From assembly GCA_016186425.1 (NCBI GenBank), contig JACPLR010000027.1, forward strand, positions 1 through 52,289: a stretch of 52,289 bases of DNA, in the 5' to 3' direction. The notes below the pieces were generated by a model. The model saw nothing but the letters and a program-made list of their open reading frames with translations. It searched no databases and was not told the origin of the DNA. The position numbers were made by a program, and so were the translations under genes. This stretch comes from Candidatus Pacearchaeota archaeon. GTDB taxonomy: Archaea > Nanobdellota > Nanobdellia > Pacearchaeales > GW2011-AR1. This document shows positions 1 through 52,289 of the stretch, piece after piece; positions within the stretch are counted from its first letter, which is position 1, and every line of letters starts with the position of its first letter.

Positions 1-1
1 C

Positions 2-88
2 AATTACAAGAAGCCACATATGAGTTTAACAAATGGAAAGCTTAGAACTCCCTATCAAGCTTTCCTAGAAAAACAGAGAAAAGAATAA
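2..88 (+). CDS. C-terminal end of an IS-type transposase (integrase fold), cut by the window edge
   Basis: The frame is open from the left edge to a TAA at 86-88 and reads NYKKPHMSLTNGK followed by RTPYQAFLEKQRKE. The pattern N-Y-x-x-P-H-x-S-L followed by T-P-Y is the signature seen near the C-terminus of rve/DDE transposases of the IS3/IS481 type. Only about 28 residues are visible, so the family, intactness and inverted repeats cannot be judged. An alternative frame ends at 45 but shows no recognisable pattern. It is the only trace of a transposase in the window. Confidence 0.55.
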   Translation, partial: NYKKPHMSLTNGKLRTPYQAFLEKQRKE

Positions 89-134
89 AAACAATGAATA
101 ACTTAAATCAGCGAGGTAACATTAATAGAGGATA

Positions 135-332
135 TTACAGTAATTCATCAGAAATATAAGATTCTCCTTCAAACCAAAATTTATAATGTTCCTTAATAAA
201 TAGGTGTTCTCTTTCACACCCAATAATTTCCTGTAATTGGGAATTTAAAAAAGGTACAGTTGCAATATCTCCTCCCATTTCAAAAACAGAAGAAGCAATA
301 AACAAAGGAATATCTGTTTTAATTATTATCAT
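135..332 (-). CDS. Hypothetical protein, last gene of the radA operon
   Basis: A 65-residue protein of no family I recognise; it is soluble, acidic in the C-terminal half and has one Cys. Its ATG lies one base after the TAA of the upstream gene (the join reads TAAAATG), with GAGG just upstream, so it is very probably translated from the same mRNA. The same TAAAATG join occurs between other gene pairs here, which supports this start. No cofactor or catalytic motif is visible. Confidence 0.6.
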   Translation of the reverse strand: MIIIKTDIPLFIASSVFEMGGDIATVPFLNSQLQEIIGCEREHLFIKEHYKFWFEGESYISDELL

Positions 333-333
333 T

Positions 334-804
334 TTATTCCTCTAATTTTCTTAATTTATTATAATAAGGAGATAACCAAAAATTAATATGCATTTTCTCT
401 CCAGATCTTAGACCATTTACAGCAGATAAAACCAAAGCCTTTAATGTTTCATCTCTAAATTTCTGATATCCTTCTTCAGAAAGAATTTCTAAATCTAATC
501 CGGAATTTCCTATTGGTTCACAAACAACATAAGTAGGTTTTTTTCCAATGAATCTAGTAATCATAGAAAATCTTTTTGTATCTTCATCCCAATGAAAAAA
601 ACTATTATTCTCTATATTAAAATGTGTTTCTCTAGATACATAATTACAAAAATCATCCCCACGATAGCTACAAAAATACATGTCTAGACTATCAACAAAC
701 TCTTCTGGAGTAAGATTAACTCCTTCATGAGGTAAATCTCTATAAAATCTAGTTAATTTTTCTTTATCCTGGCCTGAAATAACTGATTTTATTTCAAATG
801 TCAT
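334..804 (-). CDS. Hypothetical protein in the radA operon
   Basis: A 156-residue soluble protein, mixed alpha/beta in composition, with three Cys (Y-F-C-S, D-F-C-N and V-V-C-E) and no membrane segment. I recognise no family. It lies 15 bases after the preceding gene in the radA direction and one base before the following one, so it is probably part of a four-gene operon headed by radA. An association with DNA repair would be inference from position only. Confidence 0.65.
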   Translation of the reverse strand: MTFEIKSVISGQDKEKLTRFYRDLPHEGVNLTPEEFVDSLDMYFCSYRGDDFCNYVSRETHFNIENNSFFHWDEDTKRFSMITRFIGKKPTYVVCEPIGNSGLDLEILSEEGYQKFRDETLKALVLSAVNGLRSGEKMHINFWLSPYYNKLRKLEE

Positions 805-819
805 TCTATTCTATTTTAA

Positions 820-1305
820 TTATTTAATTCCTAATAAGCTGTCTAATTTTCCTTTTCCTAAACTAACTCTTTTCTCATGATCGCTTCTTGAAATAGCCTC
901 CAAATAGGTATCGGTTTTTTTCGCAATTTTTACATATAAAGAAAATAAAATTGATAATCCCTCATATCCATTAGCACGAACAAATCTTTCATCTGGAAGA
1001 TCTCCAATTTCATGATAATCTTCAATAAGACACTTTTGTGCAACATCTGTTATTTCAAGCACAACTCTTTGAGTATTTCTTCTAACACGGAGATGAGTAA
1101 TTACCTCTGCATTCTCTCCTTCACCAACTAATATTCCTCCTTCAGCAGCATTAACAAACTCTCCTTTCTCCAGGTTTACATAAAGTCTAAAACGAATATC
1201 ATCCCGAAAAACATCATATCTTCCATTTTTAAAACTCCATGAAGAAGCAGGCATACTTTCTAAAAGATTGGCAATTTTCTCAAGTCTTTGATATGGACTA
1301 TTCAT
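820..1305 (-). CDS. Hypothetical protein directly after radA
   Basis: About 161 residues when started at the ATG at 1305, one base after the radA stop (TAAAATG join). A start 15 bases further upstream at 1320 is possible but would overlap radA. The N-terminus is helical (SPYQRLEKIANLLE) and is followed by a strand-rich middle section with alternating charged and hydrophobic residues (VITHLRVRRN, VVLEITDV) and a basic C-terminus. No family is recognised. The tight coupling to radA suggests co-expression. Confidence 0.65.
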   Translation of the reverse strand: MNSPYQRLEKIANLLESMPASSWSFKNGRYDVFRDDIRFRLYVNLEKGEFVNAAEGGILVGEGENAEVITHLRVRRNTQRVVLEITDVAQKCLIEDYHEIGDLPDERFVRANGYEGLSILFSLYVKIAKKTDTYLEAISRSDHEKRVSLGKGKLDSLLGIK

Positions 1306-1306
1306 T

Positions 1307-3571
1307 TTATTCTTCCCCATCCTTCGGCTTTATCTCAACATCTTTCAATCCACTTGGAGTTATTAAGAAAATAGTTTCATTATCCGGAAGATTAGGAGAA
1401 TCAATTAGTTTTGCAACTCTTGAATCTTTCTTTCCTCTTCTTAAATAAACTCTGTAAGTTGAAGCGTGCCCCACTATATTCCCACCAATAGCTGTTGTAG
1501 GATCCCCAAACATCATTGCAGGATTTGCCATAACCTGATTTGTAACAAATATTGCAATGTTTCTCTGCTCTGCAAGCTTCATTAAATCATGCAAATACTT
1601 ATTCAGCCTCTGCTGCCGATCAGCAAGCATTCCTCTTCCAGAATACTCTGCTCTGAAATGTGCTGTAAGAGAATCAACAATAACAAGTCTTATAGGCTCG
1701 CCATTTTTAACCATTTCATTAATTTTTTCAATTAACAAGATCTGATGGTCTGAATTGTGGCAGCACACTCCACCTACTCCTCCTAAAAAATTCTGGAATG
1801 GCACGTCTTTAGAAAATACTTCAAAATCATAAACTCTTTCTTCCATATTAGTAATTTTCTTTTCTATAGATTTTATTTCGGCAAAAACAAGATCCTCCCA
1901 AACCGGGGCATTTAAATCTTGAGTTACGTTTTCCAGATTTAAAATATTGTTGGAAGAAAGTCCTGCTGCCTCAACTCTATAATGCTTATTCCAATAATCC
2001 TTAAAATCATCTCTTGTATCTAATTTAATCTCAAAAATAGAAGAAAGAATGCCGAACCTTAATAAAGTCATAGAAACATCATTAGCCAACTCCTTACTTG
2101 AAGTATGAAAAATTAATCTTCTCTTTCTATTACTCTCTGCATGATAACCGTCTCCGTCCCAATATCCTTTTATAAAGTGTTTCAATTTTCCGAGCGGAAG
2201 TTGCATTATCCATTCTGGTATCTCTCTTTCAGGGGATTTTTTTTCAACATCAATTTTTAATATATATTTTAAAATTAAAGCGAATAATCTGCTAGAAATA
2301 AGAAGAGTATAATATTTTTCATAAAGATGAGAATTCAAATTAAACTTTTTTTTAATAATGTCTTGTGCTTTTTTCAAATGTTCTATCTCCGAAGATAACC
2401 TAATTCTTACTGCCCTCTCTTTATATTGGCTATTGCCTTCTGCTATAATAAATCCCATAAGCCAAAGCAACTCTTCATCAACAATAATTGCCTCCGGAAA
2501 GATCGGGGCATTTATTTTTCCAGTATGGGCTAACCTTACACCTTTATTAATTATTAATTCAGATCGCACTTCTTTTGGAAATTTATTTATCAACTTGCTT
2601 ATGTCATATTTATTAATCTCATTCTCAATCATAGGAAGAAATCTAGGTATTGTTATATAATCTCCGATTCTCAATGAAGAAGCTTCTGCTGCCTCAGGAT
2701 ACATATTACCTCTTTCTCGTCTAACTGTAAGTTTTCCTTTTTTGCCCTTTCTAACTCCCTTAAATAAAGAATGAGCTCCTGTAACAGTTATTTCCCTTCC
2801 GAATTTTGTCTTAAATGTATAAAATTCTTCTCCTTTTGGAATATAATGGGAAACAAAATTAGTGATAATAGTGGGCTTCATTTTTCCAGTATTTGGCTCA
2901 AAAGAAAAAGTAAGAACTTTATTATCTTTTCGGTTATTTACAACCTCAGAAATACTTTCTTTATGAAATTCATTATCATTTAAAATGTATACTTTTTCTG
3001 AAGCGGGTAAACTATTAAAAGCTCTTGCAACAAAAATATTTTTCAAAACTTTTTCAGGATTTGCGCCTATTCCTTCTGCATACTGCCTAACTCTTTCAGG
3101 CCTAAATGTACCTTCAGTGTCAATATAAACCGCTTTTCCATTTGCCCCTCCTTTCTCTTTAGGAACCTGCACATTTACAGCAAGTGAAAGAGCTAACTGT
3201 GTTTTTCCCGAGCCAAACGCTCCAAAAACTTCTGTAATTGACTTGCTCTCAACCCCTTTTCCACCCAATAGATTGTCTATATTCTTGCTTCCAGTTGTAA
3301 TAAAATTAATATCCTCTCTTTTTTTAGCATACTCGCTGGCATCCATAAAACCAAGATCAAGCATTTTTCTGGAAGCTTGTATTGCTTTTCTTGCAACAGC
3401 CTCTCCAACTCCAGACAGCTCTGAAAGTGCTGGCGGAGATAATACAGCAATACCCATTAAATCATAAATTCCTGCAGCCTCAAGCTTTGCAACAGCTGCC
3501 GGCCCTATTCCAGGCAAGTCACTAAGTTTCTTCCCTTCTTCAGAATCATTAGATTTATCCTCTTTAGCCAT
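1307..3571 (-). CDS. radA: DNA repair and recombination protein RadA, interrupted by an intein
   Basis: RadA is the archaeal Rad51/RecA homologue: it forms ATP-dependent filaments on single-stranded DNA for strand exchange. The 754-residue precursor contains an N-terminal helix-hairpin-helix domain (about residues 18-60, LPGIGPAAVAKL), Walker A GAFGSGKTQ (117-125), then an intein (187-606), then Walker B LVIVD (631-635) and the rest of the core. Removing the intein leaves 334 residues, the normal length of archaeal RadA. The extein junction is ARAFN/SDHQ, a conserved stretch of the ATPase core, so splicing must be needed for function. A TATA box (TTTATAAAG) sits 28 nt upstream of the ATG, suggesting a leaderless transcript. 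Three hypothetical genes follow closely in the same direction. Confidence 0.97.
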   Translation of the reverse strand: MAKEDKSNDSEEGKKLSDLPGIGPAAVAKLEAAGIYDLMGIAVLSPPALSELSGVGEAVARKAIQASRKMLDLGFMDASEYAKKREDINFITTGSKNIDNLLGGKGVESKSITEVFGAFGSGKTQLALSLAVNVQVPKEKGGANGKAVYIDTEGTFRPERVRQYAEGIGANPEKVLKNIFVARAFNSLPASEKVYILNDNEFHKESISEVVNNRKDNKVLTFSFEPNTGKMKPTIITNFVSHYIPKGEEFYTFKTKFGREITVTGAHSLFKGVRKGKKGKLTVRRERGNMYPEAAEASSLRIGDYITIPRFLPMIENEINKYDISKLINKFPKEVRSELIINKGVRLAHTGKINAPIFPEAIIVDEELLWLMGFIIAEGNSQYKERAVRIRLSSEIEHLKKAQDIIKKKFNLNSHLYEKYYTLLISSRLFALILKYILKIDVEKKSPEREIPEWIMQLPLGKLKHFIKGYWDGDGYHAESNRKRRLIFHTSSKELANDVSMTLLRFGILSSIFEIKLDTRDDFKDYWNKHYRVEAAGLSSNNILNLENVTQDLNAPVWEDLVFAEIKSIEKKITNMEERVYDFEVFSKDVPFQNFLGGVGGVCCHNSDHQILLIEKINEMVKNGEPIRLVIVDSLTAHFRAEYSGRGMLADRQQRLNKYLHDLMKLAEQRNIAIFVTNQVMANPAMMFGDPTTAIGGNIVGHASTYRVYLRRGKKDSRVAKLIDSPNLPDNETIFLITPSGLKDVEIKPKDGEE
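1754..3013 (-). other. RadA intein with LAGLIDADG homing endonuclease (420 residues)
   Basis: In-frame insertion at RadA residues 187-606. It starts with Ser (SLPASEKVYI) and ends with His-Asn (GVCCHN), followed by Ser as the +1 extein residue: the residues needed for protein splicing. Block B is seen as VTGAHSLF, with T264 and H267 of the TxxH motif. Block F is VYDFEV followed by FQNFLGG. The endonuclease has both dodecapeptides, LMGFIIAEG near residues 371-379 and FIKGYWDGDG near 466-475, so both acidic catalytic positions appear intact. It is therefore a full-length rather than mini intein and may still be mobile. Confidence 0.95.
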
Positions 3572-3593
3572 ATAAGTTTTACTCGCTAACTCT

Positions 3594-3603
3594 CTTTATA
3601 AAG
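3594..3603 (-). promoter_or_regulatory. TATA box of radA
   Basis: TTTATAAAG centred about 28 nt before the radA ATG. This matches the archaeal TATA position for a transcript starting at or next to the start codon. The same arrangement is repeated before many genes in this window. Confidence 0.6.
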
Positions 3604-3672
3604 ATTATCTCACTTCCAGGTATATTTTATAGTGTATGTTTAAAACAAAAAGAAAATAAAAAAGAAGATAAA

Positions 3673-4188
3673 TTATTCACAATAAGTTACTAAAACACTA
3701 GCTTTATATGAAGTTGTTACTGAATTAGTTAAACCAATGTTAGTGGGAGAAATTGCTAAACCATTAATTATCCTAGAAGAACCAATTTTAACATTTTCTT
3801 GTCCAGTTGGACCTAAATTAGTTGTTACAGGACCTGATACTTTAATCATTACTTCTTGACTTTGACTTGAAGCAGTCACTAAAGTTATCCTATATTCTTT
3901 CTCATTATCTCCCTTCCCAAAATATAAAGTTTTTTCTCCGGATAAACCAGCACTTGGATTGTTTATTAACTCTACTGAATTTACATAACATCGAGATTGA
4001 AATTGAGAATTAATGGAATTAATTTTATCATCAATCTCTGCTTTCGTATAAACTTCCTTGGCATTAGGGCCATATCCTCTAGCAGCTTTAAATACTGCGT
4101 TCCCAGTAATATTAGCAGTTATCAGAGAAACAGCAACTGCAACAACAAGAACAACCGCAATAATAATTGCCCATTCTTTATTTTTCAT
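3673..4188 (-). CDS. Membrane-anchored extracytoplasmic protein of unknown function
   Basis: 171 residues. A short basic start (MKNKEW) is followed by one hydrophobic helix (residues about 6-27) and then ITGNAVF, a motif I recall right after the N-terminal anchor of many exported proteins in Woese-/Pacearchaeota. The rest is Ser/Thr/Asn-rich with only two Cys, consistent with an extracellular beta-rich domain. A short predicted helix, KAEIDDKINSINSQF, may be coiled coil. It is preceded by an unusually complete Shine-Dalgarno sequence and followed by a T-rich tract, so it is probably a highly expressed single gene. Function unknown. Confidence 0.75.
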   Translation of the reverse strand: MKNKEWAIIIAVVLVVAVAVSLITANITGNAVFKAARGYGPNAKEVYTKAEIDDKINSINSQFQSRCYVNSVELINNPSAGLSGEKTLYFGKGDNEKEYRITLVTASSQSQEVMIKVSGPVTTNLGPTGQENVKIGSSRIINGLAISPTNIGLTNSVTTSYKASVLVTYCE

Positions 4189-4200
4189 ATTTTATTACTA

Positions 4201-4212
4201 ATCACCTCCTTT
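4201..4212 (-). promoter_or_regulatory. Full Shine-Dalgarno sequence before the exported protein
   Basis: Reads AAAGGAGGTGAT on the minus strand, complementary to the 3' end of 16S rRNA, 12 nt before the ATG at 4188. Most genes here have no such site (leaderless) or only GAGG, so this one stands out. Confidence 0.6.
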
Positions 4213-4281
4213 CATTCAATCACACTAATTATAAAATTAATAAAGAAAAATGATATATATATCTTTCTAATTAACATCAAG

Positions 4282-4740
4282 TTACAGCAAGTAAAATATC
4301 AAAAGAAGAAAATCAATAACAATAAAACCAAACAAAATAATCTTTTCAATCTTGCTCCCAGTCGTTATAACTCCCTTTGCTTCAAATTTCAAAGGCCAAA
4401 ACGGCTTTATTCCCATTTTTGTAAAGCAATCAGCAATTAAATGCATAGAATATCCTGTAAAAAATCCAAAAGCAACAATAGGAAAGAAAAAAGCAATAAT
4501 AACTGAAATAACTAAGCATAAAGTCAGGCTATGAATCATTCCTCTATGCTTTGTAAAAAATCTTAATATTCCTGTAAAAGGTATTTTCCCGGCTTTTGAA
4601 AACCTAATGTCCACATCTGGAATAAAGGTTGCAATAAAAGCTGTAAAACTAAAAATAATCTTGCTAGTATTGGATGATATAAACGGCAAGAAAAGTAATA
4701 TAACAAAAATAGATATTGCCAAATGTGTTTTAAGCTGAAT
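4282..4740 (-). CDS. DUF457/YdjM-type membrane-bound metal-dependent hydrolase-like protein
   Basis: A small integral membrane protein with about four hydrophobic segments and the histidine/aspartate motifs of the YdjM/DUF457 family: PDVD, HRGMIHS and HLIAD. The family is named as a membrane-bound hydrolase but its substrate is unknown. The first standard start is TTG at 4722, but the frame stays open upstream and reads IQLKTHLA. The Thr-His there matches the N-terminal His motif of the family, so TTG would cut off a conserved residue. The only upstream candidate is an ATT at 4740, preceded by GAGG at 4752-4755. I therefore extend the gene to 4740, with moderate confidence in that start. Confidence 0.75.
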   Translation of the reverse strand: MQLKTHLAISIFVILLFLPFISSNTSKIIFSFTAFIATFIPDVDIRFSKAGKIPFTGILRFFTKHRGMIHSLTLCLVISVIIAFFFPIVAFGFFTGYSMHLIADCFTKMGIKPFWPLKFEAKGVITTGSKIEKIILFGFIVIDFLLLIFYLL

Positions 4741-5061
4741 TTTTCTTTTTTCCTCTTTTTATTTTAAGCAATTTAATATAAAAATGAGCTTAAATAGATT
4801 ACTAATTGTTCTTGAATCACACCACAATTTTGCCTACTTTATACATCTTAAGCTACTAACATTTTAAATCTAACTTATTCAATACAATTAATCTAAACTT
4901 GCTTAACTTAATAATTTGTTTCTTACATTTTCAAAACTTTATTCTGAAATAATGCTATACTTTTGTCTGATTTTAATGAGTAAATTACAGATATCTTAAT
5001 TTTAATCTACTTTATATCTAATTAATTGGTTTGCAATATTTTCAAAACTTATTTTCAAATA
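4741..5061. repeat. Gene-free gap with two core repeats (module B)
   Basis: Two tandem copies of the window-wide intergenic core repeat. One is near 4809-4858 (TTCTTGAATCAC, then TGCCTACTTTAT, then AAGCTACT). One is near 4931-4990 (TTCAAAACTTTATTCTGAAAT, with later ATGAGTAAATTACAG). No open frame of note is present. The promoter and GAGG of the DUF457 gene lie at its left end. Confidence 0.6.
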
Positions 5062-5997
5062 TTAACTCTTCAAACTCTGAATCAAATTATCAAGATTAAT
5101 TTCCTCAATTTCATTAATTACAAGATCAGTTGTATTAAAAACTTTATTCGCTCTTACATTTCCTATAAAAAAAGCCTCTTTTCCGAGTATTTCCCGCTTT
5201 TTTAATGTAAAAAGTTCCTCGCTTGCAAGATCATCATTAGTTAAATTAAGAATTTTAATCTGATCTCCAAACATTGCTCCCCTAACACTTTCAGTTCCAT
5301 CATCTAAAACAATGCTTAAGACTGCTTTCCTGACAGGCATTACCTCTCCGTGTTCAGCACAACGGCTTTCTACAGCTTTTTTATTGCATTCCGGACAGGT
5401 TTCAAAAAATCTTGGCTCAAAAACCTGCACAATTACAGCTCTTAGTCTGGCATTATCTCCTGATTTTAATTCGGAGATTTTCTTTTCGTGCAATCTTTTT
5501 TCTGTAATAACATTTTCCATAATTTCTTTGCTAATTTTTATCTCTGAAAAACTTCCCAAATGCAGCTCATCATTTCTAATGCTCGCATTCCCCACTTCAA
5601 TACTATCTCCATTTTTCAATTTTCCGTCTTCAAATAATTTTATATGATTAGTATCCCATAAAACAGTTCTTACATTGCCTGTTTCATCTGCCAGAGTTGT
5701 TGAAAGAACCTTGCTCTTCACGCCAGCTTTAGTTGTAAACTCCCTTATCATAGGTTCTTGTATGACTTTTCCAGTAATATTCACTTTTCTCATGCCTCCA
5801 AGCAACTCAGCCACTTTCATTTTCTCTTTTTCAAAACTTATCCCTAACTCAGAAGCAACAATCTGCGCAGCTCCCTCCTTGCTTATTAATCCTGATAGCT
5901 TGGCGCATTTTGCCTCAACTCTTCTGTCAATATCATTAACAGTCAATCCTGAAGCTTTAGAAATCTTGTCTATTAGCTGATTATAATTATAAAGCAT
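5062..5997 (-). CDS. rpa: Replication protein A-like single-stranded DNA-binding protein
   Basis: Binds single-stranded DNA during replication and repair. From the ATG at 5997 the 311-residue protein has an N-terminal helical region, a first OB fold (about residues 70-155, with the typical VNITGKVIQEP and DETGNVRTVLWD), and a second OB fold (about 180-295) containing a zinc finger with C201, C204, C213 and H216. This is the arrangement of archaeal RPA with two OB folds and a zinc finger. An ATG 39 bases further upstream is in frame, but the one at 5997 has GAGG 4 nt before it, so I chose the shorter form. It lies apart from radA but serves the same pathway. Confidence 0.93.
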   Translation of the reverse strand: MLYNYNQLIDKISKASGLTVNDIDRRVEAKCAKLSGLISKEGAAQIVASELGISFEKEKMKVAELLGGMRKVNITGKVIQEPMIREFTTKAGVKSKVLSTTLADETGNVRTVLWDTNHIKLFEDGKLKNGDSIEVGNASIRNDELHLGSFSEIKISKEIMENVITEKRLHEKKISELKSGDNARLRAVIVQVFEPRFFETCPECNKKAVESRCAEHGEVMPVRKAVLSIVLDDGTESVRGAMFGDQIKILNLTNDDLASEELFTLKKREILGKEAFFIGNVRANKVFNTTDLVINEIEEINLDNLIQSLKS

Positions 5998-6137
5998 TTT
6001 CCTCTTTTTTACCTCTTTTTTATTTTTAAAAACCAACCTCTAAAAATATTCTGCATTTTTAAGCATTGTGATGATATAATGGAATAATCTTCTATAAAAT
6101 TAACTATGAACTATTTGCAATAAATCCAAAAGAAAGG

Positions 6138-6147
6138 TTTATAAATA
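6138..6147 (+). promoter_or_regulatory. TATA box for the gene at 6167
   Basis: TTTATAAATA, centred 25 nt before the ATG and preceded by a purine-rich AGAAAGG that could be the BRE. It implies a leaderless transcript. Confidence 0.6.
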
Positions 6148-6166
6148 AGCAAATAACTGTTTTTTT

Positions 6167-6607
6167 ATGACAAACAATTATAAAAAATATATAGTATCAA
6201 TAGAACAAGAAGTAAGATTTCTTCACAGATGTTTTAGAGATAACCTAGATAAAATTTTAAGAGAAGGTTTAGCAAGTGGGGTTGATTTAAGAAGCACTGC
6301 AACATTGCAACCAAAAGACTTAGAAACAGCTGAGGGGCTATTTAATAATGGAAAAGATCATGGAAATACGATTATTGTTTTAAGCTTTCCAAGAAAAGTG
6401 TGGGAAGAATCTAGGCAAAAAGCACCATTTAATGAAGTAGCAACAAGAAAAATTGGTTATTTCCATCCAAGAAAAAAAGAGTTTGTAGTAAGACCGGAAT
6501 TTGTCTTAGGATGGATTAATAGAAATACTAATGAATATTGTCCAAACACATATGACGAGAGAAAACCAGTTTCTGGGCACAAAGAATTTGATTATTTATT
6601 CGACTAA
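6167..6607 (+). CDS. Hypothetical protein, possibly ADP-ribosyltransferase-like
   Basis: 146 residues, soluble. The segment FLHRCFRDNLDKILREGL resembles the opening H-x-T/C...N...I...GL motif of small ADP-ribosyltransferase-fold proteins (KptA/DarT-like), and VVRPEFVLGWI resembles the later strand where such proteins carry their conserved backbone contact. A catalytic glutamate cannot be assigned with confidence. It stands alone with its own TATA box and has no partner gene next to it, as might be expected for a toxin-antitoxin pair. The similarity is by eye only; the safe label is hypothetical protein. Confidence 0.7.
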   Translation: MTNNYKKYIVSIEQEVRFLHRCFRDNLDKILREGLASGVDLRSTATLQPKDLETAEGLFNNGKDHGNTIIVLSFPRKVWEESRQKAPFNEVATRKIGYFHPRKKEFVVRPEFVLGWINRNTNEYCPNTYDERKPVSGHKEFDYLFD

Positions 6608-6670
6608 ATTTTCAAAATTATTCTGAAATAATATTATCTCTGCTCTATTTATTAGTTTAAGTTGCTAATA
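6608..6670 (+). repeat. Core intergenic repeat (module B)
   Basis: Begins at the stop codon of the preceding gene: TTTTCAAAATTATTCTGAAAT, then TCTCTGCTCTATTTAT, then TTAAGTTGCT. It matches the window-wide core repeat. It precedes two small membrane-protein genes. Confidence 0.5.
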
Positions 6671-6746
6671 TTGACAAGTTCAAGATGCTTAATACATAAT
6701 TTTTCAGTTTAAGTAAATATATAAATAAGAAATACTATAAAATAAC

Positions 6747-6851
6747 ATGAAAAAAAAGAGTATAAAGATATTAAGGGCAGTAGCATGGACAATTGGGTTT
6801 ATCGCATTAGCTTTGTTAATCTATGGGATAATAAGGGCAATAATTAGCTAA
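6747..6851 (+). CDS. Tiny single-pass membrane protein (34 residues)
   Basis: MKKKSIKILRAVAW followed by one strongly hydrophobic helix and a short AIIS end. The basic start and single helix make a credible micro-membrane protein. Its TAA is separated by a single base from the ATG of the next gene (TAAGATG), which supports translation as a coupled pair. A TATA-like ATATAAATAAG lies about 25 nt upstream. Function unknown; no homologue is recognised. Confidence 0.6.
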   Translation: MKKKSIKILRAVAWTIGFIALALLIYGIIRAIIS

Positions 6852-6852
6852 G

Positions 6853-7035
6853 ATGAAAGTTAGTGATGCTTTATCGATATTTGCAGAATTAATAAATCTG
6901 GTAATCTTCTTATATTTTACAATAGTTTTGATAAAAATAAATTCATTAGATATCTATGGATTATTCATAAGTGCATTTGGTTTGCTAGCTTCTCTTATAG
7001 CAGATATAGCTTCAGCAGTAGAAGAAAAAACATAA
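6853..7035 (+). CDS. Small two-helix membrane protein (60 residues)
   Basis: Two hydrophobic segments (about residues 14-29 and 35-53) with a charged end EEKT. It is encoded one base after the 34-residue membrane protein and is almost certainly translated from the same mRNA. The pair could form a small membrane complex, but nothing in the sequence says what it does. Confidence 0.6.
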   Translation: MKVSDALSIFAELINLVIFLYFTIVLIKINSLDIYGLFISAFGLLASLIADIASAVEEKT

Positions 7036-7036
7036 T

Positions 7037-7097
7037 TTCAAAACCTCCTTCTGAAATCATACCATAACTTTGCATAATTTATCGTTATTTAAACTAA
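7037..7097 (+). repeat. Core intergenic repeat (module B)
   Basis: TTTCAAAACCTCCTTCTGAAA, then ATCATACCATAACTTTGC, then ATAATTTATCG. It starts right at the stop codon of the preceding gene and closely matches the consensus core. Confidence 0.6.
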
Positions 7098-7163
7098 TCT
7101 TTAAAATTAATTAAACTAGACTTAGATATATTAATATTAAACCAGACAAAATTTTTCCAAATA

Positions 7164-7205
7164 AAAGGAAAGTTTGATAAAGAAAAACATTGGTTGTCTT
7201 TATAT
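7164..7205 (+). repeat. Copy of the promoter-bearing repeat (beta unit)
   Basis: AAAAGGAAAGTTTGATAAAG, then AAAAACATTGGTTGTCTTTA, then TAT. The same unit occurs at 34867-34906 and 48557-48599, where it runs directly into a start codon. In this copy the final ATG is absent (TTTATATTTTA) and no gene starts at it. Confidence 0.7.
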
Positions 7206-7235
7206 TTTATATTGCATTACTTCGAAATAATTCCT

Positions 7236-7270
7236 TAGGGCGGGCGGTGGGGGCTTGGTTTGGTGGGAGA
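7236..7270 (+). repeat. G-rich dispersed repeat (module D), G-quadruplex-capable
   Basis: TAGGGCGGGCGGTGGGGG followed by CTTGGTTTGGTGGGAG: at least four runs of three or more G in a genome that is otherwise very AT-rich. Near-identical blocks lie at 40849 and, inverted, at 16785-16813. This one sits just upstream of the aEF-1beta promoter. Confidence 0.7.
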
Positions 7271-7275
7271 AACAA

Positions 7276-7283
7276 TTTATAAA
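7276..7283 (+). promoter_or_regulatory. TATA box of aEF-1beta
   Basis: TTTATAAA centred 26 nt before the ATG at 7305, giving a leaderless mRNA. This spacing is the main reason for choosing that ATG rather than the in-frame TTG at 7260. Confidence 0.65.
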
Positions 7284-7304
7284 CCATCATATTTTAATCA
7301 AATT

Positions 7305-7577
7305 ATGGCAGACGCAGCTGTAAAAATAAGAATAATGCCGGATTCTCCAGAAACAAATCTAGATGAAATAGAATCTGAAGCAAGAAAAATAATAGAAAGG
7401 CATAAAGGAAAAATAGCTAAAACAGAGCAGGAACCTATAGCCTTTGGCTTGAAAGCCGTTATCCTCACCTTTTCAATAGTTGAATCTTTTAACCAGGATC
7501 CTCTGGAAAACGAGCTAAGAAGCATCAGCCATGTCAGCTCTGCTGAAATCATCGATTTTAGGAGAATTAGCTTTTGA
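7305..7577 (+). CDS. Translation elongation factor 1-beta (aEF-1beta), nucleotide exchange factor for EF-1alpha
   Basis: 90 residues, the usual length of the archaeal factor, starting MADAAVKIRIMPDSPE and ending in a ferredoxin-like fold with IAFGLKAVILTFSIVE and the final VSSAEIIDFRR. It promotes GDP/GTP exchange on EF-1alpha during elongation. The frame extends upstream to a TTG at 7260, but the TATA box would then lie inside the coding region, so the ATG is preferred. It is flanked upstream by two dispersed repeats and converges with the membrane protein at 7581. Confidence 0.93.
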   Translation: MADAAVKIRIMPDSPETNLDEIESEARKIIERHKGKIAKTEQEPIAFGLKAVILTFSIVESFNQDPLENELRSISHVSSAEIIDFRRISF

Positions 7578-7580
7578 ATT

Positions 7581-8354
7581 TTAAATTTCTTCCGTTGAAC
7601 CCTCAGCATCATATTTAGCACGCTCCTTAACAGATTCACTATCTTCTTTTTCCTCTTTTTTCTTTTCTTCAGCTAAAGCCTTTGAATTTTGTTTTTTCAA
7701 CTTTTTTTTCTGTTCTTCTAATTTCTCTTCTAATTTAGCAACCCTATCTGGAAGGCGTTTTTTAATAATTGATTTGGTTAAACTTTCTGAAAAGGCAATA
7801 AGCATTATTAAAGCAATAATTAAAATCAATGAAACAACTATTTGTAATGGTAATTCTTTAAATGTTCCAATATAATTAGCAATAAAGAAAGCCAAATTCT
7901 TAGGAATCCGGCCTATAGGAGAAATAGGGGTAGATATAATTATAAAAATACCTAAAAAAGCTAACCATTTAACATACTTAGAATAATCTAATGGAGCAAA
8001 TAACTCAATTAGGTACAGAATTTGAAATATAAATATCAACAAAAATAAATACAAGAAAAGTGTAATAAAAAACAGCCAAGAAAATGAAAATTTCATTCCT
8101 AATAAAATCTCAAATACTGGATCAAAATTTGACATAAATGAACTAATAATATCAAGATATCCTTTTATCCAACTTTTTTCAATCATTTTCCCCCATTCCT
8201 GCTTCAGATAATCAGCAGGAGAATCAGAAAATTCATCTACATTATCCTGTAATTTATCTACTTGATCTTGATTAGGAAGGTTTACTTGAGCGCTTGCAAA
8301 ATTTAATACCAAAATCGCTATAAAAATTAAAAGTATCTCCTTATTTTTTAACAT
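7581..8354 (-). CDS. Exported multi-spanning membrane protein with C-terminal coiled coil
   Basis: 257 residues. It has a cleavable-looking signal peptide ending ASA (residues about 1-22), a charged extracytoplasmic stretch, the motif DPVFEILLG, four hydrophobic segments and a highly charged cytoplasmic tail (KLEEKLEEQKKKLKK, then many Glu and Lys). The architecture, Sec signal plus membrane helices plus charged tail, is shared with the proteins at 10097, 12328 and 14070, and the FEILLG motif recurs as FEFLLG in the protein at 14070. It is convergent with aEF-1beta. Function unknown; a structural membrane part of the nearby surface machinery is only inferred. Confidence 0.75.
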   Translation of the reverse strand: MLKNKEILLIFIAILVLNFASAQVNLPNQDQVDKLQDNVDEFSDSPADYLKQEWGKMIEKSWIKGYLDIISSFMSNFDPVFEILLGMKFSFSWLFFITLFLYLFLLIFIFQILYLIELFAPLDYSKYVKWLAFLGIFIIISTPISPIGRIPKNLAFFIANYIGTFKELPLQIVVSLILIIALIMLIAFSESLTKSIIKKRLPDRVAKLEEKLEEQKKKLKKQNSKALAEEKKKEEKEDSESVKERAKYDAEGSTEEI

Positions 8355-8549
8355 ATTAAAACTAATATCTTAATATTTTTAAAGCTTCATAACCCCAATC
8401 CTAAGCTGAAAAAGGTTCATTTAATCCACTATTAAAGACCATTATATAGTGGTGACAAATCGAAAGGTTTAAATACTAGTTATATCTATATAAATTATAA
8501 AAAATGAGGTTAAAAGCCTCTTAAAATTAAATAGATGATATAAATAAAA

Positions 8550-9869
8550 ATGACAAAAACATGGGTCGATGAATTTTATGAAGCCGAAGGAAAAAGAAGG
8601 GCAAATAGAAGAGATAATATGCAATATGCATGGAATATTGCTAAACCTATTCTACAATATACAGAAGGAGCAGCTATAGCTAGTGTAAAGGGAATAGCAA
8701 AAGCACTTTATGCAACAGGGAGAGGAATAGGCAGGGCTGCAAGCGGAACTGCTGATTTAGCTGTTAAAGTAACTGAAACTTATAACAATGCAAAAAGATA
8801 CGAAGAGCTAAATCCAGAAGCAGTTTATACAAGAATGCCTGAACCAACAGTAGAAGAAATTGAATCAAAACAAAGTCAGTTTAATCTGGCAAGAGTAGAA
8901 TATGAAGAAGCAAGAAGCAATCTTGATTCATTAATAGAAGGAATAAAAAATAGGAAGGATATAATTGATCCCGATGAAATAGATGCTATAAAAAGAATAT
9001 TTAACCAAAGTTCAGACTATACTAAACAAAAAGAAGAGGCATACAATGAAAGTGCAAGAGAATACAGGCAAACAAAGATGAAAGGATACAAGGTAAGAGT
9101 AGGAAATGTAATAAGAAGAATTGCAAATATTGGCGAAAATTCAAGACAATATAAAGGTCTTGAAGAACTATCTAAAAAACTTTCTCAAGAAAGTGGGGAA
9201 AAGGTTAGTCCTAAATATGTTTTTGAAAAAATAAAATCTGAAAAAGAAAGGAAACAGGAAGAAAAAAGATTAAATGAATATAGAAAAGGGATATTAGAAA
9301 TGCAAGAAGTATTAAGGTCAGATACAAAATATCTTACTCTAGAAAATATAACTAATTATAATACATTAGTTAGCCAGCACAATAGCTTATGTCATGAAAT
9401 GGAAAGATACGATCCAAGAGAACGTTTTTCTCAAATAAACATTCCGGAAGGACTAACAGCAGCAAATCCAGAACCTAGCGCTGAAGCAGGAAGATATACA
9501 GAACCAGTTGTAACACATGAAAAATCTGCAACAGCAACACCTACTGAATCACCAAAAACATTAACTGATTATGAAAATTTTTTAAGTTATTTAAAGGGAA
9601 GAAGAACAAAGAGAGAAGTACCAACTTCTGAAAGTGCTACTACTGTTGTTGCAGAAACATTAGAAAGCTGGATATCAGAAGCCGAAGAACCTATAACAGA
9701 GTCTGAATCTGCTACAACTTATAAAATGCCAGAAAGGTCAAAAGAAGCAACCCCTGAAAATACTTCAGGCCCAGATCTATTGAAAAAAGTAGAAGAAATT
9801 GCTAAACAACCCAAAAGAACGCCTCCTAGAATGAAAACTTTTGATATTAAAACTTTTGATTTAAAATAG
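8550..9869 (+). CDS. Large helical, highly charged protein of unknown function
   Basis: 439 residues without signal peptide. Residues about 35-75 contain a small-residue-rich amphipathic region (GAAIASVKGIAKALYATGRG). The middle (about 95-290) is Glu/Lys/Arg-rich and very likely coiled coil. The last 130 residues are Pro/Thr/Ser/Glu-rich and probably disordered, ending with a short direct repeat KTFDIKTFDLK. The start is preceded by a TATA-like GGTTTAAATAC about 80 nt upstream and a small hairpin (GAGG...CCTC) in the leader. It lies in divergent orientation inside a cluster of membrane proteins, so a cytoplasmic scaffold or cargo role is possible, but no family is recognised. Confidence 0.7.
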   Translation: MTKTWVDEFYEAEGKRRANRRDNMQYAWNIAKPILQYTEGAAIASVKGIAKALYATGRGIGRAASGTADLAVKVTETYNNAKRYEELNPEAVYTRMPEPTVEEIESKQSQFNLARVEYEEARSNLDSLIEGIKNRKDIIDPDEIDAIKRIFNQSSDYTKQKEEAYNESAREYRQTKMKGYKVRVGNVIRRIANIGENSRQYKGLEELSKKLSQESGEKVSPKYVFEKIKSEKERKQEEKRLNEYRKGILEMQEVLRSDTKYLTLENITNYNTLVSQHNSLCHEMERYDPRERFSQINIPEGLTAANPEPSAEAGRYTEPVVTHEKSATATPTESPKTLTDYENFLSYLKGRRTKREVPTSESATTVVAETLESWISEAEEPITESESATTYKMPERSKEATPENTSGPDLLKKVEEIAKQPKRTPPRMKTFDIKTFDLK

Positions 9870-10096
9870 GGGAAGATTAAAAAATAAACTAAGTGAACTT
9901 CATTTTTAACTTCATTATCCATTTTAAAACATATAAGATTAAATTTTCATCTTGAGATGATTTAGCTTTATTTATATTCATTAATATTTAATCTATAGCT
10001 AAACTGCTCTCCATTATTTTATATTTTTACTTATGATTTTATCCCTAAGCCAAGAGCTTAGAGTATTAGGAAGAATAAAAAGATTTAAGAAAAAAA

Positions 10097-10747
10097 CTAA
10101 TTAGCTTGTCTTCCAGCAGCCCTGTTCAATGCAGCACCTTTTCTTGTTTCCTGAACCTTTTTTTCTAATTTTGTTGCCAATCTAACTATCCCATAATATT
10201 CTACTAAAGAAGGTAAAGCACCAATCTCAATAGCGATTACAATTGACCTGAAAAAACCATTAAGCCCAATTATTTCTAAAGTAATAATCTGAAAAATTCT
10301 GTTAATTATAGGTATAAACATAATAACTGCATAACCAATGCCTAATAAAACTGGTTTCCATATTCTTCCGGCAATAGTATTAAGCCATCTTGTCCTGCTC
10401 TCTGTTATTTCTTCCTCATCTTTTCCTTTCATAGCAAGAGCATTAAAATCATTAACAGCCCATCTATATATTCTAATAAAAAAATAAATTCCCCACAACC
10501 ACAATCCGGCTAATAAACCTGTAAAAAAATATCCCCATCCACTAATATTATAACCCAAAGCATCTTTTAAAAAATCAATAGAACTTGAAGGAAATTCATT
10601 AAAAATCTTTGTAAAATCAGTTTCCTTGATATTAGTTTTAATATTATTAAAAGCCTCACTCATAATATCTGCGCTTACAAAATTAGCAATAAAAATTAAA
10701 ATAAAAAAAACAGAAATAAACCTATAATTTTTCTTTTTACTCTTCAT
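10097..10747 (-). CDS. Exported membrane protein, paralogue 1 of a three-gene tandem family
   Basis: 216 residues when started at the ATG at 10747, which has ATATTTAAAT about 27 nt upstream; an ATG 9 bases earlier is also in frame. It has a signal peptide ending VSA, one or two central membrane helices, then the family signature: WKPVLLGIGYAVIMFIP, then NRIFQIITLEI, then R-x-I-V-I-A...G-x-L-P...E-Y. The C-terminus is basic. The same signature occurs in the two genes that follow in the same orientation (WKIFPIGIFYAVIMMIP and FIPIINRIIQVITFEI), so the three arose by duplication. Each has its own TATA box. Function unknown. Confidence 0.8.
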   Translation of the reverse strand: MKSKKKNYRFISVFFILIFIANFVSADIMSEAFNNIKTNIKETDFTKIFNEFPSSSIDFLKDALGYNISGWGYFFTGLLAGLWLWGIYFFIRIYRWAVNDFNALAMKGKDEEEITESRTRWLNTIAGRIWKPVLLGIGYAVIMFIPIINRIFQIITLEIIGLNGFFRSIVIAIEIGALPSLVEYYGIVRLATKLEKKVQETRKGAALNRAAGRQAN

Positions 10748-10781
10748 ATAAAACATAAATTAACACAATTTAAATATATAA

Positions 10782-11522
10782 CTATCCAGATGAAGCAGCT
10801 TTTATATTCTTAACTCCATACTTTATATCCATTAACTTCTTGTAATATTTCATCCTTAATCTATATCTCGAATAAGCTTCAATTGCTCCTGGCAACAAAC
10901 CAAGGTAAAATGCCAAAATAATTGATCTTAAAAATTCCCCAACTTCCAAAAACTTAAATGTAATTGTATCAATAAAAGGGTTAACAAGAGGAATCATCAT
11001 TATCACAGCATAAAAGATTCCTATTGGAAATATTTTCCAAAAACTACTGCCAATAAACCCAAGCCAGCTACTCTGAAGTCTCTTTGCTTCAGCAATTGCA
11101 TTTGGTTTAAATGGTTGCAACATTTTTAGAAAACCAACCCTAACAGTCCATCCAATGAACAAATAACATAAATGTATCCATAATCCAACTAAAAGGCCTG
11201 TTGTTAATTTAGGATAAAAGAAACTAAAAACTGTTTCATTAAATCCAAGAGTATCTAAAGCAAATTTTTTTGAATGTGGAATTATCTGACCCATAATAAT
11301 ATTATCATTTGTCCATGTTTTGACAGAACTCCAGTAATATTCCCAATAATTAGTATTTTTTAATTCTTCCCTTTCTTTAATAGCTTTCTGATATCCAATA
11401 TAATAAAATCCGGAAGAGATAATAACAAATAGCAATATTATTCCTATTATTGATAAAAATATGCCTTTAAAGCTAACCTTCCCCCTCTTATTTTTAGTAT
11501 TAATAAACTTGCTACTTCTCAT
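10782..11522 (-). CDS. Membrane protein, paralogue 2 of the three-gene tandem family
   Basis: 246 residues with an N-terminal anchor (about residues 20-45) after a basic stretch, two central helices and the shared block WKIFPIGIFYAVIMMIP, then NPFIDTITFKFLEVGEFLRS, then LGLLPGAIEAYSRYR. The pattern matches paralogue 1 almost position by position in its second half; the N-terminal halves have diverged. There is no clear signal cleavage site, so it is probably a membrane-retained form. A TATA-like ATTTAAAT lies about 26 nt before the ATG. Function unknown. Confidence 0.8.
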   Translation of the reverse strand: MRSSKFINTKNKRGKVSFKGIFLSIIGIILLFVIISSGFYYIGYQKAIKEREELKNTNYWEYYWSSVKTWTNDNIIMGQIIPHSKKFALDTLGFNETVFSFFYPKLTTGLLVGLWIHLCYLFIGWTVRVGFLKMLQPFKPNAIAEAKRLQSSWLGFIGSSFWKIFPIGIFYAVIMMIPLVNPFIDTITFKFLEVGEFLRSIILAFYLGLLPGAIEAYSRYRLRMKYYKKLMDIKYGVKNIKAASSG

Positions 11523-11564
11523 ATTATGCTTAAACTAAAATTTCTTAATTTAAATATCTATCAA

Positions 11565-12293
11565 TTATGCCCTAGCAGCTTGCCTAAGCATCTCACGCCC
11601 AAATTCCTCATCAAGCTTTTCCCTATATTCTCTTTTTCTTTTTGAAAATCTAACATATTCTTTCCAAATTAGAGGAAAGAAATATAATACTGCCGCAATA
11701 ATAAATGCTCTTAACCACCAAGGAAATCCAATACCTGTAAAAACATCGGTATTTTTATAGTCAAATATCCAGCGAATATCTAAAATCTCGAAGGTGATAA
11801 CTTGAATTATTCTGTTTATAATTGGAATAAACATTAAAATCAGAAATAAAATTGCAGGAATTACAATTTTTTTAAAATAACTTCTGAGTGATTCTACAGC
11901 TAAATCTACCCAATCATATGGTAATCCTGTATAAACCTCCCCAAAGTATTTTAAAGTACTTCCAATTAAAGAAAAGATCAACCCAAATATAAGAATAGCA
12001 ATTGCCTCAAACAAATATTCTATTTTCCATACAGATTTTCCCTGCCAAGTCTGCCCACCTGTAATCCAACTAACTTTATCCCATATAAATGCTAAAGGAA
12101 CACTAATTACGTTTTTTACCAGATTTAATACAAAAGAAAAGCTGGATTTGATAACACCCCACAATCCGATATCCGCTTTATTTGATATAGGAGAGTTAAA
12201 AATAAAAATAAGAGGAATGACAATGAGAAGTAAAATACATATGATAAGAAATCCCGCCGCGATTTTAAAAATAAAAGGAACTTTATTTGCCAT
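11565..12293 (-). CDS. Membrane protein, paralogue 3 of the three-gene tandem family
   Basis: 242 residues. It has an N-terminal hydrophobic helix (about 10-32), further helices near 50-70 and 92-115, then the family block FLILMFIPIINRIIQVITFEI and a final helix before a very charged tail (FSKRKREYREKLDEEFGRE). Compared with its neighbours it has lost the WK..GI part but keeps IP(I/V)N...(Q/D)xIT. It is the first gene of the trio in transcription order and has its own TATA-like ACATTTAAAG. Function unknown. Confidence 0.78.
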   Translation of the reverse strand: MANKVPFIFKIAAGFLIICILLLIVIPLIFIFNSPISNKADIGLWGVIKSSFSFVLNLVKNVISVPLAFIWDKVSWITGGQTWQGKSVWKIEYLFEAIAILIFGLIFSLIGSTLKYFGEVYTGLPYDWVDLAVESLRSYFKKIVIPAILFLILMFIPIINRIIQVITFEILDIRWIFDYKNTDVFTGIGFPWWLRAFIIAAVLYFFPLIWKEYVRFSKRKREYREKLDEEFGREMLRQAARA

Positions 12294-12327
12294 ATATTAA
12301 TTATATTAGAACACTTTAAATGTTTTG

Positions 12328-13317
12328 CTAAGTCCTCTGGATTTCTTGAGATCTTGCTTTATCATAAGCATGAGATCTCTCTAACATTTGTTTTTGTGCT
12401 TGTATTTCAGCATCTACTTTTTCTTTTGAAAGCCATGCAGTAACAACCTTTCCACCCATTACAAATACAACAAAAACAAATATTGAAGCAATCCACATTA
12501 CAGTTGTAACTACAGGATCTGGACGTATATTAGTAATAGCCTGTTTATATCCTTCAGTTCCTAAGAAAAAACAGATAATAGCACTTCTTCCAGGAACCCA
12601 GCCATTAGTTATAAGCATGGTAATCCCTGATTTAATAAACAAGTAAGCAGAATAAATAACCCACATTATCTTGCTTGAAAATATCCCTACAGGACTTCCT
12701 TTAGTTGCGACAACAACTGTAAAAAAAACTAAAATCATAATTGGAAAAAATAAGCTTAAAGTTACTCCAAGAGCAGTATAAGACTGCAAAATCGCGACTA
12801 TCTCGCTGGTTGTGATTGCAAAAGTTGCTAAAAACCCGCCAATAATTGCAATTAAAGTTCTGACAAATGTCGATCCAGATGAACCTGTCCCAAACGAATC
12901 AGGGAAGTTAACATAAGCAAGAACGGAATAAATTAAAATAATTACAAGAAATAGAAGAAGGTATTTAATAAAAACTCCATCAAAATTATCTTTGCCATAA
13001 AGTCCTTTTTCCCAAGTCTCTAATCTACTTGTAATAAAAGCTGGAAGTCCTGAATTTTTTAAAGAAGTGGTTAATGCTCCAGAAAAATCGGTTGTTTCTG
13101 GTCGAGAAGTATCAATTCCTTTTTGTTTAAGATACTCATTTAATGTAACAGGCCCATAAGTCAAATCCCCCTTATTATACATATTAACAGCATTTTGATA
13201 ATTATCAACTTGAGTCCAACAAGATTGTTTCTCTTCAGCAGCGCTCACCAACCCAGGCACAACAATCAATGCTAAAAATATAATCAAGAATAATATCGGA
13301 AGTAAACTTTTTTTCAT
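12328..13317 (-). CDS. Exported six-helix membrane protein of unknown function
   Basis: 329 residues. A signal peptide ends VSA near residue 26. It is followed by about 90 residues of extracytoplasmic domain with a single Cys, five or six membrane helices (about residues 114-285) and a charged cytoplasmic tail (KEKVDAEIQAQKQ). The segment RTLIAIIGGFLATFAI...Y-T-A-L-G-V-T-L...FFP resembles RSITLVIATAVSILAI...Y-G-T-F-G-V-V-L...IPF in the protein at 14070, so these two are likely distant paralogues. TATA box TTTATAAAT lies upstream of the ATG. It may be a channel-like part of the surface apparatus, but that is inference from topology. Confidence 0.78.
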   Translation of the reverse strand: MKKSLLPILFLIIFLALIVVPGLVSAAEEKQSCWTQVDNYQNAVNMYNKGDLTYGPVTLNEYLKQKGIDTSRPETTDFSGALTTSLKNSGLPAFITSRLETWEKGLYGKDNFDGVFIKYLLLFLVIILIYSVLAYVNFPDSFGTGSSGSTFVRTLIAIIGGFLATFAITTSEIVAILQSYTALGVTLSLFFPIMILVFFTVVVATKGSPVGIFSSKIMWVIYSAYLFIKSGITMLITNGWVPGRSAIICFFLGTEGYKQAITNIRPDPVVTTVMWIASIFVFVVFVMGGKVVTAWLSKEKVDAEIQAQKQMLERSHAYDKARSQEIQRT

Positions 13318-13351
13318 TTTAATTTATGTCTTATTTTATTTATAAAGATTA

Positions 13352-13885
13352 TTATCTTCTCCTTTTTTTAAATAATAATGAAGTCTCAAAGAACTTTCTT
13401 GATTTCTTGTCAAATAAAAGCAAATATCCCAAAATACCATAAATTACAAATCCAGCTAGTGCAGACCAATCAAGTGTAATAACTAAAGATAATGAGAGTA
13501 TAAAGCCTATAAAAATAATAATTACTGCAGCAAGATAAGCCAGTTTCCTTCCTTTTAGCAGTCCGTTGGCTATAAGAAACTGAATAATTCCCCAAATAAA
13601 AATTCCCGCTCCAGAAAGCAATATTGCAGTAAATAATCCCTGATTAATTAAATCATTCCATAAAGAAATCGATGGGATAAGTTCTGCTAGTTTCTCTGAA
13701 TCAACAGCTGAAAATAAAGCCACGCCAAAAAGCCCTCCGATAATAACAATCAGACCAAAAAGAAGAGTTAATATTGCAATTATATAAAAAAATACAGCGA
13801 CAATTTTAGTGCTTAATGGAGCCTTTATAGGCTTAATAAAATTTCTTCTAGATAATTTTCTCTTCACTTTCCCTCTTTTAGCCAT
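13352..13885 (-). CDS. Four-helix membrane protein with basic ends
   Basis: 177 residues. It starts with a strongly basic stretch (MAKRGKVKRKLSRRNF), has four hydrophobic segments (about residues 27-55, 85-108, 117-136 and 141-157) and ends LFKKRRR. No signal cleavage site and no recognised family. The positive ends predict both termini in the cytoplasm. It is the promoter-proximal gene of the run 13.9 to 10.1 kb. Confidence 0.72.
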   Translation of the reverse strand: MAKRGKVKRKLSRRNFIKPIKAPLSTKIVAVFFYIIAILTLLFGLIVIIGGLFGVALFSAVDSEKLAELIPSISLWNDLINQGLFTAILLSGAGIFIWGIIQFLIANGLLKGRKLAYLAAVIIIFIGFILSLSLVITLDWSALAGFVIYGILGYLLLFDKKSRKFFETSLLFKKRRR

Positions 13886-13943
13886 GCTTAATCTAGGATT
13901 TTTTTATTTTTAAATCTATCTCTAAAACAGGTTTAAAAATAAC

Positions 13944-14001
13944 CCTCTTGAATCATGCCATAACCCTGCATAATTTATCGCTTAAAAGATTAACATTTAG
14001 A
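13944..14001 (+). repeat. Core intergenic repeat (module B)
   Basis: CTCTTGAATCATGCCATAAC, then CCTGCATAATTTATCGC. It lies in the divergent gap between 13885 and 14070. Confidence 0.6.
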
Positions 14002-14040
14002 ATACTTACTCAACTTAACTTAATTGTCATTAAAGCAATC

Positions 14041-14048
14041 TTTTTAAA
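14041..14048 (+). promoter_or_regulatory. TATA box for the gene at 14070
   Basis: TTTTTAAA centred 25 nt upstream of the ATG; predicts a leaderless transcript. Confidence 0.5.
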
Positions 14049-14069
14049 CTTCTTATTGCTTATTCAAAT

Positions 14070-14876
14070 ATGATCAAAAAGAGAAATATTGTTTTATTAA
14101 GTATATTATCAATTATTGCATTTTTTTCAATAATAAATTTTGTTTCAGCCCAGCCACAAAGTAATTTTTTTGAAAGTCTAGATTTGGGAATCGGCATAAC
14201 TCAAATAATATATCAGATGACAGAATTCTTCAGGCCAATATTTGAATTCCTTCTCGGCCCGTATGCAAGCACGCAATTTTTTTATGCAAAAGTCTTATTA
14301 CTGATACTTATGTTTGTATTTGTCTATTGGGCATTAGACCGGCTTCCATTATTCCAGGGTTATAGAAGCATTACTTTAGTAATTGCAACCGCTGTTTCAA
14401 TTCTTGCAATAAGATACCTAAGTGAAAATGATCTTATCCTAGGAATACTACTTCCATACGGGACATTCGGAGTTGTTCTTACAACACTAATACCCTTTTT
14501 CCTATTTGGATACATGATTCATGCAACAGGGATGCCAGGAATAGGAAGGAAAGTTGGGTGGGGATTTTTTGGAATAGTTTTCTTTATATTATGGAGAACA
14601 AAAGCTGGAGAAATTGGAGATATTTCAAATTATATATATACCGGAACTTTAATAGGAGTAGCTGTAATGCTTGTTTTTGATAAATCAGTTCATGCCTATT
14701 TCAGAGGCCTTGAAATGAAAGAATTTGAAAAACAAACTTACGAAGCAGAAGTTGCAAATCTGCAAAGAGAACTTTTCCAGCTTGCACAATCAGGGGCTTC
14801 AGGTCCGCAAATAGATGCCAGAACAAACAGAATTAAAAGAAGATTAAGGCATTTAGGTGCTAAATATGCAAGCTAA
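14070..14876 (+). CDS. Exported multi-spanning membrane protein, distant paralogue of the protein at 12328
   Basis: 268 residues. It has a signal peptide ending VSA (residue about 27), a short external segment with FRPIFEFLLGPYAS (compare DPVFEILLG in the protein at 7581), six hydrophobic segments and a coiled cytoplasmic tail (MKEFEKQTYEAEVANLQRE) that ends in Arg/Lys-rich helices. The third and fourth helices share Y-x-x-x-G-V-x-L-x-x-x-x-P with the 12328 protein. It is transcribed away from the rest of the cluster from its own TATA box. Function unknown. Confidence 0.77.
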   Translation: MIKKRNIVLLSILSIIAFFSIINFVSAQPQSNFFESLDLGIGITQIIYQMTEFFRPIFEFLLGPYASTQFFYAKVLLLILMFVFVYWALDRLPLFQGYRSITLVIATAVSILAIRYLSENDLILGILLPYGTFGVVLTTLIPFFLFGYMIHATGMPGIGRKVGWGFFGIVFFILWRTKAGEIGDISNYIYTGTLIGVAVMLVFDKSVHAYFRGLEMKEFEKQTYEAEVANLQRELFQLAQSGASGPQIDARTNRIKRRLRHLGAKYAS

Positions 14877-15184
14877 AAAATAAAAAGAAGTTAAAATTTC
14901 TTAAAGTATGAATATTAACAATTCAAACTAATAAACCGGGTAAAATCATTGCAGTATTTTCAAAACCTCATTATGAAATCATGCCATATCTCTGCCTACT
15001 TTATACATCTTAAGTTACTTATCATTAAATTATCATCAATAACCTAGATCTAATAAATCTTTCTATTTTTCATGAAATAACTAAGTTATTTCTAATAAAA
15101 AAATAATTTTTACTAAGTTATAAGGAAATAAAGTGTATTTAGACCCTACATTTCTAGTATACTTTAAAATATCTAATTTTAGAA
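14877..15184. repeat. Gene-free gap with a core repeat (module B)
   Basis: One good core copy at about 14957-15045: TTTTCAAAACCTCATTATGA, then AATCATGCCATATCTCTGCC, then TACTTTATACATCTTAAG, then TTACTTATCATTAAATTATC. The downstream flank ATCATTAAATTATCATCAAT is also found after the copy at 34097, so the repeated unit is longer than the core there. No open frame is seen. Confidence 0.6.
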
Positions 15185-15454
15185 TTACTTCTTCCCCAAT
15201 CGTCTATATCCAACAACATTCTTTCCGTGATAAATAGGCACTTCTTTTGCCTGTTTTCCCCCGCCAGAACCCCTTAATAAAAGAATTGCAACAATAATAA
15301 CTGCGAAACCAGCAATTATAACATATAAATCATTAATGCTTCCGATAAATGGCAGAATTGTTTTAACAATTGTTGTCTCTTTAACAGGCTTTACTGTTAA
15401 GGATAAAATTGCTATTCCAACCAAAGATAAAATATAACCTAATATTTTGCTCAT
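15185..15454 (-). CDS. Small two-helix membrane protein
   Basis: 89 residues with two hydrophobic helices (about 4-22 and 42-61), a Gly-rich linker (RGSGGGK) and a compact basic end EVPIYHGKNVVGYRRLGKK. I recall a similar end (VPIY...VVGYRR) on small proteins of related archaea, but know no function. Its start has AGAGGAAA 4 nt upstream. It is encoded between the membrane-protein cluster and the prepilin peptidase, so a link to the surface machinery is possible. Confidence 0.7.
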   Translation of the reverse strand: MSKILGYILSLVGIAILSLTVKPVKETTIVKTILPFIGSINDLYVIIAGFAVIIVAILLLRGSGGGKQAKEVPIYHGKNVVGYRRLGKK

Positions 15455-15501
15455 TTCCTTTCCTCTTTTTAACCGATAAAATAGATAAAGAAAAGAGATA
15501 T

Positions 15502-15711
15502 TTAAACTTTGCTTTTAGCCATTTTTAGATCAGGAATAACAGAATTAATCAATATATTTTGTTGTCTGCTCCATTCTCTATCTGTATGTGTTTTAATATA
15601 CTCTACCCAAAATCTAATAAAATTAAGCTTGTCTTCTTCATTAGTTATTCCAGGTTCCATAAAATTTCTTTTTATTATTTCCATTGTCTTTTCTTCATTA
15701 TTATATTTCAT
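15502..15711 (-). CDS. Hypothetical 69-residue protein
   Basis: The frame reads much further upstream but is then antisense to the HIT-like gene. From the ATG at 15711 it gives a sensible soluble protein, rich in charged residues with a helical centre (EEDKLNFIRFWVEYIKTHTD, then REWSRQQNILINSVIPDL). A TATA-like TTTTTATATTTATTG lies about 25 nt before this ATG, and the gene is divergent from the HIT-like gene at 15791 with an 80-bp shared promoter region. No family is recognised. Confidence 0.6.
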   Translation of the reverse strand: MKYNNEEKTMEIIKRNFMEPGITNEEDKLNFIRFWVEYIKTHTDREWSRQQNILINSVIPDLKMAKSKV

Positions 15712-15758
15712 TTTATATTTAAGAACAATAAATATAAAAACATGCCTATACTCCACCA

Positions 15759-15767
15759 TTAAATATA
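15759..15767 (+). promoter_or_regulatory. TATA box of the HIT-like gene
   Basis: TTAAATATA centred 28 nt before the ATG at 15791; leaderless. It lies in the divergent promoter region with the 69-residue gene. Confidence 0.5.
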
Positions 15768-15790
15768 CAATAAAGAATCTCAAAAATAAT

Positions 15791-16495
15791 ATGCTAACCC
15801 AAGAACAGATTAAACAGGTAAAAGAACAGCTTTTCAAACAACTGGAAGCATGGCCAGAAGAGCAAAGAGAATCAGCAAGAGAACAAATAGAAGCAATGTC
15901 AGATGAAGAACTAGAGCAGTTTTTAATTAAAAATAAGATGATAAGAGCAAAAGAAGATTCTGAAAGCCAAGAATCTTCAAACTCAAGAGCAAGTGAAGAA
16001 AACCAAAAAGAAGCAGCCGCCCAATGCACATTCTGTCTTTTATCCTCGGGAAAAATACCAGTTTACAAAGTAGCTGAAAATAAGCAGGCAATCGCAATAC
16101 TTGAAATAAACCCTGTTTCTAAAGGTCATGTATTAATTCTGCCAAAAAACCATATTAAAGCAACAAAAATGCCTTCTTCAGCTTTATCTTTAGCTAAAAA
16201 AATATCAAAAAAGCTTGAAACAAAACTAGACCCAAAGCCTAAAAAAATAGATCTAGCAACAACCGAACTTTTCCAGCACGGAATAATAAACATAATTCCG
16301 GTTTATAATAATGAAAACCTTGGCAGCGAAAGAAAAAAAGCCCCTGAAAACGAACTTAAAGAACTGCAGGAAAAACTGGCTTTAAAATCAAAAGAAAACT
16401 CAGAAAAAGAAAATAGCGAAAAAGTAGAAAAAATAAAAATTAAAAAGCCAAAGCTAGAAAAGAAATTATTAAATTTGCCGAAGAGGATACCTTAA
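15791..16495 (+). CDS. HIT-domain protein with degenerate histidine triad
   Basis: 234 residues. An N-terminal helical extension (1-55) is followed by a Ser/Glu-rich linker and a HIT (histidine triad nucleotide hydrolase/transferase) fold: C79-x-x-C82, LEINPVSKGHVLILPKNH (103-121) and the triad region QHGIINIIP. In active HIT proteins this reads H-x-H-x-H-x-x-P; here positions 163, 165 and 167 are His, Ile and Asn, so the catalytic middle His is lost. The last 60 residues are very Lys/Glu-rich. It is probably a binding rather than hydrolytic protein. The start is set by the TATA box; an ATG far upstream would run through the divergent gene. Confidence 0.82.
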   Translation: MLTQEQIKQVKEQLFKQLEAWPEEQRESAREQIEAMSDEELEQFLIKNKMIRAKEDSESQESSNSRASEENQKEAAAQCTFCLLSSGKIPVYKVAENKQAIAILEINPVSKGHVLILPKNHIKATKMPSSALSLAKKISKKLETKLDPKPKKIDLATTELFQHGIINIIPVYNNENLGSERKKAPENELKELQEKLALKSKENSEKENSEKVEKIKIKKPKLEKKLLNLPKRIP

Positions 16496-17042
16496 TAAAA
16501 GAATATCAATCTCGCTCGCTTCGCTCGCGAGTTTACACCCTCCTACCAAGCCCTTCTCGCAACCCCACTCGCAATTATATTTAAGATACTCTCGTGAAGT
16601 TGCTCGCCACCACCCACCCATAAGAGAGTTTCCTTCGCAGAAATTATATTATTTTTGAAATATCAAGAACAAAATATGAGTAAGATTAGATTATTTTATC
16701 TTATTAATTAAAAACCCAGTAACTTAAGATGTGTAAATTAGGCAGAGTTATGGCAATGATTCAAGAATAATTATCTTTTCTACCACCAAACCAAGCCCCC
16801 GCCGCCCACCCTAGAAACATCTTGAAATAATACAATATAAAATTTTTCTTTTAGGAAAAATTTTGGCATGGCTTTAAAAGTATCAATTAGGTTTAGATAT
16901 ATTGAGGATAATTTAATGATAAGTAACTTAAGATGTAAAAATTATGTAGAGATATATTAGTAATTCAAGAACAATTCGCAATGTATTTAAGGCATAATTA
17001 TTTTATTTAATCAATCACCATTTAAATTATTAAAAAGAGAAA
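16496..17042. repeat. Gene-free gap filled with inverted repeat modules
   Basis: Contents from left to right: a CTCGC/GCGAG hairpin at 16512-16532 (the GCGAGCGAAGCGAGCG element also seen at 18072 and 48511); C-rich fragments at 16537-16573 that look like a decayed module D; an inverted D+B composite at 16689-16813 about 90% identical by eye to 40849-40974; an A/T hairpin (module A) at 16839-16864; and another inverted core at about 16910-16978. The promoter of the prepilin peptidase (ATTTAAATTATT) is at the right end. No credible gene. Confidence 0.65.
16689..16813 (-). repeat. Composite repeat: G-rich module D joined to core module B
   Basis: On the minus strand it starts CTAGGGTGGGCGGC, continues GGGGGCTTGGTTTGGTGG, then AGAAAAGATAATTATTCTTG, then the core AATCATTGCCATAACTCTGC, and ends TTACTGGGTTTTTAATTAAT and AAGATAAAATAATC. 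The copy at 40849-40974 has the same order and near-identical sequence, showing that the two modules moved or were duplicated as one unit of about 125 bp. Confidence 0.8.
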
Positions 17043-17894
17043 ATGATTGAATTCCTAATTATATTGGCTTTAGTATGGCTCGTATTTGCAGTTATTCAGG
17101 ATTTTAAGCATCGGGAAATTGCAAACTGGCTAAATTTCAGTCTTCCGGTGTTTGCATTGGCTATAAGGGCTTTTTATTCGGTTTTTAATGGAGATCCCAA
17201 ATATATTTTATTTGGAATTATTGGATTGGCTATAGGATTTATACTTGCTAATGCATTTTATTATGCCAGAATGTTTGCAGGGGGAGATGCCAAATTGCTT
17301 ATTGCACTCGGGGCTGTAATTCCTTTTGCAGCCACATGGAGAGAAAATGCCCTTATTGGAATTATTTTCCTTTTTAGCCTACTTTTTATTGGGGGGATTT
17401 ACAGCTTAATTTATAGCGGTTTTCTTGCAGGAAATAATAAAGATAAATTTAAGAAAGAGTTTAAAATACAATTTAAAGAAAATAAAAAGTATTTTTATCT
17501 TGCATTAATCGTCGCTATTTTTATTGTTTTAGCAGCTTTTTATTTTAATGAATGGCTTTTTATCATTTTTGCGTTTTTGCTATTTGTTTTTCCGTGGCTG
17601 TATATTTATACAAAAGCTGTTGAGCAGTCTTCTATGTTGAAATTGGTTGGTGTTAAGGAGCTGACAATAGGCGATTGGCTTTCTGAAGAAATTGTTGTTA
17701 AAGGAAAGAAAATAAGCCCGTATTGGGAAGGCTTGAATGAAGACCAATTGCAGTTAATACAGAAAAATTATAAGAAAAAAGTTCTTGTAAAGCAGGGAAT
17801 TCCTTTTTCTTTAAGTTTCTTGTTGGCTTTTTTAGTTTTAATTTATGTAAAATATGCTATGAATGGAGATTGGAATTTGCTGGGATTATTTTGA
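17043..17894 (+). CDS. Prepilin peptidase, A24 aspartic protease (FlaK/PibD-like)
   Basis: A polytopic membrane protease that removes the short basic leader of class III (pilin-like) precursors. 283 residues with about six membrane helices. The two catalytic aspartates of the family are visible as D20 in QDFKHREI, after the first helix, and D82 in the GxGD-like motif FAGGDAKLL. It is somewhat longer than typical archaeal enzymes because of an inserted cytoplasmic stretch around residues 130-155 and a C-terminal domain. GAGAAA precedes the ATG. The neighbouring pseudopilin genes (18.3-24.3 kb) are its obvious substrates, an inference from context and from their KKG/KKA leaders. Confidence 0.9.
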   Translation: MIEFLIILALVWLVFAVIQDFKHREIANWLNFSLPVFALAIRAFYSVFNGDPKYILFGIIGLAIGFILANAFYYARMFAGGDAKLLIALGAVIPFAATWRENALIGIIFLFSLLFIGGIYSLIYSGFLAGNNKDKFKKEFKIQFKENKKYFYLALIVAIFIVLAAFYFNEWLFIIFAFLLFVFPWLYIYTKAVEQSSMLKLVGVKELTIGDWLSEEIVVKGKKISPYWEGLNEDQLQLIQKNYKKKVLVKQGIPFSLSFLLAFLVLIYVKYAMNGDWNLLGLF

Positions 17895-18000
17895 ATTTGA
17901 AAATATTGCAATATCTCTCCATTATTTATTAGCTGGATTAATTATGTATAAATTATCTTAATCAATATTTAACCAATTTTATTTAATATTAACCATATTA

Positions 18001-18101
18001 ATTGGTCTTCATTAATTCAAAACCAGATAATTAAGAAATCAACGAACCCTGAGTTGATTGAGTGAACTAATTCGCGAGCGAAGCGAGCGAGATAAGACCA
18101 A
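18001..18101 (+). repeat. REP-like hairpin element (module C) framed by short inverted repeats
   Basis: Inner hairpin 18038-18058: ATCAAC, loop GAACCCTGA, GTTGAT. It is followed by the GCGAGCGAAGCGAGCG element at 18074-18089. ATTGGTCTT at 18001 and AAGACCAAT at 18093 form 9-bp inverted repeats around it, a MITE-like layout. Related hairpins with the same loop pattern are at 32658, 41613, 48468 and 50695. Confidence 0.7.
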
Positions 18102-18119
18102 TAAGAATTAATTCTCTAT

Positions 18120-18236
18120 TTATTGCTTTTCACTATCCCTAAATCGTCCGCCTTTCTTATAAACCCTGAACTTTCTCTTTCTCCTTAAGTCCTTTTTGCT
18201 TGTTCTCTTGCCTGAAAATGCATAATCGTTGCTCAT
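18120..18236 (-). CDS. Very small, highly basic protein (38 residues)
   Basis: Reads MSNDYAFSGKRTSKKDLRR, then KRKFRVYKKGGRFRDSEKQ: 15 Lys/Arg in 38 residues, no Cys, no hydrophobic helix. TTTAAAT lies about 20 nt upstream of the ATG. The composition fits a nucleic-acid- or ribosome-binding micro-protein, but I recognise no family. It is the only gene between the prepilin peptidase and the pseudopilin run. Confidence 0.55.
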   Translation of the reverse strand: MSNDYAFSGKRTSKKDLRRKRKFRVYKKGGRFRDSEKQ

Positions 18237-18274
18237 AGTAATATTAATTTAAAGAAATATTTAAAGGTTGAGAA

Positions 18275-18874
18275 TTAAACAGAACAACATTTCTTACCTG
18301 AAGGGATTGAATTAATTACTAAAGGAACAACCCTCTCTGTTCCTTCACAAAAGGTTCCATCTTTTGGTTGACCTCTTAAATCCCTACATTCTTGTTCCCA
18401 AGCAACTGAGGCAACTTGGGATGGAGTCGGAGCAAGAACATCCTTACAAGCTTTTGGAAGTTTACCATCAATATAAATTACAGTATTTGGAGAATCAGTG
18501 CACGCTCTTATAGATAAAGTATTTCTAATAGCATCTGTACAAGTAAAAGGAACAACATAGTCTGCATTACTTTGTTTTAAAGCATTTTGAATATCTTCAA
18601 ATTCGCAGTTAATAAGAACTTCTTTAGTTACTTTTGAAAGCTTAGCTTTTTCATATGCACAATAAGTATTTGTATCAATAGCAACTGTTTTACATCTTTG
18701 AGTAAAAAAAGATAGAGTTTCAGGAGTTAAAATACCCTGTGCCTGATTAAGAGTTCCAAAAAATCCATTAATATAAAGTATGATCAAAACAGCAAGAACT
18801 AATAAAATAACTACTCCAACAACAAAACCAACTGAAGGAGATTCAAGACCCTTTTTATTCCTTAAACTTATCAT
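18275..18874 (-). CDS. Cys-rich pseudopilin-like exported protein (class III signal)
   Basis: 199 residues. The leader ISLRNKKG precedes LESPSVGF and a long hydrophobic helix (residues about 14-34), the layout of type IV prepilins cleaved after KKG. The external domain has ten Cys, including a terminal CC, so it is probably disulfide-rich. It is the last gene of the pseudopilin run; a 62-bp gap with a TATA-like ATATTTATAAATG separates it from the previous gene, so it may also have its own promoter. Probable substrate of the prepilin peptidase at 17043. Confidence 0.78.
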   Translation of the reverse strand: MISLRNKKGLESPSVGFVVGVVILLVLAVLIILYINGFFGTLNQAQGILTPETLSFFTQRCKTVAIDTNTYCAYEKAKLSKVTKEVLINCEFEDIQNALKQSNADYVVPFTCTDAIRNTLSIRACTDSPNTVIYIDGKLPKACKDVLAPTPSQVASVAWEQECRDLRGQPKDGTFCEGTERVVPLVINSIPSGKKCCSV

Positions 18875-18936
18875 CTTCTCTTTTTATTCCTGGATTAAAT
18901 AAATCTTTATGCATTTATAAATATTGCTACCCATCA

Positions 18937-19488
18937 TCATATGGCACTCTCAAACACTCTTCTATAAGTATAAGCTGCTGAAAACTGATTTTTATATGGT
19001 TTGTCATCTTCTGAAGTAAGATATATTTTATTTTTTCCATTTGATTGATCTCTAAGCGTAATTTCAAGAGGAATATTTATCCTTTTTGGCTGATTATTCT
19101 CATAAAAAATTTCAATGTTATCTTCATTAATCTGGGTTATAATGCTGGAATACTCAGGAAAATAAACTTTATTGTTTTCATCAATAATAAAAACATCTTT
19201 CGGGAATTTTCCCGCAGAAATAAGATTTTTACTTTTTTCAATAAACTCCTGTTCAGAACTAGTTTCTTTTGCAGCTTCGTCAAAAATATCTTGGAGATAT
19301 GTATTAATCATCTCCTCGCGATCATACATCTGGCCAATAAATCCTACGCTATAAATTGTCTTATCAACATCTGACTTCTGTGTTAAAAAAGAAAAAATGG
19401 CAAATCCCACTACCAAAAGTGTAAAAAATACCAACAAAACTATAGATAAAGTCATGCCTTTCTTTGATTTTTTATTAGGTAATATCAT
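18937..19488 (-). CDS. Pseudopilin-like membrane-anchored protein
   Basis: 183 residues: leader MILPNKKSKKG, then MTLSIVLLVFFTLLVVGFA as hydrophobic helix, then an acidic external domain with no Cys. The KKG before the helix fits a class III signal. Its ATG overlaps the TGA of the upstream gene by four bases (ATGA), so translation is coupled. It is the ninth member of the run. Function inferred from N-terminus and context only. Confidence 0.77.
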   Translation of the reverse strand: MILPNKKSKKGMTLSIVLLVFFTLLVVGFAIFSFLTQKSDVDKTIYSVGFIGQMYDREEMINTYLQDIFDEAAKETSSEQEFIEKSKNLISAGKFPKDVFIIDENNKVYFPEYSSIITQINEDNIEIFYENNQPKRINIPLEITLRDQSNGKNKIYLTSEDDKPYKNQFSAAYTYRRVFESAI

Positions 19489-20153
19489 CTGGTATTCCCC
19501 CCATAAACTTTGCTTTTTTCAGCATCCAAATCATATAATATAACCATAATCAGAGTTCCATTATCTGAAATTAAAAAATATTTGTTATTTCTCACCCATT
19601 CATATTCATTTTCAGTATTGCCAAAAAAATATGTATTTGGAGATTTATTAGGATCAACTATACAGGCAATCCTCCCTCTCGGATCAGTTTCAATAAGCAT
19701 ATCTTTATTTCCAGTCCTAATATAAAAAAAGCCGTTTTTAATGTTTTTACTAACAAAAAAATCTGAAACAGCATTAAAAAGTTCTTTATATAAATTTAAG
19801 GCTTCAGTATTTTTTATTCTGGAATCTTGCCTAGAACAATCAACTTCATTAAATATTAAATCACTATCTGCCCATTTATAAATAAGTTCAGAATTTGTAT
19901 TTAAAAAATCTTTAAGCAACTCGGATTTGGGCTTTGATAAATCAATATTGTTATCATAAGTAAAATAACTTGTTTCACTTAGCTGGCTTGCCCTTATATC
20001 ACCTAAATGCAACTTACTATTAATCAAATTCTCTTTAGGAACTAAATATACAATCGCTGCCATAAATAATGCCATGATGAAAAAAATAACAATAAATGCA
20101 ACAAACCAAGTTAAGGTATCTCCAATCTGCGCTTTTTTACTTAAATAGTCCAT
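19485..20153 (-). CDS. Pseudopilin-like membrane-anchored protein
   Basis: 222 residues from the ATG at 20153: MDYLSKKAQIGDTLTW followed by a 25-residue hydrophobic helix, a KKA-Q class III leader. Longer starts at 20171 and 20204 are in frame but would overlap the previous gene and lengthen the leader, so the start 7 bases after the previous stop is preferred. The external domain ends with strand-rich RIACIVD and LIMVILYDL. It overlaps the next gene by ATGA. Confidence 0.76.
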   Translation of the reverse strand: MDYLSKKAQIGDTLTWFVAFIVIFFIMALFMAAIVYLVPKENLINSKLHLGDIRASQLSETSYFTYDNNIDLSKPKSELLKDFLNTNSELIYKWADSDLIFNEVDCSRQDSRIKNTEALNLYKELFNAVSDFFVSKNIKNGFFYIRTGNKDMLIETDPRGRIACIVDPNKSPNTYFFGNTENEYEWVRNNKYFLISDNGTLIMVILYDLDAEKSKVYGGNTR

Positions 20154-20160
20154 TTTATGG

Positions 20161-20688
20161 TTATTTATCATTAGGAACGCCTCCTTCATTATTTGAAGCA
20201 GCAAGAATCTCTACCAGTATGCTTTTTCCATCTTTAGTTGTAGCTTCAAGTATTTTATTTGTACAGTATGGAAAATGCTTATTCGCCAAAACCTTTTTTT
20301 GTATATCACAATCTTTTTCAAGTGCATAATTTCCAAACTTGTGTTCCTTGCCAATAATTATCTCTCCAGTTTCCTTATCTTTTATAAAAAATCTAATAAA
20401 ATAATTAGAACCTTCTGCAAACAAATCCTTATTAATCCTGCACTCTTTAAAAATATCAAAATCATCAAGAGAATGGATATTATTAAAATTATAACTATTA
20501 ATACAATCATAAATTCTATTAGCTAAAATCTCAGATTCAATGGCTTTAACATCTACATAGGAAGAATAAAATAAAGCTGTGCTTAAAACAACTCCTGATC
20601 CTACAATAACAAGGATAGCAAACCACCAAACTGACAAAATATTGCCGTTTTTATATTCTAAACATATTGATTTTAATTTTTTTGTCAT
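20161..20688 (-). CDS. Pseudopilin-like membrane-anchored protein
   Basis: 175 residues with a longer basic N-terminus (MTKKLKSICLEYKNGN) and a hydrophobic helix (about residues 17-41). This leader is less typical (NGN rather than KKG), so processing is less certain. The external part has four Cys (DCINSY, KECRI, KDCDI and YCTNK). It starts 6 bases after the preceding gene and is closely followed by the next: part of the same operon. Confidence 0.74.
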   Translation of the reverse strand: MTKKLKSICLEYKNGNILSVWWFAILVIVGSGVVLSTALFYSSYVDVKAIESEILANRIYDCINSYNFNNIHSLDDFDIFKECRINKDLFAEGSNYFIRFFIKDKETGEIIIGKEHKFGNYALEKDCDIQKKVLANKHFPYCTNKILEATTKDGKSILVEILAASNNEGGVPNDK

Positions 20689-20694
20689 TTTTAT

Positions 20695-21111
20695 TTAACC
20701 CTTATCTTGAATATACATATCAAAAAATATCCTTTCCTTCCCATTATCATTAGAAATTCTGAAAGGATAATCGCTCGTTTCAACTAAAACATTATTAAAA
20801 TAAGGAAATTGATAGGTTCTTGAACTGCTCAACCGAACCAAGACATCTTTATCTGTTATCTTAATCATATTTTTTTCATCAAATTTATTTTTTTTAACAA
20901 GCTTATATCCATCTGTAACATCAATAGAAATAACTGTTCCAGGTTTTGATTCATCAATCATAAGTGCAATCTGTTTTGCATAATATTGTTCATTAACAAA
21001 AGCTCCTGAACTAGAATTATAAACAAAATAAAGAAGAGTTAAGAAAAAAATTAGATTTAAAATAATAAAAATAGCCTGTTCCATAACAATTTCATCTGCT
21101 CTTTTATTCAT
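20695..21111 (-). CDS. Pseudopilin-like membrane-anchored protein
   Basis: 138 residues: MNKRADEIVMEQAIF followed by a hydrophobic helix (about residues 14-28), then a short strand-rich external domain (GTVISIDVTDGYKLV). KRA before an acidic residue fits a class III processing site with a nearby Glu. It begins after a 76-bp gap that contains the dispersed repeat at 21146, and ends 6 bases before the next gene. Confidence 0.76.
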   Translation of the reverse strand: MNKRADEIVMEQAIFIILNLIFFLTLLYFVYNSSSGAFVNEQYYAKQIALMIDESKPGTVISIDVTDGYKLVKKNKFDEKNMIKITDKDVLVRLSSSRTYQFPYFNNVLVETSDYPFRISNDNGKERIFFDMYIQDKG

Positions 21112-21145
21112 TTTTTCTTAATTTAATTTTATAATTTTCCTCTTC

Positions 21146-21189
21146 CTTTTAAAGGAGATGTCATAAGAGGAACCTTGGTTCCTTTTATT
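21146..21189 (+). repeat. Dispersed alpha-unit repeat inside the pseudopilin operon
   Basis: CTTTTAAAGGAGATGTCATA, then AGAGGAACCTTGGTTCC, then TTTTATTA. Same family as the arrays at 29745 and 34787. Its AGGAACC/GGTTCCT arms form a hairpin. The right end reaches the stop codon of the gene at 21188, so the repeat touches the coding sequence. Confidence 0.75.
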
Positions 21190-22258
21190 AGGATATGCTT
21201 TCAATATTTTGGCAGTATTCAAAAATACCTTCAGCATTATAATCTGCAGTTCTTACAACAGAACATCCACTTCGTGACTTATCTCCCAAAGACATATCTC
21301 CACAATAACTAGCACTCACAGCTCTATTATGTGCAACTGAAATCTCCTGAGCTCCAACTCCAATAACTGCTAAAGCAACTCCAACCCATCCTCCAACGAC
21401 TTTTTTGATTCCTGTTCTTATAATCTTTGGAGTAATTGCTCTAAATCCGTAATTTACAACTCCAGCGCCAACAAGATCATTCACTAAAACTCCAGTATAT
21501 GTCGGAGTATCACTTATTTGCATGAATAAAACAGCTGTTTCCTTAAGAATTTTCTCATTTGGCGATTGTTCCAATTGTCCTGAAATTGATTCTATATTTT
21601 CATCGCCTAATTTAAAGCTATTTATATTAAGGCTATCACCTAAACTAAAATCAGCAGAATATTTATCCCCAGACATAATATCAAAATAAGTTTTATCTTT
21701 GCCCTTAGGAATATGGGTTGTCATATAACTAAATAAATTCATTTTATCAAAAGGAACTTTATTCAGACTTTCTTCATCAATAGCAATCCTGGAGCATATC
21801 ACACAACTAGGATAAACCGTCTTAAATGCAAATTTATCTGCTAAAAATTGTGAATAAAGGCTTACTTTTCCCTCACCCATCATGCTCCAGCATCCTAAAA
21901 CTTCTTGAGAATATGCTTGCTGTATCTGATCTAACCCATTTTCTGAATTACTAACTCTAACTGTAATAACTCCTTCTTCATTTTTGAACTCATCACAATT
22001 ACCTTTTTTAAAAACTTCTCCAGTAATACATATTTTCGCAGTAGGGCATTTCAGGGAAACAACTTCTTTAGCCTCAGAAGGAAGCGTACCTCTAAAAATA
22101 ACCGACTGATGGCACACACTTCTATCTACTTCTCCTGTCCAATTCAACTGATAATAAATAAATAGTAAAAGAACAAAACCAACTAGAAGAAGGATAATTG
22201 CTGCAATCTGCCCAATTGTAAAATCTCCTTTCCGATTTTTAAGTAAACTATTAGCCAT
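21188..22258 (-). CDS. Large Cys-rich pseudopilin-like exported protein
   Basis: 356 residues: MANSLLKNRKG, then DFTIGQIAAIILLLVGF, with the KG before an acidic residue typical of a class III leader. The external domain has at least a dozen Cys (among them VCHQS, KCPTAKICI, NCDEF, GCWSM, SCVICS, YCGDM, GCSVV and YCQN), and a second hydrophobic, Gly/Val-rich segment near residues 285-305 could be membrane-associated. Its ATG overlaps the stop of the 40-residue gene upstream (TAATG). It ends at a dispersed repeat. Confidence 0.77.
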   Translation of the reverse strand: MANSLLKNRKGDFTIGQIAAIILLLVGFVLLLFIYYQLNWTGEVDRSVCHQSVIFRGTLPSEAKEVVSLKCPTAKICITGEVFKKGNCDEFKNEEGVITVRVSNSENGLDQIQQAYSQEVLGCWSMMGEGKVSLYSQFLADKFAFKTVYPSCVICSRIAIDEESLNKVPFDKMNLFSYMTTHIPKGKDKTYFDIMSGDKYSADFSLGDSLNINSFKLGDENIESISGQLEQSPNEKILKETAVLFMQISDTPTYTGVLVNDLVGAGVVNYGFRAITPKIIRTGIKKVVGGWVGVALAVIGVGAQEISVAHNRAVSASYCGDMSLGDKSRSGCSVVRTADYNAEGIFEYCQNIESIS

Positions 22259-22380
22259 TATACAACTCCTCCAAATTTTTTAAATAAAAAACCAATCCCA
22301 AGTAAAGCGATAATTAATAAAATTATCCAAAATAATATTCTAACCCACCCCTCTAACACCGCTTTTTTATTTGTTTTCAT
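22258..22380 (-). CDS. Micro-pseudopilin (40 residues)
   Basis: MKTNKKAVLEGWVRI followed by one hydrophobic helix and the end FKKFGGVV. KKA with Glu at the fourth following position is a compact class III leader, so after processing almost only the helix would remain. It overlaps the upstream gene by 14 bases and shares one base with the downstream ATG (TAATG), so it is clearly part of the operon. It is short enough to be missed by gene finders. Confidence 0.65.
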   Translation of the reverse strand: MKTNKKAVLEGWVRILFWIILLIIALLGIGFLFKKFGGVV

Positions 22381-22963
22381 TGCCTGAAGTAATATAAATT
22401 TTATTATTTTTAAGACTTAAGGTAATTGGTTCTTTATTATTAATCAGATCATCAATGTAAATTGGCTGATCTTTTTCCAAAGAACCATCTGAATTAACCC
22501 TAATATCAAAATTTTTTATTTCTTTACACACACTAAGTTTATCACAATTATCAAGCATTGTTTTATAATTTCCAGTTGGATCATACTGGCAGAAGCAAAG
22601 GCATTTTTCCCAGTTTCTGCAATTATGGGGTTTAGAATCTTTCAGAGTCCCTTCATGAAAAATCTCTCCTCCCTGATTATCTCCTACAACAACTCTTTGA
22701 TAAGTATAAAGATAAGTGTAATCGCTTGGCCAGGTTATCAAAGCCCATCCTCTTGGATTTAACAAAAGATACTCTTCGGTTTGCCCTTCTTTTAATCCAG
22801 TTATTACTTTTTCTATTTTATTTAGGTTTGTTTTTGCTAATTGAATATCTGTTTTCATAAAAATACCATAAAGCCCTATAGCCAATCCAAAAAGAACAAT
22901 AATTCCTAAGACTCCTAAAATAATTTTCAAAACTTCAGGCATTAAAATTGCTTTTTTATTCAT
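22367..22963 (-). CDS. Pseudopilin-like protein with a Cys cluster
   Basis: 198 residues: MNKKAILMPEVLKI followed by a hydrophobic helix. The external domain carries a dense Cys group (NCRNWEKCLCFCQYDP, then DNCDKLSVCK) that could bind metal or form disulfides. Its ATG overlaps the TGA of the upstream gene (ATGA), showing coupling. Confidence 0.77.
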   Translation of the reverse strand: MNKKAILMPEVLKIILGVLGIIVLFGLAIGLYGIFMKTDIQLAKTNLNKIEKVITGLKEGQTEEYLLLNPRGWALITWPSDYTYLYTYQRVVVGDNQGGEIFHEGTLKDSKPHNCRNWEKCLCFCQYDPTGNYKTMLDNCDKLSVCKEIKNFDIRVNSDGSLEKDQPIYIDDLINNKEPITLSLKNNKIYITSGNENK

Positions 22964-24162
22964 TTTAACTCCGGAATTTCATTAATAATTTCATTAAAAT
23001 TGCCTATTTGAATATTTGATTCGCAAAACGCTTTATTTCTTACTCCTTTATATAATTCATTTCTTCTTTCAGGAGTTAATTTAAACAAAAATAAGTTGCA
23101 TAAAGAATCATCTCCGCTAATAATATCTGGAGCTGCTGTATAAAAATCACTAGACTCATAACCTGTTTCAAACATGCTAGTATATTCTACTCCATAATCT
23201 CCCTTTATAACTAAATTTCCATTTGAAATAGAAGAAATTAATATCGAACTGCTATAATCCTGATAAGGGCTTATATAGGTTTTGGAAAAGTATTGTGGAA
23301 AAAGGAAAACTTCCTCAAACCAAACAGAACCATCAGGATAAATTAATCCTATAGGATAATTATCTTTATCCATAATAATTATAAAATTTCTTGAAGTTTT
23401 ATATAAAAATAATTCCATATTAGTATTACCCTGTTTAAGATAAGGAAGTGTTGTAGAAATCTTGACTTCGTTTCCGCCAAAGATATTAGAAAAAATCCTA
23501 GAAATCCAAGAACCTTGCTTATTTTCTTCTTTATTTAATCCAAGGTTAATACTAGTTATTTTATTTTTTCCAGGCCAAGCCTCTTGAACATTATAACTCC
23601 CTTTTCTGCATAAATAATTTCCTTTTACATAATAACCCTCATTAAGAGAAGATAAAGTATTTAATAATTCCAAATTAAACACTCCTTTACTTTCTCCATT
23701 TAATTCATTAATTCTTGATTCCTGATAAGCTAAACTATCTAGAGTAAGAAATTGTTCTAAAATACTAACTTTCCCTTGATTAATATCTCCTAATTTAGAA
23801 TCAAATCCTGTTTTTCTTAAGAAAATCTCGCCCTTATCCTCATCAGCACTCCAATAAAGATTTGTATTTTTCCCATTGATATAAATATATTGCTCTGTTC
23901 CTAAACTATTAAGTAAAGTATAACCTTCCGGAACATTAATTTTTCCAATGAATATTGGACAACTACTAGTTCCAGAAATTTCAGAAGTATCTATTACAAT
24001 TTCTGTATCTTCTTTAGGAGTTTCATATCCAGGCAATAATCTAATCCAATCAAGGAAATTCTGCCTGAAAAATAAAAAAGAGATCAATAATATAACTACA
24101 ATAATTACTAATATAATAGAAATAATCTTATCCATAGCCAAATCACCTTTTTTTGATTTCAT
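22960..24162 (-). CDS. Large pseudopilin-like exported protein
   Basis: 400 residues: MKSKKGDLAMDKIISI followed by a hydrophobic helix (about residues 11-32), a good KKG-D class III leader. The external domain is long, Ser/Asn/Tyr-rich and beta-rich with four Cys, and may be the tip or a minor subunit of a pilus. It overlaps both neighbours by ATGA. No known domain is recognised. Confidence 0.77.
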   Translation of the reverse strand: MKSKKGDLAMDKIISIILVIIVVILLISFLFFRQNFLDWIRLLPGYETPKEDTEIVIDTSEISGTSSCPIFIGKINVPEGYTLLNSLGTEQYIYINGKNTNLYWSADEDKGEIFLRKTGFDSKLGDINQGKVSILEQFLTLDSLAYQESRINELNGESKGVFNLELLNTLSSLNEGYYVKGNYLCRKGSYNVQEAWPGKNKITSINLGLNKEENKQGSWISRIFSNIFGGNEVKISTTLPYLKQGNTNMELFLYKTSRNFIIIMDKDNYPIGLIYPDGSVWFEEVFLFPQYFSKTYISPYQDYSSSILISSISNGNLVIKGDYGVEYTSMFETGYESSDFYTAAPDIISGDDSLCNLFLFKLTPERRNELYKGVRNKAFCESNIQIGNFNEIINEIPELK

Positions 24163-24317
24163 ATCCCAAATTTTAGCATATTTTTAAAAACATCTATCCA
24201 AGAACTTATTTTTCCAGTTAAAATCCCAAAAACTAAAAGGAAAACAGCTATACCAAGTAAAGTCCAGCCAATTATTGCTGGAATATCTTCAACAAACCCT
24301 CCTCTTTTTCCTCTCAT
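24159..24317 (-). CDS. Micro-pseudopilin (52 residues), first gene of the pseudopilin operon
   Basis: MRGKRGGFVEDIPAIIG, then one hydrophobic helix and a short amphipathic tail. A basic leader ending GG precedes FVED. TATA-like ATATTTATTAAG lies about 25 nt upstream, so this is the likely promoter-proximal gene of the ten-gene run down to 18275. It overlaps the next gene by ATGA. It is short and easily missed, but the promoter and coupling make it convincing. Confidence 0.66.
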   Translation of the reverse strand: MRGKRGGFVEDIPAIIGWTLLGIAVFLLVFGILTGKISSWIDVFKNMLKFGI

Positions 24318-24442
24318 AACATACCGAATAAAAACCACTTAATAAATATTGCTAATAGAGAAAGAGATAATTCATATTAACTTAAACTAACCATCTTTAA
24401 ATAAACCATAAATTTTCTGAACGAAAATTGATATATTATATA

Positions 24443-24495
24443 TTTTCAAGAATATTTTTGAATTATTGCCTACTTTTTCCATCTTAAGTTAATAA
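24443..24495 (+). repeat. Core intergenic repeat (module B), diverged
   Basis: TTTTCAAGAATATTTTTGAAT, then TATTGCCTACTTTTTCCATC, then TTAAGTTAAT. It lies between the pseudopilin operon promoter and the tadC-like gene. Confidence 0.5.
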
Positions 24496-24524
24496 TTTAT
24501 TTAGAATAATTATAATTGTGCTGC

Positions 24525-26711
24525 TTAACTTCCCAAACCCTGCAGCACAATAGCAGCCAGCAGCGACAATGCAAGAACAGAGAATAAAGTTACAATTAAA
24601 TAAAGCCAAACTCCTGCCTTTAAATTCTTGCCAATTTCATAAGTCTTCTTCAATTTATCCTCTCCAGAATTAATAATAACTAGAACATTTGTTAAAATAA
24701 AAACAATCTCAATAATATACAGGCCGATAGCTACTTGCAGATAATAAGGAGGTATTATCTTATTAATATCAATAAATCCGGCAATGCTGGAAATATCAAA
24801 TCCAAGAGTTGCTCCTCCGCCACCAATATCTTTTAATATAGCATCCAGTTTATTTATTATAAAAGTAATCATTCCAGCCAAGCCAACAACAATTCCAGAC
24901 AGTAAAGGAGCAAGGAAAACCATATTGCTTTTCATATCTGAAACAACTTCTGCTAATAAATCATTAAGCCTCTGGGTAACTTTCTGGATATTTTTAATAT
25001 ATTCAGAAATGCTCATTAAACTTTGAGCAGCGATTTTCAGTCCTTTTTTAACGCTCTCAAGCAAAATTCTCATGCTTGTAGCAATTAGCGAAGATGGAAA
25101 AAATATTATAGCTCCCCTTCTCTGATCAAATATAGCATTTTCCAAAGACATTCCAGCTTGTTGCAGGTTTAAATTAACTCTCCTGAAAAAATTCTCAGTT
25201 CTCTGTCCCCTTGTTGATTCAGCAACTCGCGCAAAAGCTATTTCAGCAGGCAACCCGTCTCCCAGTCTATTGCCTAACTGAAAAAGCGAATTAACAAATT
25301 CCTGTTCCAGTTGCTTTGTATCATCTCTTGATTTAATTAATTGTTTTGTCTTTATTTTATAAGCAATTGAGAAAAACAAAGCAATGCTTAACGGAATAAA
25401 CAAGCTTAAAATCAATGCCATAATTCCAAACGGACCCACAACCCCGCTTCCAACTTCTTTAAAATCAAAAAATTTTATGCCTGACAAAAAACCAATTCCG
25501 ATTTGGGAAAAATCATAATCTTTCTGCAGATTTAAAGTATCAACAAACCAGCTCTGCTGAAATAAAAATGGAATCAAGCCAAGAATAAATAACGGCAAAG
25601 CAACTAATCCAGATATTAAATAGGGCTTTTTGCTTTTATACTTATAATAATCCGGATTTAATTCTAAAATCTCTGCTTCTCCATAACCTCCAGGACGTTT
25701 CAGCATTATCTGCGTTGTTAGGTAAAAAACAAAAAACGGAATTATTAGATTAAATAAAATAAAAACATGATAAGACTTTAAAGCCCCTTGAAGAAGTGTT
25801 GAAGCAAGAGGCAATAAAGCCAAACCTAAAGTTGGAAGCACAATTCCCAACATATAAAGATTAGTTAGAGGTGATCTAACATCTCTTGAAAAAACAAGCA
25901 TCTTCTCATAAACTCCATCGAGAATTACCTGAAGTGCCTTTTCAAGTATCTGAATTCTTCTTGCCTCAGACGGCTCATATAAGCTGCTTTCTATTAAATG
26001 AAAAGCCTCCACAAATTCTAAGCTGTCTTCCTGCCACGATTCCAAATAATGATCAAGACTTTCTTTTATTGTAGAATATTTCCCTGTTTCAACATCCCAA
26101 AATATTTTTCTAAGATCTAATGCCAATGGAGCTTGCAAATGCTGCGATGCAAAAGCAATTGCCCTTTCTAAATTGCTTGTATGTTTCATATAAACAACAA
26201 TATAAAGAATACATGGAACCATTTGCGAACTTGCTTTTAATCTCCATAACTTAGACATTCGCAAAGGAGAACTATAGATATAATAAAAAACAAACATAGA
26301 TGCAATCAGCACCATAAACAAAAATAATCCAGCAGGCCCAAAACCATACTCAATGAAATCTGCTCCAGCTCCTCCAAAATAAAAAAACACTCCTAAAAAT
26401 ACTATTAACCCTATAAAAAAAGTAATAAAAGCTCCGAAGAATGAAAAAGAAATAACTTCCGAAGGAGTAATTTCTAAATGAGCAATTTCTAAATTCTTTC
26501 CCAGTCTAAGCTCATCTTTTTTAGGCGGCCTTACTTTCAATAAACCTCCGAAACTTCTTGCCATTTTTTCATATCTGGAAAGATTCGGCATCATATCCTG
26601 CTTAAATTGCAAATACTCTCGGCTAACATCTCCCACTCTGTAATCATTGCCAGAAGTTTTCTTAGCAAGAGTGCTGCTATATTTCTTCAGAATCTCATCT
26701 ACATTAACCAT
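24525..26711 (-). CDS. TadC/FlaJ-like pilus or secretion platform protein with two T2SSF domains
   Basis: 728 residues. It has an N-terminal cytoplasmic part (1-85), paired membrane helices (about 86-112 and 126-148), a first T2SSF (GspF-type) cytoplasmic domain beginning near MVPCILYIVVYMKHTSNLERA, more helices, a second T2SSF domain around residues 470-610 (FVNSLFQLGNRLGDGLP), and C-terminal helices. This duplicated layout is the archaeal TadC/FlaJ type: the inner-membrane platform that converts ATPase movement into pilin polymerisation. The tadA-like ATPase gene lies 425 bp upstream in the same direction, and the pseudopilin operon lies downstream. Confidence 0.88.
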   Translation of the reverse strand: MVNVDEILKKYSSTLAKKTSGNDYRVGDVSREYLQFKQDMMPNLSRYEKMARSFGGLLKVRPPKKDELRLGKNLEIAHLEITPSEVISFSFFGAFITFFIGLIVFLGVFFYFGGAGADFIEYGFGPAGLFLFMVLIASMFVFYYIYSSPLRMSKLWRLKASSQMVPCILYIVVYMKHTSNLERAIAFASQHLQAPLALDLRKIFWDVETGKYSTIKESLDHYLESWQEDSLEFVEAFHLIESSLYEPSEARRIQILEKALQVILDGVYEKMLVFSRDVRSPLTNLYMLGIVLPTLGLALLPLASTLLQGALKSYHVFILFNLIIPFFVFYLTTQIMLKRPGGYGEAEILELNPDYYKYKSKKPYLISGLVALPLFILGLIPFLFQQSWFVDTLNLQKDYDFSQIGIGFLSGIKFFDFKEVGSGVVGPFGIMALILSLFIPLSIALFFSIAYKIKTKQLIKSRDDTKQLEQEFVNSLFQLGNRLGDGLPAEIAFARVAESTRGQRTENFFRRVNLNLQQAGMSLENAIFDQRRGAIIFFPSSLIATSMRILLESVKKGLKIAAQSLMSISEYIKNIQKVTQRLNDLLAEVVSDMKSNMVFLAPLLSGIVVGLAGMITFIINKLDAILKDIGGGGATLGFDISSIAGFIDINKIIPPYYLQVAIGLYIIEIVFILTNVLVIINSGEDKLKKTYEIGKNLKAGVWLYLIVTLFSVLALSLLAAIVLQGLGS

Positions 26712-27135
26712 TTCTGCCTCTTTTTTATTATATAAATTAGATTTCTAGGTTAATAAAAGTAGTGATATAAATAATCCATTATAAAACTAATAACTCTAGC
26801 TTAATAAAATACAAAATCAATTTAAATTTCTCCCAAAAGAGAAATTTAGTATAATAATGATTCAAGAACATTTAGATAACACACTATATCTCTGCCTAAT
26901 TTATCTGTGTAAGTCATTAATCTTATTAAATTAAATTTTATTAACATTAAATAAGGTATAAATTTTTCACACAGAAAAATTTGTTATTGCAATGATTCAA
27001 AAACGTCTTGAAATATCTCAATATCCTTGCCTAATTTTATTGAGCAAGCTTCAAATATTTTAAATTAAAAACATTTATTACCCTAGCTTTACTTAAATTA
27101 ATAACTTGTTTATAATATTTTCAAAACAAAAAGTT
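26712..27135. repeat. Gene-free gap with two tandem A+B repeat units
   Basis: Unit 1: hairpin 26823-26848 (TAAATTTCTC, loop CCAAAA, GAGAAATTTA), then the core at about 26859-26925 (GATTCAAGAACA, then ATCTCTGCCTAATTTATC). Unit 2: hairpin 26960-26982 (AAATTTTTC, loop ACACA, GAAAAATTT), then the core at about 26993-27055 (GATTCAAAAACG, then CCTTGCCTAATTTTATTGAG). The same hairpin-to-core spacing twice in a row shows that A and B belong to one element. No gene. Confidence 0.75.
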
Positions 27136-29397
27136 TTACAACTTAGACGCAGAGAACTTCTTTATCTCCCTATCAACTCTCTTGCTCCATTCAGGAAAAA
27201 CTCTTTCTGAATCAGGAATTCCTATTTCCTTAGTCACTTCATCGCTGACTTCATGAAAAATATTATTTGCTATTGAACAAAACTCTGCTTCAAGAAGTTC
27301 AGGCCTGTTAAGTTTCTCTGCTACATCAACAATATATTGTTTTGTCTTTCCTCTTAAAAGTATATTATCATAAACAGCATCCCAATTTCCAGCCCATCCC
27401 TTTACTTGAGATGCAATTTCTTTTATAATTTCAGAATCTCCATTAATTAATTCATCACTAGGTTCTAACTCGTCTTTCTCAACATTATATTTTAACAAAT
27501 CAATAAAACCTCCTTCTTCAAGCGGGTCTTTAATCCAATGTTTTCTGACTTCAGATAACTGCATTAATCTCCTAACACTATGTAACCCGTCAGGAGTTTT
27601 TACAGGATTTGCAACAATAACAAGGTCAGTTGCTTTGAAACTTGTTATCGGAACATTAAGGTCATTTACAATTCTGTCAAATACTGCATAGGGCGAGCTT
27701 CCATGAACAGTTCCCGCAACAACATTTGCCAAAGCCCCAACTCTCATTGCTTCATACAATGCTTTGGCTTCAGTGCTTCTAATCTCACCAACAATTAAAG
27801 AGCTATCTCCTAATCTTAAACTGGCCCTTATTCCTTCTTCAGCAGCAAGTTCATTGCTAGTTTCAACAAGTGACGAACGAACTTTCATTGCTAAAATATC
27901 ATAACCTAATTTTCTTAAATAATCACTTGGCAGTTCAGGAGTGTCTTCAATTAAAATAACCCTGTATTTTGGCTTTATTTCAAGCATTAAAGCTCCAAGC
28001 AGACTTGTCTTTCCACTGCTCCTTGTTCCAGCTACTAAAAGCGTTCTAGAGCCGTCAACTAAAAAACTTAACAATCCTGCCGAAAAACTATTCATCATTT
28101 TGTTTTTAATAAAAAGCGGAAGTGTCCACGGATAATCTCTGTGCCTTCTTACCGCATAAGACAGGCCGTGAGGTGACAAAGGACGCTGCACAATTGCAAT
28201 TCTAGCTCTTGTATTTTCCAAAATTAAATCAGTATCTAATATAGGATTTGCCTCGTCTAAAGGTCTTCCAGAAATCATCCTGAATTTCGCAGCCCATGAA
28301 TCCGCGTCTTCTTGGCTGAGTAAAATATTTGTCTCGCACTCATCATATTTATTATGCCTCAAAAATATCGGATTTAAGCTAATTGGCGCATTTAAAACAA
28401 TATCCTGCAACTCCCTATCCTGCAGCAAAACTTCCAACAAGCCAAAGCCAATTGTATGCCTTACAAGAATATTTGCAAGTTTATTAAGATCAGTATAAGA
28501 AACATAAATCTTCCTGTTTTGCGATAATTCCTGCAATAAATCTCTTGCAACATTAAAAAATACCTGCCTTGTTCTTCCAGGATCAATAAATTCCTCTGCC
28601 TTTGGCTGGTGTTCAATTAAAACATTCCTAGCCAAGTTCAACAGCATTTGAAAATCTTCATTAAGAAAGTATTCAGGAGGCATTAAATGATAAAAATACT
28701 TCAATTCATTTGGTTTTTTTAATATGGTTATTGTACTTTTATCTTCTTCTATTCCAATATCATACTGGTCAATAATTTTTGCCCCTTCAGGAAGAGCAGA
28801 AGCAAGCCTTGCAAAGGCAAAATTAGGAATAATATCAGGGGCAAATATTTCAGAGTAAATAATTCTTCCGCCGCTCGTCTCTCCAGTATCAATCAATCTT
28901 TTAACTAATTTTGTGTCTTCAATAAGCTTAATAATCTTCTCCAAAGCCCTTATATAATTTTTATCCTGTTGTTCCAATGGAAAAGATTTCTGCTCGATTA
29001 GCTTGTCTTTAATTTTTCTATATGACAAAAACGGATCAAATTTCAGGCCCTGCAAAAAATTATTCATAAACTCGTATTTTTCAGCAGTTCCAAAATTACC
29101 AAGTTTTTCCGGAGATAAAATCCTTTCTTGTTTTAGCAAAAAAGTGTGCAGGCTAGCCATTTCAGAAAGCATTGCCACTTGTTCTGCATTATAGTTGTAA
29201 TTTCTCTGCTGCACAAGAACAATTCGCGAGACATTCGGAGATTCTATAAGCAAATCAACAGTTCTTGCCATGATTTCTGGCAAGCTAGCAATGCTCGGAA
29301 TAAACGGCGCCCCAAGATAATTTACATAGGCGACATTTTCTCCAGCCTCGCTTCTAACTTCATATGCATATACCCTTGTTCCTTTCTCAAATATCAT
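27136..29397 (-). CDS. TadA/VirB11-like secretion ATPase (type II/IV secretion superfamily)
   Basis: Cytoplasmic hexameric ATPase that would drive assembly of pilin-like proteins. About 753 residues from the ATG at 29397; an ATG at 29430 adds 11 unconvincing residues and lies inside a hairpin loop. Motifs, numbered from the longer form: Walker A AGTRSSGKT (467-475), Asp box ILIEDTPEL (492-500), Walker B SLIVGE (544-549), His box AGTVHGSSP (H576). The N-terminal about 260 residues form an extra domain typical of archaeal members. It pairs with the tadC-like gene downstream. Two coiled-coil genes start on the other strand 500 bp away. Confidence 0.9.
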   Translation of the reverse strand: MIFEKGTRVYAYEVRSEAGENVAYVNYLGAPFIPSIASLPEIMARTVDLLIESPNVSRIVLVQQRNYNYNAEQVAMLSEMASLHTFLLKQERILSPEKLGNFGTAEKYEFMNNFLQGLKFDPFLSYRKIKDKLIEQKSFPLEQQDKNYIRALEKIIKLIEDTKLVKRLIDTGETSGGRIIYSEIFAPDIIPNFAFARLASALPEGAKIIDQYDIGIEEDKSTITILKKPNELKYFYHLMPPEYFLNEDFQMLLNLARNVLIEHQPKAEEFIDPGRTRQVFFNVARDLLQELSQNRKIYVSYTDLNKLANILVRHTIGFGLLEVLLQDRELQDIVLNAPISLNPIFLRHNKYDECETNILLSQEDADSWAAKFRMISGRPLDEANPILDTDLILENTRARIAIVQRPLSPHGLSYAVRRHRDYPWTLPLFIKNKMMNSFSAGLLSFLVDGSRTLLVAGTRSSGKTSLLGALMLEIKPKYRVILIEDTPELPSDYLRKLGYDILAMKVRSSLVETSNELAAEEGIRASLRLGDSSLIVGEIRSTEAKALYEAMRVGALANVVAGTVHGSSPYAVFDRIVNDLNVPITSFKATDLVIVANPVKTPDGLHSVRRLMQLSEVRKHWIKDPLEEGGFIDLLKYNVEKDELEPSDELINGDSEIIKEIASQVKGWAGNWDAVYDNILLRGKTKQYIVDVAEKLNRPELLEAEFCSIANNIFHEVSDEVTKEIGIPDSERVFPEWSKRVDREIKKFSASKL

Positions 29398-29413
29398 TTT
29401 ATTATTATTTTGG

Positions 29414-29462
29414 AAACCTTTGGTTCTCATAATTGAGAGCCCCTTTGTTTTTCCAAAGGTTT
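29414..29462 (-). promoter_or_regulatory. Perfect 10-bp inverted repeat around the first ATG of the ATPase gene
   Basis: AAACCTTTGG and CCAAAGGTTT separated by 29 bases. The ATG at 29430 falls in the loop, the ATG at 29397 outside. It could be an mRNA hairpin that favours the second start, or an operator for a DNA-binding protein. Confidence 0.4.
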
Positions 29463-29744
29463 GTTCTTAAAATGTTTATTTCAATTATCATTTTATTATT
29501 GTTTTATATTAATGCCCATAAGAATTTAGGATGATTAAAATAGTTTTCTATGCTGTCAAAATCTAGGTTATTATATTATTATTAACTTAAGCAAGATTAA
29601 CCGCCTTTTAATTTAGTTAAATAAACATTAAATCATGTTCAAAAATATTCTTGAAGCTATACTATATTTTTACCTACTTTTATACTGGTAAATTACTAAT
29701 TCCTTAGTTATTTTAAAATTATTGGACAAATTAATATTAATTCT

Positions 29745-29842
29745 CGTGGAGAAGAACCTTGGCATTTAAAAGGAGATGTCATAAGAAGAACCTTGGCACT
29801 TTAAGAGGAAGCTTCATAAAAGAAACCTAGGTGTCTTTTATA
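29745..29842 (+). repeat. Array of alpha units with a terminal variant
   Basis: A partial unit (GTGGAGAAGAACCTTG), one full 34-base unit at 29762-29795 (GCATTTAAAAGGAGATGTCA, then TAAGAAGAACCTTG) and a diverged unit (AGAGGAAGCTTCATAAAAG, then AAACCTAGGTGTCTTTTA). The full unit is identical to those at 34787-34854. Confidence 0.8.
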
Positions 29843-29918
29843 TTAAATCACAACAATTTTAAACCCCAATAACATAATATAACTATCTTATAAATTAAAT
29901 AAAAATTAAAAGAGGAAA

Positions 29919-30377
29919 ATGGCACAAGAACAATATCCTATGCAAGAACAAATTTCTTATGAACTCGGGCTAAAACTAAGAGATTTGGAAGAAAATCAAA
30001 GATTAATGAAAGAAAGAATTCTTCTTGTAGGCCAGAATTTGATAGATTTTGAAGACAAAACTTCAAAAGAAATTGCAGAAATGAAAAAATCTCTGTATAA
30101 TTTAAGCTCAGATGTTGAAAGGATTAAAAGCATAATTCAATCATTATCTGAAGAAATTGAAAAATCAGCAAGAAGAGAGGAGCTTGCTATTTTATCCCGC
30201 CAGTTTAAGATGTTTGAGCCGTTAAAATTCGCAAGAATTTCTGACATTGATGCTATAATTGAAGAAAAACTAAATGATAAGCTTGATAAACACATATTAC
30301 ATAATAAAGATAACCAGAAAGAAGAGGGAAAAGAGAGAGAATCGCATCCCCATGCCTTTTGGATGGGAAAAACATAA
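29919..30377 (+). CDS. Coiled-coil protein next to the TadA-like ATPase
   Basis: 152 residues, soluble. Residues about 15-110 are heptad-like (LRDLEENQRLMKERIL; SLYNLSSDVERIKSII), and the block ARISDIDAIIEEKLNDKL resembles TETINEIANQMIDEKLSK in the next protein, so the two are probably related. The His-rich end (SHPHAFWMGK) is unusual. The start has AGAGGAAA directly before ATG. Position between the secretion ATPase and the paralogous membrane trio suggests a cytoplasmic accessory or scaffold part, loosely comparable to FlaC/FlaD of archaella; that comparison is inference. Confidence 0.72.
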   Translation: MAQEQYPMQEQISYELGLKLRDLEENQRLMKERILLVGQNLIDFEDKTSKEIAEMKKSLYNLSSDVERIKSIIQSLSEEIEKSARREELAILSRQFKMFEPLKFARISDIDAIIEEKLNDKLDKHILHNKDNQKEEGKERESHPHAFWMGKT

Positions 30378-30400
30378 AAATAAATTAATAAAAGAGTAAA

Positions 30401-31252
30401 ATGGCTTTATTAGAAAAAGTTAAGCAAATGAAACAGGCCGGAATTAGTGAAGGCGATGTAATAAAAAGCTTTCAGGAGCAGGGAATTTCTCCTAGAGAAA
30501 TTAACGACGCAATTGCCCAATCAAGAATAAAAGAGGTTATTTCCGGCGTTCCAATTTCTGGAAATCCTGCCTCAAACACAATACAAGCGTTACCAGGGAC
30601 AGAAGAAGCAGATAGCTACTCAACTGAAGGAATGGAGCCTTCGTTAATAAACCAAAACCAACAACAAGCTCAAAACCAAAATATTTCAGGATATACTCAA
30701 GAAACCAGCCAATATCCTGCATATTCTGATCAAAATTACCCTCAAGGAGAATACCCCCAATACCCTGGAGAAAATCAAGACCAGGGAAATTATGATTACG
30801 GGCAGGAAGGCCAATCTCAAGGTTATGGTCAAGATTACGAGCAAGCTTATTACGGAGCAGGGGCGGGCTACGGAGGAATTAGCACAGAAACAATAAACGA
30901 AATAGCAAACCAAATGATTGATGAAAAACTCTCAAAAACAAATAAAGTCCTAAATAACCTAACAGAATTCAAAATAATTCTCGATGCAAGAGTTGAAAAA
31001 ATAGACCAAAGATTGCAGAGGATAGAATCAATAATTGACCAGCTGCAAACCAGCTTAATAAGAAAATCTTCTTCTCAAACTCAGGATATTGAAGACATAA
31101 AAAACGAAATGAAAGGCATGCAAGAGGGTTTCAGCAAAGTCCTTAATCCACTAACCGATAATATAAGGGAAATAGAAAGAATAAAAGGCAGATCAGGAAG
31201 AACAATACCAACAGATAAAATTTCTTCGTCAAAAAAGGCAAAGAAAAAATAG
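30401..31252 (+). CDS. Low-complexity Q/Y/G-rich protein with C-terminal coiled coil
   Basis: 283 residues in three parts: an N-terminal helical bundle (1-45, MALLEKVKQMKQAGIS and GISPREINDAI), a disordered Gln/Tyr/Gly/Pro-rich middle (about 70-158, with repeats such as YPQGEYPQYPGENQDQG and QGYGQDYEQ), and a coiled-coil end (about 160-270, RVEKIDQRLQRIESIIDQL). The middle resembles prion-like or phase-separating regions in composition. It is 23 bp downstream of the other coiled-coil gene, so they form an operon. The shared EIANQMIDEKL-type block suggests a common partner, perhaps the ATPase or platform. Confidence 0.72.
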   Translation: MALLEKVKQMKQAGISEGDVIKSFQEQGISPREINDAIAQSRIKEVISGVPISGNPASNTIQALPGTEEADSYSTEGMEPSLINQNQQQAQNQNISGYTQETSQYPAYSDQNYPQGEYPQYPGENQDQGNYDYGQEGQSQGYGQDYEQAYYGAGAGYGGISTETINEIANQMIDEKLSKTNKVLNNLTEFKIILDARVEKIDQRLQRIESIIDQLQTSLIRKSSSQTQDIEDIKNEMKGMQEGFSKVLNPLTDNIREIERIKGRSGRTIPTDKISSSKKAKKK

Positions 31253-31463
31253 TTTTCTAAACACACAATATCTCTGCTTAATTTATCTTCTTAACCTATT
31301 AATATCAATAAATCTGATCAACCTAATATTAATCTTTTTTATATTTTCAAAACTTTATTCTGAAATCATGCCATAATTTTGCCTTATTTTATCAATGAAA
31401 GTGATTGAGTTTGCTAGATTTAATTATAATAGCCCATTACTTCTTTAGATTCTCAAAAAAAGT
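31253..31463. repeat. Two core repeats (module B) in a convergent gap
   Basis: First near 31256-31305 (AACACACAATATCTCTGC, then TTAATTTATCTTC), second near 31341-31420 (TTTTCAAAACTTTATTCTG, then AAATCATGCCATAATTTTGC, then TTTATCAATGAAAGTG, then GAGTTTGCTAG). The second is one of the best matches to the consensus. Confidence 0.6.
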
Positions 31464-31991
31464 TTATTTCGCCTTCTTCGTCACAATCCAGGAAACAATT
31501 AATGCAATTATCAAAAGCAGAATAGCTCCTAAAAATCTTTCAGAATAGGCAAATTTTGCTACTCTAAGTAAAGTTGGATCAGCCCCATCTCCAGATGCTC
31601 CTGGCAGATAAGGGCCTAAAACCGGATTAAAAACTTTTATTGCCGCAACTAAAAATATTATTAAAAGAATTACTATAAAAACCCAAGAAATCCATGGCTT
31701 CATGAATTTATCAACTTCTTTTTGGGAAAAACCAACTATAACTAAAAAGAAAAATAAGCTTACCACAAGAATTGCAAACCACGGGGTGATTGTTCCGATA
31801 TAATTAACTCCTGGAGAAAAACTAATAAAGACAATTGCTAAGATAAACGCAGTAATTGAATTAATAAATGCGTTCTCGCCAAGAATTTTTGTTTTAACAA
31901 GTATTGCATAAACAACAACATAAACTAAAAGAAAACCGAATATAGCCATAAAATAACTAAGCCATGAAAAATCAAGTATTGCCATTTTCAA
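31464..31991 (-). CDS. Five-helix membrane protein, member of the second paralogous trio
   Basis: 175 residues, five or six hydrophobic helices, short Lys-rich tail. It shares the opening motif of the trio: GFLLVYVVVYAILVKTKILG followed by ENAFINSITAFILAIVF, which corresponds to FLLIFALVFAILHKIKITG...WINAIVALAVGL and FLLTFTLIFAILEKSKILG...IDALVSLAVALI in the other two. It starts 5 bases after the gene at 31997. I recall similar sets near archaeal secretion ATPase genes but know no function. Confidence 0.78.
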   Translation of the reverse strand: MKMAILDFSWLSYFMAIFGFLLVYVVVYAILVKTKILGENAFINSITAFILAIVFISFSPGVNYIGTITPWFAILVVSLFFFLVIVGFSQKEVDKFMKPWISWVFIVILLIIFLVAAIKVFNPVLGPYLPGASGDGADPTLLRVAKFAYSERFLGAILLLIIALIVSWIVTKKAK

Positions 31992-31996
31992 CTATA

Positions 31997-32545
31997 TTAT
32001 GGGGACTTGCCGCCAGCTTTTATTGGAGTCCACATTGTTCCTTCAGCACTTTTATCCTTTGCAGAATTAACTATCAAAAAAACAAAAATAATTAGAATCA
32101 CTCCAGCAACAATAGCAGAAGTATTCTCTCTAGTAAGCCAAAAACTTCCAGTCCACCATGAAAAATCCTGTAGCGAATTCAAAAGTATTACAGCCCCTAC
32201 AACCCCTCCAATAATCATAAAAATATATGCCTGTCCTCTAAAAGACTTATAATCAACAAATAATCCGAGCATTATTAAAGCCAGTAAAAGTATTCCAACA
32301 CCAATGCCAACTCTAGGGAATAAAACTGCAAAAAATGTCGAAACATAATCAAACTGCAATGCCATTAGTCCAACAGCCAGAGCAACAATTGCATTAATCC
32401 ACCTGCTGCTTTCATCATCTCCGGTAATCTTTATTTTATGCAATATTGCAAAAACCAGGGCAAAAATCAGCAAAAATGGAAGCACATAATCAAAAATTCC
32501 CAAATTCGCCCAGTCTTGAAGTATAACACTAATTGGAACAGCCAT
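31997..32545 (-). CDS. Five-helix membrane protein, member of the second paralogous trio
   Basis: 182 residues with the trio signature (F-L-L-I-F-A-L-V-F-A-I-L-H-K-I-K-I-T-G, then a hydrophilic turn and INAIVALAVGL). A short N-terminus lies before the first helix, and the tail TMWTPIKAGGKSP is unlike the basic tails of the other two. It is placed directly before 31464 in the same operon. A TATA-like ATTTAAATAC lies upstream of the ATG. Function unknown. Confidence 0.78.
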   Translation of the reverse strand: MAVPISVILQDWANLGIFDYVLPFLLIFALVFAILHKIKITGDDESSRWINAIVALAVGLMALQFDYVSTFFAVLFPRVGIGVGILLLALIMLGLFVDYKSFRGQAYIFMIIGGVVGAVILLNSLQDFSWWTGSFWLTRENTSAIVAGVILIIFVFLIVNSAKDKSAEGTMWTPIKAGGKSP

Positions 32546-32941
32546 ATCATTAAAACATAAATTGTATTTAAATACCTTTCGAAATGATTAAAGCAAAAGC
32601 ATGCTAATGCCATTCACAAATAACTATTATTGCTATAGAATTACTCTTGTCTGCTTCATCAACTCGGTGCTCGTTGATTGCACAGTTATTTAATAATTTG
32701 AAATTAATAAAACCTAATTAATTAAATGTTAAAATTAAAAAGGGTAAGATTATCAACTTTTACTTTAAATCAAGCTAAATTTTTCTTAAATGAAAAATTT
32801 TTATGATATATTTTCAAAAAATGTACTTTGATAATAATGCAATCTCCCTAACTTATTTTAATGTGAAATCTAATTATATTTTATTAACTATCCTCTGAAC
32901 ATTCTATTAGTTATATACAACAAATTAAGATAAAAAGAAAA
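32546..32941. repeat. Gene-free gap with inverted module C, module A and module B
   Basis: 32658-32678 is a REP-like hairpin on the minus strand: ATCAAC, loop GAGCACCGA, GTTGAT, with flanking CTG/CAG. 32777-32800 is an A/T hairpin (AAATTTTTC, loop TTAAAT, GAAAAATTT). A core repeat follows at about 32810-32880 (TTTTCAAAAAATGTACTTTG, then AATGCAATCTCCCTAACTTA). No gene. Confidence 0.7.
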
Positions 32942-33451
32942 TTAACTTGCCGCCTTTTTTTTCGCTCCGAGAATTACAACAGCTAAAGCTCCAATAATAA
33001 TGGCAATCATTAAAACATTAGAAGCCAAACTTGTAAAACTGCCCCCGCCAAATAAAGCATCATAAACCTTGCTCCATTGGCCTGTTGCAACTATAACTGC
33101 AATAATCAAGGCAATTCCTGCTAAAATTCCAATTCCGTATTGCAATTGTTTAGGCAATTTAAGTCCTTCTTTAAGATCGCTTGCTACAAAACCATACAGA
33201 ATCATAAATACAAGAAGAATTACAACAGACACTGCCAGAAATGGCATTAAGCCAGCAATAATATTCGTAGCCCACGAGAAAGCAATAACAATTAAGGCAA
33301 CTGCAAGAGAAACAAGGGCATCAATCTGTCTCTTATCCTCGCCAAGAATTTTTGATTTTTCAAGAATAGCAAATATTAGCGTAAATGTTAAAAGAAACGG
33401 ATAAACAATTCTTACAGCAAATTCGCTCGCTAAAATAGTTTCTAAAGCCAT
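32942..33451 (-). CDS. Five-helix membrane protein, member of the second paralogous trio
   Basis: 169 residues: an N-terminal stretch ETILASEFAVRIVYP, then FLLTFTLIFAILEKSKILG, EDKRQIDALVSLAVALIVI and three further helices, ending GAKKKAAS. It is clearly homologous to the proteins at 31464 and 31997, but separated from them by a repeat-filled gap. It has its own promoter region. Likely a membrane component of the surface apparatus by context; no enzyme motif seen. Confidence 0.78.
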   Translation of the reverse strand: MALETILASEFAVRIVYPFLLTFTLIFAILEKSKILGEDKRQIDALVSLAVALIVIAFSWATNIIAGLMPFLAVSVVILLVFMILYGFVASDLKEGLKLPKQLQYGIGILAGIALIIAVIVATGQWSKVYDALFGGGSFTSLASNVLMIAIIIGALAVVILGAKKKAAS

Positions 33452-33549
33452 GCTAACTTAAATGAAGAGTAGTTTAAAAATATTCCTACATCCCAAAAAA
33501 AAGGTTTTAAAATAAGCACAAATCTTTAATAGTTTTATAATTATTTAAA

Positions 33550-33819
33550 ATGATGGTTTATCTTTTAACAACAATAAATAGAAAAACAGAAAAAATATTA
33601 GCAGAATATACCTTCATAAGGCATGATATAAAAGAAAAATTAGATAGACTGAAAGAAGATCCAAGAAGAGCTAATGGAGCTCATCCTCTTCATGGAAAAT
33701 TGCACGGAAAATGGTCGTGTTGGCTAGGTTCAAATATAAGATTAATCTATACAATTGATGATAATAAAAAATTAATTATTATTCATGCAGTTGGCACACA
33801 TAAATTTACTAATACTTAA
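33550..33819 (+). CDS. RelE/YafQ-type mRNA interferase-like toxin
   Basis: 89 residues with the RelE/ParE-superfamily pattern: an N-terminal helix (FIRHDIKEKLDRLKEDPRR), then HPLHGKLHGKWSCWLGSNIRLIYTID and IIIHAVGTH. The basic and His residues at the end and the R-L-I-Y strand fit a ribosome-dependent endoribonuclease, though catalytic residues of this fold vary. It converges with an RHH protein gene on the other strand (33809-34039), and the two 3' ends overlap by 11 bp, which is not the usual operon layout. The second Met (33553) is an equally good start. Confidence 0.82.
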   Translation: MMVYLLTTINRKTEKILAEYTFIRHDIKEKLDRLKEDPRRANGAHPLHGKLHGKWSCWLGSNIRLIYTIDDNKKLIIIHAVGTHKFTNT

Positions 33820-34039
33820 ACTCTTTGGGCTTTATGCCTTTTTTCAAATTTCTTTCACTAGCTCTTATCTGAGCCATTATATATTTATCCTCAAGAATTT
33901 CTTTTTCTTCTAATTTTCTTATCTTATCTCTTATTGCTTCCCTGATAAACTCAGTTTTGGTCATATAATTATGCTTTTTCATAACTTTGTTTATAGCAGT
34001 CATAAAACCATCTTCTATCTTCAAACTTACACTTTCCAT
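33809..34039 (-). CDS. Ribbon-helix-helix protein, probable antitoxin
   Basis: 76 residues. SVSLKIEDGFMTAINKVM, then NYMTKTEFIREAIRDKI is the strand-helix-helix DNA-binding fold of CopG/Arc-type antitoxins. The charged C-terminal helix and IKPKEFKY tail would be the toxin-binding part. It faces the RelE-like gene tail to tail with an 11-bp overlap, so each gene has its own promoter; its own start region has repeated TACTACT-like half-sites just upstream. The pairing with the toxin is inferred from position and family. Confidence 0.78.
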   Translation of the reverse strand: MESVSLKIEDGFMTAINKVMKKHNYMTKTEFIREAIRDKIRKLEEKEILEDKYIMAQIRASERNLKKGIKPKEFKY

Positions 34040-34096
34040 ATTACTATGTATTACTTAGTAGTATTTAAATCTTGTGAAAAAGTTTTTAAAATAATA

Positions 34097-34180
34097 TTCC
34101 TGAATCACGCCATAATTTTACCTACTTTATACATTTTAAGATACTTATCATTAAATTATCATCAATATACTCTAGTCTGA
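34097..34180 (+). repeat. Core intergenic repeat (module B) with conserved downstream flank
   Basis: CCTGAATCACGCCATAATTT, then TACCTACTTTATACATTTTA, then AGATACTTATCATTAAATTA. The flank ATCATTAAATTATCATCAAT matches that of the copy at 14957. Confidence 0.65.
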
Positions 34181-34225
34181 TTAATAAATTTAAATCATTC
34201 AGAATTTTAGAAAGTTACTAAAAAC

Positions 34226-34498
34226 TTATTCGCTCGGCATCTCAGGCAGTTCTTCCTGTCTTTGCACAGGCATTGCCAGCTGGCTTATTACAAAAACATC
34301 CCCAATCGACCTTACATAACTATGCGGAATTATAACTCCTCTTGCCCCACTAAAAATATTATTTGCTTTAACTCTTATTCTCCAGCCCTCAATTTTGTTA
34401 TTAACTAAATTAACTTCTTCAATCTCTCCGAAGAAATTACCTTCATCAGTAAATACCTTTTTTCCGATAATTTCACTTATCTTTTTTATTTTAAGCAT
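34226..34498 (-). CDS. PRC-barrel domain protein
   Basis: 90 residues. LKIKKISEIIGKKVFTDEG, then FGEIEEVNLVNNKIEGWRIR and RGVIIPHSYVRSIGDVFVI are the beta strands of a PRC-barrel, a small adaptor domain found in RNA-processing and cell-division-associated archaeal proteins. The tail LPEMPSE is probably disordered. It is a single gene bounded by repeats; a specific partner cannot be named. Confidence 0.85.
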   Translation of the reverse strand: MLKIKKISEIIGKKVFTDEGNFFGEIEEVNLVNNKIEGWRIRVKANNIFSGARGVIIPHSYVRSIGDVFVISQLAMPVQRQEELPEMPSE

Positions 34499-34904
34499 AA
34501 ATTAATTTAAAAGGGTGCTATTTATATACTTTTCTATAGTTCAGAAAATAAAAGAAATAAGTTGCCAAATTTATGATTACTTAAAAACTGCCTTAATCAA
34601 CTTTAAATTATGCCAAATTTTTCTCCAAGAAAAATTTATATTGCATTATTTCCAGAAATTACTTGGCATCATATCATATTTTCACATAATTTTATGAGTA
34701 ACATATTTAAGTTTAAATTATTTTTATTTAATTTATTATCGTTTCTATACAAAGATTTATAAAAACTATTAAAAGGAAAAAATATTGCATTTAAAAGGAG
34801 ATGTCATAAGAAGAACCTTGGCATTTAAAAGGAGATGTCATAAGAAGAACCTTGGTTCTTTTTATAAAGGAAAGTTTAATAAAGAAAACCTTGGTTGTCT
34901 TTAT
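34499..34904. repeat. Gene-free gap with module A hairpin, core repeat and promoter-bearing array
   Basis: A 10-bp hairpin at 34615-34637 (AAATTTTTCT, loop CCA, AGAAAAATTT) is followed by a diverged core at about 34648-34712 (TTTCCAGAAATTACTTGGCA, then TATGAGTAACAT) and the alpha-alpha-beta array 34787-34907. Reading frames into the array exist only because the repeats lack stops. No separate gene. Confidence 0.7.
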
Positions 34905-34907
34905 ATG
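34787..34907 (+). repeat. Two identical alpha units plus a beta unit that ends in the start codon of the next gene
   Basis: Units 34787-34820 and 34821-34854 are identical (GCATTTAAAAGGAGATGTCA, then TAAGAAGAACCTTG). The beta unit 34867-34906 (AGGAAAGTTTAATAAAG, then AAAACCTTGGTTGTCTTTAT) contains TATA-like TTTAATAAAG centred 25 nt before the ATG at 34905. The same beta unit precedes the ATG at 48598 at the same distance, so the repeat appears to bring its own promoter. Confidence 0.82.
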
Positions 34908-35561
34908 TTTACACAAAAAGAACTCGGACACCTGCTAGTTGTTTTGATAATCCTTGGATTTTCAGTCAGTCTAGGAAGCATTATATCAAATGGGCTTGAT
35001 TATTCTGTTATTTTAATCAATTTTCTGCTTATTTTAATAATCCTTCTTGTCAGCATTCTTGCTAAAAAAGCCGCGGCATATTATTATGAGGCAAAAATAG
35101 AGCATTCTATATGGATGTGGGAAAGATTTGGATTTAAAAGGGAAGAAAGATTTCCAAAACCACTTCCATTAGGGATAATTGCCCCGGTTATTTTTTCAAT
35201 ATCCTCATACGGAAAAGCATTTTGGCTGGCAGCATTAGAATTTGATGTTTATTCAACATCAGCAAGAGTTTCAAAAAGGCATGGAGAACATAGATATACT
35301 GAAATGACAGAAATCCATATAGGCTTAATTGCTGCAGCAGGAGTTGTTGCCACTTTAATTGCAAGTGTTATTGGATATTTAGCAGGATTTCCAGAATTTT
35401 CAAAGTTAAGCATATACTACGCATTTTATTCAATGATTCCCTTCGGAAATCTCGATGGAACTAAAATTTTCTTCGGAAGCCGCCTTACATGGTATACCTT
35501 GGGAATAATCTGTTTAATTTTCTTAGGGTATGCATTCGCTTTTAGTCAGGGAATAATGTAA
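34905..35561 (+). CDS. M50 (site-2 protease)-like membrane protein lacking the HExxH site
   Basis: 218 residues, about five membrane helices. SMIPFGNLDGTKIFFGS near the C-terminus matches the N-x-x-P...LDG motif of the M50 family. However, the first motif is KKAAAYYYEAKIEH, without HExxH, so zinc binding and proteolysis are doubtful. Frames upstream of this ATG only translate the repeat array, and the beta-unit TATA box lies at -25, so the ATG at 34905 is preferred. A Hef-like helicase gene follows 48 bp downstream in the same direction. Confidence 0.78.
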   Translation: MFTQKELGHLLVVLIILGFSVSLGSIISNGLDYSVILINFLLILIILLVSILAKKAAAYYYEAKIEHSIWMWERFGFKREERFPKPLPLGIIAPVIFSISSYGKAFWLAALEFDVYSTSARVSKRHGEHRYTEMTEIHIGLIAAAGVVATLIASVIGYLAGFPEFSKLSIYYAFYSMIPFGNLDGTKIFFGSRLTWYTLGIICLIFLGYAFAFSQGIM

Positions 35562-35609
35562 TAAGTATTTCATCTAAAATCTTATATATCCTTCTCAATT
35601 CCAAGCCTA

Positions 35610-37220
35610 ATGGACAACATATTAAAATTTCTCTTAAATATCCAGCCAAGAGATTATCAGAAAGAAATTGTGAAAAAATGCATTGAAAAAAATTGCCTAG
35701 TTGTTTTACCTACGGGAATTGGCAAGACATTAATTGCTTTAATGCTGGCTATTGATCGTCTTCAAAAATTTCCTACTGAAAAAATTCTTTTCCTCGCGCC
35801 TACTAGGCCATTAGCACAACAGCATTTTACATATTTCCAAGAACACTTGCCAGAATTATTTGCACAAATGGACTTATTTACAGGACAGGTAGAAGCTAAT
35901 AAAAGAAAAGCATTATGGGAAAGGGCAGATATTGTATTTTCAACACCTCAATGCATTGCAAACGACATTAAGGAAAAACTTTATGATTTATCTCAAGTCT
36001 CTCTGTTAATAGAAGATGAAGCTCACAGATGTGTAAAAAATTATTCATATACTTATGTTGCAAAAAAATACATTGAGCAGAAAGAAAATAACAAAGAAAA
36101 TTCTCGTATTCTCGGCTTAACAGCTTCTCCAGGAACTAACAAAGAGGCAATTAAAACAATTTGCAAAAACTTGTCAATTGAAGAAGTTGAAATTCGAACT
36201 AGAGAGAGTGAAGATGTAAAAGATTATCTTCAAGAACTTGAAATTAATGTAATAAAATTAGAATTTCCAAAAGAATTTGCTGAAATTCGCAATTTATTAA
36301 AAAAAATTTATGATAAAAAAACAGAAGAACTAAAAAGCAGGCATTTGCTATTCGGCCCCATTAACAAAGTCACTTTATTAGAAGCGCAAGGAAGAATAAT
36401 GCATAGCCTTGCCACTGGAAACAAGAATTTTAATTTATTTGCAGGAGCTTCTGCAGCAGCCCAGGCTTTAAAGATAGGCCACGCTCTAGAATTAATTGAA
36501 ACTCAAACACTTTATGCTTTAGACAATTATTTTCAGACTTTATTTGAGCAAGCCAGAAAATCTCAAAGTAAGGCTGTGAAAAACTTAGTTGCAAATGCTG
36601 AATTTAACAATGCTTACATACAAACAAAGAATCTTATTTCTCAGAATTTAGAGCATCCAAAATTGTTAGAACTAAAAGATCTTATTGAAAACAAAGTTAC
36701 CGAGAATCCTAAAGCAAAAATAATTGTTTTCTCGCAATATAGAGATAGCGTTACAAAAATCTGCAAAGAGCTAAATTCCCTAAGCAACGTTACTGCTAAG
36801 GTTTTTGTTGGGCAGGCAAAGAAAACCCTAAGTAATAAACCAGATAATAAAGAAAACACAACAGGCTTGAGCCAGAAAGAACAGCATCAGATAATTCAGG
36901 AATTCTCAAGAGGAGAATTTAATATTCTTTGTGCAACATCAATTGCCGAGGAGGGTCTTGACATATGCGAGGTTAATATAGTGGTCTTTTATGAACCAGT
37001 TCCTTCAGCTATCAGAAAAATTCAGCGTACTGGAAGAACGGCAAGGCTAATTCCAGGTGAAGTAATTATGTTAATCACAAAGGGAACACGCGACGAGGCA
37101 CATTATTGGTCAGCATACCATAAAGAAAAAAAAATGTATAAAGCAATTAAGGAAATAGATAAAGAATTTAAAGATAATAGACAAAATGAAAAACAATCAA
37201 CTTTGGATAATATTAGCTGA
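35610..37220 (+). CDS. Hef-like superfamily 2 DNA helicase (FANCM/Hef family)
   Basis: 536 residues. Motif I LPTGIGKT (33-40), motif Ia APTRPLAQQ, motif II DEAH (136-139), motif III LTASPG, and C-terminal helicase motifs VFSQYRDS, ATSIAEEGLDI and QRTGRTAR. An all-helical insert between the two RecA domains is typical of Hef, which remodels stalled forks. In many Euryarchaeota an ERCC4 nuclease is fused to its C-terminus; here the helicase stops after domain 2 and a separate ERCC4 gene lies at 38643. Promoter CTTATATATCC is upstream. Its 3' end overlaps a small gene on the opposite strand. Confidence 0.92.
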   Translation: MDNILKFLLNIQPRDYQKEIVKKCIEKNCLVVLPTGIGKTLIALMLAIDRLQKFPTEKILFLAPTRPLAQQHFTYFQEHLPELFAQMDLFTGQVEANKRKALWERADIVFSTPQCIANDIKEKLYDLSQVSLLIEDEAHRCVKNYSYTYVAKKYIEQKENNKENSRILGLTASPGTNKEAIKTICKNLSIEEVEIRTRESEDVKDYLQELEINVIKLEFPKEFAEIRNLLKKIYDKKTEELKSRHLLFGPINKVTLLEAQGRIMHSLATGNKNFNLFAGASAAAQALKIGHALELIETQTLYALDNYFQTLFEQARKSQSKAVKNLVANAEFNNAYIQTKNLISQNLEHPKLLELKDLIENKVTENPKAKIIVFSQYRDSVTKICKELNSLSNVTAKVFVGQAKKTLSNKPDNKENTTGLSQKEQHQIIQEFSRGEFNILCATSIAEEGLDICEVNIVVFYEPVPSAIRKIQRTGRTARLIPGEVIMLITKGTRDEAHYWSAYHKEKKMYKAIKEIDKEFKDNRQNEKQSTLDNIS

Positions 37221-37391
37221 AAGATTCACAAATCCTTCTTTTAGCTTATCATCTCTTGATGGATGATATTTGAATATATCAATCTCATATAATTTGCTTA
37301 GATTTTCAAATCCATGAACTCTAAGGTCAAAACCTTCTTTATATTCATGAACTTTAATATCTAATTTCTCTAATAAATCTTTTATTAGCAA
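37197..37391 (-). CDS. Small hypothetical protein overlapping the helicase 3' end
   Basis: 64 residues from a TTG at 37391: MLIKDLLEKLDIKVHEYKEG, then FDLRVHGFENLSKLYEIDIF, then KYHPSRDDKLKEGF. The frame stays open 60 bases further upstream (reading TLRDIRYTSKRNSERL), but no ATG or GTG occurs there, so the start is uncertain and a non-standard start or decay is possible. The composition is protein-like. It overlaps the helicase gene tail to tail by 24 bases. No family recognised. Confidence 0.45.
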   Translation of the reverse strand: MLIKDLLEKLDIKVHEYKEGFDLRVHGFENLSKLYEIDIFKYHPSRDDKLKEGFVNLSANIIQS

Positions 37392-37495
37392 TCTTTCGCT
37401 ATTTCTTTTTGAAGTATATCGTATATCCCTTAAAGTATTGGTTATATTTAAATATAATTATTTATAAGAATAATTAAGTTAGATAATATAAAGTT

Positions 37496-37792
37496 TCAAG
37501 CAACAATCTTCCTTTTAGGAATAATTGTCTCATCAAAAAGCTCTACCATTTTCTTAACAAACTGATTCTGCATATTAAGTCTGTACAACTGAGCATTCCC
37601 TATCTGCCTTGTAAATACAATAATTTTCGCTTTCAGCAAATCATCCCATATTCTGAATAAAGTAGTTCTTCCTATTTCAGCGCCTTCTGCAATATCTGAA
37701 ATGCTGTAATCTAATTCTCTTCCTTCAATAAGAAATTCTAATACCCTTATTTTTGGTGTGTCTCCCAATGCTTGTCTAAATAAGGTTTCCAT
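37496..37792 (-). CDS. Winged-helix transcriptional regulator (MarR/ArsR-like)
   Basis: 98 residues from the ATG at 37792. DTPKIRVLEFLIEGRELDYS, then ISDIAEGAEIGRTTLFRIWD is a winged helix-turn-helix, followed by a wing (KIIVFTRQIGNAQLYRLN) and a helical end with KRKIVA. The ATG at 37840 is in frame but lies upstream of the TATA box TTTATAAA at 37814-37821, which is 26 nt before 37792, so the shorter form is chosen. A palindrome directly upstream of the TATA box suggests autoregulation and possibly control of the divergent gene at 37897. Confidence 0.82.
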   Translation of the reverse strand: METLFRQALGDTPKIRVLEFLIEGRELDYSISDIAEGAEIGRTTLFRIWDDLLKAKIIVFTRQIGNAQLYRLNMQNQFVKKMVELFDETIIPKRKIVA

Positions 37793-37813
37793 AAAATTAA
37801 TAGAATTAAGCAA

Positions 37814-37821
37814 TTTATAAA
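37814..37821 (-). promoter_or_regulatory. TATA box of the winged-helix regulator
   Basis: TTTATAAA centred 26 nt before the ATG at 37792; leaderless. Confidence 0.6.
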
Positions 37822-37849
37822 TGTTTCTATTATGAAACACTAATGTTCC
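37822..37849. promoter_or_regulatory. Palindromic operator candidate in the divergent promoter region
   Basis: TGTTTC (37822-37827), six bases, GAAACA (37834-37839), then four bases and TGTTCC (37844-37849): a perfect 6+6 inverted repeat plus a third half-site. It abuts the TATA box of the regulator gene on its upstream side and lies 48-75 bp before the divergent gene. Confidence 0.55.
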
Positions 37850-37896
37850 ATAATAAAGATAAAAACAATTAAATAATAAAAAATATTAAAGCAATT

Positions 37897-38169
37897 ATGG
37901 ATTTGCAAAAAGCCATTATGAAAAGATTTCTTAGAAAACTGGTTAATTTGAACATTTGGGGCGGAAGGCATACAGAAATAAAAAACTTGCAAAAATCACT
38001 TCCAGCGCATCTTAGAGGAACTAAAGAGATGAAACTTGCAATAAAAGAGCTTATTAACAAAGAATTTCTATTAATAAAAATGTCAACAGGAGAAAAGCAT
38101 GTTTCTCTTAATAGCCATAAACAGCAGGAAATATACAATTTTTTAAATACTGAAGATGAATCATTTTAA
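37897..38169 (+). CDS. Small basic archaeal protein, probably winged-helix-like
   Basis: 90 residues: KRFLRKLVNLNIWGGRHTEI, then LQKSLPAHLRGTKEMKLAIK and ELINKEFLLIKMSTGEKHVS with a C-terminal LNSHKQQEIYNFL. Helices followed by a hairpin (FLLIKMSTGEKHVSL) look like a wHTH domain, and I recall related small proteins in many archaea. It is divergent from the regulator at 37496 across the palindromic operator and is immediately followed by the YbaK-like gene, so it may be regulated with it. Confidence 0.72.
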   Translation: MDLQKAIMKRFLRKLVNLNIWGGRHTEIKNLQKSLPAHLRGTKEMKLAIKELINKEFLLIKMSTGEKHVSLNSHKQQEIYNFLNTEDESF

Positions 38170-38170
38170 A

Positions 38171-38641
38171 ATGGAAGATATAAAAGAATATCTAAAAAAA
38201 CATAAAATTGAATATAAAGTATTTAATCATCCCCACGTTTATACTGTTGAAGAAGCTTCTAAATATAATAAGGAGATTAGAGGCATTCATTGCAAAAATC
38301 TTTTTATAAAAGAGAAAAAATCAAGAAATTACTATCTTGTAATCCTGCCTGCAGAAGAAAAACTAGATCTTGGGAAATTTGAAGCCTTATTTAATCAAAA
38401 GCTAAAGTTTGCTAATGAAGATGATTTAAAGGATATATTGGGATTAACAACAGGCGCTGTTTCTCCATTTGGATTAATAAATGATCAAGAGTATAAAACC
38501 GAGTTAATAATTAATAAAAAAGTTTGGGAATCTGATTTTGTAAGCTTCCATCCAAATATAAATACAGAAACTCTTGAACTTTCAAAAGATAATTTTCATA
38601 AATATGTTAATTCATTAAAAAATAAATTAGTTATTGTTTAA
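38171..38641 (+). CDS. YbaK/EbsC-type aminoacyl-tRNA deacylase
   Basis: 156 residues. Free-standing editing domain that hydrolyses mischarged tRNA (ProXp/YbaK family). Visible features: IEYKVFNHPHVYTVEEA near the start, the central GIHCKNLFIK with the conserved K-N-L-F, and LTTGAVSPFGLIND, the G-x-V-S-P-F-G motif of the family. The ATG at 38171 is one base after the stop of the previous gene; an ATG at 38156 inside that gene is also in frame. The next gene (ERCC4 nuclease) starts one base after its TAA. Confidence 0.88.
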   Translation: MEDIKEYLKKHKIEYKVFNHPHVYTVEEASKYNKEIRGIHCKNLFIKEKKSRNYYLVILPAEEKLDLGKFEALFNQKLKFANEDDLKDILGLTTGAVSPFGLINDQEYKTELIINKKVWESDFVSFHPNINTETLELSKDNFHKYVNSLKNKLVIV

Positions 38642-38642
38642 A

Positions 38643-39335
38643 ATGAAATCAATCCTAGACATATTCTCAAAATCAGAGAAAGAAGAAAGACAAAATCAAA
38701 AAGAAATTAATTTAATTAAACCTCTAATTATAGTTGATCTTCATGAAAAAAGCTCTTTAATTGCTAGCGAATTAATTAATCTTGGTTGTGAAGTTGAGTT
38801 TAAGCATTTGCATATAGGAGATTATATTGTAAAAAATGTGGTGATTGAAAGGAAAACTGTTTCAGATTTTATTTCTTCAATGTTGAATAGAAGGTTAATA
38901 AACCAGCTTCAGCAAATGCAGCAAGTTACAAATAAACTTCTTATTATTGAAGGTATTGAAGAGCAGGAATTATACTCAAAAGATTCTGGAATTAATGAAA
39001 ATGCCATTCGTGGAATGCTGCTTTCAGTGCTTTTATCATTCAATGTCCCAATTCTTTTCGCCAAAAACTATGAAGACACTGCTTCTTTCCTGGCTGTTCT
39101 TGCAAAAAAGCGTGAAAAAGAGCTAAATTTAAATTTTAAAAAGAAATCCCGTGAAGTTAAAGAACAAATTCAATATATAATTGAAGGTTTTCCAGGAATT
39201 GGCCCAAAAACAGCTAAAAAACTTTTAAAAGAATTTAAGACAATTAAAAATATAATTAATGCAAGCGATGAAGAGCTAAAAAAAGCCATTGGAAAAAAAG
39301 CAGAGATTTTTAAGTTAATAGATAAAAACTATTGA
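38643..39335 (+). CDS. ERCC4/XPF-family structure-specific nuclease with HhH domain
   Basis: 230 residues. The ERCC4 nuclease core shows VDLHEK (D32), the GDY strand (59-61) and the catalytic ERKTVSD (69-75). A C-terminal helix-hairpin-helix domain (GFPGIGPKTAKKLL, about 182-195) binds DNA. It would cut 3'-flap or fork structures. It corresponds to the nuclease half of Hef; the helicase half is at 35610, with four small genes between them. The ATG at 38643 is preferred to a TTG at 38634 inside the previous gene. Confidence 0.92.
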   Translation: MKSILDIFSKSEKEERQNQKEINLIKPLIIVDLHEKSSLIASELINLGCEVEFKHLHIGDYIVKNVVIERKTVSDFISSMLNRRLINQLQQMQQVTNKLLIIEGIEEQELYSKDSGINENAIRGMLLSVLLSFNVPILFAKNYEDTASFLAVLAKKREKELNLNFKKKSREVKEQIQYIIEGFPGIGPKTAKKLLKEFKTIKNIINASDEELKKAIGKKAEIFKLIDKNY

Positions 39336-39340
39336 ATAAT

Positions 39341-39814
39341 TTAAAATAAATGTCCATATTCTGCAATTAAATGCCTCGCTAAACCATTTGAAATATCTTT
39401 AACTTCATCAGCAGTATATTCTCTCCTAAAATTAAGATAACTATCTCCGTAATGATTAAATCCATTTTTTTCGCTTCCATCATAAGAAAGAAAAACAGAG
39501 CATTGAATAGGAGAAATAAAATCTGTAAAAAGTGTCCACCAAATAGGCTTGTCTAACCTCTTAAAAATATCATTAGGAACAATAAAATTACCTAAAGCTT
39601 TCCTGTTAATCTGCCTATAAAATTCGTCTAATGTTGTTGGTTCATGGCGATTCTTCATATTCCTCTTTTTAGGGATAAAAATATGGGAATTTTTTTCTTT
39701 TTCTTCCAAAACATTTAATAAAAATAAGTTAAAATATTGTTCTGAAAAAACAAATATACTAAAATCATATAAAGAATTGTGTTCCACCTCGTCAAAAAAG
39801 TTTTTAATCTTCAT
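39341..39814 (-). CDS. Hypothetical protein
   Basis: 157 residues, soluble, aromatic-rich (DFSIFVFSEQYFNLFLL; PIWWTLFTDF), with only one Cys. The end DVKDISNGLARHLIAEYGHLF is helical. It overlaps the preceding gene (39804-40181) by 11 bases, so the two form an operon, converging with the ERCC4 gene. No family is recognised. Confidence 0.62.
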   Translation of the reverse strand: MKIKNFFDEVEHNSLYDFSIFVFSEQYFNLFLLNVLEEKEKNSHIFIPKKRNMKNRHEPTTLDEFYRQINRKALGNFIVPNDIFKRLDKPIWWTLFTDFISPIQCSVFLSYDGSEKNGFNHYGDSYLNFRREYTADEVKDISNGLARHLIAEYGHLF

Positions 39815-40181
39815 ATTTTACAAATTTATTATCTACAAACCATTGCAAATCAAAGGGATAATAAATCCCGTAAACAACCTTAGGAGCTTCTTTATTATCT
39901 GGTAACAAGATAATTGGTAAAAAAACATCTCTTTTTTCCATAGCCGACCTTAACTTGCTAGAAACTTTTTCAATAAATCTATGGTTATTGCAGTTATAGA
40001 TAATAATTCCATAATATTTTCCATTTAAATTATGCAGGTTAGGTATAGGATCATGGCTTAATTTTCTGGCAAGACACCATTGTATTTCATCAGCAATTTT
40101 TAAACAGAAATCATCAAGACTAAGACCTTTTGATAATATGGGAAATTCTAAATTGCTCATCAAAATCCATAAAAACATCAT
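39804..40181 (-). CDS. Hypothetical protein
   Basis: 125 residues, mixed alpha/beta: LSLDDFCLKIADEIQWCLAR, then YYGIIIYNCNNHRFIEKVSS and DVFLPIILLPDNKEAPKVVY. TATA-like TTTATAG lies about 22 nt before the paired ATGATG start (40181/40178). It overlaps the following gene. No recognised family; its composition is like a small enzyme or binding domain rather than a membrane protein. Confidence 0.6.
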   Translation of the reverse strand: MMFLWILMSNLEFPILSKGLSLDDFCLKIADEIQWCLARKLSHDPIPNLHNLNGKYYGIIIYNCNNHRFIEKVSSKLRSAMEKRDVFLPIILLPDNKEAPKVVYGIYYPFDLQWFVDNKFVKYED

Positions 40182-40267
40182 TCGCTTTTAAGCAATTCTA
40201 TAAATTAAAATATATTTTGTAAAACAAAAGAACTATAAAGCCTTAAATTCTTTATTGAGTATATTTT

Positions 40268-40675
40268 TCAATCTGTTTCTTTATAATTTCCTTCTAAGGC
40301 AAGTTGTTTCTCAATATATTCTCTAAATTCTGTAAAAACTTCTTTACCCAATACAACATCTTCAACTGTATAAGAATTTTTTATAACAAAATTGGGAGAT
40401 CCAATAATCATTAAAATTGGATGTTTATTCTGAATAATATAATAAGGGTCTCCATCATCCTCAAATGGTCCACAAACACTAAATTCATTTGCCCTATGAA
40501 CCTGGCCAATAAAATTTATATAATATTCAAGAATCCTATCTACAGAATTCATGAAAGTGGGTTCATCGTGTAAATGAACGTCAAAATTATATCCATTAAA
40601 TGGGCCAACATCATTAGGATTAGATACACTCACGGTCTTTCGTGCTCTTCTTATTGCTTGGCTTTTTAATTGCAT
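40268..40675 (-). CDS. Hypothetical protein
   Basis: 135 residues, soluble, with a basic start (MQLKSQAIRRARKTVSV) and an acidic rest (FEDDGDPYYIIQNKHPILMI). The pattern YNFDVHLHDEPTFMNSVDRI contains two His and acidic residues that might bind metal, but this is not a known motif. Leaderless-type start in a TATA-rich region. Function unknown. Confidence 0.6.
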   Translation of the reverse strand: MQLKSQAIRRARKTVSVSNPNDVGPFNGYNFDVHLHDEPTFMNSVDRILEYYINFIGQVHRANEFSVCGPFEDDGDPYYIIQNKHPILMIIGSPNFVIKNSYTVEDVVLGKEVFTEFREYIEKQLALEGNYKETD

Positions 40676-41021
40676 AGTTAAAAAACAATATAATTGACAT
40701 TTATAAAATTTTATATTATATAAAGTAGAAAGTTTAGCTAATCATGCCATATCTATATCTAATTTATCAATGAAAGCTACAGATATTATAAATCTCAACT
40801 TACTTAACTTAATAATTTGTATTATATATTTCAAAATAATTGCTCCTGTAGGGTGGGCGGTTGGGGGCTTGGTCTGGCGGGAGAAAAGATAATTATTCTT
40901 GAATCACTGCCATATCTTTGCATAATTTTTACATCTTAAGTTACTGGGTTTTTAATTAATAAGATAAAATAATCTATAACTTACTTATATTTTGTTCTTC
41001 ATATTTCAAAACTAAATAAAA
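40676..41021. repeat. Gene-free gap with a core repeat and the D+B composite
   Basis: A core copy at about 40738-40790 (GCTAATCATGCCATATCTAT, then CTAATTTATCAATGAAAG) is followed by the G-rich composite at 40849-40974. No gene. Confidence 0.65.
40849..40974 (+). repeat. Composite repeat: G-rich module D joined to core module B
   Basis: TAGGGTGGGCGGTTGGGGGC, then TTGGTCTGGCGGGAG, AAAAGATAATTATTCTTGAA, TCACTGCCATATCTTTGC and, at the end, TTACTGGGTTTTTAATTAAT. Inverted duplicate at 16689-16813, about 90% identical by eye. Confidence 0.82.
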
Positions 41022-41450
41022 TTATCTCCCCCTTACCATAAGCAAATCAGAATACCTTGCTCCACGCTGAGTCAGTTCGGATTCTTTCAGAGAAATATTA
41101 TCCACTTTAAATTTCAGCTTCTCAAAACTAATCTTCTTTATTTCATGGATAAATACCTGCTTGTCTTCAACAAATTTAGGCCTTGCTAAAGTTACATGTG
41201 CCATAAATCTGTTTTCTGGCGGGAAAATATCTTCCAAAGCTTTGTCCACATCTTTTTGAATCTGAAAAAGCAATTCTCCATTTAATCCAATCCAGACAAT
41301 TCTAATAAAATCCTCTGAAAATACTCCCAATTCATTTAATTCAACTTCAAATGGATCAAATTTTATGCTCACTAGTCTTTCTTTAACAGCTTCTAGCTCA
41401 GATCTTGAAATCTCTCCAAGAAACTTTAAAGTTAAATATAGGACATATAT
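41022..41450 (-). pseudogene. thpR: 5'-truncated RNA 2',3'-cyclic phosphodiesterase (ThpR/2H family)
   Basis: The last 116 residues, from a GTG at 41372, carry the second 2H motif HVTLARPK (H59) and the usual C-terminus. Upstream the frame stays open to a stop at 41451-41453 and reads LYLTLKFLGEIS, which is the first 2H motif (normally H-x-T-L-K-F-L-G-E) with His replaced by Tyr. The roughly 38 residues before that motif, including the first beta strand, are absent. The break lies within about 25 bases of the repeat element starting near 41474. The protein would lack one catalytic His, so I call it a remnant, though a short product could still be made. Confidence 0.75.
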
Positions 41451-41473
41451 TTAAGCTTTCGGAATTTAAATAT

Positions 41474-41660
41474 TAAGAATATTCTGAAATCATGCCATAT
41501 TTTTGCCTTATTTATTCGAGAAAGTTACTGAGTTTACTAGTTTTAATTTATCTGCTTTACTTAATTAGTTTTATTGATTTTTAGTATATTCAAGATATTT
41601 TAATAACACGAAATCAGCGAGCCCCGAGCTGATGTAGTGGACTATATTCACACGCGAGTG
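41474..41660 (+). repeat. Composite repeat: core module B followed by REP-like hairpin C
   Basis: The core begins ATTCTGAAATCATGCCATAT, then TTTTGCCTTATTTATTCG, then AAAGTTACTGAGTTTACTAG. After a 60-base AT-rich spacer comes the hairpin 41607-41639: outer CAC/GTG, inner ATCAGC/GCTGAT, loop GAGCCCCGA. A second small hairpin follows (ACAC GCGA GTGT at 41650-41661). The same order and spacing occur at 48346 and 50568. Confidence 0.78.
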
Positions 41661-41663
41661 TAT

Positions 41664-42479
41664 TCAACCAATTACCTCCTCAACAACTTTCGCTCCCAGT
41701 TTAACACAGTTGTTGTTTATATCCCTTTCTGTATTTATCTCAGTAACATCAATAACTCTTAAACTCCTTAATAAATTCAGCCTTTGCAAAAAATAAATAA
41801 GCTGCCTTGCAGTCAAGCCAGCCGCTTCAGGTCTTGCAACTCCCGGAACAAAAATACTATCAACAACATCTATATCAACAGAAATATACAGTTGGTTATC
41901 TTTATCAGCATTAGCCAATTCCATAATGATATCGCACATTTCTTCGATATCAATTAAGTCTTTCATATTGTAAACCCTCACATTATTCTCTTTCAAAAAA
42001 GCATTTTCTTCATCGCTGCTTTTTCTCATTCCAATTATAATTATTTTATTATTCGGAAAACCTTCTTCTATAAGTTTTCTCAGCCAGTTTCTGCTATTAA
42101 CAGCATATTCACTTAAAATATTCTCTTCACAATCAGGATGAGCATCAAACACAATTAAAAATGCCTCTTTATTTTCACTCTTGCACATATCACTAAAAGC
42201 TTTAACATTTGAATAACTCATTGAATGATCTCCTCCCAGAAATATAACTCTTTCATTATTCCCAATTTCTTCAAGCGAATTTTCATAAATCATGGCGTGT
42301 GCTTTAGGAAGATCGCTATTATCTAAATGAATTTCCTCTAATCTAAGATCCTTTTTCTCAATCTTCCTTCCATTTTCAGTTGTAATTACCTTTGGTAGTT
42401 CTGCAATTATAGCATTTCCACTTGCTCTGCATCCTCTGCTTTCAGGCAAACTTTCAATCGGAACTTTTATCAGCATCAT
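41664..42479 (-). CDS. Ureohydrolase (agmatinase/arginase family)
   Basis: 271 residues. Mn-dependent hydrolase that would release urea from agmatine, arginine or a related guanidino compound. All six metal ligands are visible: H85 in GGDHS, D112, H114 and D116 in DAHPD, D202 and D204 in SVDIDVVD. The normal GTGTPEPGG loop reads GVARPEAAG, so the substrate is uncertain. The first in-frame codon is a TTG at 42491, but the TATA box (CTATAAAAACC) is 26 nt before the ATG at 42479, which I prefer. It could feed polyamine synthesis. Its 3' end touches the repeat at 41474-41660. Confidence 0.9.
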   Translation of the reverse strand: MMLIKVPIESLPESRGCRASGNAIIAELPKVITTENGRKIEKKDLRLEEIHLDNSDLPKAHAMIYENSLEEIGNNERVIFLGGDHSMSYSNVKAFSDMCKSENKEAFLIVFDAHPDCEENILSEYAVNSRNWLRKLIEEGFPNNKIIIIGMRKSSDEENAFLKENNVRVYNMKDLIDIEEMCDIIMELANADKDNQLYISVDIDVVDSIFVPGVARPEAAGLTARQLIYFLQRLNLLRSLRVIDVTEINTERDINNNCVKLGAKVVEEVIG

Positions 42480-42828
42480 TTTCAAAATCAAAGAAAAGAG
42501 GTTTTTATAGTTTTATTTAATAATAGAACTATCTATAAACTCAATATAAGTAATCATTAAACTATACAAATTTTTCATGATATTAATTCAAGAATAAAAA
42601 CCACCGGCGAGGTTTCTATGCATCCTGCAACCATGATGAAATACTGCAATATTTTTCCATAATTTTTATGCCAGGTATAGTAAGTTTTAGGTTATCTGCC
42701 TAGAATTATCATCTCCAACTACTTCTCAGATTTGATCTACTTGTCTTCGAACTTTAAAATATTCTAAAATTAAAATAAAAAAATAACCTCTTTATTTTAT
42801 TTAAATTAATAAATCTTTAAATTCCTTA
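42480..42828. repeat. Gene-free gap with a diverged core repeat
   Basis: Promoter of the ureohydrolase at the left end. A diverged core occupies about 42586-42690 (ATTCAAGAATAAAAACCA at its start; TTTTTCCATAATTTTTATGC and AGTAAGTTTTAGG at its end), interrupted by a GC-richer insert of about 50 bases including CCACCGGCGAGG. No gene is apparent. Confidence 0.5.
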
Positions 42829-43029
42829 TTAGAATTTTCTGTGCTTCTGAAAGCAATCTCTGCAGTAAACTGGTTTTCCTTCAGTTGGCTTGAATGGAAC
42901 TTCGCATTCCTGCTTGCATTCAGAGCATACTGCCTTATGCATTTCTCTAGGCCCAAATGGTTTTCTAAAAGAATTATTGCCTCTAAATCCTCCAGATCTT
43001 CCGCCGCTTCTATTTCCAAATTTGTTCAT
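42829..43029 (-). CDS. CxxC-x17-CxxC zinc-ribbon protein with Arg/Gly-rich N-terminus
   Basis: 66 residues. Residues 1-28 are Arg/Gly/Asn/Phe-rich (NRSGGRSGGFRG). A zinc ribbon follows with C35-x2-C38 and C56-x2-C59 separated by exactly 17 residues, plus an extra C42. This is the CxxC-x17-CxxC domain seen in small proteins of CPR and DPANN organisms, presumed nucleic-acid-binding. It is encoded divergently next to an RG-rich DEAD-box helicase, so the two may act on the same RNAs; that is inference. Confidence 0.85.
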   Translation of the reverse strand: MNKFGNRSGGRSGGFRGNNSFRKPFGPREMHKAVCSECKQECEVPFKPTEGKPVYCRDCFQKHRKF

Positions 43030-43423
43030 GTTTATTTTACCTCCACGCGTTTAATAATCTCTAGAACTAGTTATAGTTTTTAAGATATTTTTACATGATT
43101 TAATGGTTTAAAAAGGTTCGCAATGATTATTTTTGGTGTTATCCAAAAATTAGTTCATAACGCTGATATAAATATAAAAGCAAATTACCAAAAAAATACA
43201 TTAATAATAATTGCCTAGATTTAATTTAAATAATTATTACTCGTTTTAATTAAGTTAAATTTCTCCCAAAAGAGAAATTTAGTATTATATCATTTCCAAA
43301 ACTTCATTCTGAAAATAAACCATCTCCCCCATAATTTTCATATACAAGTCACTAACATTTTATTCATTTTCCTTCAGGCATAAGCTTAAAAGAGCATTTA
43401 TTTTATAATTATTGAATTGAAAT
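43030..43423. repeat. Gene-free gap with module A hairpin and core repeat
   Basis: The perfect hairpin 43256-43281 (TAAATTTCTC, loop CCAAAA, GAGAAATTTA) is identical to that at 26823-26848. The core at about 43291-43365 follows (TTTCCAAAACTTCATTCTGA, then CCCCCATAATTTTCATATAC). Promoters of the two divergent genes lie at the ends. No gene. Confidence 0.7.
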
Positions 43424-44899
43424 ATGAAAAGTTTTAAAGAATTAGGATTAAGCCACGCTTTTTTAAAAAATCTTGAAGAATTTAAGTTTACAGAACCGAG
43501 CGACATTCAGGAAAAAGTCATTCCAATAGCTCTTCAAGGAAAAGATATTATAGGGGCAAGTGCAACAGGCTCGGGAAAAACCCTGGCATTTGGTGCTCCA
43601 ATAATTGAAAATATAAAAAAGAAAGGCTCTTTGCAGGCATTAATAGTTGTACCAACAAGAGAACTAGCAGAGCAAGTATCACGAAGCTTAAGAAGTTTTT
43701 CAAAACAACATTCTCTTAAAGTATTGGCAGTTTACGGAGGAGTTTCTTTAAATCCTCAAATTGAAAATTTAAGAAATGCAGATATTGTTGTTGGCACTCC
43801 AGGAAGAATTATTGATCATATCACAAGGCGGACAATTAACCTGTCAAATTTAAATTTTTTAGTATTAGATGAAGCAGACAGAATGCTTGATATGGGATTT
43901 ATTGATGATGTTTTTACAATAATTGAACACTGTCCTGCTAAAAGGCAGACAATGCTGTTTTCTGCAACAATTTCTCAGGAAATTGCAATAATTGCAAAAA
44001 GATATATGAATCATCCTGTTGAAATTCATGTTGAATCATATGTTGATCCATCAAAATTAGAGCAGGTTTTTTATGATGTGCCACAAAATGAAAAATTTTC
44101 GCTTTTAGTTCACTTGCTTAAAGATGAAAAATCAGCTCTTGTAATGGTTTTCTGCAGCACAAAAAGAAATGCAGATTTTATAGGCAAAAACCTAAGAAAA
44201 CTAGGCTTTGATGCAATGGCACTGCATGGAGATTTAAGCCAGAACAAAAGAAACCAGATTCTTGAATATTTTCATGAAAGCGATAAATTCGTTCTTGTAT
44301 GCACAGATGTTGCTGCAAGAGGTTTAGATATTAAAAATGTGTCACATGTTTACAATTATGATTCTCCAAAAAACAACACAGAATATATTCATAGAGTTGG
44401 AAGAACTGCAAGAGCAGGCAAGGAAGGCAAGGCAATTACAATTCTAGGAAGAATGGATTATGATAATTTCAGGCGAGTTCTCCAAGATGGATCTTTAAAA
44501 ATAACAAAGCTTCCAACTCCCGAATTTGAAAGAATTGTTATTAGAATGTCAGATCACGGAAGAGAACAGGGCAGTTATGGAAGAAATTATGGGGGAAAAT
44601 ATAGTGGAGGAAGAGGAAGTTATGGAAGAAGAGAAAGTAATGATAGAAGTTATGGCAGAGAAAGGCGAGAAGAAAGAAAATATTTTGGCAGATCAAGAAG
44701 TGATGGGAGAGATAATAGAATAGAAAGAAGTAGTTATGGAAATAAGAAAAGTTTTGGCAGAAGTGGCAGCAGATTTGGTGGAAGCAGGAGATTTGGAAGT
44801 AGTAGAGGCAGAGATAGAGATAACAGGCATAGCAGACATGATTCTTCAAGAAGCCATGATTCAAGACCTCATAGTCATAATCGAGGAAGATTTAGGTAA
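43424..44899 (+). CDS. DEAD-box RNA helicase with long RG/S-rich tail
   Basis: 491 residues. Q motif FTEPSDIQ, motif I ASATGSGKT (45-53), PTRELAEQ, motif II DEAD (148-151), SAT (179-181), ARGLDIKNV and motif VI HRVGRTARAG. The core ends near residue 370. The remaining about 120 residues are Arg/Gly/Ser/Tyr/Asp repeats (GSYGRNYGGKYSGGRG), a disordered RNA-binding tail like that of cold-shock helicases. It probably unwinds structured RNA in ribosome assembly or decay. A CxxC-x17-CxxC protein with a similar RG-rich stretch is encoded divergently. Confidence 0.94.
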   Translation: MKSFKELGLSHAFLKNLEEFKFTEPSDIQEKVIPIALQGKDIIGASATGSGKTLAFGAPIIENIKKKGSLQALIVVPTRELAEQVSRSLRSFSKQHSLKVLAVYGGVSLNPQIENLRNADIVVGTPGRIIDHITRRTINLSNLNFLVLDEADRMLDMGFIDDVFTIIEHCPAKRQTMLFSATISQEIAIIAKRYMNHPVEIHVESYVDPSKLEQVFYDVPQNEKFSLLVHLLKDEKSALVMVFCSTKRNADFIGKNLRKLGFDAMALHGDLSQNKRNQILEYFHESDKFVLVCTDVAARGLDIKNVSHVYNYDSPKNNTEYIHRVGRTARAGKEGKAITILGRMDYDNFRRVLQDGSLKITKLPTPEFERIVIRMSDHGREQGSYGRNYGGKYSGGRGSYGRRESNDRSYGRERREERKYFGRSRSDGRDNRIERSSYGNKKSFGRSGSRFGGSRRFGSSRGRDRDNRHSRHDSSRSHDSRPHSHNRGRFR

Positions 44900-44963
44900 A
44901 AAGTTTAATATTTGTTAAAAAACACTTTATTTTAAGAAACTAGTGCCTACTTTAAATTATGCT

Positions 44964-45060
44964 AATTTTTCTCCAATGAAAAATTTTTAATTGTAGAGAT
45001 TCAAGATTTTGAAATATCATAATACCTTTCCATAATTTTTATGTTAGATCTAGTAAGTTA
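44964..45060 (+). repeat. Module A hairpin plus core repeat
   Basis: Hairpin AATTTTTC, loop TCCAAT, GAAAAATT (44964-44985). The core follows (GATTCAAGATTTTGAAATAT, then CCTTTCCATAATTTTTATG, then TAGTAAGTTAAATC). Same spacing as in the gap at 26.8 kb. Confidence 0.65.
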
Positions 45061-45093
45061 AATCTATTTTTCTATAAATTATAGTACTATTAA

Positions 45094-45414
45094 TTACCTA
45101 AAATAAAAATTATATGCTATTAAAAAAATAAAAACAATAAGAGTTATAGCAAACAAAAATCCTAAAGTGTAGCTTAATAATGAAACTGCTTCTCTCTTTT
45201 TTCCATCTATATATAACATTATCGGCTTTCCAAAAACCAAGAATCCTGTAATGGCTGCTGAAGTGACAAAGAGCAAAAGCATGGCAATTGGAATAATTAC
45301 TATATCTTCTTTTGGAGCTAAAACTCGAAGAGAAAATATAAAGGATACGACTAAAATGATATATGCAGCAGTTCCAGCCGAATCAATAAATGCTCTTTTT
45401 ATTATTTTGTTCAT
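45094..45414 (-). CDS. Small three-helix membrane protein
   Basis: 106 residues from the ATG at 45414: MNKIIKRAFIDSAGTAAYII, then hydrophobic helices at about 17-35, 42-62 and 79-103, with a loop containing KKREA. An earlier frame start (45468) lies upstream of the TATA-like TTTATATAAAG, so the shorter form is chosen. I recall similar small membrane proteins in CPR and DPANN genomes, with no known function. Confidence 0.7.
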   Translation of the reverse strand: MNKIIKRAFIDSAGTAAYIILVVSFIFSLRVLAPKEDIVIIPIAMLLLFVTSAAITGFLVFGKPIMLYIDGKKREAVSLLSYTLGFLFAITLIVFIFLIAYNFYFR

Positions 45415-45495
45415 AATTATCGTATTATTTATCTTTATATAAATATAATGTATCTCCTTAGGTAGCACGCCCCACGATTACTTAATTTTTAAACT

Positions 45496-46689
45496 TTATT
45501 CTGGAATTAAAGCAAAAAAACTATAATCCTTTATTTTTGCAAGCTTCTTAACATCGCTCAATGTAACTGCTTTTACATTATCTACAATTTTTTCCATTTT
45601 CATGGCATCTCCTTCAATTTCAGAAGTTAAAAGCATTAGCAGGATATTATGAGAATCTTCAAGAGAAATAAGATAATTCCCAATTATCTGTTCCTTAACC
45701 TGTTTTAATTCATCTTCTTTTAATTCCTTGCTGACTTTTTCAAATTCTTCTAAAATTAATTTTTTAACTTTTTCAACATTTTCTCTAGTTGTTCCAACAT
45801 AAATCTGATTGTAAGCATAATTTCCCTCGCTGGCTGTATCTCCTTTAATAGCATAAGCCATATTTCTTTTTTCTCTTATTTCTGAAAAAAGTCTTGAAGA
45901 CATTCCTCCAGCCATTAAAGTATTCAAAACTTGAGCAGCATAATGCCCTTTCTCCTCGCTTGGAAGCGGAATATGATATGCAAAAACAACATTTGCCTGA
46001 TCAATATTCTTTCTCTTCTCAATTTCAGTATTATTTCTTAATTCAACTTTTGGATAACTTGCTTTTTTGCCTGATTTTTTGAAATTCTTCTCAACAAAAT
46101 TGCATAATTTATCAAAATCAGTATCACCAACAACACATAAAACCATGTTTTCCGGCGTGTAAATCTCGTCAAACATTTTTTTCAGTTTGTCTCTTGTATT
46201 TTCCTTCATGGAAACTTCAGTACCTATAATAGGCATGGCAAAATCTCCTTTATATAAATTATTTTTTATTTTCTCAAAAACATGCATTCTAGGATTATCC
46301 TTATACATCTTCATTTCTTCAAATATAACTTGCCTTTCTTTGTCAACTTCTTTAGGATCAAATTTAGGATTGCTAACCATGTCTCCTAAAACTTCTAAAG
46401 CAACATTAATATGCTTGCTAGGCATCTTACACCAATACGAAGTTACTTGTTCTGAAGTAAATCCGTTTAATTCTCCCCCATTTCTTTCAATTTCAATAGA
46501 AATTTGCTGGGCATTTCTAGTTGGAGTGCCTTTATACAGCATGTGCTCAATAAAATGAGCAATTCCCTTATTCTCTTTTGTTTCATTCATAGCCCCAAAT
46601 CTAACTGCAAAAGCCACGCTTATTACTTCATTTTTTCTCTGCTTGAACACAACAGTCATGCCATTTTTGAGAACTTTTCTTTGTATCAT
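45496..46689 (-). CDS. M16-family zinc metallopeptidase
   Basis: 397 residues. Inverted zinc motif HFIEH (H45, E48, H49) followed by the downstream acidic ligand region ERQVIFEEMKMYKD. The second half has the M16 C-domain, including AGGMSSRLFSEIREKRNMAY, which contains the Arg-Tyr pair used for substrate binding. Family members are processing or oligopeptide-degrading peptidases; the pitrilysin/PQQL-like subtype cannot be fixed here. No signal peptide, so it is cytoplasmic. Divergent from the acetyltransferase gene. Confidence 0.92.
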   Translation of the reverse strand: MIQRKVLKNGMTVVFKQRKNEVISVAFAVRFGAMNETKENKGIAHFIEHMLYKGTPTRNAQQISIEIERNGGELNGFTSEQVTSYWCKMPSKHINVALEVLGDMVSNPKFDPKEVDKERQVIFEEMKMYKDNPRMHVFEKIKNNLYKGDFAMPIIGTEVSMKENTRDKLKKMFDEIYTPENMVLCVVGDTDFDKLCNFVEKNFKKSGKKASYPKVELRNNTEIEKRKNIDQANVVFAYHIPLPSEEKGHYAAQVLNTLMAGGMSSRLFSEIREKRNMAYAIKGDTASEGNYAYNQIYVGTTRENVEKVKKLILEEFEKVSKELKEDELKQVKEQIIGNYLISLEDSHNILLMLLTSEIEGDAMKMEKIVDNVKAVTLSDVKKLAKIKDYSFFALIPE

Positions 46690-46774
46690 TTATCTTATTA
46701 AGAACTATTATTTTTAAAGGTAATGAAGGTTAAAAATCAGTTAATTTTATAATATTGTTTCATTTATATATAAT

Positions 46775-47209
46775 ATGATAAAAATAAGAAAGGCCGTAAT
46801 CAAAGACATTAGTAAATTATTAGCTATTGGAAGACAGATAAAGGAATTTAAAATTGATTCAAAAAGGCCTGGTTTTTGGAGTAAAAAGCAATTAGAAAGA
46901 TGGATTAAATCAAAGTCAGATGTAATTTTGATTGCTGAAGAAAACAAAAATATAATTGGCTTTGTCTTTTTTGCACATCACGTTCCAACAGGAAAAGTTA
47001 TCTTTGAAAATGCCTGGATTCATCCAAAATATCGTGGTACCGGGATTATTAATATCTTAACAAAAGAGGGGGTAAAACAATTAAAATCAAAAAAGGCTAA
47101 TGATCTATGTTCTTTTGTTGAAATAAAAAATGTTAGATCTAGGTTATTTTTAGAAAAGAATAAATTTAAGAGAGGATTAAGTTTCATATGGATGTATAAG
47201 GAGATATAG
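46775..47209 (+). CDS. GNAT-family N-acetyltransferase
   Basis: 144 residues with the GNAT fold: N-terminal IKIRKAVIKDISKLLAIGRQ, central strands VILIAEENKNIIGFVFFA, motif A AWIHPKYRGTGI, where the YRGTG loop binds acetyl-CoA, and a final LEKNKFKRGLSFIWMYK. The substrate is unknown. It ends one base before the ATG of the probable cyclodipeptide synthase, whose Shine-Dalgarno (AAGGAGATATAGG) lies inside its last codons, so the two are translated together and may act in one pathway. Confidence 0.85.
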   Translation: MIKIRKAVIKDISKLLAIGRQIKEFKIDSKRPGFWSKKQLERWIKSKSDVILIAEENKNIIGFVFFAHHVPTGKVIFENAWIHPKYRGTGIINILTKEGVKQLKSKKANDLCSFVEIKNVRSRLFLEKNKFKRGLSFIWMYKEI

Positions 47210-47210
47210 G

Positions 47211-47939
47211 ATGATAAGAAAAAATCAATTTTATGATGTAAATAAGATGCCTCAGCAAGAAGGCTTGATTATATTTGGGATTTCTATGAATAGAATTGGA
47301 AATGTACAAAGCGCTAAAAAATGCTTTGATTATATGAATAATTTTATACCAAAGATATTCTACCCTGTAGTAGGATTGATTTTCATATATGCTGATTCTT
47401 TATATCTTTATTCTGATGAAAAGGCAAGTATCTTAAAAAAAAGATTTCAAAATCTAATCCATAGTCATAAAAATGAATTTATCAAAATTCTGAGAAAACA
47501 CCCTTCTCGAATTCCCAAAGCGTTTTCATATTTATCTTGGAATCAATTAATCCTAGAAACAAAAGAGTTTTTCAATTATTTTGGGAAATTACAAAAAATT
47601 TACAAAGAAGACAAAAAATTTCAAGAGTACGTTAATCAAGATATCGGCAAAAGTAAGCCTGCACCAAACGAGATTGATTTTATTTTGGAAGAGATATTAA
47701 TTTTTTATTTAATAGCTAAAGGAAAAGTTAGACTTTATAACGATTATGTACAAGATAAACAAAAATGGATTTTACAATGTTATCCTGGAAAGCCATTATT
47801 ATCTGAGATTTACTTATTTCAAGAAAATTTCTTTAGATTATCTAATCCCTCCAATGTTTATGAAAATTCTTTCTACGACTTGAAAGATAAGAAACTCTAT
47901 GACTATAAAAAAATTAATTTAAGCAATTTTGTTATTTAA
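47211..47939 (+). CDS. Probable tRNA-dependent cyclodipeptide synthase, XYP type
   Basis: 242 residues. Cyclodipeptide synthases take two aminoacyl-tRNAs and make a diketopiperazine. Match to the AlbC pattern by eye: LIIFGISMNR carries the G-I-S with nucleophile Ser (S25); FIYADSLY is the following strand; FGKLQKIYKEDKKFQ resembles the Y-x-x-D/E-x-x-F helix; DFILEEILIF matches the Y-V-L-x-E-x-P-x-F helix with E161 kept and Tyr replaced by F157; ILQCYP gives Y191-P192, the Y-P pair that defines the XYP subfamily, and the third residue after the Ser is not Asn, as expected for X. It is coupled to a GNAT gene that might modify the product. Divergent, so a search is needed. Confidence 0.65.
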   Translation: MIRKNQFYDVNKMPQQEGLIIFGISMNRIGNVQSAKKCFDYMNNFIPKIFYPVVGLIFIYADSLYLYSDEKASILKKRFQNLIHSHKNEFIKILRKHPSRIPKAFSYLSWNQLILETKEFFNYFGKLQKIYKEDKKFQEYVNQDIGKSKPAPNEIDFILEEILIFYLIAKGKVRLYNDYVQDKQKWILQCYPGKPLLSEIYLFQENFFRLSNPSNVYENSFYDLKDKKLYDYKKINLSNFVI

Positions 47940-47986
47940 AGCAGTAATATAAGGAACTTTTAAACATAACTATTTAAAATATAGAT

Positions 47987-48301
47987 TTAAGCAATATTGC
48001 TCAGCTTGTTTCTATCCGTGTTAGTTGCTCTTCTATCATGCCAATGGTTAAATAAATCAACAATACCAGTATATCCTCTTTTTTGATATTGAAAGCAGAC
48101 TTGCATTTCCCCTAATGCTCCTCTTAAATGTAAAACTTCATACTGCACAGTTATATTAAAATGATCTTCATTAGGATAATAATCTATACTTCCATTATTA
48201 ATACTAAAAGAACCAATAAATTTTTTACCCCAAGTATTTTGATTATCCCAATAATATTTTAATTCATCTTTTGGTATTTTTATTTGTCTCCTATTTCTCA
48301 T
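47987..48301 (-). CDS. Hypothetical protein
   Basis: 104 residues from the ATG at 48301; a GTG at 48310 is also possible. TTTTTAAAAAG lies about 26 nt before the ATG. Basic start (MRNRRQIKIPK), then strand-rich NITVQYEVLHLRGALGEMQV and an aromatic/His-rich GIVDLFNHWHDRRATNTDR. No recognised family. It is convergent with the cyclodipeptide synthase-like gene. Confidence 0.6.
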   Translation of the reverse strand: MRNRRQIKIPKDELKYYWDNQNTWGKKFIGSFSINNGSIDYYPNEDHFNITVQYEVLHLRGALGEMQVCFQYQKRGYTGIVDLFNHWHDRRATNTDRNKLSNIA

Positions 48302-48345
48302 CTTTTTCACACTTTTAAGGGCTTTTTAAAAATTTATATGGTAAC

Positions 48346-48530
48346 AATCTTGAATCATGCCACAACTTTACATAATTTATCAATGTAAGCAACTGAATTT
48401 ATGATCTTTAATCTACTTTATTTAGCTAATTAACTTTGTATATTTCAAAATGAATAATAACTGCGAAGTAACCGAGCACCGATGTTACATAGCAGACAAT
48501 CTCGCGCGAGCGAAGCGAGCGCGTATACCA
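48346..48530 (+). repeat. Composite repeat: core B, REP-like hairpin C and GC-rich hairpin
   Basis: Core: ATCTTGAATCATGCCACAAC, then TTTACATAATTTATCAATG, then TAAGCAACTGAATTT. Hairpin 48461-48495: outer CTGC/GCAG, inner GTAAC/GTTAC, loop region containing GAGCACCGA. Then GCGAGCGAAGCGAGCG at 48507-48522. The order matches 41474-41660 and 50568-50722. Confidence 0.78.
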
Positions 48531-48556
48531 AAACTCTTTTTAACTTGATTATCACT

Positions 48557-48600
48557 AAAAAGGAAAGTTTGATAAAGAAAACCTTGGTTGTCTTTATATG
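48557..48600 (+). repeat. Beta-unit repeat carrying the promoter and start codon of the GTPase gene
   Basis: AAAAGGAAAGTTTGATAAAG, then AAAACCTTGGTTGTCTTTAT, then ATG. TATA-like TTTGATAAAG is centred 25 nt before the ATG. Nearly identical to the copy that leads into the ATG at 34905. Confidence 0.8.
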
Positions 48601-49515
48601 GCCAGCACAAACCAATCCCCATTTTACAAAAAAGCAGAAGAGAAGTTTCTTAATGCTAAAGATGATGAAGAAAGACTATTTTATTTAGATGAGATGATTA
48701 GAGAATGCCCAAAACACAAATCATCAGAGGCAATGCTTGCAAATTTGAAAACAAGAAGAATTAAGCTTGTTGAGAAAATAGAAAGAATAAAAAAATCAAA
48801 AAAATCCTCAGGAAAGCCAGGAATTAAAAAGGCAGACATGCAGGCTGTTCTAATTGGCTTCACAAACTCTGGAAAATCTGCTATTCTAACTAAACTAACA
48901 AATGCCCATCCTCTAATCTCTCCTTATCCATTTACAACTCAAACAGAAGAGATAGGAACAATGAGTTATCAAGGAATCCAAGTGCAGATAATTGATCAGC
49001 CAAGCTTAAAAAACGAGAATTTTGACATCGGCTTAATCAATAACACAGACCTTGTTTTAATTGTTGTAACAAAAATAAGTGAAATTCAGGAAATTCAGAA
49101 ATATCTTCAAAGAACAAAAGCAAAACAAATTATAATTTTCAATAAAACCGATTTATTAACTAGTGATGAAAAGAGAAAAATACAAGCGAGTTTGCAATCT
49201 AAAAAATATAATTTTGTCATGGTTTCTACTATGGATAATAACGAAGGAATTAATGAATTAAAAGAAAAAATCATCTCAAGTTTCAACTTTCTAAGAATTT
49301 ACTTAAAAGAACCAGGTAAAAATCCAAGCAATACACCAATGATTCTCAAGCCAGAAGCAACAATAGCTGACGTTGCCCAAAAAATAAGCAAGCAATTGTT
49401 GGCTTCAATTTCTGAAGTTCACATTTGGGGGCCTTCATCTAAATTCCCGAATCAAAGAGTGGGTTTATTGCATAAGTTAAAAGACAAAGATATTGTAGAG
49501 TTTAAGACGAGATAA
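48598..49515 (+). CDS. Obg/DRG-like GTPase with TGS domain
   Basis: 305 residues. An N-terminal helical region (about 1-75, a rim with many Lys) is followed by the G domain with G1 GFTNSGKS (87-94), the switch I threonines in PYPFTTQTEEIG, G3 IIDQPS (Gly of DxxG replaced by Ser) and G4 NKTD (182-185), and by a C-terminal TGS domain (about 235-303, LKPEATIADVAQKISKQLL). This is the DRG/Obg architecture of ribosome- or tRNA-associated GTPases. The G3 substitution is unusual and may alter hydrolysis. Start codon and probable promoter lie in a dispersed repeat. Confidence 0.88.
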   Translation: MASTNQSPFYKKAEEKFLNAKDDEERLFYLDEMIRECPKHKSSEAMLANLKTRRIKLVEKIERIKKSKKSSGKPGIKKADMQAVLIGFTNSGKSAILTKLTNAHPLISPYPFTTQTEEIGTMSYQGIQVQIIDQPSLKNENFDIGLINNTDLVLIVVTKISEIQEIQKYLQRTKAKQIIIFNKTDLLTSDEKRKIQASLQSKKYNFVMVSTMDNNEGINELKEKIISSFNFLRIYLKEPGKNPSNTPMILKPEATIADVAQKISKQLLASISEVHIWGPSSKFPNQRVGLLHKLKDKDIVEFKTR

Positions 49516-49568
49516 ATATCAATAACAAATCAATTTTAAACTTCACTTAAATATCATTAAATCATGTC

Positions 49569-49670
49569 AAAATTTTTCATAAAAGAAAAATTTTATATTG
49601 TATGTTTTCAAAAAGTTCTTGAATCATGCTAAATCTCTACCTACCTTATATAAGTAAGTTACTGATTTTA
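49569..49670 (+). repeat. Module A hairpin plus core repeat
   Basis: Hairpin AAAATTTTTC, loop ATAAAA, GAAAAATTTT (49569-49594), then the core GTTCTTGAATCATGCTAAAT, CTCTACCTACCTTATATAAG, TAAGTTACTGATTTTAATTC. Confidence 0.75.
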
Positions 49671-49765
49671 ATTCTTCTTATAAATGATATATAAAAAAAT
49701 GTTAATTTCAAAACATATTTCTCACAACAATTATATTTATAATCTTAAATAACTATTTATATAAA

Positions 49766-50539
49766 ATGCCAAAATTAATTAAATTAGTTACCCTACCGCT
49801 AATTGCACTTTCTTCGTATTTTCCCATACTTCTAAGTGAAAAAGCTTTTGCGGAAAGCACTCAAAAAACAGAAGCTGTTCAGCAAGATAAAAATGACAAC
49901 AGAAATAATGAAGAAGAAATAACATTTCAAAGAAACTTGCAGGCTCTTAATAGAAATGTTGCAGGAAGCTTAGTAAAAAAAATAGAGGAGGAAGAGAAAA
50001 AAGATTATCAGTTAAATAGAAAATTCTCAAATGGCAGAGAAATTTTTCAAATTTCATTTTTTTATAATAAATCAAACCGAGAATTAAAAACTCTAATAAA
50101 ATCCTCTCTGAAAGAAAGCATGTTTACTGCTTTATTATCAAATTCTTTGGAAATAACTGATTCTCGAGATTCTCAAGGAAATTATGGAAAAATTGATTCA
50201 ATAAAAATCACTTACAAAAACAAAGAAAATAAAGATAAGCCAATATCTGACTCTTTTTATTTAGAATCTCCTTTCACAACCGCAATGGAAACTGAATTAG
50301 CACAAAGATATGCAATGGTTTTATCATGGGTCGGACTAAATAAAAGCCCGTCAATCTCTTACTTATGCCAGTTTGATGCTCTTTATGCGCTTGCAGGAAA
50401 AGAAAAGACAGAAAGTCTATCGATATACAAGCCGAGCAAAGAATTTCAGGAAAAAACAAGAACAGAAGCAAAAAAAAGACTGAAAGATATTTTCAGGGAC
50501 AGGCAGAATTTAGAATTAATAATTACATTATTTCAATAA
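49766..50539 (+). CDS. Exported protein of unknown function
   Basis: 257 residues. Sec signal peptide MPKLIKLVTLPLIALSSYFP, continuing to a site after AFA (residue about 29). It is followed by a Gln/Asn/Glu-rich linker and a charged helical domain (KKIEEEEKKDYQLNRKF; EFQEKTRTEAKKRLKDIF). One Cys (YLCQFDALYALAGK). No enzyme motif is recognised. A TATA-like TATTTATAT lies upstream. It is near another exported protein at 50889 with a similarly small-residue-rich signal. Confidence 0.72.
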   Translation: MPKLIKLVTLPLIALSSYFPILLSEKAFAESTQKTEAVQQDKNDNRNNEEEITFQRNLQALNRNVAGSLVKKIEEEEKKDYQLNRKFSNGREIFQISFFYNKSNRELKTLIKSSLKESMFTALLSNSLEITDSRDSQGNYGKIDSIKITYKNKENKDKPISDSFYLESPFTTAMETELAQRYAMVLSWVGLNKSPSISYLCQFDALYALAGKEKTESLSIYKPSKEFQEKTRTEAKKRLKDIFRDRQNLELIITLFQ

Positions 50540-50888
50540 TTTTTAATAAAAAATCAAAAACTATCATGAAATCATGCCCTATATTAACCTAATTTATCAA
50601 TGAAAGCGGCTGAGTTTGCTAGTTCCAATTTACCTACTTTACCTAATTATCTATATTAATTTTAGTATATTCAAAATATTTTAATAACTGCGTAATCAAC
50701 GAACCATGAGTTGATGAAGCAGGCAATCTTAAAATAATTAAAAGCATAATTTCACTACTTCGCTTCAATTCTGCGATGTTATCACCACTCTCAACAAATG
50801 CCATAGATTTATAAGTTTCAAACTCTGATAAAAGCTATTGCCATTAGAGGTAGATAATGAGTGAAAGGAGGTTAATAAAAAAGAGAAA
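50540..50888. repeat. Gene-free gap with B+C composite repeat
   Basis: Core near 50568-50630 (TCATGAAATCATGCCCTATA, then ACCTAATTTATCAATGAAAG, then GGCTGAGTTTGCTAG). AT-rich spacer. Hairpin 50688-50722: outer CTGC/GCAG, inner ATCAAC/GTTGAT, loop GAACCATGA. The Shine-Dalgarno of the next gene is at 50864. No gene. Confidence 0.75.
50864..50874 (+). promoter_or_regulatory. Full Shine-Dalgarno sequence before the exported protein at 50889
   Basis: AAAGGAGGTTA, followed by AAAAAGAGAAA and ATG. With the site at 4201 it is one of only two long SD matches noted, both before exported proteins. Confidence 0.5.
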
Positions 50889-51419
50889 ATGAATACATTT
50901 TATAGAGTTGCAGCTTATGTAGCTATTGGTGCTTCTTCATTATACACTCCAAGTGCTGATGCTGGCATTTTAAAGGAAATTGGAAAAAGAGTTGTAGGGA
51001 CAATAAAAGAAGTAGGTGAAGTTGGATTAGAAACTGTATTTATAACTCCTGTAAGGGTAGTAAGAGGAGGTGTAAATTTCGTTAAAGGTGATAGAGACTC
51101 AGAAAAAGATCAAGACCCTATGGATGGTGCTAGAAGAATTGCTGGTAATGATTTAGAAAGTGTTTTCTATGAATTTCCAAAAGCTCTTATATTTGGAGAA
51201 ACAACTGACAGAAGTATTGAAGAAAATGGAAAGCTAAATACTAAAATTGAGGAGAGTCAGGGGACAAGAGCAATAGCAAATATAACAACTGGCTTTGGCC
51301 TTATAAGAGGAATAACAGAAGCTGCAGGCTCATCAGTATTGCATGCAAATCAGGCAGGAGGATATACTGCAGCAGGACAAGCTGTAGTTGAAGGAGTTAA
51401 AACCTACGATAAAAAGTAA
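50889..51419 (+). CDS. Exported protein of unknown function
   Basis: 176 residues. N-terminal hydrophobic signal (MNTFYRVAAYVAIGASSLYT) with a likely cut after ADA (residue about 25). The mature part is Gly/Val/Glu-rich with amphipathic helices (LKEIGKRVVGTIKEVGEVGL) and no Cys, ending GGYTAAGQAVVEGVKTYDKK. No known family. A strong SD and a T-rich tract after the stop suggest a well-expressed single gene. Confidence 0.72.
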   Translation: MNTFYRVAAYVAIGASSLYTPSADAGILKEIGKRVVGTIKEVGEVGLETVFITPVRVVRGGVNFVKGDRDSEKDQDPMDGARRIAGNDLESVFYEFPKALIFGETTDRSIEENGKLNTKIEESQGTRAIANITTGFGLIRGITEAAGSSVLHANQAGGYTAAGQAVVEGVKTYDKK

Positions 51420-51420
51420 A

Positions 51421-51465
51421 ATAAAAGCTTTTTAATTTTTATTTTCTTTTATTTTTATTTAGAAA
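51421..51465 (+). terminator. T-rich archaeal-type terminator after the exported protein
   Basis: Repeated T runs right after the stop (GCTTTTTAATTTTTATTTTC, then TTTTATTTTTATTT). Archaeal RNA polymerase terminates on such T tracts without a hairpin. It lies in the convergent gap with the TyrRS gene. Confidence 0.5.
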
Positions 51466-51479
51466 TAATATAGAAACAA

Positions 51480-52289
51480 TTATCTTGTAATAATCAGCTT
51501 ATCCATTTCTTCAAGCATTTTTTTAATTTTCGGCTGTGCAAAATGCTTCCGGGCAGGCTCTAAAATCTTGATTAATGCTTCAGCTACAGCATTTTTTAGG
51601 TCAGTTGGATGAAGCTTTCCTTGAGAAAAATCCTTTTCTAAGTCAGAGTAATTTTGATAAGAGACATCTCCGCCAAATTTCTTGTCTCTTTTTATTTCTA
51701 ATTTTTTATTTATTGGAAATACAATATATTTTGACCAGTCTAAAACCGGGTTAAATTCAATTTCTTTTTCAGGACAAAAAGCTTTTGCAAGCTTTCTTTT
51801 TATTTCATCGGGAGAATCATGAATAAACACTGCACTATCTGGTTTTGACTTGCTCATTTTCAAAGAAGACCATAGTTCCTGCATTTTATCTTTTGAAACA
51901 GGCCATACAGAAGGTTTGCTTAAACCTAAAAGCAAATGATGATGAACCGCAACAGGCTTGATTTGTCTGCCATGTCCGTCTAAAAGAGGCTTAAAGGTTA
52001 ATTTATTGGCAACCTCTCTTGCAACTACCTGGGCTTTTCTCTGATCAATGCCCGAATGTGGTAGATTAACTCCCTGAATAAAAATATCAGCAACTTGCAT
52101 TGGAGGATAGATTAATTTAGCAAAATCAACACTTTCCCCTTCTTCTCTTCCAAGAATAGTTATGCTTCTCAACATCCTTGCAAGAGTTGTATTTTTGCTT
52201 ATTTCAATTACAGTAGTCCAGTATAAATCATTATTATGATACAAATCACTTCCCAAAACAAATTTTAACTTTTCAGGGTTTCCGCCAAC
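51480..52289 (-). CDS. tyrS: Tyrosyl-tRNA synthetase, C-terminal part (runs off the window)
   Basis: 270 codons are visible and the frame stays open to the right edge, so the N-terminal part with the HIGH-like motif is outside. Present are the tail of the catalytic Rossmann domain (YPPMQVADIFIQGVNLPHSG; QRKAQVVARE) and the class I signature SSLKMSKSKPDSAVFIHD (KMSKS), then the archaeal/eukaryal-type C-terminal helical domain. The enzyme charges tRNA-Tyr. An in-frame TTG at 52256 is not the start because homologous sequence (reading GGNPEKLKFVLGSDLY) continues upstream. Confidence 0.93.
   Translation of the reverse strand, partial: VGGNPEKLKFVLGSDLYHNNDLYWTTVIEISKNTTLARMLRSITILGREEGESVDFAKLIYPPMQVADIFIQGVNLPHSGIDQRKAQVVAREVANKLTFKPLLDGHGRQIKPVAVHHHLLLGLSKPSVWPVSKDKMQELWSSLKMSKSKPDSAVFIHDSPDEIKRKLAKAFCPEKEIEFNPVLDWSKYIVFPINKKLEIKRDKKFGGDVSYQNYSDLEKDFSQGKLHPTDLKNAVAEALIKILEPARKHFAQPKIKKMLEEMDKLIITR

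Follow-up and report, generated by a model that had tools for sequence, protein, structure and literature searches.

The CDPS-like gene and its GNAT neighbor

The window, by which we mean the whole analyzed stretch of 52,289 nucleotides from a Candidatus Pacearchaeota archaeon, carries near its end a pair of co-directional genes, the second of which encodes a protein resembling cyclodipeptide synthases (CDPSs). The genes and their junction comprise the following features:

46775..47209, + strand: GNAT-fold protein, 144 aa (Pfam PF00583), the sole PF00583 match in the genome assembly
47198..47203, + strand: AAGGAG, a Shine-Dalgarno-like sequence of putative function within the final GNAT codons, 7 nt before the ATG of the next gene
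47211..47939, + strand: CDPS-like protein P0001, 242 aa (ORF 47211-47936 plus stop)

The GNAT open reading frame stops with TAG at 47209 and, after a single G, the ATG of the CDPS-like gene follows at 47211. Given this one-base gap and the AAGGAG inside the last GNAT codons, the two genes are probably co-translated. The GNAT protein itself matches PF00583 above the Pfam cut-off (E 1e-7). A first-pass annotation, made from the sequence alone, had described this junction and a GNAT neighbor and had proposed a probable XYP-type CDPS from the length of 242 aa, a G-I-S near the N-terminus, F157 and E161 in one helix, and a Cys-Tyr-Pro at 190-192. Junction, neighbor and residues are all as described there (TAG-G-ATG; G23-I24-S25, F157-I-L-E-E161, C190-Y191-P192).

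Elsewhere, the window encodes a RadA/Rad51 recombinase with an intein carrying a LAGLIDADG endonuclease domain (1307-3571, - strand) and, in what is a reduced archaeal genome, an arginase/ureohydrolase-family gene (41664-42491, - strand). A class I (W/Y-type) tRNA synthetase gene (51480-52256, - strand) lies 3.5 kb from the CDPS-like gene; the loci read gave no sign that this closeness is conserved.

Profile and structure comparisons place the protein with CDPSs

HMMER searches detected no CDPS match to the window protein in Pfam (PF16715) or NCBIfam at E values up to 1, and none among PDB sequences with either the single protein or a 14-row profile. The CDPS models of Pfam and NCBIfam also failed to match 14 or 26 members of its family, PF16715 had zero matches in the whole source genome, and HMMER searches of PADLOC, Pfam, NCBIfam and the PDB with single protein or profile returned chance-level matches only. 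TIGR01210 weakly matched five family members (best E 8.9e-5).

Profile-profile comparison gave a different picture. With hhalign, the alignment of 26 family members matched 16-18 Pfam-positive CDPSs, gathered from DPANN and Patescibacteria, with an E value of 7.6e-7, of 1.7e-7 in a second alignment, and of 1.6e-7 with ParcuCDPS (residues 10-226 as template), whereas the best of 100 controls, either shuffled by column or reversed, reached an E value of 0.034. When the family HMM was run against 595 ORFs, the strongest matches outside the family were all PF16715 proteins (top E 2.3e-6). The Patescibacteria protein L049 matches XYP CDPS structures (5OCD, E 2.8e-9) and is a bridge between the divergent family and ordinary CDPSs. 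Judged by the profile-profile E value of 1.6e-7, the absent PF16715 and NCBIfam match is a sensitivity limit and not a functional feature. The first-pass annotation had held that its idea would fall if a profile search gave no CDPS hit; HMMER and Pfam indeed gave none, and the idea was rescued by the profile-profile and structure comparisons.

An AlphaFold model of the window protein, built from 14 family members, reached a pLDDT of 86.9 and a pTM of 0.87. In a Foldseek search against the PDB, ranks 1-39 were all CDPS chains, NYH and XYP alike (E 1.1e-5 to 1.5e-3, probability 1.00, TM 0.46-0.64), and class Ic tyrosyl-tRNA synthetases came next. The family's other half was represented by a model of L040 (about 32% identical), which reached a pLDDT of 91.0 and whose 38 matches at E<0.001 were all CDPSs (best 1.8e-6). 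In these models, the protein has a class Ic aaRS-like Rossmann fold that is nearest to solved CDPSs. The CDPS fold proposed at first reading is thus the best match of two independent models, and the Foldseek ranking, CDPSs and then class Ic synthetases, is the opposite of the missing Rossmann fold that had been named as grounds for abandoning the proposal. The Rossmann-fold core is common to the family and to class Ic tyrosyl-tRNA synthetases, but the family is shorter (242 aa), lacks an anticodon-binding domain and matches CDPSs better. The missing HMMER matches in Pfam, NCBIfam and the PDB would fit a protein with no CDPS kinship, in which the motifs arose by chance from a K/I/F/Y-rich composition; this is hardly credible, as it is contradicted by two independent structure searches and by the profile-profile comparison with its shuffled controls.

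Conservation of the predicted active site

The predicted functional elements of the protein map to the window as follows:

47283..47285, + strand: codon of S25, the predicted nucleophile; invariant in 26 homologues, aligned with ParcuCDPS S26 and corresponding to AlbC S37
47394..47396, + strand: codon of D62, counterpart of ParcuCDPS D58 (IADSI versus YADSL)
47424..47495, + strand: long basic helix of the AlphaFold model, residues 72-95; a predicted tRNA-contact surface
47679..47693, + strand: F157-I-L-E-E161, counterpart of AlbC Y178-x3-E182 and ParcuCDPS Y167-x3-E171
47781..47789, + strand: Y191-P192-G193, counterpart of Y202-P203 of XYP enzymes

One of the nearest characterized relatives is ParcuCDPS from Parcubacteria bacterium RAAC4_OD1_1 (PDB 7QAT/7QAW), an XYP-subfamily enzyme that makes cyclo(His-Pro) and cyclo(His-Glu) and whose host, a bacterium, also has a tiny genome (PMC7613923). 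Its active site consists of S26, D58, Y167, E171 and Y191, of which D58 is essential, and its Y167F variant still makes product at a lower yield (PMC7613923). The hhalign alignment pairs S25, D62, W110, F157, E161, Y191 and P192 with S26, D58, a tryptophan, Y167, E171, Y191 and the next proline of ParcuCDPS, so that all four positions singled out for alignment at first reading (S25, F157, E161, Y191) fall on active-site residues of that enzyme. As ParcuCDPS Y167F keeps some activity, F157 is no objection to a CDPS.

S25, E161 and Y191 are invariant over 26 homologues, and position 157 is always aromatic (F in 25, Y in one), which goes beyond a chance match of motifs. Invariant columns further include K48, Y60, H86, E160, G193, Y201 and Y222. 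P192 is a proline in 20 of the 26 and is replaced in the other six. Position 62 is an aspartate in 14 of the 16 sequences that make up the window's half of the family, and N, S or T in the other half. The helix region (columns 70-97) has a mean charge of +0.146 per residue in the 26-member alignment, compared with +0.020 elsewhere, and the two most positively charged segments are the helix 72-95 and residues 120-133. Between close pairs, dN/dS is about 0.03-0.15, and by these sequence comparisons the CDPS-like gene is under strong purifying selection.

A divergent subfamily outside the described CDPSs

Sequence and model comparisons together identify the family as a very divergent relative of CDPSs, with about 10-18% identity, that forms a new, unannotated subfamily. 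With ParcuCDPS it has in common the Rossmann fold and, in one profile alignment, the catalytic S, D, (Y/F)xxxE and YP; it differs in its longer E161-Y191 loop and its C-terminus, has an identity of only about 14-18% and gives no HMMER-level match. Compared with the NYH enzymes AlbC (catalytic residues S37, Y178, E182, Y202), YvmC, Rv2275 and the S. haemolyticus CDPS, the family retains the fold and the catalytic Ser, (Tyr)xxxGlu and Tyr, but lacks counterparts of N40 and H203 and is 10-16% identical. The Pfam-positive CDPSs of DPANN and Patescibacteria (L044-L063) live in the same kinds of host, but are recognized by PF16715, whereas the family is not.

At position 28, which corresponds to the variable residue 40 of the XYP motif, members carry R, K, Q, H, L or S; Y191 is invariant, and the window copy has P192. 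In an unrooted tree, a branch with full support (100/99) separates the divergent family from the Pfam-positive CDPSs, and the nearest row to the family is the long-branched L049. A further group (89/80), made up mostly of NYH-type rows, excludes the family in this unrooted, long-branched tree. This separate grouping favors an attachment on the XYP side, although the long branches make it unsafe. Since P192 is replaced in 6 of 26 members and the long branches leave the tree placement unsafe, we describe the family as a new CDPS branch and not as an ordinary XYP member. The earlier label of a probable XYP-type CDPS thus stands as regards CDPS homology, active-site residues and the XYP-style motif, but not as regards subfamily: the protein lies far outside the described CDPSs.

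Distribution across DPANN archaea and Patescibacteria

The divergent family was found in 9 of 181 genomes from the source organism's family, in 15 of 371 from its phylum and in 3 of 380 from the phylum to which a Patescibacteria relative belongs. Seven named records carry it, comprising archaea (Pacearchaeota, Nanoarchaeales and 'Aenigmarchaeum') and bacteria (Falkowbacteria, Buchananbacteria, Moraniibacteriota and another Patescibacteria bin); the viral contigs searched held no relative. The 26-member alignment splits into two halves. Bacterial members are the nearest relatives of the window copy (64%), and in the family tree, whose starred branches force at least four changes between archaea and bacteria, it groups with the Falkowbacteria and Buchananbacteria copies (96/98). 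These sequence relationships suggest that the family has been exchanged across domains.

Misbinned archaeal contigs were considered as a source of the bacterial members and are unlikely in view of the genes next to them, as read from sequence and not from profiles: rpsB and tsf by the L080 copy, trmD by L091 and glutamate racemase by L090.

One genome, that of Nanoarchaeales archaeon DT_72 (G208), contains three copies of the divergent family (L018, L025, L026), and its two extra copies carry Y-S-G in place of Y-P-G. Ordinary Pfam-positive CDPSs of YH and YP types (L044-L069) are present as well: 13 of 371 genomes from the window's phylum and 5 of 380 from Patescibacteria carry them, and one genome (G816) has both kinds. 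The host is indeed a DPANN archaeon, but a CDPS there is less unexpected than the first-pass annotation supposed, given these 13 genomes and an archaeal XYP enzyme reported in 2018, the single metagenomic sequence AQS34941 (PMC5816076). The open-access literature yielded no account of the divergent family, of DPANN CDPSs taken as a group or of SET partners.

Exchangeable GNAT and SET partners

Orthologues of the GNAT gene lie directly upstream of, and co-directional with, the CDPS-like gene in the window, L071 and L074, and one lies convergent beside the Buchananbacteria copy L081. The four are 38-59% identical among themselves, so that the coupling to a GNAT gene proposed at first reading recurs at four loci in two domains. 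At four other loci the partner is a SET protein, which adjoins the family copy in L073, L079 and L091 and, in L080, is joined to it as an in-frame fusion. In this Patescibacteria fusion (L080:6717-7955), the SET-like domain is attached to the N-terminus of the CDPS-like protein. The SET parts of L073 and L080 are degenerate and below the Pfam cut-off, and are tied to the group by similarity to each other and to Pfam-positive SETs; two SET proteins lack the NHSC motif. The clearest exchange is between the L002 and L007 copies, which are 78% identical, yet have a GNAT in one case and a SET protein in the other at the same upstream place. The SET protein is the only PF00856 match in G204 and G307, as the GNAT is the only PF00583 match in the source genome, which makes chance adjacency very unlikely. 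These partners belong to the window's clade (GNAT at four loci, SET at four); they are not universal, the remaining loci having neither, and the loci read from the other half of the family show no recurrent partner.

A related GNAT gene overlaps an ordinary DPANN CDPS gene (PF16715) by ATGA in L058, and of the biosynthetic domains found close to bacterial CDPSs, N-acetyltransferases are one of the most frequent (PMC5767969). A GNAT subfamily dedicated to CDPSs was considered and rejected: L106, L107 and L108 hold close GNATs with no CDPS alongside, and these three stand-alone GNATs have similar scores. The acetyl-CoA motif reads RGTGII in the window GNAT and is degraded in L071, L074 and L058. 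In L074 (4322-7851), the GNAT and CDPS-like genes are flanked by two genes whose sequences resemble the subunits of a 2-oxoacid:ferredoxin oxidoreductase, which, on that sequence reading, could supply acyl-CoA; L112 has similar oxidoreductase subunit genes followed by two GNATs.

Amines are the typical substrates of GNAT and of SET enzymes. Together with the invariance of K48, this would suit a CDPS-like protein that is regulatory or has no catalytic role, such as a tRNA sensor, with the GNAT or SET partner modifying its lysines. We regard such a role as very improbable, because few positions in the family are as conserved as the nucleophile and the acid/base residues, and purifying selection is strong.

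Proposed reaction

We consider it likely that the protein belongs to a new, highly divergent CDPS subfamily and makes a cyclodipeptide from aminoacyl-tRNAs, and that the GNAT protein modifies the product. By analogy with AlbC and ParcuCDPS, the cyclodipeptide is probably made from two aminoacyl-tRNAs. These would bind via the basic helix, and the first amino acid would be transferred from its tRNA to S25 with the assistance of D62 and E161. The second aminoacyl-tRNA would then donate its amino acid to give a dipeptidyl-enzyme, from which Y191-assisted cyclization would release the cyclodipeptide. The probably co-translated GNAT, or a SET-domain protein in relatives, may modify the product, as gene order suggests. 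The conserved set of catalytic residues supports this ping-pong route, for which the known AlbC/ParcuCDPS mechanism is the model; F in place of Y at position 157, N, S or T in place of D62 in the other half of the family, and the non-strict P192 count against it.

An identity of 10-18% and moderate TM scores leave room for a CDPS homologue with a changed reaction, a transferase dependent on aminoacyl-tRNA in which the amino acid loaded on S25 is passed to another acceptor (a small molecule, an amine of a protein, or a linear peptide that the GNAT-fold partner extends) and no dipeptide is cyclized. Several features agree with this: the great divergence from all described CDPSs, the family-specific invariant residues K48, H86, G193, Y201 and Y222, and the loss of the second glycine of RGxG in three of five GNAT partners, which may therefore not be plain acetyltransferases. 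Predicted CDPS operons also contain GNAT-fold ligases (PMC2922099). We nevertheless hold a changed reaction to be rather unlikely, as the cyclization tyrosine Y191 is invariant and the full S, aromatic, E and Y set exceeds the needs of acyl transfer.

Possible products and implications

Within the preferred reading of a cyclodipeptide-forming enzyme, the family might be a third CDPS branch, exchanged between DPANN and Patescibacteria, that makes amine-bearing cyclodipeptides capped by GNAT or SET enzymes, as diffusible compounds aimed at hosts or neighbors; this extended proposal is speculative and, on balance, improbable. The usual substrates of both partner types make a free amine in the product an attractive guess. 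In this speculative proposal, the capped amine would belong to a side chain, such as that of lysine, and be acylated or methylated. A lysine-using CDPS would be new, since no CDPS characterized in the 2018 survey takes lysine (PMC5816076). That either a GNAT or a SET protein can accompany this enzyme offers a concrete, testable lead on the product chemistry.

The core idea of the first reading holds for both fold and active site, and the family is more unusual than it stated: invisible to present models, common to two groups of prokaryotes with tiny genomes, and equipped with exchangeable partners. CDPS catalogues rest on sequence models that are blind to this divergent family, and so they undercount the synthesis of small molecules from tRNA-bound amino acids in DPANN and Patescibacteria. 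With genomes of about 1 Mb and without most biosynthesis, these organisms keep, and exchange across domains, an enzyme that spends charged tRNA, which suggests that its product is useful to a dependent lifestyle.
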